From assembly GCA_017475035.1 (NCBI GenBank), contig JAFVGK010000053.1, positions 1-44,265 on the forward strand: a DNA stretch of 44,265 nucleotides, in the 5' to 3' direction. Both the position numbers and the translations under genes were made by a program. The DNA is from Blautia sp. (GTDB lineage Bacteria > Bacillota > Clostridia > Lachnospirales > Lachnospiraceae). This document shows positions 1 to 44,265 of this stretch, piece by piece. The notes beneath the pieces are model-generated. The model made no database searches. It saw only the letters and a list, made by a program, of their open reading frames with translations, and was not told the origin of the DNA. Position 1 is the stretch's first letter. Every line of letters starts with the position of its first letter.

Positions 1-157
1 GAGCGGATTCCGAGTGGCTGTAGGTTGCTGCATGCCAGTGGCATGCGTTTAGCAACGACCGAGCCGGGAGGCGAGACGCGAGAGCAGCTCCGCTGCGAAG
101 CGATCCGTAGAATCAGGCTTTTGTCGATGCAATCATAACATGCGTTATAGGAGGAGG
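1..157 (+). repeat. Family A dispersed intergenic element, copy A1, ending in the lgt ribosome site
   Basis: The stretch shares blocks with 36500-36590 and 42614-42657: GAGTGGCTG, CTCCGCTGCGAAGCGAT, GAATCAGG and TCGATGCAATCATAAC. It is rich in hairpins. GTTGCT...AGCAAC encloses GCATGCC-AGT-GGCATGC, and ATAAC-ATGC-GTTAT (135-148) lies directly before the GGAGGAGG that serves lgt. The copy begins at or beyond the left window edge, so its full length is unknown. Function is not known. The position between a hairpin and a Shine-Dalgarno sequence suggests a 5' leader, but a dispersed passive repeat is equally possible. Confidence 0.6.
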
Positions 158-164
158 TGAATGG

Positions 165-1337
165 GTGAGTAATATGTCGATTGGCTTTCCGAATGTCGGA
201 CTGGAATTCGAAATGATGGGGAAAGCAGTACACACAGCGGGACTGGATATCTCTTATTTTGGTATTCTGGTCTCTGCCGGCCTTATTCTTGCGATGGCTT
301 TGGTGCTGCTGGAGGCAAAGAGAAGCCGCGAAAATACAAATTACTATCTGTGTGCCATGCTTCTGGGACTGTTGCTGGGACTTGTCGGAGCCAGAATGTA
401 TTACGTTGGTTGTTATTATTCCTTTTATGAAGGTAATACCAAAAGCATTCTTGATATTCGTTCCGGCGGTCTGGCACTTTATGGCGCTGTTGTCGGTGTC
501 ATGCTTGCCGCGGCATTGGTGAGTGTAAGCTGCAGACTGTCTTACTCTTCGATGCTGGATAAACTTTCTCTTGGTTTTCTGACTGCTGTGGCTGTCGGAC
601 GTTGGGGAGATTTCTTTAATCGGGCTTCGTTTGGAGAATACACAGATTGGTATCCGGCGATGAGGCTGCCTCTGTCGGCAGTCAGGTCTTCGGAGGTGAC
701 AGAACTGATGAGGCAGAATATCGTGCAGATCGCCGGTGAAGACTATATCCAGGTTCATCCGGCTTTCCTGTATGAATCGGTGTGGTGTCTTCTGTGGCTG
801 ATTATTCTGCTTGTGAAAAACCGGAAAAAACTGTATGACGGTCAGATTTTTCTGCATTGTTTTACAGCATATTGTTTTGGCAGATGTTTTACGGAATGGC
901 TGCGGACAGATAAAATGGTCCTTCCCGTCTATCAGCTTCCGATCAATCTCTATGTATCGGCAGGATGTTTTCTGCTGTTTTTGCTGATTGCGCTTGGCCG
1001 CGGGGCAATGACGAAGAAGAGGCTGCAGTATGTAAGGCAGCGAAGAGAACTCAAAGAGGAGTATGAGGAAAAGACAAGAGCCAGCCGGCCGTCCCGTAAC
1101 GGATCAGGATTTCATGACGAAGAGCCGGCGGTTCAGGCTGCTCTGGATTCTTTTGATGATGATGAGCTTGCCCGATATATGGAAGAATATGCTGAAGATG
1201 ATATACCGGAGGCACGGAGAAGATCCTCAGATGACAAAAGGACTGAGAGACCAGAAGATTCCCTGTTCGGAGACGCGTTTGAAGAGGACATTTTTCCTCC
1301 CACCTGGAAATCTCCGCATCATAAAAACGAATTATAA
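165..1337 (+). CDS. lgt: Prolipoprotein diacylglyceryl transferase with long acidic C-terminal tail
   Basis: Lgt moves diacylglyceryl from phosphatidylglycerol to the lipobox cysteine of prolipoproteins in the cytoplasmic membrane. The protein has about seven hydrophobic segments and the family signature GRWGDFFNRASFGE near residues 145-158, followed by a conserved late HPAFLYES block. The family usually has Asn where this copy has Asp in GRWG(N/D)F. The GTG start is chosen because GGAGGAGG (150-157) is seven bases upstream; the ATG at 161 opens only a three-codon frame. The catalytic part ends near residue 290, and the remaining ~100 residues are charged, Asp/Glu-rich and probably disordered. 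That makes the protein longer (390 aa) than most Lgt (about 260-300). It is followed by a terminator, so it is transcribed separately from the mraZ operon. Confidence 0.93.
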   Translation: MSNMSIGFPNVGLEFEMMGKAVHTAGLDISYFGILVSAGLILAMALVLLEAKRSRENTNYYLCAMLLGLLLGLVGARMYYVGCYYSFYEGNTKSILDIRSGGLALYGAVVGVMLAAALVSVSCRLSYSSMLDKLSLGFLTAVAVGRWGDFFNRASFGEYTDWYPAMRLPLSAVRSSEVTELMRQNIVQIAGEDYIQVHPAFLYESVWCLLWLIILLVKNRKKLYDGQIFLHCFTAYCFGRCFTEWLRTDKMVLPVYQLPINLYVSAGCFLLFLLIALGRGAMTKKRLQYVRQRRELKEEYEEKTRASRPSRNGSGFHDEEPAVQAALDSFDDDELARYMEEYAEDDIPEARRRSSDDKRTERPEDSLFGDAFEEDIFPPTWKSPHHKNEL

Positions 1338-1488
1338 CACTGTATGTGAGAAAAGCCTGCTTTTATAATTTTTGGTGGTTATAACTAAGCTCAAGCATAA
1401 ACAGTTTACAATTAAGAAAAATATTAACAATTTATTTCGTAAATACGTCTAATATATGTGCGTTTTGATGAATAATAATTTCAAGAAT

Positions 1489-1519
1489 AAAAAGTGTGTC
1501 TACCAGGCACACTTTTTTT
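1489..1519 (+). terminator. Rho-independent terminator after lgt
   Basis: Stem AAAGTGTG (1491-1498) pairs with CACACTTT (1508-1515) around a nine-base loop and runs into seven T. It separates lgt from the dcw operon promoter just downstream. Confidence 0.85.
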
Positions 1520-1529
1520 GTTTTCTCTC

Positions 1530-1558
1530 TTGTTTTTTTGGAGCCGATGCTGTACAAT
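1530..1558 (+). promoter_or_regulatory. Sigma-A-type promoter of mraZ/dcw operon
   Basis: TTGTTT (1530-1535) and TACAAT (1553-1558) are separated by 17 bp. Transcription would start near 1565, just at the first GTGG box. The rest of the 410-bp gap between lgt and mraZ (1338-1748) holds only the terminator, this promoter and the boxes. Confidence 0.65.
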
Positions 1559-1566
1559 ATTACCGA

Positions 1567-1613
1567 GTGGTAGAAAAGTGGTAAATGGTGGGTGATATAG
1601 TGGGAGCAGGTGG
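1567..1613 (+). promoter_or_regulatory. MraZ operator: five GTGG boxes phased by one helical turn
   Basis: GTGG occurs at 1567, 1578, 1588, 1600 and 1610, spacings of 11, 10, 12 and 10 bp. MraZ is known to bind short direct repeats of TGGG/AAAGTG type near its own promoter, spaced about ten bases, and to regulate dcw genes. The location immediately behind the predicted start site fits autoregulation by repression. The assignment to MraZ is inference from that family knowledge. Confidence 0.7.
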
Positions 1614-1748
1614 AGGCTTGGCCTCCCCTCTCTCCTTATTGTCTGCCGGCGGGATCTGCTGCGGCTGTGATGATAACCTTTCATACAGGGGAGGCGATTG
1701 ATTGATCCGACCGTAACAGACCTTGATAGATCGCGGCAGGTGAGTATC

Positions 1749-2180
1749 ATGTTTATGGGAGAGTACAACCATACGATCGACGATAAGGGTCGTCTGATCA
1801 TTCCCGCAAAGTTCCGGGAACTCTTAGGGGAAGAGTTCATACTGACACGGGGACTGGATGGGTGTCTTTCGATTTATCCTCTTAAGGAATGGGAAGCCTT
1901 TGAGGAGAAACTCCGTGCACTACCGCTTACAGATAAAAACGCAAGGACGTTTTCAAGGTTTTTTGTGGCAGGAGCAGCAGCATGTACGCTGGATAAGCAG
2001 GGGAGAATTCTCGTACCACAGACATTACGTGAATTTGCTGGTCTTAGCAAGGATGTTGTATTGTCCGGTAATATCAACCGGGTTGAGGTCTGGAGTAAGG
2101 AAAACTGGACAAAGAACTGCAATTATGATAATATGAACGAAATAGCCGCCAGCATGCAGGAAATGGGGATCCGCATCTGA
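1749..2180 (+). CDS. mraZ: Transcriptional regulator MraZ
   Basis: MraZ is a ring-forming DNA-binding protein at the head of dcw operons, with two AbrB-like swapped-hairpin repeats. Here they start at [17 protein letters not shown] and at [20 protein letters not shown], each with the typical D-x-(K/Q)-GR-(I/L) core. The frame is open further upstream to 1698, but ATG 1749 (MFMGEYNH) gives the usual 143 aa and has AGGTGA at 1738-1743. ATG 1755 is an alternative two codons later. The gene lies directly behind its own probable operator and is followed 160 bp later by rsmH. Confidence 0.93.
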
Positions 2181-2340
2181 CAGATACAAATCAGAACACA
2201 AATGTTTTGCTCGATTCCATAATCATTATGATTGCATCAGAGATTATCTTTTTGGATAACCTGAGGACGCTGCTTTTGCTGTGAGACAAAAAACAATGAT
2301 GAAACGTCACACCCAGAGATGAATTCTACAGGAGATCAGA

Positions 2341-3279
2341 ATGCAATTTCAACATCAGTCTGTTTTGCTTGAGGAGAGCGTTGACGGCCTGAGGGTAAAG
2401 CCGGATGGGATCTATGTGGATGGTACACTGGGAGGGGCTGGTCATGCTGCCTTGGTATGCAGCAGACTTTCTGCCCAGGGGAGATTGATTGGAATAGATC
2501 AGGATCAGGAAGCGATAATTGCTGCGGGTGAGAAGCTTGCCGAATACAGACAGGCAACAGTCATTCGCAGCAATTATTGTTACATGGGACAGATTTTGGA
2601 AAAGCTGTCCATCCCGTATGTGGACGGGATTCTTCTTGACCTCGGCGTGTCCTCCTATCAGCTCGATACGGCTGAACGAGGGTTTTCTTACAGGATGGAC
2701 GCGCCGCTGGATATGCGTATGGACCAGAGACAGGAAAAAACAGCTTCTGACATCGTAAACGGATACAGTGAAGAGGAGCTGTTCCGCGTAATCCGTGATT
2801 ACGGAGAGGAGCATTTTGCCAGGGCTGTCGCAAGAAATATTATCAGAGAAAGACAGAAAGAACCAATCCGGACCACCGGCAGACTTAGCGGAATTATTTG
2901 TGAGACGATTCCCAAAAAGACTGTTGCCGCAGGTCACCATCCGGCGAAAAGAACCTTTCAGGCTATCCGCATAGAATGCAACAAAGAGCTTGAGGTTCTT
3001 GAAAATTCTCTGGATGAGATGATTGACCTGCTCTCCGACGGCGGAAGGCTTTGTGTAATAACGTTCCATTCTCTGGAGGACCGTATTGTTAAAACGGCAT
3101 TTCGCAGAAATGAAAATCCATGTATCTGTCCTCCGGATTTTCCTGTATGTACCTGTGGTCGGGTGTCTAAAGGCAGGGTCGTGACCAGAAGACCTTTGTG
3201 CCCATCCGAAGAAGAGATGAAGCAAAACCCAAGGGCAAAGAGCGCTAAGCTGCGCATCTTTGAAAGAAAGATTCAATGA
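2341..3279 (+). CDS. rsmH: 16S rRNA (cytosine-1402-N4) methyltransferase RsmH
   Basis: RsmH uses S-adenosylmethionine to methylate N4 of C1402 in the 16S rRNA decoding site. The N-terminus [13 protein letters not shown] and the SAM loop DGTLGGAGH are canonical. [26 protein letters not shown], the RTTGRL stretch and the C-terminal [12 protein letters not shown] follow in the family order. The length of 312 aa is normal. AGGAGA lies eight bases before the ATG. The stop overlaps the first possible start of the ftsL-like gene (ATGA type overlap), which is standard for mraZ-rsmH-ftsL coupling. Confidence 0.96.
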
Positions 3280-4559
3280 TGGGGGGAGTTATGGGGACCA
3301 GGCGAGAAGCATCTGCCGGTACCCGCGCGAGAGCGAATGCGCGGTCAACCGCGAGGCGGATGGAAGGATATTATGCGCAGGGAGCGGAAGCCAGGCAGCC
3401 GGGCAGGGGAGACCTGGCTTCTATGCCGACAAAGGATTTGTCGCGTACAGCCGCTCAGGTTCGTTCAGTCCGCGAAAGAAACGCTGTACGCCAGGGCAAT
3501 TATGCATCCCAAGGGCAGGGGGCAGGTTCATTCAGCCAAAGACAAAGCGGAGCTGCTTTGAGCTCACGACAAAGAATTCCCGAGCCGGGCGCGCGCCAGG
3601 TGCGTCAAAGAACCTCCGAGCCGACCTGGCGACAGGCGGGGCAGGGAGCTGCCAGGCCAGCCGCCCGCCAGATGCGTCAGGCTGCCGTGGGATCCGTCGG
3701 GCAGCAAAGAGCCACAGAGCCAGCCGCCCGTCAGATGCGTCAGGCAGGCCGGGAACCGGTCAGGCAGCAAAGAGCCGCAGAGCCGACTGCCCGTCAGATG
3801 CGTCAGGCAGGCCGGGAACCGGTCAGACAACAAAGAGTCTCAGAGCCGGTCCGACACCAGATGGGTCAGACAAGACGGGAGCCTGTCAGAGAACAAAGAA
3901 CCGCAGAGCCAACCCGATACCAGATGGGTCAGACAGGCCGGGAGCCTGTCAGACGAGAAAGAATTTCCGGGCCGGCATACTATCAGAGCGGACAAAAAAG
4001 ACCGGATTCCTATACAGATCAGAAAGTACGGTCAACAGGCAGTGACCGGACGGGAACTGTCCGGACTGTGGAAAAAAGAAAACCAAGGACAAAATCAGCG
4101 CGTCCCGGTAAGCTGTCTAAACCCAAAAAAGCACAGGGGTTGAATAAAAACCGGCAGGTTTCACCGATGTTCAGTCAGCCCAGACCCATCAAGGAAGGGG
4201 AAGTCAGCGCGCAGACACAAAAAAACAGGGCAAGAGCACTCCGGATGAATCCGATCTTCATCGCTTTTCTTTGTATCGCCGTAACAGGCGTGATTTTTTG
4301 CTGTGCGCTTTATATTCGTCTTCGGTCAGAGTATTCCAGTGAACTGAGGAATGTTGCCCGTCTGGAATCTCAGCTCTCAGATCTTCGGGAGAATAATGAT
4401 GCGGAGCTTGCCAGGATTAAAGGAAATGTGAACCTGGAAGAAATAAAGAAAATAGCCATGGAGCAATTTGGAATGCATGAGCCCACGGAAGACCAGATGG
4501 AATCTTACGCTACGGCGGATGGAATCAGCTTTGTAAGGCAGTACCAGGATCTTCCCTGA
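3276..4559 (+). CDS. ftsL: FtsL-like divisome protein with long repetitive basic N-terminus
   Basis: By position (between rsmH and the class B PBP) and topology this is the FtsL/DivIC-type component that pairs with DivIB in the divisome. Residues ~326-348 form the only membrane span ([16 protein letters not shown]). A short extracellular coiled coil follows (~350-400), ending in a region about 45 aa long. FtsL is normally ~100-130 aa, whereas here about 320 residues precede the membrane span. They are Arg/Gln/Ala-rich, strongly basic, without hydrophobic segments, and contain five tandem 21-residue repeats. This part should be cytoplasmic. ATG 3276 overlaps the rsmH stop; ATG 3291 with GGGGGAG before it is an alternative start. 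Sequence identity to FtsL is weak, so the name rests on context. Confidence 0.75.
3660..3974 (+). repeat. Five tandem 63-bp (21-residue) repeats in the ftsL-like gene
   Basis: The repeats encode the pattern (A/T)[16 protein letters not shown](A/V)(A/S)EP. Units two and three are nearly identical at nucleotide level and units four and five diverge (Met-Gly-Gln-Thr variants). Degenerate half-units precede and follow them. Each unit carries four to six Arg. Expansion by slipped replication or unequal recombination is the likely origin. Confidence 0.85.
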
Positions 4560-4584
4560 CTTGGAAAGACAAAGGTGAAGGGTT

Positions 4585-6834
4585 TTGAGCAGAACACAAA
4601 AAAAACAGACCCGACGAAGCGTATCACGCAGTACACGCGTAAAAAGCAGTAAGACACCAGGACGCCAGAAACGTCTGGATGTTGTGATGCGAAATAAATT
4701 ATATGGAGTTTTTCTGGTTTGTATTGTTCTTTTTGTTGTGTTGATTGTCAGAGTTACGCTGATCAACGCAACAAATGGCGCTGCTTATAAGATGAAAGTG
4801 CTGTCCCAGGCACAGTCCCGTTATGAAAGCCGTGTCATGCCTGCAAAACGCGGAGATATCCTGGACAGAAACGGTAAAGTACTTGCTACGAGCGCTAAGG
4901 TATTTCGCGTGATCCTTGACTGCAAGGCTGTTAATTCAAATGAGATGTTCATCGATCCTACAGTGGACGCTCTTGTTGAGATCTTCGGTCTGGATGAGGG
5001 AGAACTGCGGACGAGATTGACATCTGAAGCCACAAGGGAGAGTCAATACCAGATCATAGCTAAAAATATTTCGATGGATGAAAAAAAAGCCTTCGAAGAT
5101 TATGCGTACCCCGCAGAAGAGCTGGAACTTAGCGAGGATGAAAGAGAAAAGAGAGAGAAGATCAGAGGCGTATGGTTTGAGGAAAACTATCTTCGCTCTT
5201 ATCCGTTTGGAGAGATGGCCTGTGATACCATCGGCTTCACCTATGGAAAAGATAATGCGGACTGGGGACTGGAAGGCTATTATAATACATTGCTTGCGGG
5301 AGTTGACGGCAGGCAGTATGGGTACTTCAACAGCAGCGCGGATGTGGAACAGACTATCATAGCGCCTGCAAACGGCAGCAATATCCGTACGACGCTGGAT
5401 ATGGGAGCCCAGGAAATTGTTGAAAAGTATGTCAACGCCTATAATGCTGCCGTGGGCGGTGAGCATGTCGGTGTTATTGTCGAGGATCCCAAAACAGGTG
5501 AGATCCTTGCCATGGATGGAGGAGACCGTTACGATTTAAACGCTCCCGGGGATATCAAGGGCATCGAAGACCTGAGTGATGAAGAAGCCAGCATCCGTCT
5601 GGCTGAAGTCTGGAATAATTATTGTGTGAGTGATGCCTTTGAACCGGGTTCTGTTGTGAAACCGATTGTGCTTGCCTCTGCGCTTGAAAAGGGAAAGATC
5701 TCTCCGAACGATAACTTTGTATGTGATGGATTTCAGAGCTTTGGCGCAAATGGAGAGACTGTGATCCGTTGTGCTGTTTATCCTGACGCGCACGGACAGG
5801 AGGATCTTGATGAAGTGATCGCCTATTCCTGCAATGACGCAATGATGCAGATCGGCACCAGGATGGGTGTCGAGCAGTTTGTCAAAATGCAGAATGTCTT
5901 TAATTTTGGGGCCAGAACAGGAATTGACCTTCCGAATGAAGGAAACGGCATGATCCATACCGCGCAGACAATGGGAGAAACAGAGCTTGCTACCTGCTCC
6001 TTTGGCCAGGGCTTTACCTGTACGATGATTCAGGAGATCAATGCGCTGTGTTCCCTGATTAACGGAGGCAACTATTATCAGCCTCATCTGATAAGATCCG
6101 TAACAGATGAAAACGGAAAAACCACGCGCATCGTTACGCCGACATTATTGAAGCAAACCGTATCCGAAACGATATCCAAGATGGTCAGGGAATATATGGA
6201 AGCCACGGTTTTATACGGCACCGCCTACAGGACGCGTCTGACAGGTTACAGTATGGGCGGAAAGACCGGTACCGCGGAAAAACTTCCCCGCGGAAACGGA
6301 AAATATCTGGTTTCTTTTATCAGCTTTGTGCCGGTGGATGATCCTCAGGTAGTGGTTTATTGTGTTGTGGATGAGCCGAATGTGGAGGATCAGGGCAACT
6401 GTGTCCATCCTCAGTATATTGTACAGGCTATTATGACAGAGCTCCTTCCTTATCTGGATATCAAACCGGATGAACCGGAGAATGGCATCATTGAAGATAC
6501 CGTCATATGGGGCGGATTTAACGGCATTTTGGATGAGACGGCTTATGCCGACGGCGAAGTGGTTACGGATGAGGATGGGAATCTGGTAGATTGGGACGGA
6601 AGGCGGATTGACAACAAAGGATATCTGCTTTATGAAGACGGTACATACCGGACAGACGATAATGGTAATTTCATCAGGTCTTCCAATATCGCCGGGATGG
6701 CTGTCGCTTCGAATTTAAGAGAAGCGATCTCGGATACCAATATCCCGGAACCGCTCAGGGATTATTCCGATCCTGTCTATGGCAATAATATGGAGTCGGA
6801 AGGTCTGACGAATGAAGAGGCAGGCCTTGATTAA
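4585..6834 (+). CDS. ftsI: Class B penicillin-binding protein (FtsI/PBP2B type)
   Basis: This is the septal D,D-transpeptidase that cross-links peptidoglycan. A basic N-terminus and one membrane anchor (residues ~40-60) precede the class B dimerisation motif RGDILDRNGKVLATS. The transpeptidase motifs are all present: S356-VV-K359, S415-C-N417 and K560-T-G562. There is no PASTA domain. Instead about 110 acidic residues follow the catalytic domain, including a D-E-D-G-N repeat-like stretch. The TTG start is supported by AGGTGA at 4573-4578. The gene follows the ftsL-like gene by 25 bp. A sporulation SpoVD role cannot be excluded, because clostridial FtsI and SpoVD are close relatives and only one PBP lies here. 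Confidence 0.92.
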   Translation: MSRTQKKQTRRSVSRSTRVKSSKTPGRQKRLDVVMRNKLYGVFLVCIVLFVVLIVRVTLINATNGAAYKMKVLSQAQSRYESRVMPAKRGDILDRNGKVLATSAKVFRVILDCKAVNSNEMFIDPTVDALVEIFGLDEGELRTRLTSEATRESQYQIIAKNISMDEKKAFEDYAYPAEELELSEDEREKREKIRGVWFEENYLRSYPFGEMACDTIGFTYGKDNADWGLEGYYNTLLAGVDGRQYGYFNSSADVEQTIIAPANGSNIRTTLDMGAQEIVEKYVNAYNAAVGGEHVGVIVEDPKTGEILAMDGGDRYDLNAPGDIKGIEDLSDEEASIRLAEVWNNYCVSDAFEPGSVVKPIVLASALEKGKISPNDNFVCDGFQSFGANGETVIRCAVYPDAHGQEDLDEVIAYSCNDAMMQIGTRMGVEQFVKMQNVFNFGARTGIDLPNEGNGMIHTAQTMGETELATCSFGQGFTCTMIQEINALCSLINGGNYYQPHLIRSVTDENGKTTRIVTPTLLKQTVSETISKMVREYMEATVLYGTAYRTRLTGYSMGGKTGTAEKLPRGNGKYLVSFISFVPVDDPQVVVYCVVDEPNVEDQGNCVHPQYIVQAIMTELLPYLDIKPDEPENGIIEDTVIWGGFNGILDETAYADGEVVTDEDGNLVDWDGRRIDNKGYLLYEDGTYRTDDNGNFIRSSNIAGMAVASNLREAISDTNIPEPLRDYSDPVYGNNMESEGLTNEEAGLD

Positions 6835-6870
6835 GTCTATTATTTCGTTCTTGGTTTTGGAGGCTTTTGT

Positions 6871-7833
6871 ATGACACAGACAAAGGAAACGATGATAGCG
6901 GCGTTGATCGCGTTTGCCGTCTGCGCTGCGTTAGGACCCTGGATGATTCCTTTTTTGCGAAGGCTGAAAATGGGACAGACGGAACGCGAGGAAGGTGTTG
7001 CGTCCCATCTGAAAAAAGCGGGAACTCCGACAATGGGAGGATTAATGATCCTTGCTGCTGTGATAGTCGGAAGCATTCCGTTTCTTCGGGGAGACGAGAA
7101 GGGGATTCCGGTCCTGATCCTTACTTTGGGATTTGGTATGATCGGATTTCTGGATGATTATCTCAAGGTCGTCCTTCACCGCTCGGATGGTTTGATTGCA
7201 TGGCAAAAGCTGCTTCTGCAGATTCTGGTGACGGGACTTTTTGCATTTTTTGCTGTAAAATACGCAGGAAGCGAGCTGCTTTTGCGCATTCCGTTTTCCG
7301 GAGGAAAAATGGCGGATATCGGAGTCCTTGCGGTTCCGTTGCTTTTCTTCGCCGTAATCGGGACGGTGAATGGAGTGAATTTTACAGACGGTCTGGATGG
7401 ATTAGCCGCATCGGTGACAGCAGTGGTTGCGGTATTTTTCCTTCTTGCGGCCGTTTTTCTCGGAAAAGAGCCCCTGCCTGTGGGAGGAGCGGTATTCGGC
7501 GCCTTGCTGGGTTTTATGCTTTACAATGCGTATCCTGCCAGGATTTTTATGGGAGATACGGGTTCTCTCGCTTTAGGAGGTTTCGTGGCAGGCATGGCAT
7601 ACATTTATGAGCTTCCGCTGTTTATACTGCTGGCAGGTCTGGTTTATTTGATTGAAGTTCTTTCTGTCATGATTCAGGTATCGTATTTTAAGATCACACA
7701 CGGAAAACGGATTTTTAAAATGGCGCCGATTCATCACCATTTTGAGTTATGCGGTTGGTCAGAAACCAGGATAGTGGCAGTGTTTACCGCGGTAACAGCG
7801 GTCTGCTGTCTGATAGGCCTGCTGGCTGTATAA
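6871..7833 (+). CDS. mraY: Phospho-N-acetylmuramoyl-pentapeptide transferase MraY
   Basis: MraY transfers phospho-MurNAc-pentapeptide from UDP to undecaprenyl phosphate, forming lipid I at the inner face of the membrane. About ten hydrophobic segments are visible. Family motifs are KKAGTPTMGGL near residue 50, LGFGMIGFLDDYLK, the catalytic NFTDGLDGLA, the FMGDTGSLALGG block and the C-terminal MAPIHHHFE. Length (320 aa) is normal. GGAGG lies 8 bases before ATG 6871. It sits between the PBP and murD in the usual dcw order. Confidence 0.97.
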   Translation: MTQTKETMIAALIAFAVCAALGPWMIPFLRRLKMGQTEREEGVASHLKKAGTPTMGGLMILAAVIVGSIPFLRGDEKGIPVLILTLGFGMIGFLDDYLKVVLHRSDGLIAWQKLLLQILVTGLFAFFAVKYAGSELLLRIPFSGGKMADIGVLAVPLLFFAVIGTVNGVNFTDGLDGLAASVTAVVAVFFLLAAVFLGKEPLPVGGAVFGALLGFMLYNAYPARIFMGDTGSLALGGFVAGMAYIYELPLFILLAGLVYLIEVLSVMIQVSYFKITHGKRIFKMAPIHHHFELCGWSETRIVAVFTAVTAVCCLIGLLAV

Positions 7834-7877
7834 AAAGAGGACTGCCCGGGCAGGATAGCTCGCAGCCGGAAAAGAGG

Positions 7878-9320
7878 ATGAAATATCATATGGAGACACA
7901 AAGTATCAAAGGAAGAGATTCTCTGACAGGAAAAAAAGGATTGGTCATCGGAGCAGGCAGGAGCGGATCAGGGTCCGCAAGCCTGCTTCTTGCCTGTGGC
8001 GCCGAAGCCGTACTGTATGATGGAAACACCGGGCTGGAGCAGGAAAAACTGAAGCAGGATGTGAGAAATCTGCTGCTGCATGAATGCTCCTTCAATGCGG
8101 AAGATGCAGATTCTGTTCTTTCCGCTCTTTACATTATATTAGGGGACCTGGATACAGAGATTGCAAAAAAGGCGGATTTTGCAGTGCTGAGTCCTGGCGT
8201 GCCGACAGACAGTCCATTGGTTGAGCAGTTAAAAAAAGAAGGGCTTCCGATCTGGTCGGAGGTGGAGCTTGCCTATCGTGTCGGCAGGGGAAAAGTCATT
8301 GCGATAACCGGAACAAACGGAAAAACTACCACAACGGCACTTGCCGGCAAGATTATGGAGGATGCGTGCCCTTCCGTATTTATTGTAGGAAATATCGGGA
8401 CAGCTTATACCTCCAAGGCATTGGAAACGGTGGATGAGAGCTGGACCGTTGCCGAAATATCCAGCTTTCAGCTGGAGACTATTGATACCTTTGCTCCAAA
8501 AGCAAGTGCCATCCTGAATATTACGCCGGATCATCTGGATCGTCATCATACGATGGAGGAGTATATCCGGGTAAAAGAACTCATTACCAAAAACCAGGGT
8601 ACGGATGATATCTGTGTATTAAATTATGAAGATCCCATCCTGCGTGCCTTTGGGGAAAATGCAGTTCCCAGAATTATCTGGTTTTCCGGTGAGAGAGAGC
8701 TGAAAGAAGGCTTTTTCCTGAGAGGAGATGAAATCATACTGCGGGAAGGCGGCCAGGAGTCTCTGATTGTCAGGACATCCCAGGTTAAGCTGCTTGGAAG
8801 GCATAACTATGAAAATATCATGGCTGCCATTGCTTTGACATACGGCGTGGGAGTTCCCATGAAGAGCATCATAAAAAGCGTATGTGAATTTCAGGCCGTT
8901 GCCCATCGGATTGAATTTGTTCTGGAAAAGAATCAGGTAGCCTATTATAATGATTCAAAGGGAACCAATCCGGATGCGGCGATAAAAGGAATCCAGGCGA
9001 TGAATCGTCCGACCTTGCTGATCGGAGGCGGATATGACAAACATTCCGATTATGAGGATTGGATTCATGCGTTTGACGGGAAAGTAAAGAAGCTGGTTCT
9101 GATCGGACAGACGAAGGAAAAAATAAAAGAAACTGCCGAGCGGTGTGGTTTTCATGACATTATACTTTGTGAAGATCTGAAGGAAGCCGTGGAAATCTGC
9201 GCGAAACTCGCAGAACCGGGAGATGCGGTTCTTTTGTCTCCGGCCTGCGCAAGCTGGGGACAGTTTGCAAACTACGAACAGAGGGGAGATATGTTCAAGG
9301 ATATGGTCAGGGCTTTGTAA
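7878..9320 (+). CDS. murD: UDP-N-acetylmuramoyl-L-alanine:D-glutamate ligase MurD
   Basis: MurD adds D-Glu to UDP-MurNAc-L-Ala with ATP in the cytoplasm. The N-terminal Rossmann part begins GLVIGAGRSGSGSA, the ATP loop GTNGKTTTT lies near residues 145-153, and the central NITPDHLDRHHTMEEY and the C-terminal YNDSKGTNPDA and LLSPACASWGQF blocks are canonical. The frame is open upstream into mraY, so the start is uncertain. ATG 7878 has AG-rich sequence directly against it, and ATG 7890 has AGAGG 12 bases upstream. The protein is ~480 aa, slightly longer than the usual 450 because of ten extra N-terminal residues and an insertion near residue 65. Confidence 0.95.
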   Translation: MKYHMETQSIKGRDSLTGKKGLVIGAGRSGSGSASLLLACGAEAVLYDGNTGLEQEKLKQDVRNLLLHECSFNAEDADSVLSALYIILGDLDTEIAKKADFAVLSPGVPTDSPLVEQLKKEGLPIWSEVELAYRVGRGKVIAITGTNGKTTTTALAGKIMEDACPSVFIVGNIGTAYTSKALETVDESWTVAEISSFQLETIDTFAPKASAILNITPDHLDRHHTMEEYIRVKELITKNQGTDDICVLNYEDPILRAFGENAVPRIIWFSGERELKEGFFLRGDEIILREGGQESLIVRTSQVKLLGRHNYENIMAAIALTYGVGVPMKSIIKSVCEFQAVAHRIEFVLEKNQVAYYNDSKGTNPDAAIKGIQAMNRPTLLIGGGYDKHSDYEDWIHAFDGKVKKLVLIGQTKEKIKETAERCGFHDIILCEDLKEAVEICAKLAEPGDAVLLSPACASWGQFANYEQRGDMFKDMVRAL

Positions 9321-9370
9321 GGAGGATCAGCCGGATATTCGGGGAGATGGGGTATATTCATGAAAAGACA

Positions 9371-9470
9371 ATGGAGACTGATTTTGTCTTTGGCAGTTCA
9401 ACTGCCGAAGCAGCAGAATCGTCATCCGGAGACATTGAATCAATGTACAGAACTGCGTTATAGGAGGAGG
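9371..9470 (+). repeat. Family B hairpin element, copy B1, ending in the divIB ribosome site
   Basis: The first hairpin pairs 9380-9396 (GATTTTGTCTTTGGCAG) with 9402-9420 (CTGCCGAAGCAGCAGAATC). A second, perfect one is ACATTGA-A-TCAATGT at 9432-9446. A third small AAC-TGC-GTT precedes TAGGAGGAGG. The same order of three hairpins plus Shine-Dalgarno occurs at 14354, 26651 and 27553, with tail-only copies at 31161 and 41811. It fills the murD-divIB gap. Role unknown. Confidence 0.8.
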
Positions 9471-9480
9471 CGGGAGTACC

Positions 9481-10881
9481 ATGGATGATTGGGGAGGCAG
9501 ATGGGTACGGATCCTTGGCGGGTTTGTACTTGGGATATTTGTGGTGCTTTTGGTTTTGTTTTTCGCTTTTCCCGTGCAGACTGTGGAGGTTCTCGGTACA
9601 ACGAGATATACGCCGGAAGAGGTGAAAGAGCTTGTAATGACCGGCCCGGGCGCTGCGAATACTCTGCTGGCGCCGATTCTGCTGTCCAGGGACGAGATGA
9701 TTGAAGAGATGCCTTATATCGATTCCATATCTGTAGAACGGACATCGAGTACGGGACTGTCGATTAATGTGAAGGAAAAGAAAGCAATAGGCTGTGTCCC
9801 TTATCTGGATAGTTTCCTTTATTTTGACAGAAATGGTGTTTATGTGATCGGTGGAAAAACACGGGATGAGACCGTTCCGTATTTTTCAGGAGTCAAGATT
9901 AATCATGTCGTGCAGAATGAAAAGATGGATCTTACGAACAGCTCAATCGTACCCACGGCGGTGATTTTATCTACGATTTTTCAGAAAAATGAATTGCAGC
10001 CGGACGCTGTTGCCTTTGATGAGCAGGGGCAGATTCTGTTAGAATATGCGGATGTCACGGTAAATCTTGGTACGCAGCAGAATATTGAAAACAAGATGAA
10101 TCGTGCCATGGCGATTCTTCCGAAGATTAAAAATATGTCGGGTATCCTCCATCTGGAAGGAGTGACGGATACAGATCAGTTCATTACCTTCGAAAAAGTC
10201 AGGAAATTGACGCCTGAAGAAAAGGAAGCCTTAAAAAAAGCTCAGGAAGAAGCAGAAAAACAGAGAAAAGAGGCGGAAGAGAAAGCGGAAAATGAAGATT
10301 CCGAAGAAGAGGATACGGAAGACGTGACTGCAGATGAGGATGATTCCGAAGATGATAAGCCGGATGAAGATGAAAATGATGACGGCAAAAAGAAATCGAA
10401 CGGAAAGATCACGTTGGAATATCTGGATTCGGACGGCGATGGGTTTAATGATTTTACAGGAGATCCCATTACAGATCGTTCCTTGAATGATTTAGTCTAC
10501 CTCGATGAAGATGAAGACGGCTATAATGACTTTACAGGAGAGCCGATGCCCGGCACAGAAGAGTATGAGCGGGCTATGAAGGAAAAAGAAGAGGAAGAAG
10601 ACGAAAGCGATTCTGAGGAAGACGAGTACGAAGACGAGGAAGAATCAGAAGACGAAGAAGACTACGAGGAAGACGGGGAAGAATCAGATAACGAAGAAGA
10701 ATCGGATGAATCAGGCGGCACGCGGCGAAATCGTTCTTCGGATGACGAGGGTGAAGATGACTGGGAGGATGACACCGGGGAAGACGACATAGATGACTGG
10801 GAGTATGATTCCGAAGAAGACGATTGGGATGAAGATTCCGAGGAATACGAATATGACTATGACGATTGGAATGAATATTGA
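9481..10881 (+). CDS. ftsQ: DivIB/FtsQ-family divisome protein with acidic, calcium-loop-like tail
   Basis: DivIB/FtsQ is a bitopic protein that holds the FtsL/DivIC complex in the septum. Residues ~11-33 are the single membrane span. A POTRA domain follows (VQTVEVLGTTRYTPEEVKEL), then the beta domain to about residue 240. The C-terminal ~225 residues are not typical. A Lys/Glu coiled-coil-like stretch leads into two similar loops, DSDGDGFNDFTGDP and DEDEDGYNDFTGEP, separated by about 28 residues, and then into a nearly pure Asp/Glu/Ser/Tyr tail ending YDYDDWNEY. The loops resemble Asp-rich calcium-binding loops of EF-hand or thrombospondin type 3 repeats. The topology places this tail outside the membrane. 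The start has GGAGGAGG 10 bases upstream, supplied by repeat B1. Confidence 0.88.
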   Translation: MDDWGGRWVRILGGFVLGIFVVLLVLFFAFPVQTVEVLGTTRYTPEEVKELVMTGPGAANTLLAPILLSRDEMIEEMPYIDSISVERTSSTGLSINVKEKKAIGCVPYLDSFLYFDRNGVYVIGGKTRDETVPYFSGVKINHVVQNEKMDLTNSSIVPTAVILSTIFQKNELQPDAVAFDEQGQILLEYADVTVNLGTQQNIENKMNRAMAILPKIKNMSGILHLEGVTDTDQFITFEKVRKLTPEEKEALKKAQEEAEKQRKEAEEKAENEDSEEEDTEDVTADEDDSEDDKPDEDENDDGKKKSNGKITLEYLDSDGDGFNDFTGDPITDRSLNDLVYLDEDEDGYNDFTGEPMPGTEEYERAMKEKEEEEDESDSEEDEYEDEEESEDEEDYEEDGEESDNEEESDESGGTRRNRSSDDEGEDDWEDDTGEDDIDDWEYDSEEDDWDEDSEEYEYDYDDWNEY

Positions 10882-10950
10882 GATCATTTTGCATGACCTT
10901 TTGCCGCCTGAATGAGTATCCGGGATAAACCGGCTCCTGAAAAATTTTTG

Positions 10951-10979
10951 TTGCGAACTTTGTAAAAATATTATATCAT
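10951..10979 (+). promoter_or_regulatory. Candidate ftsZ promoter
   Basis: TTGCGA (10951-10956) and TATCAT (10974-10979) are 17 bp apart in an AT-rich patch. The 348-bp gap between divIB and ftsZ (10882-11229) otherwise shows no gene or strong hairpin. This suggests ftsZ can be transcribed independently of the upstream dcw genes. Confidence 0.5.
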
Positions 10980-11229
10980 AGGGTGTAATGAATCCGGCGG
11001 ATTCAGATGTGAGTGCTTTTTACAGAGACATCTCTTTGGAGGAGAAAATCTGATAAAAGAGTGACAGGATGGATCCTGAGCCGGAGGAGCAGAAAACTGA
11101 GGGATGAGATATCCTTGTGGCTGATTGCCATAGATCATTAAAGAAAAACATTCCAGCCTTGTGAATCAATCATATTATTCATTTAACGGGCAATTTAGTG
11201 GAACCAGAGAGACTAAAGGAGGAAACACA

Positions 11230-12399
11230 GTGTTAGAGATTATGTCAAACGAAGCCGATTCCTCTGCAAAGATCATCGTGATCGGCGTAGGTGGTGCCGG
11301 AAATAACGCAGTGAACAGGATGGTTGAGGAAGCCATCAGCGGAGTAGAGTTTGTCGGAGTGAATTCGGACAAGCAGGCTCTTGCCCTGTGCAAAGCTCCA
11401 ACAGTCATCCAGATCGGCGAAAAGATTACAAAAGGACTCGGTGCAGGAGCTGTACCGGAAGTAGGTCAGAAGGCAGCGGAAGAAAGTATCGAGGATATTA
11501 AGCAGGTGATGGAAGGGGCAGACATGGTCTTTGTCACATGCGGTATGGGAGGCGGCACCGGCACAGGGGCGGCTCCGGTTATTGCCGCGGCGGCAAAGGA
11601 GATGGGGATCCTTACGGTCGGCGTGGTGACAAAGCCCTTCCGTTTTGAGGCAAATACCCGCATGACAAATGCCCTTGAGGGGATCGATAAGCTGAAAAAG
11701 GTTGTTGATACTCTGGTTGTTATTCCGAACGACAAGCTTCTGGAGATTGTCGACCGCAGGACAACGATACCTGAGGCACTGAAAAAAGCTGATGAAGTAC
11801 TGCAGCAGGCGGTTCAGGGGATCACGGATCTGATTAATCTGCCGGCTCTGATTAATCTGGACTTCGCGGATGTTCAGACTGTCATGACAGACAAGGGTAT
11901 CGCTCATATCGGCATCGGTGAAGCAAAAGGTGATGATAAAGCGATGGAGGCCGTACAGCAGGCCGTATCTTCTCCGCTTCTGGAGACGACGATCAAAGGT
12001 GCGACCCACGTTATCATCAATATTTCCGGCGATATCTCTCTTATGGATGCAAACGATGCCGTAAGTTACGTACAGGAGCTTACTGGCCAGGAGGTCAATA
12101 TCATCTTTGGCGCTCTTTATGATGATTCCATAGCTGATTATGCCCGGATTACTGTAATAGCTACAGGTATTGTCGAGGGCAATGCTCCGGAGAATACCGG
12201 CGTTGGCGGAAAGAGACAAAATCAGTTTATCAGAAGCGGCCTTGGCAGCTTTATGACGCCTCCGCCGACAGGCAGCTATACCGTGCCTTCGCTTCATATC
12301 CCATCCGAACCACAGACGACGTTTACCCCGAAAACGCCGCAGAGCAATGTTCCGAGACGGGATATCCAGATTCCGGATTTCCTGAGGAATCGTTCATAA
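11230..12399 (+). CDS. ftsZ: Cell division GTPase FtsZ
   Basis: FtsZ polymerises with GTP into the Z-ring. The nucleotide motifs [13 protein letters not shown] and [16 protein letters not shown] are intact, as is the T7 loop [11 protein letters not shown]. The C-terminal peptide [10 protein letters not shown], which binds membrane tethers such as FtsA/SepF, ends the protein behind a Pro/Thr-rich linker. The frame is open back to 11161, but GTG 11230 is chosen because AAAGGAGGA lies six bases upstream and gives the usual N-terminus (389 aa). No ftsA is adjacent, as in many clostridia. Confidence 0.98.
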
Positions 12400-12441
12400 A
12401 AGCGGAAGAAATGGATTTCTTTTTAAAGAAACAGAGATAAA

Positions 12442-12474
12442 AAAGACAGAGGAATGAATCCTCTGTCTTTTTTT
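12442..12474 (+). terminator. Terminator after ftsZ (bidirectional)
   Basis: A perfect 12-bp stem, AAAGACAGAGGA (12442-12453) with TCCTCTGTCTTT (12459-12470), is followed by a T run. Read from the other strand it also has T residues, so it could serve the convergent phosphohexomutase gene. Confidence 0.92.
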
Positions 12475-12550
12475 ATCCGGGGACGCCTCAAGCAGATGCT
12501 GCCCGTCTATGACAGGTGTACTGCAGAGGACAGAAGGCGCGGATCCGCCT

Positions 12551-14116
12551 TCATTTTAATTTTAACCGCGTAAATTGTGCAAAGAAATCGTTCGTACAAT
12601 CAAGAATCGCCTGCACCCCGCCGTTTTGCTTTGCTTCGATATTGACCGGGATTTCCGGATCATGCAGGGACTGTCTGACAAGCATCCAGCCCTTGACGGA
12701 ACCGTTGTCAAAAGCGACACGCACTCCTTCATAATTCGGTTCTACCAAAGAGAGATTCTCATTCTGTCCGGCAAAAGCCCGGAATGCTTCGATGACGCTT
12801 GCGCCGTAGGAATGGAAATCACGTTCGTCACCCGGCTCATCCACGATCGCGTACCTTCGTTCCACTGCCTCGGCAGGCTCCGCAAAGCCCTCCAGGAGAG
12901 ACTCCAGCTGCAGACCCTTCTGGCGCATCCTGGCAAGCTGGCAGATGATCTTAATACCGATATATGCTCCGTCATCTGAGAAATAATTGTCCTTAAAAGC
13001 ACCATGACCGGAAGTCTCGATCGCAAGCTCACAATCCTGGCCGGCAGCATTCAGCTCAATGCCCTTATTGATCACGTTCTTATAGCCTCTCTTAAAGCGG
13101 AGATGCTTCATCTTCAATGTACCTTCCAGGAAATCAGCCAACTCATCCGAAGTGACGGAATCTGTCACGATCGTCGTGCCGGGATAATCCTCTGAGACAA
13201 TTTTTGCAAGCATGGCAATCAGACGGTTACGATTCACTTCCTTGCCGTCGGAGAGAACCACGGCGCCACGGTCACCGTCGCAGTCAAAGATTACGCCCAG
13301 ATCTGCATGCGCATCCAGAGTTGCCTTGCGGATTGCGTCCATGGCGACAGAATTTTCCGGATTCGGTACATGGACGGGGAAGGTTCCGTCGGGATTCAGG
13401 CAGATGCTGCCGGCGGTATCTGCGCCTAACGCCGCAAGGATCTTATCGGCAAAGAAACCGGCTGCGCCGTTTCCGGCGTCCAGAACGATGTGCAGTCCTG
13501 CGAGAGGCTGATCGTAATCCGGAGCCTGAACCTGTTTCTTTACGTAATCACACATATGACGGGAATACACATCCACAAGATCGAAATCCTGAACCTGACC
13601 GCCTGCTTCCTCTGGCAGAGCCGCTTTTACGATGGCCTCCGTATCTTCGGAACCATATTTTTCCGCAAGCTCTACGGCAAGCTTCAGGATCTCGGTGAGC
13701 TGGCTCTTTTCCAAAGCTCCTTCACGGGTGAAAAACTTCAATCCGTTGCGGGGATAGGGAAGATGGCTGGCAGTGATCATGATCGCTGCGTCGAAATTGC
13801 TTTCTTCATAAACTGTGGACTGAAACATGGATGGCGTGGATGAGAGATGACAGAGAAAAATCTGTGTCCCCGCAAGACCAATGAGGCAGCCGGCTTCCAT
13901 CATCTCAGCGGACAGCCGGCTGTCATGGCCGACCCCGATACGAAGCTCGTCTTTTGCTTTATTTGTTTTTCCGGAAAGCCAGGATGCAAACGCTCTGGTA
14001 ATAAACGCAACCATATCCTTTGTCAATGTTGCGGGAGCTTCTTCTGTTGCAATGGCAATCCCCCTGACGTCATTTCCATTCTGCAGACGGAAAAAAAGAT
14101 TTTCAAAATCGGACAT
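12551..14116 (-). CDS. Phosphomannomutase/phosphoglucomutase family enzyme
   Basis: Alpha-D-phosphohexomutases interconvert hexose 1- and 6-phosphates through a phosphoserine. The protein (521 aa) has the four-domain layout: N-terminal RG(I)A segment, the active-site loop MITASHLPYPRNGLKFF near residues 113-129, the metal-binding loop FDCDGDRGAV near 279, a sugar-binding ETSGHGAFKDNYF segment and a C-terminal phosphate-binding domain. The family usually has TASHNP; Leu replaces Asn here, while the catalytic Ser and the following NGLK are kept. GGAGGT lies 9 bases before the start on the minus strand. Substrate (mannose or glucose) cannot be decided from sequence. Confidence 0.88.
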   Translation of the reverse strand: MSDFENLFFRLQNGNDVRGIAIATEEAPATLTKDMVAFITRAFASWLSGKTNKAKDELRIGVGHDSRLSAEMMEAGCLIGLAGTQIFLCHLSSTPSMFQSTVYEESNFDAAIMITASHLPYPRNGLKFFTREGALEKSQLTEILKLAVELAEKYGSEDTEAIVKAALPEEAGGQVQDFDLVDVYSRHMCDYVKKQVQAPDYDQPLAGLHIVLDAGNGAAGFFADKILAALGADTAGSICLNPDGTFPVHVPNPENSVAMDAIRKATLDAHADLGVIFDCDGDRGAVVLSDGKEVNRNRLIAMLAKIVSEDYPGTTIVTDSVTSDELADFLEGTLKMKHLRFKRGYKNVINKGIELNAAGQDCELAIETSGHGAFKDNYFSDDGAYIGIKIICQLARMRQKGLQLESLLEGFAEPAEAVERRYAIVDEPGDERDFHSYGASVIEAFRAFAGQNENLSLVEPNYEGVRVAFDNGSVKGWMLVRQSLHDPEIPVNIEAKQNGGVQAILDCTNDFFAQFTRLKLK

Positions 14117-14202
14117 GATAATACCTCCATAGTATAGGTTATTTTCGCACAGCTCCTTAGTTCGAACTTTCTATCATTCCCTCGTTCCGGTTGAGAAAAT
14201 GA

Positions 14203-14247
14203 TTGTCTATGGAGAGATTATAACACTGACGAAGCAGTGTTGACAAT
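14203..14247 (-). promoter_or_regulatory. Nested hairpin upstream of the phosphohexomutase gene
   Basis: ATTGTC (14203-14208) pairs with GACAAT (14242-14247) and encloses AACACTG-ACGAAG-CAGTGTT (14222-14241), a perfect 7-bp stem. It lacks a T run on either side. It could be a leader hairpin for the minus-strand gene or a fragment of the dispersed repeats, whose CGAAGCAG string it shares. Confidence 0.4.
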
Positions 14248-14271
14248 AGGGAAGAAAAAGGCTTCTTATCC

Positions 14272-14300
14272 TGTACAAAAGTCAGATAAAATGTTATAAT
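14272..14300 (+). promoter_or_regulatory. Candidate promoter for the secreted beta-helix gene
   Basis: A perfect TATAAT (14295-14300) has TGTACA 17 bp upstream (14272-14277, four of six matches). It lies about 250 bp before the ATG, so the transcript would carry repeats B2 and C1 as its leader. Confidence 0.45.
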
Positions 14301-14353
14301 TATATCATTGTAGTATAAAAACGGTACTGCCAGAGCTTTTATGACGGATGAAA

Positions 14354-14450
14354 GGAGACTGATTTTGCTGCTTCGACAGCACACTTGCCGAAGCAACAAA
14401 AACGTCATTCGAAGATATGGAGTCATTATACAGAACTTCATTAAGGGAGA
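14354..14450 (+). repeat. Family B hairpin element, copy B2
   Basis: The first hairpin arms are 14361-14379 (GATTTTGCTGCTTCGACAG) and 14384-14403 (CTTGCCGAAGCAACAAAAAC). The middle palindrome is degraded; the tail reads AGAACTTCATTAAGGGAG instead of AACTGCGTTATAGGAGG. A one-base difference in the loop region relative to B1 and B4 shifts any reading frame. This copy is not next to a start codon; family C copy C1 lies between it and the gene. Confidence 0.7.
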
Positions 14451-14491
14451 CAGTTTTGTCCCGGAGCACGAAGCGCGACAGGCAGCAAAGA

Positions 14492-14538
14492 GTCATCGGG
14501 ACGGTATGCCGGTTAACAATCAGTATTGTAAGAGGAGG
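14492..14538 (+). repeat. Family C leader element, copy C1
   Basis: GTCATCGGGACGGTATG continues into CGG-TATG-CCG and ACAAT-CAGT-ATTGT hairpins and ends in AAGAGGAGG. The same order is found at 27513-27556. It provides the ribosome site of the beta-helix gene that starts at 14551. Confidence 0.65.
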
Positions 14539-14550
14539 AGATGAGCATTT

Positions 14551-17502
14551 ATGAACCGGGAGAAAAACAAAATAAAGTTGATATTTGTTTTATTCATTTG
14601 CTTTATTCTTGTGACGTCGACGATCGTATCCGGTCAGGATCAAGTGGAATTGTTCGATGATGGGGAAGCTGCAGAAAATTCTTATATTATTAACGAAGAA
14701 AATGTCGTTACACAGGATATCGATACGGAATCTGATCTTTTTTCTTCTGAATACGAAGAATCAGCGGAGGAAATACCGTCAGAATCCCTGTTTTCGGATA
14801 ATCCTGAAATGCCAGAACAGGAATCAAATGGCCTGGAAGAAGAGGATGATCTGTGGCAGCCTTCAGCAGCTTTGACAGATAATTCGGTAATAGCGGAAGG
14901 AGAGGATTTTACCGAAGCTTTTTCTTCAGGAGAAGGAAATCTGACTCAGGCTCCGGAAGATCTTTTTCAATCGGGTGATTCTGAAACGGAAGGGTCTTGG
15001 GTCCGGGATTTCCCTGACGCTGCGTTTTTGGCACATGATACCATTGATGATTATCCGATTTTAAAAACCGAAGGTGAACTGGATCCTGTCGGGGCGGCAG
15101 CTGGTGTTTTATTTGTGGAAAGCTTCGGAGCAAACGGTGCGGACAATAAGGACGATACGGCAGCGATCCAGAATGCCCTGGACAGGGCGATGGGAAATAA
15201 AAGCAGTATAACAGTCTGTATACGGAAAGGCGTTTACTATATCAATCAGACTTTGCGGATCTACCCGAATACCCATTTGATTCTGAGCGATCAGGCAAAA
15301 ATAGTCGGGAGAGGATTTACGGAGGATGGCTGCCTGCTTCGTGGAGCGCATGTGGCTGCGGATGGACATAAATGCACGGGGCTTACGGGATGCACGCATG
15401 GAGGTTATACGCAGATACAGAATACAGAGATCGAAGGCGGTATCTGGGACTGCGGGACTTCTAATGCCGCTTACATTACGAGTTCCATCATTCTGAAGCA
15501 TGGAACGAATCTTAGTATCCATCATCTGACATGTCAGAATGCGACCGGACATTTTATCAATTTAAGCGGCAGCAAAGATGTGATTGTATCAGACATAACA
15601 TGCAGAAATTCTCTTCCGCTTCGTTCCTCCGGGACGATTTCAACGAATACGGAAGCTATTCACCTCGATACAATCGATGGAAAGAATGAATCTGCGTTTC
15701 CGAATGATGGTACGATTCCGTATAATATTTACGTACAGAACAGCAGCTTCATCAATGTTTATGCGGGAATCGGAAATCATCATGCAGCCTCAGGAAACGC
15801 CGCCCAGGCAGAGCAGCCGCATGACCTGCATATTCAGAATTGCTTTTTCTCGGATATCATCGGTAATGCTGTAAATATGCGATATTTCTCTGACAGCTCC
15901 GTGACAGATTGCAAGGTGCAAAATGCTGTATACGGCGTTCGTGTTTCTGTAAACGCATCTGCAGATGTTTGCGGCAATCATTTTTCCGGAGAAGGCAAAT
16001 ACGCCGTTTTTGTTCATGATCAAAGTGAAGCGAGGATAGATCATAATACGTTTGACTGGTCAGGGAATATTGATCAGTCAGCGGCAGTTTGCGGAATGGA
16101 TGGATCTGACCTGGATATCACAGATAACATTATGCAAGGGAATGGTGGTACTGCCCGCGGGATATATATCTATCAGGACTGTAATGATCTCATGATCAGC
16201 GGGAATACTGTTTCCGGTTTTAATACCAATGGGATCCGGGTGTTGAATCTTAAAGGAAAGCTGAGTATAATAGATAATCAGATATCTGACATTGCGAAAG
16301 ACGGCATTCACGTAACCACATGCCCGGATGTTCTGATACAGGGGAATGATATTACAGGTGTGGGCAGATATCCTGTACTGATCGGCAAGAGCGGCGATAG
16401 ATCTGATGGCAGAATTATCGAGAATGTACTGATATCCGACGAGGATCTGCCCTCCCTTGTGTTTGAAGGAATCAATGGTTATTATGAAATAAGGAATAAC
16501 GTGTTTGGCTCAAAGGGATTTGTGATCCGTTCCGGCAGCCTGGATGTTTTGGATATTGATAATAGATATTTCGGACAGACTCCAAGTCCTGTACCCACCT
16601 CAACACCAACACCGACACCGGAAATAACCGCAACCCCGACGATAACGCCGACGCCGGAAATAACCGTAACCCCGACGACAACGCCGACGCCGGAAATAAC
16701 CGTAACCCCTGAGACAACCCCGACGCCGGAAATAACAGTAACCCCTGAAGTTACGCCGACGCCGGAAATAACAGTAACCCCTGAGGTTACGCCGACGCCG
16801 GAAATAACAGTAACCCCTGAAGTTACGCCGACGCCGGAAATAACAGTAACCCCTGAGGTTACGCCGACGCCGGAAATAACAGTAACCCCTGAGGTTACGC
16901 CGACGCCGGGAACAACCGTAACTCCTGAGGTTACGCCGACTCCGCAGATAACCTTAACGCCGAAGCCTACACAGATACCGGTTCATAGATCGGAGATTCC
17001 GTTAAAACCTGCGAAACCGACACCGGTGCCGGAGCCTGTTATTATTATGCCTCAACCGGCCATTACATTGTATTTAAACACGACCTGGAATACTCAGAAA
17101 ATTAACGCCCGTATCGAAAACGGAAAAGGACAGCTGGCGTATAAATCCGGTGCCCCAAAGATTGTGAAGGTCAACAAATACGGCAAAGTCACCGCTGTAA
17201 AAGCAGGCAGTGCCACCATTACAATCACATCTGTTGTGTATGGAAAGAATCTGAGAGAAAAATGTAAGGTCAAGGTTGTAGAACCTGTTGTTACGACTGA
17301 CTTGAAACTTATTCTGAGGGTTGGAAAAACCCGGCAGATCAGAACAAGAAATTATCCATTCGCGATAACCTATAAGGCATCAAATAAAAAAGTTACGGTT
17401 ACGAAAACAGGATTGATTACGGGTAAAAAAAGAGGAAAATCGGTCATTACTGTTTCCTGCAAAGGCTGCAAGGATGTAAAAATAACGGTTCAGGTATACT
17501 GA
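14551..17502 (+). CDS. Large secreted right-handed beta-helix protein with Thr-Pro linker and Ig-like C-terminus
   Basis: Residues 1-29 are a signal peptide (KIKLIFVLFICFILVTSTIVSG). An acidic, low-complexity segment runs to about residue 185. A pectate-lyase-3-type domain then begins (FGANGADNKDDTAAIQNAL) and extends as parallel beta-helix coils to about 680, with repeated N-x-(V/I)-x-(D/G)-N turns. Residues 687-806 are ten 12-residue Thr-Pro units. The C-terminus holds two Big2-like bacterial Ig modules (VVKVNKYGKVTAVKAGSATIT type). The layout suggests an extracellular polysaccharide-binding or -cleaving enzyme, for example on pectin or rhamnogalacturonan. Catalytic residues could not be placed with confidence. 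No LPXTG or SLH anchor is seen. The ribosome site comes from repeat C1. Confidence 0.8.
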   Translation: MNREKNKIKLIFVLFICFILVTSTIVSGQDQVELFDDGEAAENSYIINEENVVTQDIDTESDLFSSEYEESAEEIPSESLFSDNPEMPEQESNGLEEEDDLWQPSAALTDNSVIAEGEDFTEAFSSGEGNLTQAPEDLFQSGDSETEGSWVRDFPDAAFLAHDTIDDYPILKTEGELDPVGAAAGVLFVESFGANGADNKDDTAAIQNALDRAMGNKSSITVCIRKGVYYINQTLRIYPNTHLILSDQAKIVGRGFTEDGCLLRGAHVAADGHKCTGLTGCTHGGYTQIQNTEIEGGIWDCGTSNAAYITSSIILKHGTNLSIHHLTCQNATGHFINLSGSKDVIVSDITCRNSLPLRSSGTISTNTEAIHLDTIDGKNESAFPNDGTIPYNIYVQNSSFINVYAGIGNHHAASGNAAQAEQPHDLHIQNCFFSDIIGNAVNMRYFSDSSVTDCKVQNAVYGVRVSVNASADVCGNHFSGEGKYAVFVHDQSEARIDHNTFDWSGNIDQSAAVCGMDGSDLDITDNIMQGNGGTARGIYIYQDCNDLMISGNTVSGFNTNGIRVLNLKGKLSIIDNQISDIAKDGIHVTTCPDVLIQGNDITGVGRYPVLIGKSGDRSDGRIIENVLISDEDLPSLVFEGINGYYEIRNNVFGSKGFVIRSGSLDVLDIDNRYFGQTPSPVPTSTPTPTPEITATPTITPTPEITVTPTTTPTPEITVTPETTPTPEITVTPEVTPTPEITVTPEVTPTPEITVTPEVTPTPEITVTPEVTPTPEITVTPEVTPTPGTTVTPEVTPTPQITLTPKPTQIPVHRSEIPLKPAKPTPVPEPVIIMPQPAITLYLNTTWNTQKINARIENGKGQLAYKSGAPKIVKVNKYGKVTAVKAGSATITITSVVYGKNLREKCKVKVVEPVVTTDLKLILRVGKTRQIRTRNYPFAITYKASNKKVTVTKTGLITGKKRGKSVITVSCKGCKDVKITVQVY
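16609..16968 (+). repeat. Ten tandem 36-bp repeats encoding a Thr-Pro-Glu linker
   Basis: Each unit encodes TPTPEITVTPEV or a close variant. Units four to eight encode identical peptides and differ only at a few third positions, which indicates recent expansion. The unit is in frame, so this is protein linker and not a CRISPR array. Confidence 0.95.
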
Positions 17503-17509
17503 CCTGAAT

Positions 17510-17556
17510 CTATACCTTCATCACTGCAGTGCTTTCATTCAGCGATGAAGGTATAG
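17510..17556 (+). repeat. Perfect 13-bp hairpin behind the beta-helix gene
   Basis: Positions 17510-17522 pair perfectly with 17544-17556 (CTATACCTTCATC and its complement). The loop contains the short palindrome CACTGCAGTG. No T run follows, so a classical terminator is not supported; it may stabilise the 3' end. Confidence 0.6.
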
Positions 17557-17672
17557 AACGGTGTTTAAACAGTCTTTACCATCTGTCTTGTCTGAATCTT
17601 CCCGGGCTGCGTCGGCGAAAGAGGTCTGACAGGAATGTACCCGGGATCGATTCATAAAAAAGGAGATTCAAA

Positions 17673-18167
17673 ATGAGACTGTTTATAGCGGTTTGGCCGA
17701 ATGATGAGATGAAGAAAGCAATGATTTCCGTCATGCATGAGATGAAAAAGCAGGGAATTACGGGAAATTATGTTCCGATACAGAATCTTCATATGACCCT
17801 TGTTTTTCTGGGAGAGGTAAAAGAAGCGGAAAAGGTTAAGAACGTCATGGATCAGATCCCGGTGGAAAAAGCAGGACTTTCTTTTTCGGATTACGGTAAT
17901 TTTGGAGATGCCTTCTGGATCGGGATAAAGACGAATCAGAAAATGAAGAAATATGTGTCAGACCTTAAAAAAGCCCTGAAAGAACAGGGAATTCCCTGCA
18001 GTGATGAGAAGTTTTCTCCACACATTACCCTGATTCGGCAGCAGAAAGGGAAAAAGCCATCCGGGCTGGTTATTCCGGATACTTCCATGACAGTGAATAA
18101 AATAGTGCTGTTGAAATCAGAGATCAAGGATAAGAAAACAATGTATAAAGAGATCTATGCCGTTTGA
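17673..18167 (+). CDS. thpR: RNA 2',3'-cyclic phosphodiesterase ThpR (2H family)
   Basis: ThpR/LigT proteins open 2',3'-cyclic phosphates to 2'-phosphates. Both catalytic H-x-T motifs are present: HMTLVFLGE near residue 46 and HITLIRQQ near residue 126. Length (164 aa) is slightly below the usual 175-190. AAAGGAGA lies before the ATG. It is a single-gene unit, with its terminator shared with the convergent GGDEF gene. The biological substrate in bacteria is not established. Confidence 0.9.
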   Translation: MRLFIAVWPNDEMKKAMISVMHEMKKQGITGNYVPIQNLHMTLVFLGEVKEAEKVKNVMDQIPVEKAGLSFSDYGNFGDAFWIGIKTNQKMKKYVSDLKKALKEQGIPCSDEKFSPHITLIRQQKGKKPSGLVIPDTSMTVNKIVLLKSEIKDKKTMYKEIYAV

Positions 18168-18214
18168 TACTGTCGTTGTATCATTTCCTGAATCCTTTCA
18201 TTCATCGAAAAATC

Positions 18215-18254
18215 AACAGGGCAGAGTGGGGGCTTCACCTCACTCTGCCCTGTT
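18215..18254. terminator. Bidirectional terminator between thpR and the GGDEF gene
   Basis: Arms AACAGGGCAGAGTG (18215-18228) and CACTCTGCCCTGTT (18241-18254) form a perfect 14-bp stem. T residues follow on the plus side, and the minus-strand reading also ends in T-rich sequence. It lies directly between the two convergent stops. Confidence 0.9.
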
Positions 18255-18256
18255 TT

Positions 18257-19363
18257 TCATAGATCTCCGGATTTTTTCTTTTTCTTCGCTTCGTATAAAG
18301 CCATATCTGCCTGCTTCAGGTAATTCCTCATATCCTGGCTGTTTTCCACCCATCCGCCGGCGATACCATAACTGAAGCTCAGGGTAAGGATATGGCCTTC
18401 TTTTTGAAATCTTTGCATGGAAAGCCAATGATTGCAGTTGTCCAACAGCACGATGAGATCATCCTTTTTTTCCAGCGCTGAAATAATCAGAAATTCATCT
18501 CCCCCATAGCGATAGGAAGATTCTTTTCCGAAATGATTGTGAATCATTGCTCCGATTTGCTGCAGCACATAGTCTCCGACATCATGGCCATATGTATCGT
18601 TATAATGCTTGAATCCGTCGATGTCGGTCATGATGATCCACGCCGTTTTTCCATAATATCCCGGAAAATCCTCGCGCAGCGCATGTCTGTTTTTCAGACC
18701 GGTCAGGCCGTCATGCAAAGAGGTAAATTCGAGGGCTTTCATTTTCTCCGCGAGGTTATGGTTCATTCTGATAAAATCAAGCTCCTGCTGATAGCGGATC
18801 ACATAGCCGGTACTTAGAATAAGAATTAATACAACATAATTGATGAGCTGGATCTGTACGGCCTGATCATAATGATAGAGAACAAGGTAAAAAATCAGGT
18901 AAGAAAGTATTGTCTGAAAAATACCCAATAATGGCTGAAATGCGACAAATAGCACAAAACAGATCTGAACAGTATCAAATATCAACATCTGCCGGCCGGC
19001 TGTATAGTAACGAAAAGAACCGATTGCTGCCCAGATGGTCATGACCCAATAAATAACGGAAGTCATTATTCTTGCTTTATGGGCAGAGATGTCCGAATGT
19101 CGATCCGGATTTCTGGAGCTTACGGTTACGCCAATACAGATAAGCAGGCAAAACATTACACTGAAAAGGCTTGTCAGATGTGCGCCATGAGAATGAATGT
19201 TAACAAATATTGACAGGATCAGAAGGATACCCTCAACAGCGCAGATCACGATGGAAGCATTACTGATTTTCCATAAATTTGCCTGATCGATTTCATGCAT
19301 TTCCAGATCCGTCATCTCAGGATATAGCCAGGCGCGAATTCTGCCTCTAAGATTATACTTCAT
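18257..19363 (-). CDS. Membrane-bound GGDEF diguanylate cyclase
   Basis: The C-terminal GGDEF domain would make cyclic di-GMP from two GTP. It starts at LTGLKNRHAL, contains the metal site DIDGFKHYND and an intact RYGGDEFLI active site, and ends in DMALYEAKK. The N-terminal ~185 residues contain about six membrane spans of an unassigned sensor type. No RxxD inhibitory site is seen five residues before GGDEF (the sequence is GKESSY). On the minus strand GAGGTG precedes the ATG. No EAL gene or obvious partner is adjacent. Confidence 0.9.
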   Translation of the reverse strand: MKYNLRGRIRAWLYPEMTDLEMHEIDQANLWKISNASIVICAVEGILLILSIFVNIHSHGAHLTSLFSVMFCLLICIGVTVSSRNPDRHSDISAHKARIMTSVIYWVMTIWAAIGSFRYYTAGRQMLIFDTVQICFVLFVAFQPLLGIFQTILSYLIFYLVLYHYDQAVQIQLINYVVLILILSTGYVIRYQQELDFIRMNHNLAEKMKALEFTSLHDGLTGLKNRHALREDFPGYYGKTAWIIMTDIDGFKHYNDTYGHDVGDYVLQQIGAMIHNHFGKESSYRYGGDEFLIISALEKKDDLIVLLDNCNHWLSMQRFQKEGHILTLSFSYGIAGGWVENSQDMRNYLKQADMALYEAKKKKKSGDL

Positions 19364-19388
19364 AATACACCTCGCTTAATTAATAATG

Positions 19389-19685
19389 CTATTTTAACAT
19401 ATGGCATAGAAAGAAGTGTAGAATTGCCTTAGCGTATATTGCCGGCGCGGCTGTAATCTCTGATTCCATCAAGGATGCAGTAAGGATTGCCACGTAAATA
19501 AATGGATCAGTTCTCGCGTCTAAATCACTGTATGCTTCGTTGTCGTCGGTCGTGGCATAGATCAGCTCCCCGGTAAAGACAGCAAATTCATGACTTCCTG
19601 AAGGCGTAACTCCTGGCGTTGTGTAAAACGGCGGCTGCATCATAGTCTGGCCGGTGAAAAGTATGCACAGCAATAATCCTGTCAT
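19389..19685 (-). CDS. Short orphan reading frame, possibly a gene remnant
   Basis: The 98-codon frame starts with a hydrophobic stretch (MTGLLLCILFTGQ) and continues with normal-looking composition, including SHEFAVFTGELIYATTDD. I recognise no family. It is boxed in by the 19696-19756 hairpin upstream and the GGDEF start region downstream, in a 410-bp gap (19364-19773) without another gene. No convincing ribosome site is seen. It may be the end of a lost gene or a spurious frame. Confidence 0.25.
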   Translation of the reverse strand: MTGLLLCILFTGQTMMQPPFYTTPGVTPSGSHEFAVFTGELIYATTDDNEAYSDLDARTDPFIYVAILTASLMESEITAAPAIYAKAILHFFLCHMLK

Positions 19686-19695
19686 AACTTTATGT

Positions 19696-19756
19696 ACAAA
19701 AGCCTGAGACTATGGATTGTTTCGCAGAGAAAGGATCCATAGTCTCAGGCTTTTGT
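19696..19756. terminator. Perfect 22-bp hairpin, likely terminator of the SDR gene
   Basis: Positions 19696-19717 and 19735-19756 are perfect complements, ending in CTTTT on both strands. It lies directly behind the SDR stop on the minus strand. Its plus-strand right arm and flank (19745-19765) are identical over 21 bases to part of family A copy A1 (113-133), so the terminator arm and the dispersed element share a sequence source. Confidence 0.75.
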
Positions 19757-19773
19757 CGATGCAATTAAAAAAT

Positions 19774-20529
19774 TTACATAAGAACAAATCCGCCGTTCGG
19801 AGAAATAATCTGCCCGGTAAGATACGGAGCCTTCAGGATATATTCCAGTGCTCCGGCAATGTCTGAAACCTCACCGATATAGCCTTCCGGGATCGTAGCT
19901 GCCAGAGCGTGAAGTTCATCCTGGTTGACGCCGCGAAGCATATCTGTCATGATCATGCCCGGAGCAATGACGTTGGAACGAATCCCGCGGCCTGCGAATT
20001 CCAGGGCGATGGCACGGGAGAAGCCGATGATACCGGCCTTTGCCGCACAATAATCAGCCTGATTGATAACGCCTGTAAGTCCTCCGACGGAAGATGTATG
20101 AACGATGGAACACTGGTCTTCTTTGCTGCTGTGATTGACCATATATGGCAGGACAAGGTGGGTCATGTGAAGGAAACTCAGAAGGTTGGTATTGATGACA
20201 TTTTCATAAGCTTCCTGTGTAATATCAATGAAATTCGAGTTGTTGGTAATGCCTGCGTTGTTGACAAGGACATCGATCTTATCCCCAAATTCCGCGACAG
20301 CCGCTTCTACAAGATTTTTGCATTCATCTGCCTTGCTTACATCGGCTTTTACTACCAGTGCCTTTACTCCATAGGTTTCCTGAAGCTTTGCCGCGATCGC
20401 GTCGGACAGAGCTTTGGAGGAGGCGCTGCGGTAATTCACCACGACATTATAGCCAAGCTCACCGAGCTTCATGGACATAGCCTCGCCAATACCTCTGGAA
20501 CCACCGGTGATAATAGCTGTTTTACTCAT
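19774..20529 (-). CDS. SDR-family oxidoreductase (FabG-like)
   Basis: Short-chain dehydrogenases reduce or oxidise carbonyls with NAD(P)H. The cofactor motif TGGSRGIGE lies at residues 8-16, NNAG near 90, and the catalytic Ser and YxxxK appear as SSVGG...QADYCAAKAG. The 251-aa protein is most like 3-oxoacyl-ACP reductase. It is alone, not in a fatty-acid operon, so another substrate such as a sugar or sterol is possible. The frame is open to 20625, but ATG 20529 (MSKTAIITGG) with AAAGGA before it is the family-typical start. Confidence 0.88.
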   Translation of the reverse strand: MSKTAIITGGSRGIGEAMSMKLGELGYNVVVNYRSASSKALSDAIAAKLQETYGVKALVVKADVSKADECKNLVEAAVAEFGDKIDVLVNNAGITNNSNFIDITQEAYENVINTNLLSFLHMTHLVLPYMVNHSSKEDQCSIVHTSSVGGLTGVINQADYCAAKAGIIGFSRAIALEFAGRGIRSNVIAPGMIMTDMLRGVNQDELHALAATIPEGYIGEVSDIAGALEYILKAPYLTGQIISPNGGFVLM

Positions 20530-20651
20530 TTCTCGAATCCTTTCTTTTTGAAAACTATGTCTGTAAACGTGTCCCATAGCTGATTTCCAGTAAATTATCA
20601 TCGGGTAAGCGAAAAATATAAGCATTTGATATCAGAACCAGCTATATTCTC

Positions 20652-20680
20652 ATAGTAACATAGCCGAAAAAGTTTGTCCA
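20652..20680 (-). promoter_or_regulatory. Candidate promoter of the SDR gene
   Basis: On the minus strand TGGACA (20680-20675) and TACTAT (20657-20652) are 17 bp apart, about 120 bp before the SDR start. It lies in the 361-bp divergent gap 20530-20891. Confidence 0.45.
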
Positions 20681-20775
20681 GTATGAAGACTTTTTTTTTG
20701 TCGCCGGAATCACATCATAGAATCGATTTTGCAAATAATGAAATCTAATCTGCTAACTTTTCAAACCAGACTGGG

Positions 20776-20784
20776 TGCTATAAT
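20776..20784 (+). promoter_or_regulatory. Extended -10 promoter of the AraC-type regulator
   Basis: TGCTATAAT at 20776-20784 is a TGn-extended -10 box without a good -35. It lies about 100 bp before the regulator start. The rest of the divergent gap shows no clear hairpin. Confidence 0.5.
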
Positions 20785-20891
20785 GTAAGAAGGGAGTTTT
20801 TTCTCAACGGCGGGGAGATACGCGCCGGTCAGGTTTTCTGATATAATCATGCAGTTGACAAACAATCGGGTAATGTGGGGACACACACGTA

Positions 20892-21818
20892 ATGGATGAC
20901 AGAAAGCAAGTGGAATTCCGTTATTATGATATTCCAAAAGGAGATACCGTTTTTACTCTTACCGGGGAAACCTGGCATAAAGAATATGGCGAAGGTCGGG
21001 ATAAGCTCCATTTTCACAATTATTATGAAGTCGGAATGTGTTATGCGGGAGAGGGTGAAATGACCCTGGGAGAACAGGTGTTTCACTTTTTTCCCGGATG
21101 CATTTCCCTGATTCCGACTACGGAGCTTCATACAACCAATACTTTCGGCGCGAAGGCCGGATGGGAATGGATGTATTTTGATTTACACGAGATCTTAAAC
21201 GAATTATATCCGGATGATGAGCATCTGAAAGAAAATATCCGGCATTTGATAGAAAAACAGGGGAAGCTTCTGACACCGGATATGAAAATTCAGAAGATGT
21301 CGTTTTTGATTAAAAATATTTTTTCTGAGATGCAGAACCGGGAGTACATGTACAGAGATATGATCAATCACTTTTTACTGATGCTGGTGGTGGAGATCAT
21401 AAGAAAACTGCAGAATTCTGATATACCTGACAGAATCTCCCGAACGATTGATATCTTCCCTGCAATTGAATTTATCCGGCATCATTTTGATCAACCCATC
21501 AGGATCTTTGATCTTTCCCGCTACTGTGGCATGAGTGAAAGCCATTTCCGAAAGATATTCGAAAAATATATGAACATGAAACCTTTGGATTATGTGAATT
21601 TTGTTCGAATCCAGAGAGCCTGCTCCCTGCTTCGGGAAACAGATCTGAATATATCAGAGGTTTCTGACAGGATCGGTTACGAAAGCGTTTCCTCATTTAT
21701 CAGGAATTTCCGGCGGATCCTCGGATGTACGCCGCATAAATGGAAACTGGATGAGGAATATGAGAAAAACAAATTTCTGGATTACCATGTCACGGCCTTG
21801 AAAGGATGGCTTGAATAA
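20892..21818 (+). CDS. AraC-family transcriptional regulator of the beta-galactosidase locus
   Basis: The N-terminal half is a cupin-like sugar-sensing domain (KLHFHNYYEVGMCYAGEGEMTLG and FFPGCISLIPTTELHTT). The C-terminal ~100 residues are two helix-turn-helix units, beginning IEFIRHHFDQPIRIFDLSRYCGMSESHFRKIF and ending YESVSSFIRNFRRILGCTPHKW. It lies 15 bp before a GH2 gene and upstream of a sugar symporter, so it is probably the local activator responding to a galactoside. The ribosome site is weak (GGGG, 11 bases). Confidence 0.88.
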   Translation: MDDRKQVEFRYYDIPKGDTVFTLTGETWHKEYGEGRDKLHFHNYYEVGMCYAGEGEMTLGEQVFHFFPGCISLIPTTELHTTNTFGAKAGWEWMYFDLHEILNELYPDDEHLKENIRHLIEKQGKLLTPDMKIQKMSFLIKNIFSEMQNREYMYRDMINHFLLMLVVEIIRKLQNSDIPDRISRTIDIFPAIEFIRHHFDQPIRIFDLSRYCGMSESHFRKIFEKYMNMKPLDYVNFVRIQRACSLLRETDLNISEVSDRIGYESVSSFIRNFRRILGCTPHKWKLDEEYEKNKFLDYHVTALKGWLE

Positions 21819-21833
21819 AAAGGAGGAGAAGGT

Positions 21834-24800
21834 ATGATTGTACCCCATTATTTTGAAGATCTGAAGATTCTTCACGAGAATACTTTACCCTGGCGGTCAT
21901 ACTATATTCCGGCTTCCGGAAGGATGAACTGCCTTGTGGATCACAGGGAAAACTCCGATCGTTTCAGATTGCTGAATGGAGAATGGCAATTCCGTTATTA
22001 TGAGAGTATCCACGACCTGGAGGAAGCGTTCTGGGAAATGGACTATGACCCCTGTGAATATCAGAAGGTTACGGTTCCGGGGGTATGGCAGAATTACGGA
22101 TACGATTCTCACCAATATACCAACTATCGTTATCCTTTCCCTGCAGATCCCCCCTATGTTCCGGTTGACAATCCGTGTGGAGCCTATATTTGTTCCTTTG
22201 ACTACCAAAGAAATCCTGAGGCGCCCAGGTCGTACCTGAATTTTGAAGGAGTGGATTCCTGTTTTTACCTCTGGCTGAATGGCCGTTATGTAGGTTACAG
22301 CCAGATTTCCCATGCGACACATGAATTTGATATCACGGATTATGTGACGGAAGGAAATAACCGGATGGCGGTTCTGGTCCTGAAATGGTGTGACGGAAGC
22401 TATCTGGAGGATCAGGATAAATTCCGCATGAGCGGGATATTCCGTGATGTCTACATTCTGCAAAGGCCGGAAAATTTCATATTTGATTATTTTATCCGGA
22501 CAGAGCCGGGTGAAAAGGAAGCTTTTGTGGATATCAGCCTGGATTACCGGGGCGAGCCTTTGCTGGTGAACGCGGTCTTGTATGATACGGATGACCGGCT
22601 TCTTTTGCGTGAAACCTTCAAATCCGAAGCCAGGCTGACCATTCCTGATCCTGCTCTCTGGAACTGTGAGGAACCTTATCTTTATACCCTTGTTCTGGAG
22701 ACGGAGAAGGAAACCATTACAGAGCATGTAGGGATCCGCGAGGTACATATAAAAGATAACATCCTTTACGTGAACGGTTCTCAGGTGAAGCTGCGCGGTG
22801 TCAACCGTCATGAATCGGATCCGGAAACCGGTCCCGTAATCAGCCTGGAGCATATGAAACGGGATCTGGAAATGATCCGGAAGAACAATTTCAATGCCAT
22901 TCGTACCAGCCATTATCCAAATGTTCCGTTTTTCTATGAGCTTTGTGACCGCTATGGCTTTTTTGTGATCGATGAAGCGGATAATGAGAGCCATGGCCCC
23001 TGGCAGCTTTATTACGACAATGATACAGATCAGGAGAGAGCTTCCCGCTGGAATGAGATGATTTCCGACAATCCCGCCTTTACGGAAGCGACTCTGGATC
23101 GGACGAAAAGCCTGGTTATAAGGGATAAAAACAGGCCCTGTATCCTGATCTGGTCCATGGGAAATGAATGCGGCTATGGATGTACCTTTGAGGAATCGCT
23201 GAAATGGACGAAAGGCTATGATCCCGGGCGCCTGACTCATTATGAGAGCGCTTATTATAAAGGAAGAAAAAGGAAATATGATTATTCAGATATAGATGTT
23301 TACAGCCGGATGTATCCGCAGTTTTCGGAGGTTCTGGATTATGTAAACTCGAACCCCGATAAACCGTTTCTTATGTGTGAATATTGTCATTCCATGGGCA
23401 ACGGGCCGGGCGATTTTGAAGATTATTTTGAGCTGATCGAGAAATATGACTGTATCTGTGGGGCCTTTGTGTGGGAATGGTGCGATCACGCCATTTATAT
23501 AGGAACGGCAGCCAACGGTAAGAAAATGTATTTTTACGGAGGTGATCATGGGGAGCTTCTGCATGACGGGAACTTCTGTATGGATGGGCTGGTTTATCCT
23601 GACCGGACGCCTCATACCGGCCTGCTGGAATTTAAAAACGTTCACCGTCCTGCCAGAGTGGCGGCTTATGATCAGGAAAAAGGAATTCTTACCCTGCGGA
23701 ATGAACTGAATTTCAGAAATCTGCTGGATGTGGCGGATATTTCCTGGTCAGTATCCTGTGATGGCAGGATCATAGACGGAGGAAAACTGGAATATCCAAC
23801 GGACATGGTCGTAAAGCCCCATATGACAGCGGATTTCCTGCTGAAACCTGCCTTTCCTGAACATGGCAGATGCTTCCTCAGAATGATATATACGGCGAAA
23901 GAAAACAGTGTGCTTACAGAGAAGGGCTGGGAGCTTGGCTTTGATGAAATCCTGCTGAAAAACAAAGACAGCCGTAATCAAAGCGTTGCTGCCTGGATGC
24001 AGGGAATAAAAGAAGGCCTAACATTCCCCCTTGGGAAAATGCAGGCAGCTAAGAACAGATCATCCCTTCAGGTAAGGGAAGAGGAAAAGTACCTGGTGAT
24101 TACCGGAAGAGGCTTTCGATACACCTTCCACCGGTTCCGGGGCTTGTTTTCCGACATGTCCCTCGGCAACATGGAATTTCTGGCAAAGCCCATGGATATC
24201 ACGATCTGGAGAGCGCCGACAGATAATGATATCCGGATCAGAGAAAAGTGGCAGAAAGCTTTTTATGACCATACCATTACCAGAGCCTATCAGACAGAGT
24301 ATCAGAATACAGGAAACCGTATACAGATCCATTGCCTGATGTCCTTATCAGCACCTTCTGTTCAGCGGATCATTGACATGGATGTGATCTGGATGATTGA
24401 AGAATCCGGATGCATCTCCGTGCGCATACAGGCAAAGAGAAACACAGAATTTCCTGAGCTTCCGAGATTCGGATTGCGGCTGTATCTTCCGGAATCGATG
24501 GAGCAGGTATCTTATTATGGTTTAGGGCCTGCAGAAAGCTATCCTGATAAGAGAAGATCAGCTTATCATGGTCTGTTTGACACTACGGTTGGGGAATTGC
24601 ATGAGGATTATCTGTGGCCTCAGGAAAACGGAAGCCATGATGACTGTGATTATGTCATTCTTTCCGATAAGAAGAGACGTATCACGGCTTTTTCGGAAAC
24701 AGGATTCTCCTTTAATGCATCCTGTTATACACCGGAAGAACTGACGCAAAAAAAGCATAATTATGAGCTTGTTCCAAGCGGCTATACAGTACTGCATCTT

Positions 24801-24920
24801 GATTACAGGCAGGATGGGATCGGTTCCAACAGCTGTGGTCCGAGACCGAAGGAAAAATACAGATTTGATGAAGAGGAATTTACTTTTGCAATCTCAATTA
24901 AACTGCAGGCTGAAGAATGA
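21834..24920 (+). CDS. lacZ: GH2 beta-galactosidase, LacZ type
   Basis: The enzyme hydrolyses terminal beta-galactosides in the cytoplasm. The domain order is the jelly-roll sugar-binding domain (VPGVWQNYGYD, WLNGRYVGYS), Ig-like domain, TIM barrel and C-terminal beta-gal small-chain domain (IWRAPTDNDI, YGLGPAESYPDKR). The acid/base is E445 in WSMGNECGYG and the nucleophile E516 in CEYCHSMGNG. Length (1028 aa) matches LacZ. There is no signal peptide. AGGAGGAGAAGG lies before the ATG. It forms an operon with the AraC regulator and the GPH symporter. Natural substrates may be plant or host galacto-oligosaccharides rather than lactose. Confidence 0.95.
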   Translation: MIVPHYFEDLKILHENTLPWRSYYIPASGRMNCLVDHRENSDRFRLLNGEWQFRYYESIHDLEEAFWEMDYDPCEYQKVTVPGVWQNYGYDSHQYTNYRYPFPADPPYVPVDNPCGAYICSFDYQRNPEAPRSYLNFEGVDSCFYLWLNGRYVGYSQISHATHEFDITDYVTEGNNRMAVLVLKWCDGSYLEDQDKFRMSGIFRDVYILQRPENFIFDYFIRTEPGEKEAFVDISLDYRGEPLLVNAVLYDTDDRLLLRETFKSEARLTIPDPALWNCEEPYLYTLVLETEKETITEHVGIREVHIKDNILYVNGSQVKLRGVNRHESDPETGPVISLEHMKRDLEMIRKNNFNAIRTSHYPNVPFFYELCDRYGFFVIDEADNESHGPWQLYYDNDTDQERASRWNEMISDNPAFTEATLDRTKSLVIRDKNRPCILIWSMGNECGYGCTFEESLKWTKGYDPGRLTHYESAYYKGRKRKYDYSDIDVYSRMYPQFSEVLDYVNSNPDKPFLMCEYCHSMGNGPGDFEDYFELIEKYDCICGAFVWEWCDHAIYIGTAANGKKMYFYGGDHGELLHDGNFCMDGLVYPDRTPHTGLLEFKNVHRPARVAAYDQEKGILTLRNELNFRNLLDVADISWSVSCDGRIIDGGKLEYPTDMVVKPHMTADFLLKPAFPEHGRCFLRMIYTAKENSVLTEKGWELGFDEILLKNKDSRNQSVAAWMQGIKEGLTFPLGKMQAAKNRSSLQVREEEKYLVITGRGFRYTFHRFRGLFSDMSLGNMEFLAKPMDITIWRAPTDNDIRIREKWQKAFYDHTITRAYQTEYQNTGNRIQIHCLMSLSAPSVQRIIDMDVIWMIEESGCISVRIQAKRNTEFPELPRFGLRLYLPESMEQVSYYGLGPAESYPDKRRSAYHGLFDTTVGELHEDYLWPQENGSHDDCDYVILSDKKRRITAFSETGFSFNASCYTPEELTQKKHNYELVPSGYTVLHLDYRQDGIGSNSCGPRPKEKYRFDEEEFTFAISIKLQAEE

Positions 24921-25015
24921 CGCGCGCAGGAATGCGAGAGATGATCAGATTTCCCTTTCGGGCTGCCGAACCTGTGTGCGGAGCCGGAATCAGGGTAAGC
25001 AGGAAGGAGATAAAT

Positions 25016-26398
25016 ATGGAAGAAAAAACATATCTGAAATGGTATAATAAAGTGGGATATGGTTCGGGCGACATCGCAGGCAATGTTGTTTATGCGCTGT
25101 TATCCGCGTTTGTCATGATTTTCCTTACGGATACCGTAGGGATGAACGCAGGTGTTGTTGGTACTCTGATTGCGGTATCAAAATTGTTTGACGGGGTCAG
25201 TGATATCTTTTTCGGCTCTCTGATTGATAAAACCCATAGCAGGATGGGAAAAGCACGGCCATGGATGTTATATGGATATTTTGGATGTGCGGTCTGCCTT
25301 GTCGCCATTTTCTGTATCCCTGCGGATATCAGTTCATTCGCACAGTATGCATGGTTTTTCATTGCTTATACGGTGCTCAACGCAGGCTTTTATACCGCAA
25401 ATAACATTGCGTATTCCGCTTTAACGGCTCTGATCACAAAGAATAATCATGAGCGTGTACAGATGGGATCCATCCGTTTTATGTTCGCTTTTGGAACCAG
25501 CATGCTGATTCAGACGATCACGGTTGGCCTGGTTGCCTATTTTGGAGGAGGCGCGGCTGCCTGGAGGACTGTCGCGATTATCTATGCGATTGCAGGTGTG
25601 ATCTCGAATACTATTTCGGTCATGTCTGTACGGGAGCTTTCACCTGAAGAACTTGACGACGAAGAGATGGCGAAATCATCGGAAGGACAGGAAGAGAAGT
25701 ATAATCTGATTGACGCATTTAAACTGCTGGCTCACAACAGGTATTTTCTGATGATCTGCGGTTCTTACCTGTTAATGCAGATTTATTCCGCTACTTTGAA
25801 TATGGGCATTTATTTCATGACCTATGTGCTGAAAAACGCAAATCTGCTTGGAGTGTTTTCCTGGGCGATCAATATCCCCATGATTGTCGGTCTTTTGTTT
25901 ACTCCAACACTTGTCGCAAGGTTCCATGGGATGTATAAGCTTAATATTTATGGTTATACTCTCGGCACTCTCGGGAGGCTTGGCGTTGTGATAGCGGGAT
26001 ATCTGGGAAGTGTGCCGCTGATGCTGGCGTGCACTGCAGCTGCGGCTCTTGGAATGAGTCCCCTTCAGGGAGATATGAACGCTCTGATCGCAACGACCTC
26101 AGAATACACCTATCTGACCACCGGAAAACGTGTAGATGGCACAATGTATTCCTGCACTTCTTTTGGTACAAAGGTTGGCGGCGGCCTTGGTACGGCTATT
26201 GCCGGTTGGCTGCTGGCTCTGAGCGGATACGTCGGAGGAGCTGCAGAACAGACGGCGTCCTGCATGAACATGCTCCATATCATGTATCTGTGGCTTCCGA
26301 TGATTTTTAATCTTCTGATCACGATTGTACTGACCAGGCTCAATGTAGAAAAAGAGAATGAGAGACTTCGGGCACAGATGAAGCATTCCCAGGAGTAA
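25016..26398 (+). CDS. GPH-family glycoside:cation symporter
   Basis: Glycoside-pentoside-hexuronide transporters (MelB type) import sugars with H+ or Na+. The 460-aa protein has about twelve hydrophobic segments. It starts with the typical KWYNKVGYGSGDIAGN and contains the loop DKTHSRMGKARPW between the second and third spans, a family hallmark. The reading frame opens at 24917, but ATG 25016 with AAGGAG seven bases upstream gives the family-typical start. Its place behind the GH2 gene suggests uptake of a galactoside. A terminator follows. Confidence 0.92.
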   Translation: MEEKTYLKWYNKVGYGSGDIAGNVVYALLSAFVMIFLTDTVGMNAGVVGTLIAVSKLFDGVSDIFFGSLIDKTHSRMGKARPWMLYGYFGCAVCLVAIFCIPADISSFAQYAWFFIAYTVLNAGFYTANNIAYSALTALITKNNHERVQMGSIRFMFAFGTSMLIQTITVGLVAYFGGGAAAWRTVAIIYAIAGVISNTISVMSVRELSPEELDDEEMAKSSEGQEEKYNLIDAFKLLAHNRYFLMICGSYLLMQIYSATLNMGIYFMTYVLKNANLLGVFSWAINIPMIVGLLFTPTLVARFHGMYKLNIYGYTLGTLGRLGVVIAGYLGSVPLMLACTAAAALGMSPLQGDMNALIATTSEYTYLTTGKRVDGTMYSCTSFGTKVGGGLGTAIAGWLLALSGYVGGAAEQTASCMNMLHIMYLWLPMIFNLLITIVLTRLNVEKENERLRAQMKHSQE

Positions 26399-26434
26399 GA
26401 AGCTGTGTAAAAACAATCTGAGATATCATTTGAT

Positions 26435-26470
26435 AAAAAGACAGGGATTTAATAAGATCCCTGTCTTTTT
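26435..26470 (+). terminator. Terminator of the lacZ-symporter operon
   Basis: The stem AAAAAGACAGGGAT (26435-26448) with ATCCCTGTCTTTTT (26457-26470) is perfect over 14 bp and ends in a T run. Confidence 0.93.
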
Positions 26471-26520
26471 GCGTTATGGCAGGGGCGTCCAAAGGAAAAT
26501 GCAGCCTGTCGTAAAATGAC

Positions 26521-26597
26521 AAGAAAACTTTGCAAAAATGTATTGACAAGTGTACTTGGCATGTGTATAATAAAACTATGCAAAGAAAACTTGGCAT
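26521..26597 (+). promoter_or_regulatory. Candidate operator repeats flanking the promoter
   Basis: AAGAAAACTT(T/G)GCA occurs at 26521-26534 and 26583-26596, on either side of the promoter. Two more ACTTGGCAT/ACTATGCAA cores lie at 26554 and 26575. The adjacent XRE regulator is the obvious candidate binder (inference). Confidence 0.45.
26543..26571 (+). promoter_or_regulatory. Consensus sigma-A promoter of the small membrane protein/XRE pair
   Basis: TTGACA (26543-26548) and TATAAT (26566-26571) are perfect consensus with 17 bp spacing. The 372-bp gap 26399-26770 contains, besides this, the upstream terminator and repeat B3. Confidence 0.85.
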
Positions 26598-26650
26598 ACA
26601 AAAACTATAATGGAAGCTGTGCTGCACAAATGATAAGCATGACAGTATGA

Positions 26651-26750
26651 ACAGGGAATTGGTTTTCCTGCTGCGGCAGCCCAACTGCCGAAGCGAAAAA
26701 TCGTCATCCAAAGACGTTGCGTCAACGTACAAAACTGCGTTTATGGAGGA
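26651..26750 (+). repeat. Family B hairpin element, copy B3
   Basis: The first hairpin pairs 26661-26679 with 26685-26702 (CTGCCGAAGCGAAAAATC). The second is ACGTTG-CGT-CAACGT (26714-26728), where both sides differ from copy B1 (ACATTG, CAATGT) by a compensating A-T to G-C exchange. The tail AACTGCGTTTATGGAGGA leads to the next gene 20 bp later. Confidence 0.8.
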
Positions 26751-26770
26751 AGAATGGAGGAAGTATTACG

Positions 26771-27091
26771 ATGAATAAAGACGAAATCCTGGCAAGAAGC
26801 CGTAATGAAAACAAAAACAGGGATGAGATGGAAAAAGAGGCTCTGGCAAAAGCAGGACAGAAAGCCTGCGCTGCAGGCGGCCTGGTGTGCGTATTGGTTA
26901 TCATATTGGAAGCTGTGTTTACCAGACAGGTGAATATGAGTACCTGGGCTGTTTATCTGTCCATGACCGGAACCATGCTTTTGACGAAATATTCCCTGCT
27001 GAAAAAGAAACATGAAATGATTTTCGGAGTGATGGAACTGATCCTGGCTGCCGCTTTTTTGATCATGTATGTTATAAAGATTGCGAGGTGA
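26771..27091 (+). CDS. Small membrane protein (DUF6442-like) paired with an XRE regulator
   Basis: The 106-aa protein has a charged N-terminal ~35 residues (EILARSRNENKNRDEMEKEAL) and three hydrophobic segments (about 37-52, 58-75 and 85-103). This pattern resembles small membrane proteins, DUF6442-like by my recollection, that sit directly before an XRE regulator in many Bacillota. The function is unknown. GGAGG lies 10 bases before ATG 26771. The next gene follows after four bases, so the two are co-translated. Confidence 0.7.
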   Translation: MNKDEILARSRNENKNRDEMEKEALAKAGQKACAAGGLVCVLVIILEAVFTRQVNMSTWAVYLSMTGTMLLTKYSLLKKKHEMIFGVMELILAAAFLIMYVIKIAR

Positions 27092-27095
27092 TTCC

Positions 27096-27302
27096 ATGGA
27101 CGATAAGCTGGTATTAAGAAACAGACTGAAGGAGATACGTTCAGATCAGAAGCTTTCCCAGCAGCAGCTGGCAGAGATGGTGGGTGTATCCAGAAACACG
27201 ATCAGCTCCATCGAGACCGGGCAGTTTAATCCGACGGCAAAGCTTGCGTTGGTTCTTTGTGTCGCTTTGGATAAAAAGTTTGAAGAGATTTTTTATTTTT
27301 AA
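27096..27302 (+). CDS. Small XRE-family helix-turn-helix regulator
   Basis: The 68-aa protein is almost only an HTH_3 domain: RLKEIRSDQKLSQQQLAEMVGVSRNTISSIE. It has the C-terminal (L/F)EEIFY ending typical of the YozG/PlcR-like minimal regulators. ATG 27096 is preferred to TTG 27081 because GAGGTGA lies five bases before it. It probably regulates the pair through the direct repeats around 26521-26597. Confidence 0.9.
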   Translation: MDDKLVLRNRLKEIRSDQKLSQQQLAEMVGVSRNTISSIETGQFNPTAKLALVLCVALDKKFEEIFYF

Positions 27303-27512
27303 CAGCTGCCCTGGCAAGACGGTTTTACACCCTGAGAAGATGTTTTTTTGTCCGGCTCCTGAACTTTCATGATCTGATAAATCAGAAACACCTTGAACTG
27401 AGCTTCCTTTTTTGCTATGATTTCCGCATAACGGTCAACATCCGTGCGAAGGATAAAAAATCATCACGATTCATTGCCTGAGCTGCATTAGAATGTAATC
27501 CGGAGCCTGGCC

Positions 27513-27556
27513 GTCATCCGGACGGTATGTCGGTATACAATCATTATTGTAAGAGG
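27513..27556 (+). repeat. Family C leader element, copy C2
   Basis: GTCATCCGGACGGTATG, then ACAAT-CATT-ATTGT and AAGAGGAG, as at 14492-14538. Its 3' end fuses directly into family B copy B4 (AGAGGAGACTGATTTTG). The 362-bp gap 27303-27664 holds these two elements and nothing else clear. Confidence 0.65.
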
Positions 27557-27650
27557 AGACTGATTTTGGCCTTTGCGGTCCGGCTGTCGAAGCAGCAAAA
27601 TCGTCATCCGCAGACATTGATCCAAGGTATAACACTTCGTTATGGAAGGA
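27553..27650 (+). repeat. Family B hairpin element, copy B4, ending in the GH5 ribosome site
   Basis: The first hairpin lies between 27562 and 27602 (3' arm CTGTCGAAGCAGCAAAATC). A weaker middle ACATTG...CAAGGT follows, then a clean ATAAC-ACTTC-GTTAT hairpin before GGAAGGAAGAGGGG. The element is open in frame with the GH5 gene, which artificially extends that reading frame upstream. Confidence 0.8.
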
Positions 27651-27664
27651 AGAGGGGAATCAGT

Positions 27665-28705
27665 ATGAGAAAATTTGAAGGATTTCAAAAAGGCGTGAAT
27701 CTTGGCGGATGGATTTCACAGTTTGATTCTTATGACAGAGCTCATTTTGACAGCTTCATTACAGAAAAAGATATCAAAGAAATCGCTTCCCTGGGATTTG
27801 ATCATGTCAGGATACCGGTGGACTATGTATTGTTCGAGGAAGAAGACGGCACTCCAAAAGAGGATGGGTTCCATTATCTGGATCTTTGCCGGGCGTGGTG
27901 TGAAAAATACGGTTTACGGCTGCTGATTGATCTGCACGAATGCTATGGCTATTCCTTCGATCCCTTAAAGCAGCTGGATCGCGAAAAGTTCTTTTATGAC
28001 AGTCAGCTGCAGGAGAGGTTTTTGCGGCTTTGGAGCAGAATCGCACGACATTACGCAGCCTTTCCCGAACAGGTAGCCTTTGAACCTCTAAATGAGGTTG
28101 TGCTGGAAAAGGTTGCGGATGCCTGGAATCAGGTTGCCGGCGCTTATATCAGGATGATGAGAACCATCGTGCCGGACAGTTATCTGGTAATCGGCGGAGT
28201 ATGCTACAGCAGTGTCACATGCGTGCCTCTTTTAAATCTTCCGCTGGATGACAGGATTATTTACAATTTTCACTGCTATGAACCCATCATCTTTACACAT
28301 CAAGGCGCTTATTGGGTAGACAGGATGCCTCAGGATTTCAGAATCGGGTATCCGCAGGATCTGGAGGTTTACCGCGAGGCTGTAAAAAGACTTGCATTGT
28401 CCGAAGAATTATCCGGCGCTGTTTTCAAAGAAGGGATTCACCAGACGGGAGAAGGCTTTTTTGAGGATATCTTTGCGCCTGCTGTTGAAAAAGCGGAAAA
28501 AGACAATGTGCCCCTTTACTGCGGAGAATACGGTGTCATCGATCTTGCAGACAGCCAGGATGCCTTGCGGTGGCTGAAGGATATCCATACCGTCATGGAC
28601 AGACATGGGATCGGCAGGGCGTTATGGAATTACAAAGAAAAGGATTTCGGATTTTCAGGAGAGAAATTTTCTGAGATAAGAGAGGATTTTATCCGCATCC
28701 TGTAA
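27665..28705 (+). CDS. GH5 family glycoside hydrolase (endoglucanase-like), intracellular
   Basis: GH5 enzymes cleave beta-glucans or mannans with two Glu residues. Here the acid/base is E144 in FEPLNEVV and the nucleophile E288 in YCGEYGVI. RIPVDY, LLIDLHEC and NFHCYEP supply the conserved Arg, His and Tyr. The 346-aa protein starts MRKFEGFQKGVNLGGW and has no signal peptide, so it should act on imported oligosaccharides. The frame is open upstream through repeat B4; ATG 27665 is chosen from the start of the homologous domain and the AGAGGGG before it. No transporter is adjacent. Confidence 0.9.
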   Translation: MRKFEGFQKGVNLGGWISQFDSYDRAHFDSFITEKDIKEIASLGFDHVRIPVDYVLFEEEDGTPKEDGFHYLDLCRAWCEKYGLRLLIDLHECYGYSFDPLKQLDREKFFYDSQLQERFLRLWSRIARHYAAFPEQVAFEPLNEVVLEKVADAWNQVAGAYIRMMRTIVPDSYLVIGGVCYSSVTCVPLLNLPLDDRIIYNFHCYEPIIFTHQGAYWVDRMPQDFRIGYPQDLEVYREAVKRLALSEELSGAVFKEGIHQTGEGFFEDIFAPAVEKAEKDNVPLYCGEYGVIDLADSQDALRWLKDIHTVMDRHGIGRALWNYKEKDFGFSGEKFSEIREDFIRIL

Positions 28706-28740
28706 AGTTTCAGATTTAATGATAATGACTGCGCCGACAA

Positions 28741-28772
28741 AAGCTCCGATCGCCTGCAGGCGATCGGGGCTT
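28741..28772. terminator. Strong hairpin between GH5 and dapF
   Basis: AAGCTCCGATCGCC-TGCA-GGCGATCGGGGCTT forms an almost perfect 14-bp stem. On the minus strand it runs into TTTTGTC, so it may terminate dapF; on the plus strand no T run follows. Confidence 0.65.
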
Positions 28773-28782
28773 ATACTATGTA

Positions 28783-28938
28783 AGGATTGAGTCAGAAATA
28801 ACTGTCCCGGATGACATGTTTTCTTATCTGGGAGCATACCTCAAAAATCAGCTGCATAGCCCGCTATGCCTGATATTTGAGGTTCACGCCAAAACAAAAA
28901 TCCTTCGTATTCGTGACATTTATTTCTGACTCTATCCT
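28783..28938. mobile_element. 156-bp MITE-like element with 24-bp terminal inverted repeats
   Basis: Positions 28783-28806 and 28915-28938 are inverted copies with 22 of 24 matches (core GAGTCAGAAATAA). The interior is also nested: ACCTCAAA pairs with TTTGAGGT, ATCAG with CTGAT, GCATAG with CTATGC, and GGAT/GTTTT with AAAAC/ATCC further out. The whole element can therefore fold into one long hairpin. It has no coding capacity. No clear target-site duplication is visible. It could be a non-autonomous element or a structured 3' RNA. Confidence 0.6.
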
Positions 28939-28948
28939 GAGTGATGAC

Positions 28949-29800
28949 TCAAATCTCTCCGTGGAAAACTTCCGTCGCGGGTCCTGTCATAAAGACCTGG
29001 TTTTGTTCCTGATTCCATTCGATCTGAAGATCTCCGCCCAAGAGTTTGACGGTAATGGGTTTGCTGCTGTCAGTCTTTCCGTTCAGGATGCAGGCTACGG
29101 CAACGGCGCAGGCGCCTGTGCCGCAGGCAAGGGTTTCGCCGGAGCCCCTTTCCCATACCCGCATACGGACGGTATGGCTGTCAAGGACTTCGACAAATTC
29201 CGTGTTTACGCGGTCCGGAAAAGCCGGGTGATGCTCAAACTTCGGTCCGATTACGGGCAGCGCCAGATCCTTTACCCGGTCAACAAAGATGACAGCGTGA
29301 GGATTGCCCATGGATACGGCAGTAATCTCAAAAACCTGTCCATCCACTTCAAGAGGAGCGTTGATAATCCTTGCGTCCTCCTTTTTGGAAAACCAGGAAG
29401 AAATGACCGGTATATATTTTGCTTCCAGGATGGGGCTTCCCATATTTACAGTAGCCATTACGGCTTTTCCGTTTTCAATCGTAAGGTCTATTTTTTTGAT
29501 TCCGCTTCCGGTCAGAACAGACAATGTCGGTTTATGAACAATACCATGGTCATAGGCGTATTTAGCCACACATCGTACGCCGTTCCCGCACATCGCGCCT
29601 GAAGAGCCGTCAGCATTGTACATCTCCATCTCACAATCCGCCTGATCGGTCGGTTTGATCAGGATCAGCCCGTCTGATCCGATGCCAAAATGCCGGTCGC
29701 TGATTTCTATGGCAGTCCTGGAAGGATTTTCCACTGTCTCCTGAAAACAGTCTACATATACATAATCGTTTCCGATGCCGTGCATTTTTGTAAATTTCAT
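28949..29800 (-). CDS. dapF: Diaminopimelate epimerase
   Basis: DapF converts LL- to meso-diaminopimelate for lysine and peptidoglycan without a cofactor, using two cysteines. Both are present: MCGNGVRCVAKY (residues near 73) and ETLACGTGACA (near 225). The N-terminus MKFTKMHGIGNDYVYVD and the GNPHAVIFV block are typical, and the length (283 aa) is normal. AAAGGA precedes the ATG on the minus strand. It is a single-gene unit facing away from the amino-acid ABC transporter. Confidence 0.95.
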   Translation of the reverse strand: MKFTKMHGIGNDYVYVDCFQETVENPSRTAIEISDRHFGIGSDGLILIKPTDQADCEMEMYNADGSSGAMCGNGVRCVAKYAYDHGIVHKPTLSVLTGSGIKKIDLTIENGKAVMATVNMGSPILEAKYIPVISSWFSKKEDARIINAPLEVDGQVFEITAVSMGNPHAVIFVDRVKDLALPVIGPKFEHHPAFPDRVNTEFVEVLDSHTVRMRVWERGSGETLACGTGACAVAVACILNGKTDSSKPITVKLLGGDLQIEWNQEQNQVFMTGPATEVFHGEI

Positions 29801-29812
29801 GCAAGTATCCTT

Positions 29813-29880
29813 TCTTTGATTATTTCTTTTCTTTGATCATTTCTTCTCTTTGATTATTTCTTCTCTTTGATTATTTCTTC
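29813..29880. repeat. Four tandem 17-bp repeats upstream of dapF
   Basis: The unit TCTTTGATTATTTCTTC repeats four times without spacers, with one or two changes in the first two units. It starts 13 bp before the dapF start and would form its leader on the minus strand (GAAGAAATAATCAAAGA), overlapping the Shine-Dalgarno vicinity. The remainder of the gap to 30137 shows no gene. Confidence 0.9.
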
Positions 29881-30137
29881 GGGTCTCTATGCAATGCGGA
29901 GAGCCGCTTTCACCTCTCTTTCACCGCACAGGTCGATATTTATACGAGGTATCAAAACGTTTGCCGATCAGCCCAACGAAATAACGATCGAATCCGCCCG
30001 CTTCCGGTCCGAAGCGCAGTTAACTGCATTCATGAGTATAAAAACATTGCAGATCCCAGTAAAGAAGACAGGTCTGGAAATCTTTAGTTATGCTGTACAT
30101 TATAAAAAAGAAATCCTCCATGTGCAATATCTTTCTC

Positions 30138-30165
30138 TTGAATTTTCTTTATGATGTGATAGAAT
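30138..30165 (+). promoter_or_regulatory. Candidate promoter of the amino-acid ABC transporter
   Basis: TTGAAT (30138-30143) and TAGAAT (30160-30165) are separated by 16 bp. The predicted start would fall at 30172-30175, just before the ARG-box-like palindrome. Confidence 0.5.
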
Positions 30166-30179
30166 GTATAAAGCCTGAA

Positions 30180-30193
30180 TGAATATACATTCA
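30180..30193 (+). promoter_or_regulatory. ARG-box-like palindrome (ArgR site)
   Basis: TGAATATACATTCA matches the ArgR half-site consensus TGAAT-4 bp-ATTCA exactly in both arms, with three of four spacer bases A/T. An outer TGAATG...CATTCA (30176-30193) overlaps it. It sits at the predicted transcription start of an amino-acid transporter, where binding would repress when arginine is present. One box only is seen; ArgR sites often come in pairs. Confidence 0.55.
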
Positions 30194-30255
30194 AAATTTT
30201 GATCTCTGTGGCGTTTGGACAACATGAGAGCCACAGATGGACAGGAGGAATCAAT

Positions 30256-31062
30256 ATGAAAAAAAGCAAACTTCTTACAGCTCTTGCAGCAGCTGCGATG
30301 GCAGCGATGATGACAGTCTCCTGCGTATATGCAGAGGAAAATTCCAGCGGGATCAACGGCGTGGATGACCTTCCGGGAAAAAAGATCGGTGTCCAGCTGG
30401 GAACCACCGGCGATATCTATGCTTCCGACTATGAGGGCGATGAGGCCGGCACTGTCGTAGAAAGATACAATAAAGGAAATGACGCCGTCCTCGCTCTGAA
30501 GCAGGGGAAGGTGGACTGTGTGATTATTGACAGTCAGCCTGCGGCAAAATTCGTGGAGAAAAACGATGACCTGATGATACTTGAAGAGGATTTTGCTCTT
30601 GAGGAATATGCCATCGCGATCTCAAAGGATCGTCCGGAGCTGACGGAAGCGATTAATGGCGCGCTTGCAGAGCTGAAGGAAGAAGGCACCCTCGACCAGA
30701 TCGTCGGCAATTACATCGGCGATGATACCAAGGGTACACAGCCGTACGAGTCTCCTGAGGATGTCGACCGCTCCAACGGCAAGCTTGTCATGGCGACAAA
30801 TGCCGCGTTTGAGCCTTATGAGTACTATAACGGAACCACCATCGTCGGCATCGATGCAGAGATGGCTCAGGCGATCTGTGATAAGCTTGGCTATGAGCTG
30901 GAGATTCAGGATATCGAATTTGACGCCATTATCAACGCGGTTCAGTCCGGTAAGGCTGACATCGGCGTTGCCGGCATGACCGTCACAGAGGATCGTCTGA
31001 AAAACATCGATTTCTCTGATCCTTATACGACAGCGACCCAGGTGATCATCGTCAGGAAATAA
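30256..31062 (+). CDS. Amino-acid ABC transporter binding protein with circularly permuted SBP_bac_3 fold
   Basis: Extracellular receptor for a polar amino acid feeding the permease and ATPase downstream. Residues 1-26 are a signal peptide ending VYA; no clear lipobox. The two halves of the family appear in swapped order. Residues ~33-155 (VDDLPGKKIGVQLGTTGD ... EEYAIAISKDRPEL ... LKEEGTLDQIVGNYIG) are what is normally the C-terminal half. After a ~19-residue linker, residues ~175-268 (KLVMATNAAFEPYEYY ... FDAIINAVQSGKADIG ... MTVTEDRLKNIDFSDPY ... VIIVRK) are what is normally the mature N-terminus. The protein stops exactly at the usual hinge. Length (268 aa) equals a normal family member, so nothing is missing. 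ATG 30256 has AGGAGGAA six bases before it. Confidence 0.9.
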   Translation: MKKSKLLTALAAAAMAAMMTVSCVYAEENSSGINGVDDLPGKKIGVQLGTTGDIYASDYEGDEAGTVVERYNKGNDAVLALKQGKVDCVIIDSQPAAKFVEKNDDLMILEEDFALEEYAIAISKDRPELTEAINGALAELKEEGTLDQIVGNYIGDDTKGTQPYESPEDVDRSNGKLVMATNAAFEPYEYYNGTTIVGIDAEMAQAICDKLGYELEIQDIEFDAIINAVQSGKADIGVAGMTVTEDRLKNIDFSDPYTTATQVIIVRK

Positions 31063-31089
31063 AGAAAATTCCCACAGAGGATAAAAAAG

Positions 31090-31155
31090 AAAGCTGCCTG
31101 CGCAGTTCTGCAACCAGGGTGCTGTATTCCCGGAGCAGAATGTGAAGGCAGCTTT
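31090..31155 (+). terminator. Intra-operon hairpin between binding protein and permease
   Basis: AAAGCTGCCT (31090-31099) pairs with AGGCAGCTTT (31146-31155), enclosing TTCTGC...GCAGAA and GGG...CCC. Only TTTTGCG follows, so it is a weak terminator or processing site. It could keep the binding protein transcript in excess over the permease. Confidence 0.6.
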
Positions 31156-31160
31156 TGCGT

Positions 31161-31194
31161 AGAGCCAACATACAAAACTTCATTATGGGAGGAG
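31161..31194 (+). repeat. Family B tail, copy B5, at the permease ribosome site
   Basis: CCAACATACAAAACTTC and ATTATGGGAGGAG match the last third of the family B element (compare 26722-26750 and 9441-9470). The first hairpin is absent or replaced by the 31090-31155 hairpin. Confidence 0.55.
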
Positions 31195-31204
31195 TGATCT
31201 CTGC

Positions 31205-31894
31205 TTGAGTTTTATAGAACAATTACGCTTTAACTTCCTGGAGAACAGCCGGTGGCAGTTTATTCTGACCGGTCTGAAGAATACACTGGTTATTTCCCTT
31301 TTTGCCGTGATCGTGGGAATTATATTAGGTTTTCTGATTGCCGTTGTGAGAGCGACCCATGATAAATCCGGAAAATTACCTATCCTGAATTTTTTATGCA
31401 GGGTTTATCTTACCGTGATTCGCGGGACGCCCATGATGGTGCAGCTGCTGATCGTTTACTATGTCATTTTCGCGTCGGTAAATATCGATAAGGTTTTGGT
31501 GGCAGTGATCGCCTTTGGGTTAAATTCCGCCGCTTACGTGGCAGAGATCATCCGTTCCGGCATCATGTCCATTGACGAAGGGCAGACGGAAGCAGGCAGA
31601 AGCCTGGGACTTGGCTTTACTCAGACCATGTGGCTCATCATCATGCCTCAGGCACTGAAAAATGTTCTTCCTGCCTTGGGCAATGAGTTTATCGTTCTTT
31701 TGAAGGAAACATCCATCAGCGGGTATATCGGCCTGATGGATCTGACCAGAGGCGGTGACATTATTCGAAGCCAGACTTACGGGGCTTTGTTCCCTCTGCT
31801 TGCGGTAGCCGCGATTTACCTGGTCCTGGTCTGCTTTTTGTCCTTCCTGGTGGATCGTCTGGAAAGGAGGATGAGAGTCAGTGAGCGTAGATAA
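31205..31894 (+). CDS. Amino-acid ABC transporter permease (HisM/GlnP type)
   Basis: The 229-aa protein has five membrane spans and the family EAA loop [27 protein letters not shown] that contacts the ATPase, followed by [19 protein letters not shown]. Initiation is at TTG 31205 with GGAGGAG about 10 bases upstream. It overlaps the ATPase start by 14 bases. With a single permease gene, the transporter would use a homodimer. Confidence 0.93.
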
Positions 31895-32627
31895 AAGCAA
31901 GGTTTTAATAGAAGTACAGGGATTGGAAAAATCCTTTGGTGACAACAGAGTGCTGCGTGGAATCAGTACGGACATTTATCAGGGAGAGGTTGTCGTGATC
32001 ATAGGTCCGTCAGGTTCCGGAAAATCTACATTTCTTCGTTCCCTGAATCTTCTCGAAATGCCTACAGGCGGCCGGGTTCTGTTTGAAGGAACGGATATCA
32101 CGGATAAAAAAGTCGATATCAATCTGCATCGCCGCAAGATCGGCATGGTTTTTCAGCAATTCAATCTGTTCCCCTTAAAGACGGTAAGGGAAAACATTAC
32201 GTTAGCTCCCGTCCATCTGAAGGTGATGACAAAGGATCAGGCAAATAAACGGGCAGATGAGCTTCTTGCAAGGATCGGACTTCCTGATAAAGCCAACAGC
32301 TATCCGGATCAGTTATCAGGAGGACAAAAGCAGAGAGTTGCGATCGCCAGAGCTCTGGCTATGAGCCCTGACGTGATGCTGTTTGACGAGCCGACCTCTG
32401 CCCTTGACCCCGAAATGGTCGGTGAGGTTCTGGAAATCATGAAAGAACTCGCCGAAAGCGGAATGACCATGGTTGTTGTCACGCATGAGATGGGTTTTGC
32501 ACGCGAGGTCGGTACAAGAGTTGTCTTTATTGATGAAGGAGTCATCATGGAAGAAAATACGCCGGAAGAGTTCTTTGGGAATCCGCAGAATCCCAGACTG
32601 AAGGATTTTCTTTCAAAAGTGCTGTGA
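31881..32627 (+). CDS. Amino-acid ABC transporter ATPase (GlnQ/HisP type)
   Basis: The 248-aa ATPase has Walker [11 protein letters not shown]-loop [10 protein letters not shown], signature LSGGQKQR, Walker B VMLFDEP and the H-loop VVVTHEM, all intact, and the typical C-terminal [18 protein letters not shown]. The GTG start at 31881 lies inside the permease end, with AGGAGG 12 bases upstream. It energises uptake of the amino acid bound by the permuted receptor. Confidence 0.95.
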
Positions 32628-32779
32628 GAACACTCAGGCGGCAAAAGAGAATGGAAATAAGTCAGCTGCTTAAGCCTTATGAGATATAGCGGAGAAACCG
32701 GTTCAGAGCCGATCAGAGCAGAGACTGTAAGTCGTAGATAACAGGTGTAAAAATACCTTTAAAGATGAGAGGAAAGAAA

Positions 32780-34684
32780 ATGTGGATATGGTATCCCGGG
32801 GATATGGAGCTGTTTTTTGCGTTAAAACAAAATTTCAGCCGGGTCGAGCGAGGCGTTGGTTGGCCTGCATTCTGGAAGAGTGAAGCCTTCCGGCAGAGAA
32901 TTGTCCTGCGCAGGACTTACAGACTTGCTGCCGAGACGTCATTTACCGTCTATGCGAATGCGGATTCCGTCGGTTTTGTGCTGGTGGGGGAAAAGAAATA
33001 TCCCTTTGGAAAACCCATTATCTGTGGGCCGGGAGAGGTGAAGATTTCGATTCATCTGGGCAGTATTCCCACATTTCCGGCAGCTTTCATCGAAGGGGCT
33101 GTCATCCGTTCTGATGAAAACTGGATGGCCGAGGATTATGCCGGAGATCCTGTACCCGTAGGCCACAGCCCGTATTTTGTCGATCGTTGTCAGGATCCCT
33201 CTGAATGGCCCTATGAGGAAAAAATGATCTGTCCGGCAAAGGTGGAGGAGGTTAACCAGGGCCTGCTGTTCACCTTTGAAACAGAACTTACGGCATTACC
33301 GGAGCTGGAGTATCCTCACGGATATCGGGCCTGCCGTCTGTATATCGGGGAGACAAAAGCAGAAGCCCTTGATACGGATAACTGCTATTCTTTCTGTGAT
33401 CCCGGAGAGGATGGATTGTGCCCGAAAAATGCGGTGCATTATGTTTTTATTCCTTCCTGCAAAAAGGGTGATGTTCTGCTGCGTGCCAGGCAACAATTTG
33501 TGGATATTCCGGTGCGGGCAGAATTTCACTGCGATAATGAAAAACTGAACCGGATCTGGAAAGTGGCTGAACATACGTTCCGGCTTTGCAGCGGAATTTT
33601 CTTCCTCGACGGAGTGAAGAGGGATCGCTGGATCTGGGGCGGCGACGCCTATCAAAGCATGCAGGTCAACCAATATCTTTTCGGAGATCCTGAGATTAAC
33701 CGCCGTACCATGAGAGCGCTTTTCGGGAATGTACCTGCGGTTACCCATATCAATACCATTACCGATTATTCCATGCTGTGCATCATCGGGGTCAGGGAGC
33801 ATGCTGAGGTTTACGGGGATCTGGACTTCCTTAAAGAGATGTATCCAAAGATGCGCTCCCTCATGGAGCTTTGCCTGACACAGACGGAAGAAAACGGTTT
33901 TTTCACCGGAGGACCGAAAGACTGGGTTTATATAGATTGGGCTGAGTTTGACAGAGAAGGGCCTTTGTGCGCGGAGCAGATGCTGCTGGCAAGATGCTGC
34001 CAGGCCATGGCGGAGTGCTGCATAATGCTGCAGGAATGTGACAGCGCACTGCCTGCTCAAGGTGAACCCACGAAAAACCTTCAGCTGCGGCAGGATTTGG
34101 ATCGCTATACTCGAAAATATCAGGTTTTGAAAGAGAAAATCGATCAGTTCTATTGGGATGAAGAAAAAGGCGCCTATATAGATTCCTTTGTGTCCGGAAA
34201 ACGCAATGTAACCCGCCATGCAAATATTTTTGCGATTCGTTTTGATCTGGCGGACGAGGCGAAAAAAGAACGTATTGTAAAAAATGTGCTGCAGAACAAT
34301 AATGTCCCTGCCATCACGACGCCTTATTTCCGTTTCTTTGAACAGGACGCCTTATGCATGATGGGATGTCTGGATCAGGTACTTGATACTATTTTAAGCT
34401 ACTGGGGCGGGATGCTTGCGCTTGGGGCGGATACCTTCTGGGAGGAATACGATCCTCAAAAACCGTTGGAGCAGCAATATGAAATGTATGGGGATCCCTT
34501 TGGCAAAAGCATGTGTCATGCCTGGTCAGCCAGTCCGATCTATCTGATCGGAAAGTACTTTCTGGGATTACGGATCAGCCATGAGACAGAAGAAGGGTAT
34601 GAGATCCGGCCGTACCATAAGGCTTTTCAATCCGTAGAAGCTGTTCTCCCGGCAGGGAACATAACGGTTGAGATACGGTGGTGA
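32780..34684 (+). CDS. GH78-like alpha-L-rhamnosidase
   Basis: Members remove terminal L-rhamnose from plant glycans and flavonoid glycosides. The N-terminal ~230 residues are beta-sandwich modules. The (alpha/alpha)6 barrel carries the family motif DGVKRDRWIWGGDAY, where the Asp/Arg/Trp/Glu-type site lies, and further on TFWEEYDP and SMCHAWSASPIYLIGKYFLGL. The 634-aa protein has no signal peptide, so it acts on imported substrates. ATG 32780 is preferred to ATG 32765 because AGAGGAAAG then has proper spacing. It stands alone behind the ABC transporter and ends at a terminator; exact sugar specificity is inferred. Confidence 0.82.
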   Translation: MWIWYPGDMELFFALKQNFSRVERGVGWPAFWKSEAFRQRIVLRRTYRLAAETSFTVYANADSVGFVLVGEKKYPFGKPIICGPGEVKISIHLGSIPTFPAAFIEGAVIRSDENWMAEDYAGDPVPVGHSPYFVDRCQDPSEWPYEEKMICPAKVEEVNQGLLFTFETELTALPELEYPHGYRACRLYIGETKAEALDTDNCYSFCDPGEDGLCPKNAVHYVFIPSCKKGDVLLRARQQFVDIPVRAEFHCDNEKLNRIWKVAEHTFRLCSGIFFLDGVKRDRWIWGGDAYQSMQVNQYLFGDPEINRRTMRALFGNVPAVTHINTITDYSMLCIIGVREHAEVYGDLDFLKEMYPKMRSLMELCLTQTEENGFFTGGPKDWVYIDWAEFDREGPLCAEQMLLARCCQAMAECCIMLQECDSALPAQGEPTKNLQLRQDLDRYTRKYQVLKEKIDQFYWDEEKGAYIDSFVSGKRNVTRHANIFAIRFDLADEAKKERIVKNVLQNNNVPAITTPYFRFFEQDALCMMGCLDQVLDTILSYWGGMLALGADTFWEEYDPQKPLEQQYEMYGDPFGKSMCHAWSASPIYLIGKYFLGLRISHETEEGYEIRPYHKAFQSVEAVLPAGNITVEIRW

Positions 34685-34696
34685 GTCAGACAAAAG

Positions 34697-34752
34697 GAAA
34701 ACCAGCTATACAGCATGACAGTTTTTTCTGCCGCGCTGCATAGCTGGTTTTC
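34697..34752. terminator. Bidirectional terminator between rhamnosidase and esterase genes
   Basis: GAAAACCAGCTATACAGC (34697-34714) pairs with GCTGCATAGCTGGTTTTC (34735-34752) with one mismatch. T-rich sequence follows on both sides, matching the convergent gene ends. Confidence 0.88.
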
Positions 34753-34826
34753 ATTTTCTGCTTTTAATTATATCATGATGACTGTCCGCAAAGATGCGGA
34801 CATGTTCACCGCGACACCGGAGGGAA

Positions 34827-36071
34827 TTACTTCCACAGATACTGCTCCGCAAAGACTTTGATCAGCTGCGGCCAGGTGTTCCAGTCATGGGAACCGAATG
34901 CCTCTTCCCAGTCATAAGCTACGCCCTGTTCATCGAACTTCGCTGCAAGGCTGGCAAGTGTAAACCCGTCCTCCTCGGTGAGCGATTTTTCTCCGATCAG
35001 GCCGAAGTCATAGATGCCGGCGCCCAACATGATTTTGGTTGCCTTTACAGCATCCCAGTCAACATCAGTGGTATCATATTTGACGTCCGCGCCGCTGAGG
35101 ATGCCGACATAATCAAACAGCTCCGGAACATCAAACAGGACATTCGTCGTTGTCATGCCGCCCATGGAAAGGCCGGTGAATGCTCTTCCCGAAGGCTCAG
35201 CCAGGACATTATAGTTCTCTTCCACATAAGGGATGATGCAGTTGACAAGGTTGTCAACGATGACGTTAAAGTCCCAGCTGTAAGCAGTATTGTTCATGGC
35301 GACCAAAAGGACAGGTTCGGTGGTTCCGTCTTTGATCATATTGTCAAAAATATAGTCAACGCTGCCGCCGGCAAACCAGTCTGTTTCGTTTCCGCCGCCG
35401 CCGTGGGAAATATAGATGACCTTATAGGGCTCTTCCCTCTCCGGATCATATCCGCAAGGAGTGTAGACGCCAAGAGGAGCCGCATCACCGTTTACATCCG
35501 TGTAGTTGACATAGGTAACCGTTCCGGCTTCCTCAATCGGAGCCATATAAGCCCAATCCATGGATTCGGACTGTTTCTCGGCATCATAAGGAACATAGAA
35601 GGTGCTTCTGTCATAGTGGTTTCCGTTTTCCACGCCTGATGCTTCCATCGGGTTTGTGGGATCCTCAAGCTTTGTGTCGGCATCGCCGTTTACCAGGAAA
35701 ACATACTGGTAATGACCTGCGGGAAGAGGCATGGAGGTGACCCAGAGATCGGTTCCTTCTGCTTTCTCCATATCGATGGTCAGAGATTCATCGCCTGCTT
35801 CGAACATTCCGTTTTCCCATTCCTCCGGAGTATAATATTTCTCCGGCGTGGTACCACGGACGTCTTCCTCATCATAGAAAAAGGTGAAAGCACCGCGGAG
35901 CTGAACCTGCTCTGCTTCGGCATCTTCATAAGCGAAGGTGACGGTATAGCCTGTGATGGAATCAGGATCCTCCGAGACGGTAACGCCCGGAGTGTATTCT
36001 GCCGCGCTGACAATCAGACCTGCGCTTAAAACCGCACAGGCAGCAGTCCCGAGAAGCATCCATTTTTTCAT
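34827..36071 (-). CDS. Secreted CE1-like carbohydrate esterase with N-terminal E-set domain
   Basis: The 414-aa protein has a signal peptide (WMLLGTAACAVLSAGLIVSAAE). An E-set/CBM48-like domain (residues ~35-150, with LPAGHYQYVFLVNG) precedes an alpha/beta-hydrolase esterase domain of the Esterase-D/CE1 type. The nucleophile Ser lies in GLSMGGM, and the catalytic His in GSHDWNTW near the C-terminus. CE1 members release feruloyl or acetyl groups from plant xylans. AGGAGG precedes the minus-strand ATG. It is alone on the minus strand and divergent to the sugar three-component system. Substrate is inferred only. Confidence 0.85.
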   Translation of the reverse strand: MKKWMLLGTAACAVLSAGLIVSAAEYTPGVTVSEDPDSITGYTVTFAYEDAEAEQVQLRGAFTFFYDEEDVRGTTPEKYYTPEEWENGMFEAGDESLTIDMEKAEGTDLWVTSMPLPAGHYQYVFLVNGDADTKLEDPTNPMEASGVENGNHYDRSTFYVPYDAEKQSESMDWAYMAPIEEAGTVTYVNYTDVNGDAAPLGVYTPCGYDPEREEPYKVIYISHGGGGNETDWFAGGSVDYIFDNMIKDGTTEPVLLVAMNNTAYSWDFNVIVDNLVNCIIPYVEENYNVLAEPSGRAFTGLSMGGMTTTNVLFDVPELFDYVGILSGADVKYDTTDVDWDAVKATKIMLGAGIYDFGLIGEKSLTEEDGFTLASLAAKFDEQGVAYDWEEAFGSHDWNTWPQLIKVFAEQYLWK

Positions 36072-36317
36072 GATAATCCTCCTTTTCAGTCATCTTTTTT
36101 AGGAGCCATATAAGAAGAATACTTTCATAAGGTACAGAACAAGGGTTGAAAAATCCTTCATATAAAGCTCCTGGTACCAAAATTCTTAGGATCAGCAGTT
36201 TTATCCCGCTGACATGATTCAGTATATAGGACTGCAGAATCCGGGGCAATAGTGCAATTTTGCGAAGAGTGGCATTTTTCGTGAAAATAAAATGGTTGAA
36301 TCTTGACTTGAAGGTTG

Positions 36318-36370
36318 AATTTTGACATTGTATTTTTTTGTGTCAAAATTGTTTTTATATATGGTATGAT
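36318..36370 (+). promoter_or_regulatory. Inverted repeat operator and -10 box in the esterase/sensor divergent region
   Basis: AATTTTGACA (36318-36327) and TGTCAAAATT (36341-36350) form a perfect 10-bp inverted repeat with a 13-bp T-rich spacer. TATGAT (36365-36370) follows at -10 position, without a good -35. The 529-bp gap 36072-36600 further contains the 36408-36489 palindrome and repeat A2. The inverted repeat might be a regulator site for either direction. Confidence 0.45.
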
Positions 36371-36407
36371 AGTATTAGAGTGACGAAAGGCGGTGTAAAT
36401 AACACGG

Positions 36408-36489
36408 CCTGTGCGGTGCCTCGTAAGCATGCGAGACTCTGCCTGGATAAAACCAGCTTTGCATCGCATACTTACGGTCACTGCACAGG
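36408..36489 (+). repeat. Long imperfect palindrome in the sensor operon leader
   Basis: The 5' arm 36408-36434 (CCTGTGC, GTG, CGTAAG, ATGCGA) pairs in order with 36464-36489 (TCGCAT, CTTACG, CAC, GCACAGG), interrupted by a few mismatches. The 29-base loop has its own CTGG...CCAG. There is no T run. Confidence 0.65.
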
Positions 36490-36499
36490 TCAAAAAAAT

Positions 36500-36590
36500 G
36501 AGCGTATTTCGAGTGGCTGCAGAATTGCAAGTGCAGTTCCGCTGCGGAACGATTCAACGAATCAGGTTTTATCGATGCAATCATAACAGG
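36500..36590 (+). repeat. Family A dispersed element, copy A2, upstream of the sugar-binding gene
   Basis: Shared with A1 are GAGCG, TTCGAGTGGCTG, CAG-TTCCGCTGCGGAACGATTC, GAATCAGG and TCGATGCAATCATAAC. The hairpin GTTCCGC-TGCGGAAC is perfect here, and GATTC-AAC-GAATC follows. It ends in AGGAAAGG, the ribosome site of the gene at 36601. Confidence 0.7.
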
Positions 36591-36600
36591 AAAGGTTACC

Positions 36601-37587
36601 ATGATGAAAGGATGGAAAATACAGAGCATCATCTGGACCGTGTTGATCGGGATCCTGCTGGTTTATTTTGGATATGATCTCTATCATTACAATCAACACG
36701 AAAAGAAGGCGGATGTCCGTTTTACTTTTATCTGCCCTTTGCAATGGAGAAATGCAGGTAAGGCGTTTTACAGACTGGATGCAGATTATGGCACGAGTAC
36801 GAGACTGGTTGGTTTTTCCCGGCTGTCGCCCCAGGGTATGGAGGAAGCCTTTCGGGAAGCGATCTATGCGGAAGTGGACGGGATTATCACGGCAGGGATA
36901 CAAGACAGCAGTGGGCTTAGCCAGCTGATCAGAGAGGCTGCAGAAGAGGGAATTCCGGTTGCGCTGATTGACAGTGATCTGCCGGAATCCCGGCGATCGG
37001 TTTATATAGGACCGGATAATTATAAAGCGGGATATGAAGCCGGAAAACTGCTTGCCGCGAAGGTACTTGAGGAAAACCCGGAAGGTGCTTTAGGGGTGAT
37101 CCTGTCCAAAGAAAGCATTCTGAATCAGAGAGAACGGCTGCAGGGCTTCAGGGATGCAGTCCGTGAAACAGAAGGCATCAGGATCGCTGAAGTAGCAGAA
37201 GGGTTTTCTGACAGACAGGTGATTATCGAAAGGCTGGAGTCAATGCTTCGGGCACATCCGGATCTGAATGGCCTTTTTCTGGCAGAAGGATGGTCCACCG
37301 TTATAACAGGCGAAATACTCTCCCGCCATGCAGACAGGAAAATCAGTGTTGTCGGATATGACGCCTATTCCTATGTGCGTGACGGGTCTTACGAAGGAGT
37401 GGTGGACAGTAATCTTTACGAGCAGGCGTTCCTGGCGGGAGAGAAATTATTGAAACTGCTTTCAGGGGAGGAGATCGAGGAAACAGTTTTGCTTGAAAGT
37501 GAATTAATCACACAGGAAAACCTGGATGCATATCTCAACCAAATGGATGACCGGGAAGAGAAGGAGGAGATATGGCACATTTATTGA
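36601..37587 (+). CDS. Membrane-anchored periplasmic-type sugar-binding protein (sensor component)
   Basis: The 328-aa protein has one N-terminal membrane span (residues ~8-27) and a Peripla_BP_4 (ribose/xylose type) domain outside. FSRLSPQGMEEAFREAI, DGIITAG, IPVALIDSDLP, SVYIGPDNYKAGYEAG and SVVGYDAYSYVRDG are in family order. The anchor takes the place of a cleaved signal, as in sensors of the XylFII-LytS-YesN kind. The next gene (histidine kinase) overlaps it by 16 bases. It therefore probably presents a sugar to the kinase rather than feeding a transporter. AGGAAAGG lies before the ATG; ATG 36604 is an alternative start. Confidence 0.88.
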   Translation: MMKGWKIQSIIWTVLIGILLVYFGYDLYHYNQHEKKADVRFTFICPLQWRNAGKAFYRLDADYGTSTRLVGFSRLSPQGMEEAFREAIYAEVDGIITAGIQDSSGLSQLIREAAEEGIPVALIDSDLPESRRSVYIGPDNYKAGYEAGKLLAAKVLEENPEGALGVILSKESILNQRERLQGFRDAVRETEGIRIAEVAEGFSDRQVIIERLESMLRAHPDLNGLFLAEGWSTVITGEILSRHADRKISVVGYDAYSYVRDGSYEGVVDSNLYEQAFLAGEKLLKLLSGEEIEETVLLESELITQENLDAYLNQMDDREEKEEIWHIY

Positions 37588-38873
37588 ATCCGAAACCGGA
37601 TATTTCGATTGAAGAACGCCTGGAGCGCAGTTTTTCATTCAGCGCTGCCCGGCTTTTGTTTTATCTGCTCTGTTTTGTTATCCTGTTTTTAATTGCGGTT
37701 CTGCAGTACAGGGTACAGAGCCGGGAACTGTTTCTTTTAAACGATTTCTACATCTCTCTGGAGGAAGCCGACAAGAATCTTTTTGCCTATACTCTATCTT
37801 CTTCTGAGAATGCTTTTCATTTGTTTGAAGAAAGCATGCAAAAGACCAAAAGCTCTCTGGAAAAGCTGGAAGCTCTATGTGTGAATCGTACATTTTCCCG
37901 TGATATGACAGACGCCTATCATATTTTGAACAGCTATGCGGATCATGCGAAGGTGATGAAACAGAAGGCTCTGGAAAGATATACTGATGATAATTTCTCT
38001 CAGGAGAAAATGAATGAACTATATAGAACAAGTAAGGATATGATCCTTTTCTTTTCTGAAAATTATCAGAGCCTTTATGAGATGATTCTGGATAAGGGGA
38101 CAAAACGAACACGGCATCTTGACAAAAATCTTGTCCTTCTGATTGCGGCTTTTATAGCTTTTCTGATATGTGACCTGATTTCGTGGCGTTACCGTTTTCA
38201 GGATATACAGATCAGGGAGGATCTGAAGCAGCTGCAGTATCAGACGATGCAGTCCCAGATGAATCCGCATTTTTTGTTTAATACTTTGAATATGATCGCA
38301 CAGTTTGCCAATCTTCACGAAGATGTTCAGACAGCGGAGCTTCTGCAGGATACTGCGTACCTGCTGCGATATACTCTGGATATGTCAGACCGGTGTGTGA
38401 CTTTGTTTCAGGAAGTAGAAGCTTTGGAAAAATATGTAGGCCTGCAGGAGCAGCGTTTCGGGAGCCGCATCGAGTTTTATTTTGATCTGGATGAGTCTTT
38501 CCATGACGTGCGTGTACCGAATCTCATCCTTCAGCCGTTAGTGGAGAATGCCATCAGTCATGGCCTTGGGATGTGTACGGAAGGCGGAAAGATCCGGATC
38601 AGGACATTCAGGGAAAAGGAAAAGGGATGTCTGTCCGTTTCTGACAACGGTTCCGGAATGGATCATGAAACGCTGGAGGCTTTGATACGGAGTATTCGTC
38701 AAAAGGAAGTCAGGGGAAATCAGATCGGGCTGCATAATGTTTATCATCGATTGATGATTTTTTTCAGTGATAATGCTTCCCTGACAATAACCAGCCGGAA
38801 AGGAGAAGGAACGGAAGTAGTGATACGTATTCCGCTGGATGACGACACAAAGCAAAAGAAGGAGAACGGATGA
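37572..38873 (+). CDS. LytS/YesM-family sensor histidine kinase
   Basis: The 433-aa protein has two membrane spans (about 27-47 and 186-206) with an extracellular helical region of ~140 residues between them. The His_kinase domain follows, with the phospho-acceptor H233 in QMNPHFLFNTLN. The ATP-binding domain has N-box PLVENAISHGL and the G-boxes VSDNGSGMD and GNQIGLHNVYHRL. ATG 37572 (with AGGAGAT) overlaps the preceding sugar-binding gene, and its stop overlaps the regulator gene. It should phosphorylate that regulator when the neighbouring binding protein is sugar-loaded. Confidence 0.93.
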   Translation: MAHLLNPKPDISIEERLERSFSFSAARLLFYLLCFVILFLIAVLQYRVQSRELFLLNDFYISLEEADKNLFAYTLSSSENAFHLFEESMQKTKSSLEKLEALCVNRTFSRDMTDAYHILNSYADHAKVMKQKALERYTDDNFSQEKMNELYRTSKDMILFFSENYQSLYEMILDKGTKRTRHLDKNLVLLIAAFIAFLICDLISWRYRFQDIQIREDLKQLQYQTMQSQMNPHFLFNTLNMIAQFANLHEDVQTAELLQDTAYLLRYTLDMSDRCVTLFQEVEALEKYVGLQEQRFGSRIEFYFDLDESFHDVRVPNLILQPLVENAISHGLGMCTEGGKIRIRTFREKEKGCLSVSDNGSGMDHETLEALIRSIRQKEVRGNQIGLHNVYHRLMIFFSDNASLTITSRKGEGTEVVIRIPLDDDTKQKKENG

Positions 38874-40432
38874 AAGTTTTAATTGCCGATGATGAACTGA
38901 TGGAATGCAGAGGCCTGGAGTGGATGCTTCGGAAAAATTTCCCTTCTTTGGTGATTCTTCCTTATGCGAAAAACGGCGTAGAGCTTTTACGGATTGTTGA
39001 AGAAAGCTATCCCGATCTGATCCTCATGGATATCCATATGCCCGGAATGAATGGGCTGGAAGCATTGGAAATCATTGCGTTAAAGCAAAAACCCTGCAGG
39101 GTCATCATTGTCTCCGCCTACAGTCAGTTTGCCTATGCACAGGAAGCGATGCGGCTCGGAGCCAGTGAATATCTTTTAAAGCCTGTGGAGCCTGGTGCTC
39201 TGCGGCAGGCAGTGCAAAGGCAGATTGATATTCTGGAGAAAGATTACGCCAGAACACACCTGGAGGCGGATTTTGAAAACCTGGAAAAGGATTATCACGG
39301 ATTATTGGAAACGAAATTGTCGGTAGATCTGGCAGCAGGGAATCTGTCAGAAGCAGAAAGCCTGAAGCAGCTTGCGATTCTGGGAATCCACCCTGCCGGG
39401 GGAGTCATCTGCTGTAAGCTGCAGTCACTTCCGGAAAAAAGCGCGCCGTCGCTGGAATATCTTACGGAGCTTCAGCATTACTGCAGCTGTATCGGCTGTC
39501 AACAGAGGGATTCCCTTGTCCTGTTTATCTTTCCGGATACATTGATTCAGGATGATTATAAAAAGGGAATAGAGGAGATTTTTACCTCCATGATGGATCA
39601 GATGGCTGCGAAAGGATTTTCCTCTGTTTTTGTGGGAATCAGCTCCTGGAAACAAAGTCTTGGAGAAATATCCAGAGCCGTACAGGAATGTACGATTGCC
39701 TTACGCTTTCGAAAAGCCGGGATCAGTTTTTACGAAGAAACATCCGAGCAGGAAAATCTGTCCGAGTGTAATGTTTACTTACAGTTCCGCCGGTTGTATC
39801 TGAAAGCTCTTGCAGAGGGAAAAGAAGAGTCCTGCGCTAAGGAACTCGACTCGTATTTAGAAACAGCCGGAAAAAATACGGACCCGGCTTTGCTCCATTT
39901 ATTCTGTGCGGATCTGGCTGCCAGAGGATTGGTACAGAAGTACTATTCTTCTGAACAGGATATCGCATTCTGGAATTGTTATCGAAAAATGCTGGCAGCT
40001 TCCGGAAAAGCAGAAATGACAGCAGTTTTTGACGATATTATGAATCATCCGGCTGATTATATTATGCAGCCGCTTTACGGCGGTTCCGGAAACAGACAAT
40101 ATTCTCAGCATATTGCCTCTACCCTGATGTTTATGCGGAAAAATTATATGAAGAATCTTTCCCTGGAGGACGTGGCGAAGGAAACCTCCATCACTCCGTA
40201 TTATCTCAGCCGTCTGTTCAAACAGGAGCTTCATCAGACGTTCCTGGATGTATTGACGGATATCCGGATGGAACAGGCGTTGGAACTTATTTATCACCGC
40301 AATAACCTTACGGCGAAGGAAATCAGTTCCATGGTCGGGTATCCGAATTCAAACTATTTTTTCAAACTGTTTAAAACCAGGACAGGGCTGACGTTGGGAC
40401 AGGTGAAGGCATATATAAAGGAACTGGCATGA
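38870..40432 (+). CDS. YesN-type AraC-family response regulator
   Basis: Residues 1-125 are a receiver domain with acidic pocket DDE, phospho-acceptor D54 in LMDIHMPGMNG, conserved Ser/Ala and K (LLKPVEPG). A ~280-residue linker follows. The last ~100 residues are the AraC double HTH (LSLEDVAKETSITPYYLSRLFKQ ... GYPNSNYFFKLFKTRTG). Length (520 aa) is typical of YesN. It overlaps the kinase by four bases. Its targets are not shown, but the aldo/keto reductase, araD or the divergent esterase are near candidates. Confidence 0.93.
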   Translation: MKVLIADDELMECRGLEWMLRKNFPSLVILPYAKNGVELLRIVEESYPDLILMDIHMPGMNGLEALEIIALKQKPCRVIIVSAYSQFAYAQEAMRLGASEYLLKPVEPGALRQAVQRQIDILEKDYARTHLEADFENLEKDYHGLLETKLSVDLAAGNLSEAESLKQLAILGIHPAGGVICCKLQSLPEKSAPSLEYLTELQHYCSCIGCQQRDSLVLFIFPDTLIQDDYKKGIEEIFTSMMDQMAAKGFSSVFVGISSWKQSLGEISRAVQECTIALRFRKAGISFYEETSEQENLSECNVYLQFRRLYLKALAEGKEESCAKELDSYLETAGKNTDPALLHLFCADLAARGLVQKYYSSEQDIAFWNCYRKMLAASGKAEMTAVFDDIMNHPADYIMQPLYGGSGNRQYSQHIASTLMFMRKNYMKNLSLEDVAKETSITPYYLSRLFKQELHQTFLDVLTDIRMEQALELIYHRNNLTAKEISSMVGYPNSNYFFKLFKTRTGLTLGQVKAYIKELA

Positions 40433-40566
40433 TGAATTTTATCCGTTTGCCATACATGCTACTGTTTTTTTGCCTGCGGGAATAGTCAAATGGAATTTTC
40501 CACTTTTGTACCGCGGTATAATGGGAACCATTTTAGAAATTTTCAGGTGCTTTTTCATAAAAAGAA

Positions 40567-40575
40567 TGATATAAT
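40567..40575 (+). promoter_or_regulatory. Extended -10 promoter of the aldo/keto reductase gene
   Basis: TGATATAAT is a TGn-extended -10 box, 88 bp before the ATG. A second TATAAT lies at 40517-40522. No clear -35 for either. Confidence 0.4.
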
Positions 40576-40662
40576 GATTTTGTGTTGCTTATACAGGAGT
40601 TTCTTGATGAAGTCTGTGACAAGACAGGAAAGAAATAAAGATTATTAAGAAAGAGGTTACAA

Positions 40663-41790
40663 ATGGGCAATATTTTTCCGGAAAAGAAACTTGGATTTGG
40701 ACTGATGAGACTGCCGTTGTTGGACGAAAAAGACAAGACATCCATAGATAAAGAGCAGATGATTAAAATGGTAGATTTGTTCCTGGAGAGAGGGTTTACC
40801 TATTTTGACACGGCCTGGATGTACCATGATTTCGAAAGCGAGAAAGCGATCAAAGAAACTCTTGTGGACAGAATTCCCAGAGACCGCTATACTTTGGCGA
40901 CAAAGCTGCATGCCTCCTTTATTGAAACAAAGGAGGACAGGGATCGTGTTTTTGAAGAACAACGGAGAAAAACGGGAGTAGAGTACTTTGACTATTATCT
41001 GATTCATGATATCGAAGCCGGTAATATCCGGAAATACGAGGAGCTTGACGTTTTCCGCTGGCTGATCGCCAAGAAGGAAAGAGGGCTGGCAAAGCATATC
41101 GGCTTTTCCTTCCATGCTACGGCGGATCTTCTGGATGAGATTCTGACAAAACATCCGGAGATTGAATTTGTTCAGCTGCAGCTCAATTATCTGGATTGGG
41201 AATCTGAAAAAGTACAGTCCGGGAAGAACTATGAAGTCTGTGTCAGGCATGGAAAACCGGTCATCGTCATGGAGCCGGTGAAGGGCGGAACCCTGGCATC
41301 TGTTCCTGAGAAGGCGGAAACCATGCTGAAAAACCTGGATCCTCAGGCATCGATCGCCTCCTGGGCGGTTCGTTTTGCAGCCTCCCAGCCAAATGTCAGG
41401 ATGGTTCTTTCCGGTATGTCCAACCTGGAACAGATGGAAAATAATACTTCTTTTATGCAGAATTTCAGGCCGCTGAACGAGATGGAAATGAAGACGGTAC
41501 ATGCGGTGGCGGATGTGATCAATTCAGGCATTACGATTCCCTGCACAGGCTGTTCCTACTGTACACCCGGATGTCCGATGAATATCGCAATCCCGGCTTA
41601 TTTTTCCATCTATAATCAGGACGAAAGGGAAGGGGCGGATCATGCAGCTGACCGGGCAGCTTACGCAAAAATCGCCGAGACAGCCGGCAAAGCCTCGGAC
41701 TGCATTGCCTGCGGTCAGTGCGAGGGCATCTGCCCACAGAAGCTGCCGATCATAGAAAACCTCAGACAGGTGGCGGATGCGTTAGAATGA
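40663..41790 (+). CDS. Aldo/keto reductase with C-terminal 4Fe-4S ferredoxin domain
   Basis: The N-terminal ~280 residues form an NADPH-type AKR barrel: FGLMRLPLLD, the catalytic DTAWMYHDFESE segment (Asp, Tyr), ATKLHASF (Lys) and YYLIHDIEAGN (His). The C-terminal part has two Cys clusters, CTGCSYCTPGCP and CIACGQCEGICP, sufficient for two 4Fe-4S clusters. Such fusions are common in anaerobes and may use ferredoxin electrons; the physiological substrate is unknown. It starts behind GAGGTT. The araD gene follows after 87 bp with repeat B6. Confidence 0.93.
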   Translation: MGNIFPEKKLGFGLMRLPLLDEKDKTSIDKEQMIKMVDLFLERGFTYFDTAWMYHDFESEKAIKETLVDRIPRDRYTLATKLHASFIETKEDRDRVFEEQRRKTGVEYFDYYLIHDIEAGNIRKYEELDVFRWLIAKKERGLAKHIGFSFHATADLLDEILTKHPEIEFVQLQLNYLDWESEKVQSGKNYEVCVRHGKPVIVMEPVKGGTLASVPEKAETMLKNLDPQASIASWAVRFAASQPNVRMVLSGMSNLEQMENNTSFMQNFRPLNEMEMKTVHAVADVINSGITIPCTGCSYCTPGCPMNIAIPAYFSIYNQDEREGADHAADRAAYAKIAETAGKASDCIACGQCEGICPQKLPIIENLRQVADALE

Positions 41791-41810
41791 TTCAGACGTC
41801 AAAAGACCAT

Positions 41811-41870
41811 GAAAAATAGTCATCCGTGATTATTGAGTCAACCTACAAAAACTGCGTTATGATAGGAGGA
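41811..41870 (+). repeat. Family B element, 5'-truncated copy B6, at the araD ribosome site
   Basis: GAAAAATAGTCATCC, ATTGAGTCAACCTACAAAAACTG and CGTTATGATAGGAGG match the second half of the family B element (compare 26694-26750). The first hairpin is missing. The Shine-Dalgarno AGGAGG lies 10 bases before ATG 41878. Confidence 0.65.
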
Positions 41871-41877
41871 TCCTGAT

Positions 41878-42582
41878 ATGTTAGAACAGCTCAAACAGAA
41901 GGTTTATGAGGCAAATATGATGCTTCCGAAATATGGCATGGTTACCTTTACCTGGGGAAACGTCAGCGGGATTGACAGGGAAAGCGGTCTGTTCGTCATT
42001 AAGCCGAGCGGCGTGGAATACGAAGCCTTAAAGCCTGAAGATATGGTAGTGGTAGACCTGGACGGAAAGGTTGTGGAAGGAGAGTATAACCCCTCTTCCG
42101 ATACGGAAACCCACAGAATCCTCTATCGTGAATTCCCGAATATCGGCGGAGTGGTCCATACCCATTCTTCATGGGCGACCAGCTGGGCCCAAGCAGGCAG
42201 AGGGATTCCATGCTACGGCACGACACATGCCGACTATTTCTATGGTGAGATTCCCTGCGTGAGAAATCTCACGAAAGAAGAGATTGATGAAGCCTACGAG
42301 CTTAATACAGGTATCCTGATCGCGGACTATTATCGGGAGCAAAAACTGGATTACGAGGCAGTTCCGGGCGTCCTCTGCAAGAACCACGGACCCTTTGCAT
42401 GGGGCACGGATCCCGGCAACGCTGTCCATAATGCCGTCGTGATTGAGGAAGTGGCAAAAATGGCAGCCCGCTGTGAGATGATTAATCCGAATGTCAGGCC
42501 TGCTCCCCAGGAGCTCCAGGATAAACACTACTACCGTAAGCATGGAGCAAATGCTTATTACGGACAGAAAAAGAAATCCTGA
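41878..42582 (+). CDS. araD: L-ribulose-5-phosphate 4-epimerase family protein
   Basis: AraD interconverts L-ribulose 5-phosphate and D-xylulose 5-phosphate, joining arabinose use to the pentose phosphate pathway. It is a class II aldolase-fold zinc enzyme. Visible are [17 protein letters not shown], the zinc ligands in [14 protein letters not shown] and the later His in NHGPFAWG, and the family C-terminus [17 protein letters not shown]. Length (234 aa) is normal. No araA or araB is adjacent in the window. Together with the sugar-sensing three-component system it suggests pentose metabolism. Confidence 0.92.
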
Positions 42583-42613
42583 AAACAGTGAAAAAAAGAT
42601 AAGAAACTGAAAC

Positions 42614-42657
42614 AACCGCAAGAACAGCCCCGCTGCGAAGCGATTCGCTGAATCAGA
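42614..42657 (+). repeat. Family A fragment, copy A3
   Basis: CCCCGCTGCGAAGCGATTC-GCT-GAATCAG matches the core of A1 (88-116) including the GATTC...GAATC hairpin. The element is behind araD and not near a start codon. Confidence 0.6.
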
Positions 42658-42678
42658 TTTATGTTGAAATAATATAAT

Positions 42679-42729
42679 GCTTCGTAAATGCAGTGAATAA
42701 AAAGTACTGCATTTACGAAGCGTTTTTTT
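42679..42729 (+). terminator. Terminator after araD
   Basis: GCTTCGTAAATGCAGT (42679-42694) and ACTGCATTTACGAAGC (42706-42721) make a perfect 16-bp stem, followed by G and seven T. Confidence 0.95.
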
Positions 42730-43219
42730 GCTGAGTAAATTCAATGTACGAAGCATTATTTGAAGAAATATTTGGTTTAAATACTACAATAGATAAATAA
42801 AACAGATAAATAGGAACAAACCGACCTATTCATAATTGACAAAATGAAGTAAAAGTCTTATTATTATGATAATAACAATGCCATAATAACTGGGATTAAA
42901 TAAATAGGATAGATCTTGTTAACAATAATCGGAAAATGATCTGATTGCATAAAAAAATGAAGAAATTGAGAACTGGATAATTTGTTATGCTCATACTCGA
43001 ATATTGAGAGGTTTAACATCTATGGCTTCGAGATAGATTTCCTTTATTTATCTGGGAGAGGTGGTGTATATGATGACACTAAGCACCTAAAGAATTGCTG
43101 TTAGAGCTTGATAAAATAAGAATAAATAGCAAAGTATTTTGTTGTGAGAAATATAATAATCTCAGGCAAAATAAACAGAATAGTAACAGAAATATTTTGA
43201 TTCAGCGGAGAATAAGAAA
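42730..43219 (+). other. AT-rich non-coding stretch
   Basis: No gene, strong hairpin or repeat is seen. The stretch is clearly more AT-rich than the rest of the window. A good ribosome site GGGAGAGGTGG before ATGATG at 43070 leads only into a five- to six-codon frame, so it may be a lost gene start. Together with the following gene it may be a horizontally acquired or decaying segment. Confidence 0.5.
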
Positions 43220-44134
43220 ATGAAAACAAGACATACAATTTCTTTATTGTTCTTTTTCATGTTTGTAATAATACATGCATTTTGCAACAACCATGTATAT
43301 GCGAGTAATGAATACCTGACGGCACAATTAGACACAGAAATGGATGTAACCATAGACAATCCCGGAGACCGTGTGGTTTTTACTTTTATCCCTGAGGAAT
43401 CCGGATATTACAAGTATTATGCCAAAAATGATTATGAAACGTATGGCTCTATTAACAATGAATCTATGGAAGTTCTGATCAGCGATTATGATTGCGGTGA
43501 TACATATGGATTCACTATGATTTATTATCTCAATGCCGGAGAGACGTATTATTTGACAGCACAATACCATCATGAAGCAGCAAAAACAGGTTCTTTTGCT
43601 GTGATGTTGACGAAAGTGACAGATCTTATCGCGAATCCTTTAAATGATAAGACAAGATATTTTATCAGCTATACGGATGAACTTGATTTGGAAGTGGTGG
43701 CTTTTTCCGGGAACGGAGAAATATCCTATACGTGGATGGTAAACTCTACAGGTACATTGTATGGAGGGAATAATAATTTTGGTTTTACTCTAATTCAAGG
43801 TGAAACGGAATCTATCTTACATATTGACCAACCTAGAACAGGAGTTTATCGCTGTATTGTGACTGATGGAGTGAAGAGTAAGAAAATTGATTTCAGGGTA
43901 CAAGTAGATACCGGCTTTACGGCAGAGGCGGCAGATGGTGAAGAACTAACTGTTGCTGCGGGAAATACTCTTTTATTACAAGTCGATGCATCTGTAGAGA
44001 TTGGGGAATTGAGTTTTCAATGGTATTATTGTGATGAAGAGGAAGGTGAAGAGATTCTGATAGAAGATGAGGATAAATCTTTTTATCGGACAGAAATAAT
44101 CAATAAACCAGAAATGTATAAATGTATACGTTAA
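43220..44134 (+). pseudogene. Secreted Ig-like surface protein, probably 3'-truncated
   Basis: Residues 1-28 are a signal peptide (TISLLFFFMFVIIHAFC). A first beta domain resembling pre-peptidase modules (FTFIPEESGYYKYYAK ... YLNAGETYYLTAQYH) is followed by two Ig-like repeats with the core YRCIVTDG and FQWYYC...YKCI. The frame stops just after the second repeat reaches YKCIR. In the next frame the sequence continues with VNFHFAVPKEIT up to 44176, which looks like the natural end of such a repeat. A frameshift or small deletion near 44130 is likely. Such proteins usually continue with leucine-rich or more Ig repeats. The low GC differs from the neighbours. AGCGGAGAA is only a weak ribosome site. 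Confidence 0.6.
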
Positions 44135-44224
44135 TTTCCACTTTGCCGTACCTAAAGAAATAACATCGACAACGTAAGAATATCGAAAAAGCCCATAAAA
44201 TCAATACTTTTTTAATAATAATTC

Positions 44225-44253
44225 TTGCAAAAAACCAAAAATAATATTATAAT
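44225..44253 (+). promoter_or_regulatory. Promoter of a gene beyond the right edge
   Basis: TTGCAA (44225-44230) and a perfect TATAAT (44248-44253) are 17 bp apart, in AT-rich sequence. The gene it drives lies outside the window. Confidence 0.6.
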
Positions 44254-44265
44254 TATAGGTACATA

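Follow-up and report, generated by a model that had tools for sequence, protein, structure and literature searches.

Sequence comparisons identify a natural circular permutant among the SBP_bac_3 amino-acid-binding proteins

The transporter locus

The window, i.e., the whole stretch of 44,265 nucleotides of Blautia sp. DNA analysed here, carries on its forward strand a gene for an SBP_bac_3 binding protein (SBP), followed by those of a permease and an ATPase (Table 1). As the original prediction had it, the SBP gene keeps its signal-peptide-like start behind a good ribosome site, and the permease and the ATPase, both recognised by profile matches, are encoded with it. In its product, the segment that ordinarily comes first (KLVMATNAAF ... 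VIIVRK) comes last. The linker of about 19 residues that had been predicted between the old C- and N-termini is recovered by sequence comparison and is conserved in relatives: in 65 sequences, D156, T158, K159, P163, Y164, and P167 are at least 90% conserved and G160 is invariant.

Between the SBP and permease genes lies a terminator-like hairpin, which possibly gives an excess of binding protein over permease, and then a copy of a dispersed 27-base motif (CAACRTACAAAACTTCRTTNNGGGAGG). This motif has 103 copies in the genome at two mismatches or fewer (none for the reversed control), including a second one in the window at 26723-26749. It stands just upstream of a permease start at both places read, i.e., at 31166 and at a second permuted locus of the same genome (L003, see below). 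Its exact 14-base core is absent from 241 other loci, 235 of these from other genomes. As for riboswitches and T-boxes, no Rfam match at gathering score was found in the window, nor in the 16 kept loci searched. On the opposite strand, a dapF-like gene (28949-29800), which we take from its motif to encode diaminopimelate epimerase, is transcribed away from the transporter.

Table 1. Features of the permuted SBP gene and of its neighbours in the window
Feature	Positions	Strand	Basis or remark
Shine-Dalgarno AGGAGG	30243..30248	+	read directly from sequence
Circularly permuted SBP_bac_3 gene, 268 aa	30256..31062	+	ORF, ATG, profile and PDB matches
Segment order in the 268-aa protein			lobe2 - lobe1 (C part) - linker - lobe1 (N part)
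Predicted signal peptide, ~residues 1-26	30256..30333	+	read from sequence
Signal-peptide end	30256..30333		VYA/EE signal-peptidase site, or weak lipobox TVSC; sequence reading
Lobe 2, residues 33-106 (DLPGKKIGVQLGTTGD ... CVIID)	30352..30573	+	ordinarily after hinge 1; profile and PDB alignments
Last lobe-2 strand, hinge-2 strand (114-122), and lobe-1 C-terminal helices, residues 107-155	30574..30720	+	
New linker between old C- and N-termini, residues 156-174	30721..30777	+	65-sequence alignment
Lobe-1 N-terminal part, hinge 1, and first lobe-2 strand, residues 175-268	30778..31059	+	
Terminator-like hairpin between SBP and permease genes	31089..31156	+	z = -2.97, 142-base stretch
Copy of the dispersed 27-base motif, ending in ribosome site	31166..31192	+	
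Amino-acid ABC permease (BPD_transp_1)	31205..31894	+	HEQRo 3TM domain above cut-off
ABC ATPase, GlnQ/TcyN-like	31881..32627	+	319.9 bits, below GlnQ cut-off of 379

Segment order, fold and hinges

The original prediction stated that the two halves of the protein stand in the reverse of the SBP_bac_3 order, and on this point PF00497, TIGR01096, PDB alignments, and a profile of our own agree. PF00497 is matched with 124.3 bits (gathering cut-off, 26.4) in two stretches: residues 177-268 correspond to profile positions 1-92, and positions 97-131 are matched by the upstream stretch 30511-30720. Residues 24-154 correspond to positions 114-250, i.e., the C-terminal part, of the lysine/arginine/ornithine SBP model TIGR01096, whose score (130.2 bits) is below its curated cut-off of 256.35, the permutation alone lowering a whole-length score. 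All of the NCBIfam specificity models matched are likewise below their cut-offs. At an E-value of 0.001, the only Pfam families found are SBP_bac_3, Phosphonate-bd, and Lig_chan-Glu_bd. When the PDB was searched with phmmer, four of the five printed alignments consisted of two pieces in swapped order; in the fifth, with the GlnPQ tandem chain 6h30, one piece runs across the junction.

The ordinary-order SBP profile that we built (224 positions) aligns its positions 96-224 with residues 28-154 and its positions 2-97 with residues 174-268. Once rotated, the window protein matches this profile as a single piece (2-224, 272 bits), and an ordinary SBP artificially cut at the equivalent place gave the identical two-piece picture. 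Full coverage in two pieces, together with a one-piece match after rotation, means that nothing is missing and excludes chance; both halves are complete, as had been claimed, with positions 2-224 of 224 covered. Searched separately, each half finds 53 of 55 ordinary-order SBPs, in all 53 of which the N-type half matches ahead of the C-type half, and the scores of the two halves correlate across these proteins (rho 0.66). These separate matches, with their fixed order and correlated scores, indicate a permutation that is complete, clean, and derived from one parent. Aligned separately to the family, the halves thus fall in opposite order, and the ordinary order was not seen. All the domain parts of SBP_bac_3 are present; the linear layout lobe1-lobe2-lobe1, which is usual in the family and is not required by the Pfam cut-off, is absent. 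The swapped order places the protein in a permuted SBP_bac_3 subfamily, homologous but without the ordinary topology. At the level of sequence comparison, we consider it confirmed as a natural circular permutant of an SBP_bac_3 protein.

The AlphaFold model is confident (pLDDT 87.7, pTM 0.79), with residues 31-268 in blocks of 83-98. It matches type II binding proteins, but both structure aligners used are sequential, i.e., not permutation-aware. The best Foldseek match by E-value is the GlnPQ SBD1-SBD2 tandem across its junction, with a TM-score of only 0.30; a further match is PDB 9L8J, which has 'evolutionary hotspot' in its title. Neither the best 60 of 291 matched PDB sequences nor the best 60 of 391 in a second search include a permuted single-domain SBP_bac_3, and among them the GlnPQ tandem alone has its best stretch spanning the junction. 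This tandem (6H30) presents the same lobe2-C-A junction across two domains, but it is made of two complete ordinary domains.

The protein had also been predicted to stop exactly at the hinge, and here the prediction fails. In the alignment with 1GGG, residues 175-266 of the query correspond to residues 3-94 of the chain; with hinge 1 of GlnH presumably at residues 85-89, the hinge falls at 257-261, and the chain runs past it through one more strand before it stops. The AlphaFold model has one strand at 258-267. By these alignments, the new termini lie in lobe 2, immediately past the strand that comes after hinge 1, the lobe borders being those that we assume from GlnH. GlnH, HisJ, LAO-BP, and T. 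maritima ArgBP have the sequence family, the lobes, the ligand motifs, and the permease/ATPase partners in common with the window protein. However, the ordinary SBP_bac_3 chain follows the course lobe1-lobe2-lobe1 and has its two termini in lobe 1, whereas both ends of the window protein lie in lobe 2.

Permuted relatives and their history

When 84,980 species genomes were scanned, 236 related stretches came back, and we kept the best 80. All 80 align in one piece with the window protein, starting at residue 38 or before and reaching at least residue 266 (64-89% identity), so that their segment order is identical; the search for proteins with the same half order was positive throughout. One of the kept loci is from a complete genome (L078, AP025576.1), and L056, L062, and L082 are from named isolates; the named strains represented include Roseburia hominis An869, Parasporobacterium paucivorans DSM 15970, and Eisenbergiella porci. 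Two of the 80 are fused to a permease and two lie at a contig edge; in the 76 assessable others, a permease always follows the SBP, and an ATPase is also seen in 69. The neighbour test found no ATPase after the two permease-fused genes. Against L004, L005, and L006, dN/dS is 0.034, 0.048, and 0.056, with dS saturated. T50, T51, D92, F185, T242, and R247 show no variation among 65 aligned sequences; we take them, from GlnH and LAO-BP, to be amino-acid contacts, R247 being presumably the arginine for the carboxylate and D92 the aspartate for the amino group. Purifying selection, conserved residues, and the retained permease support, as far as sequences can, the earlier suggestion that the gene is functional. 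In one relative (L009), about 200 residues of Ala/Glu/Thr-rich repeats separate the lipobox from the permuted domain, and shorter linkers of this kind occur in several others (e.g., L024, L029, L032, L067, and L078).

The original prediction treated the swapped order as an exception to SBP_bac_3, yet it is common in the window's bacterial family. We searched 250 genomes of this family with a profile of the C-to-A junction and found full permuted spans in 78, i.e., 52 with the window's type and 27 with a second type, both types occurring together only in the window's own genome. Left out of the 78 were G604 (388-aa frame, partial), G591 (ordinary triple tandem), and G080, whose partial span is in fact a permuted fusion (L228). 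The 83 loci classified (L146-L228) comprise 39 unfused 12CA, 17 12CA fused to a permease, 24 CA12 or CA2, one triple ordinary tandem with permease, and two that are incomplete in segment hits. Of 398 genomes of the phylum, 13 have full spans, a count that omits the long-frame rows G517, G441, G283, and G529; four of the 13 belong to the window's family and the other nine are spread over three further families, and all 13 were confirmed on their sequence. C-to-A junctions fused to a permease were seen at L143 (G283:C29), L145 (G192:C32), and L228 (G080:C13). L143 consists of two permuted units (12CA-12CA-P), L145 is A12CA-P at a contig end, and L143 and L228 branch together, away from the window clade. 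At L195 (G591:C2), a 973-aa frame joins three ordinary-order SBP domains, closely similar to one another, to a permease.

Four cut positions were found, in profile numbers: 97/98 for the window's type, 108/109-111 for family f22, 125/134-136 for family f77, and about 172/173-176 for the second type, those of f22 and f77 coming from the phylum-wide set. All of them lie in lobe 2 between the hinges (presumably at profile positions 86-90 and ~184-188, mapped from GlnH numbers), a regularity subject to ascertainment bias since the C-A junction search is less sensitive to cuts in lobe 1. With such positions, both lobe crossings remain. Cuts in the hinges themselves, which would leave a single crossing, are ruled out by the same positions. 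For the window's type, the second piece ends at profile position 97 in 93 of the 112 domains labelled MCA (four f22 domains included). L133-L135 (f77) are cut inside lobe 2 after the GTTGD helix, with the order 2-C-A-1, and group with L124, which is cut on the side of hinge 1; this is possibly a second shift of the cut site.

The second permuted SBP of the window's own genome (L003, i.e., G000:C184, 49313-50134) is cut before hinge 2. It starts with the last lobe-2 strand and likewise terminates within lobe 2, the order being C-A-M against M-C-A in the window protein, and it adjoins a permease 32% identical to the window's. Its closest homologue of the same order, L093, is 74-75% identical. 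The ordinary-order proteins L094, L095, and L096 are 64-69% identical to it over the N-part and lobe 2, and 43-52% over the C-part (51-65% over shorter spans).

The history of these forms was examined on trees. For a first tree, 109 rows were chosen from 219 distinct domains. Before the careful tree, L002, an extra ORF of L079, L227, L226, L222, a duplicate of L228, and the second gene of L156 were dropped (long branches, wrong ORF, or duplicates), 26 further rows were removed for thinning, and units of L195 (three), L143, and L144 (two each) joined the set, giving 83 rotated-domain rows; MCAP and 2CA1 were merged into MCA for counting. In this tree, the main window group has 26 rows (support 99/97), and L003 and L093 fall inside a 100/100 clade with the ordinary-order L094-L096. 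The hinge-2-side rows require three changes, a number that also holds over the 5-95% range of 200 bootstrap trees, and the hinge-1-side rows four, three of them forced by starred branches. Permuted rows were sought on purpose and are over-represented in the trees, and these counts cannot separate gain from loss. In AU tests, the hinge-2-side rows as a single clade are rejected (p 3e-6), but are not once L003 and L093 are removed (p 0.229). All hinge-1-side rows as a single clade give p 0.056, and the 31 of them from the window's bacterial family p 0.528. It is safe to state that at least three permutation events took place, i.e., the window type, the main second type, and L003/L093. Those permuted SBP_bac_3 proteins whose cut falls before hinge 2, or at one of the two remaining places of lobe 2, arose separately, at least in part.

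The original prediction proposed tandem duplication followed by loss of the outer parts. This route is plausible, because a triple ordinary tandem (L195) exists among the near ordinary-order relatives. Beside the window gene, L003, and L093, we found no remnants of lost outer parts, all tblastn hits outside the genes having E-values of at least 0.4.

What became of the ordinary-order protein can be approached through its close relatives. The rotated window protein is up to 64% identical to ordinary-order SBPs of the family (L247: 64.2% over 215 columns), and at all 20 of the close ordinary-order loci fetched, the permease is 53-71% identical to the window's. A close ordinary-order SBP is present in 63 of the 250 genomes (22 checked on sequence, the others resting on the query range of their row), and the 52 genomes with the window's type are all absent from this set (Fisher p 4.4e-8, not corrected for ancestry). 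For the second type, two of 27 genomes also have a close ordinary-order protein (p 0.03). This lack of co-occurrence, together with the similar permeases, suggests that the window's type probably replaced the ordinary-order SBP inside one transporter.

Explanations and meaning

Taken as a whole, the locus is very probably explained by a working, natural, circularly permuted polar-amino-acid SBP that serves the downstream permease and ATPase. By sequence, the linker bridges the old C- and N-termini, the new ends lying in lobe 2 and both hinge crossings being kept. By permutation, lobe 1 becomes one continuous stretch, and lobe 2 carries both ends together with the signal or lipid anchor. The two lobes would close on a polar amino acid like a Venus flytrap, and the protein would dock on the kind of permease used by ordinary-order proteins and deliver its amino acid. 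The window's type would have arisen once, in the ancestor of its group, most likely through a tandem gene copy and the loss of outer parts, before taking the place of the ordinary-order protein in its transporter.

The assembly of the window's genome has 200 contigs, and an error in assembly or binning might have wrongly fused two pieces of an ordinary gene. The probability of such an artefact is practically nil: the order is equal in all of the kept loci, from many assemblies that include a complete genome and named strains, a recurrence that refutes it, and the gene is under purifying selection. A decaying or neofunctionalised gene, whose fold persists while amino-acid binding is lost, is highly improbable as well. 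The six residues that we assume to hold the ligand do not vary among the 65 aligned sequences, dN/dS stays at 0.03-0.06, and the permease is kept. Hardly more probable is a lobe- or segment-swapped dimer whose chains complete each other's lobes, in which case the permutation would be either an adaptation to swapping or its relic. Among the solved relatives with high scores, T. maritima ArgBP presumably forms a swapped dimer. Moreover, in the available excerpts of PMC9815098, a permuted half of a type I ribose-binding protein shows segment swap and dimerisation. Against it stand the confident single-chain model, the 19 residues of linker, which could close the chain, and the pairing of the gene with a permease like that of ordinary SBPs.

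On the other hand, the route itself could have been different, i.e., excision from a GlnPQ-like tandem array, with the lobe-2 and C part of a first copy joined to the N part of a second one, rather than the duplication of a single domain. The low-scoring Foldseek match across the GlnPQ junction and the existence of A12C-A12C-A12C-permease (L195) and 12CA-12CA-permease (L143) genes speak for such an excision. We nevertheless regard it as unlikely, because L195 groups with ordinary single-domain proteins and is not sister to the permuted clade, and because unfused 12CA loci outnumber the permease-fused ones (39 against 17 of the 83 classified loci).

Natural permutation is known in other binding-protein families, and permutation has been engineered in SBP_bac_3; natural SBP_bac_3 cases appear to be new, no report of one appearing among the papers listed by full-text searches. 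The available excerpts of PMC5087393, which cites Okada 2009, describe cpLAO-BP, made for FRET sensors, in which the old termini were joined by a (GGS)4 linker and one inter-lobe linker was cut. Flanked by fluorescent proteins, it still binds lysine (Kd 107 uM, ~36-fold weaker), which suggests that a permuted topology is workable. Like the window protein, it is an SBP_bac_3 whose old termini are joined by a linker, but it is man-made and cut between the lobes, whereas the window protein is natural, cut on the lobe-2 side, and has a conserved 19-residue linker. According to the excerpts of PMC4990184, the 'Type Ic' protein TpMglB-2 (Tp0684) is a natural permutant that binds its ligand and changes conformation, with relatives in treponemes and gut Gram-positives. 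Its type I sugar-binding fold belongs to an unrelated family, and its permutation, within one lobe, adds a fourth crossing; at an E-value of 0.001, the window protein has no match to a type I sugar-binding family in Pfam, and it is not of this Type Ic. In the excerpted part of the CPSARST paper (PMC2395249), the glycine-betaine-binding proteins OpuAC and ProX, of another family and with another ligand, are related by a natural permutation at 14% identity. There, the two orders occur in divergent proteins, in contrast with the relatives up to 64% identical described here.

These permuted proteins have practical consequences. Ordinary profiles report them as two partial hits. They are also natural scaffolds for biosensor design, where hand-permuted relatives lose affinity (PMC5087393, in the excerpts available). 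For TpMglB-2, the authors considered it possible that the permuted topology had evolved to suit anchoring (PMC4990184, likewise in excerpt). A simple lipobox pattern is matched by 55 of the 80 relatives of the window protein, which makes this idea testable here.

Tentatively, and with slightly less than even confidence, we propose that the SBP_bac_3 proteins of the phylum were permuted several times through cuts in lobe-2 loops that spared the hinges and carried termini and anchor over from lobe 1 to lobe 2, and that permuted proteins replaced ordinary ones inside the same transporter; this would suggest selection on anchoring or docking over neutral accident. Several cut sites within one family make the rules of tolerated permutation testable. 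Natural permutations are usually recognised between distant structures, whereas the permuted and ordinary proteins described here are close in sequence, have related permeases and, for the window's type, do not co-occur. They form natural pairs with which one can ask how moving the termini affects folding, hinge motion, anchoring, and transport.
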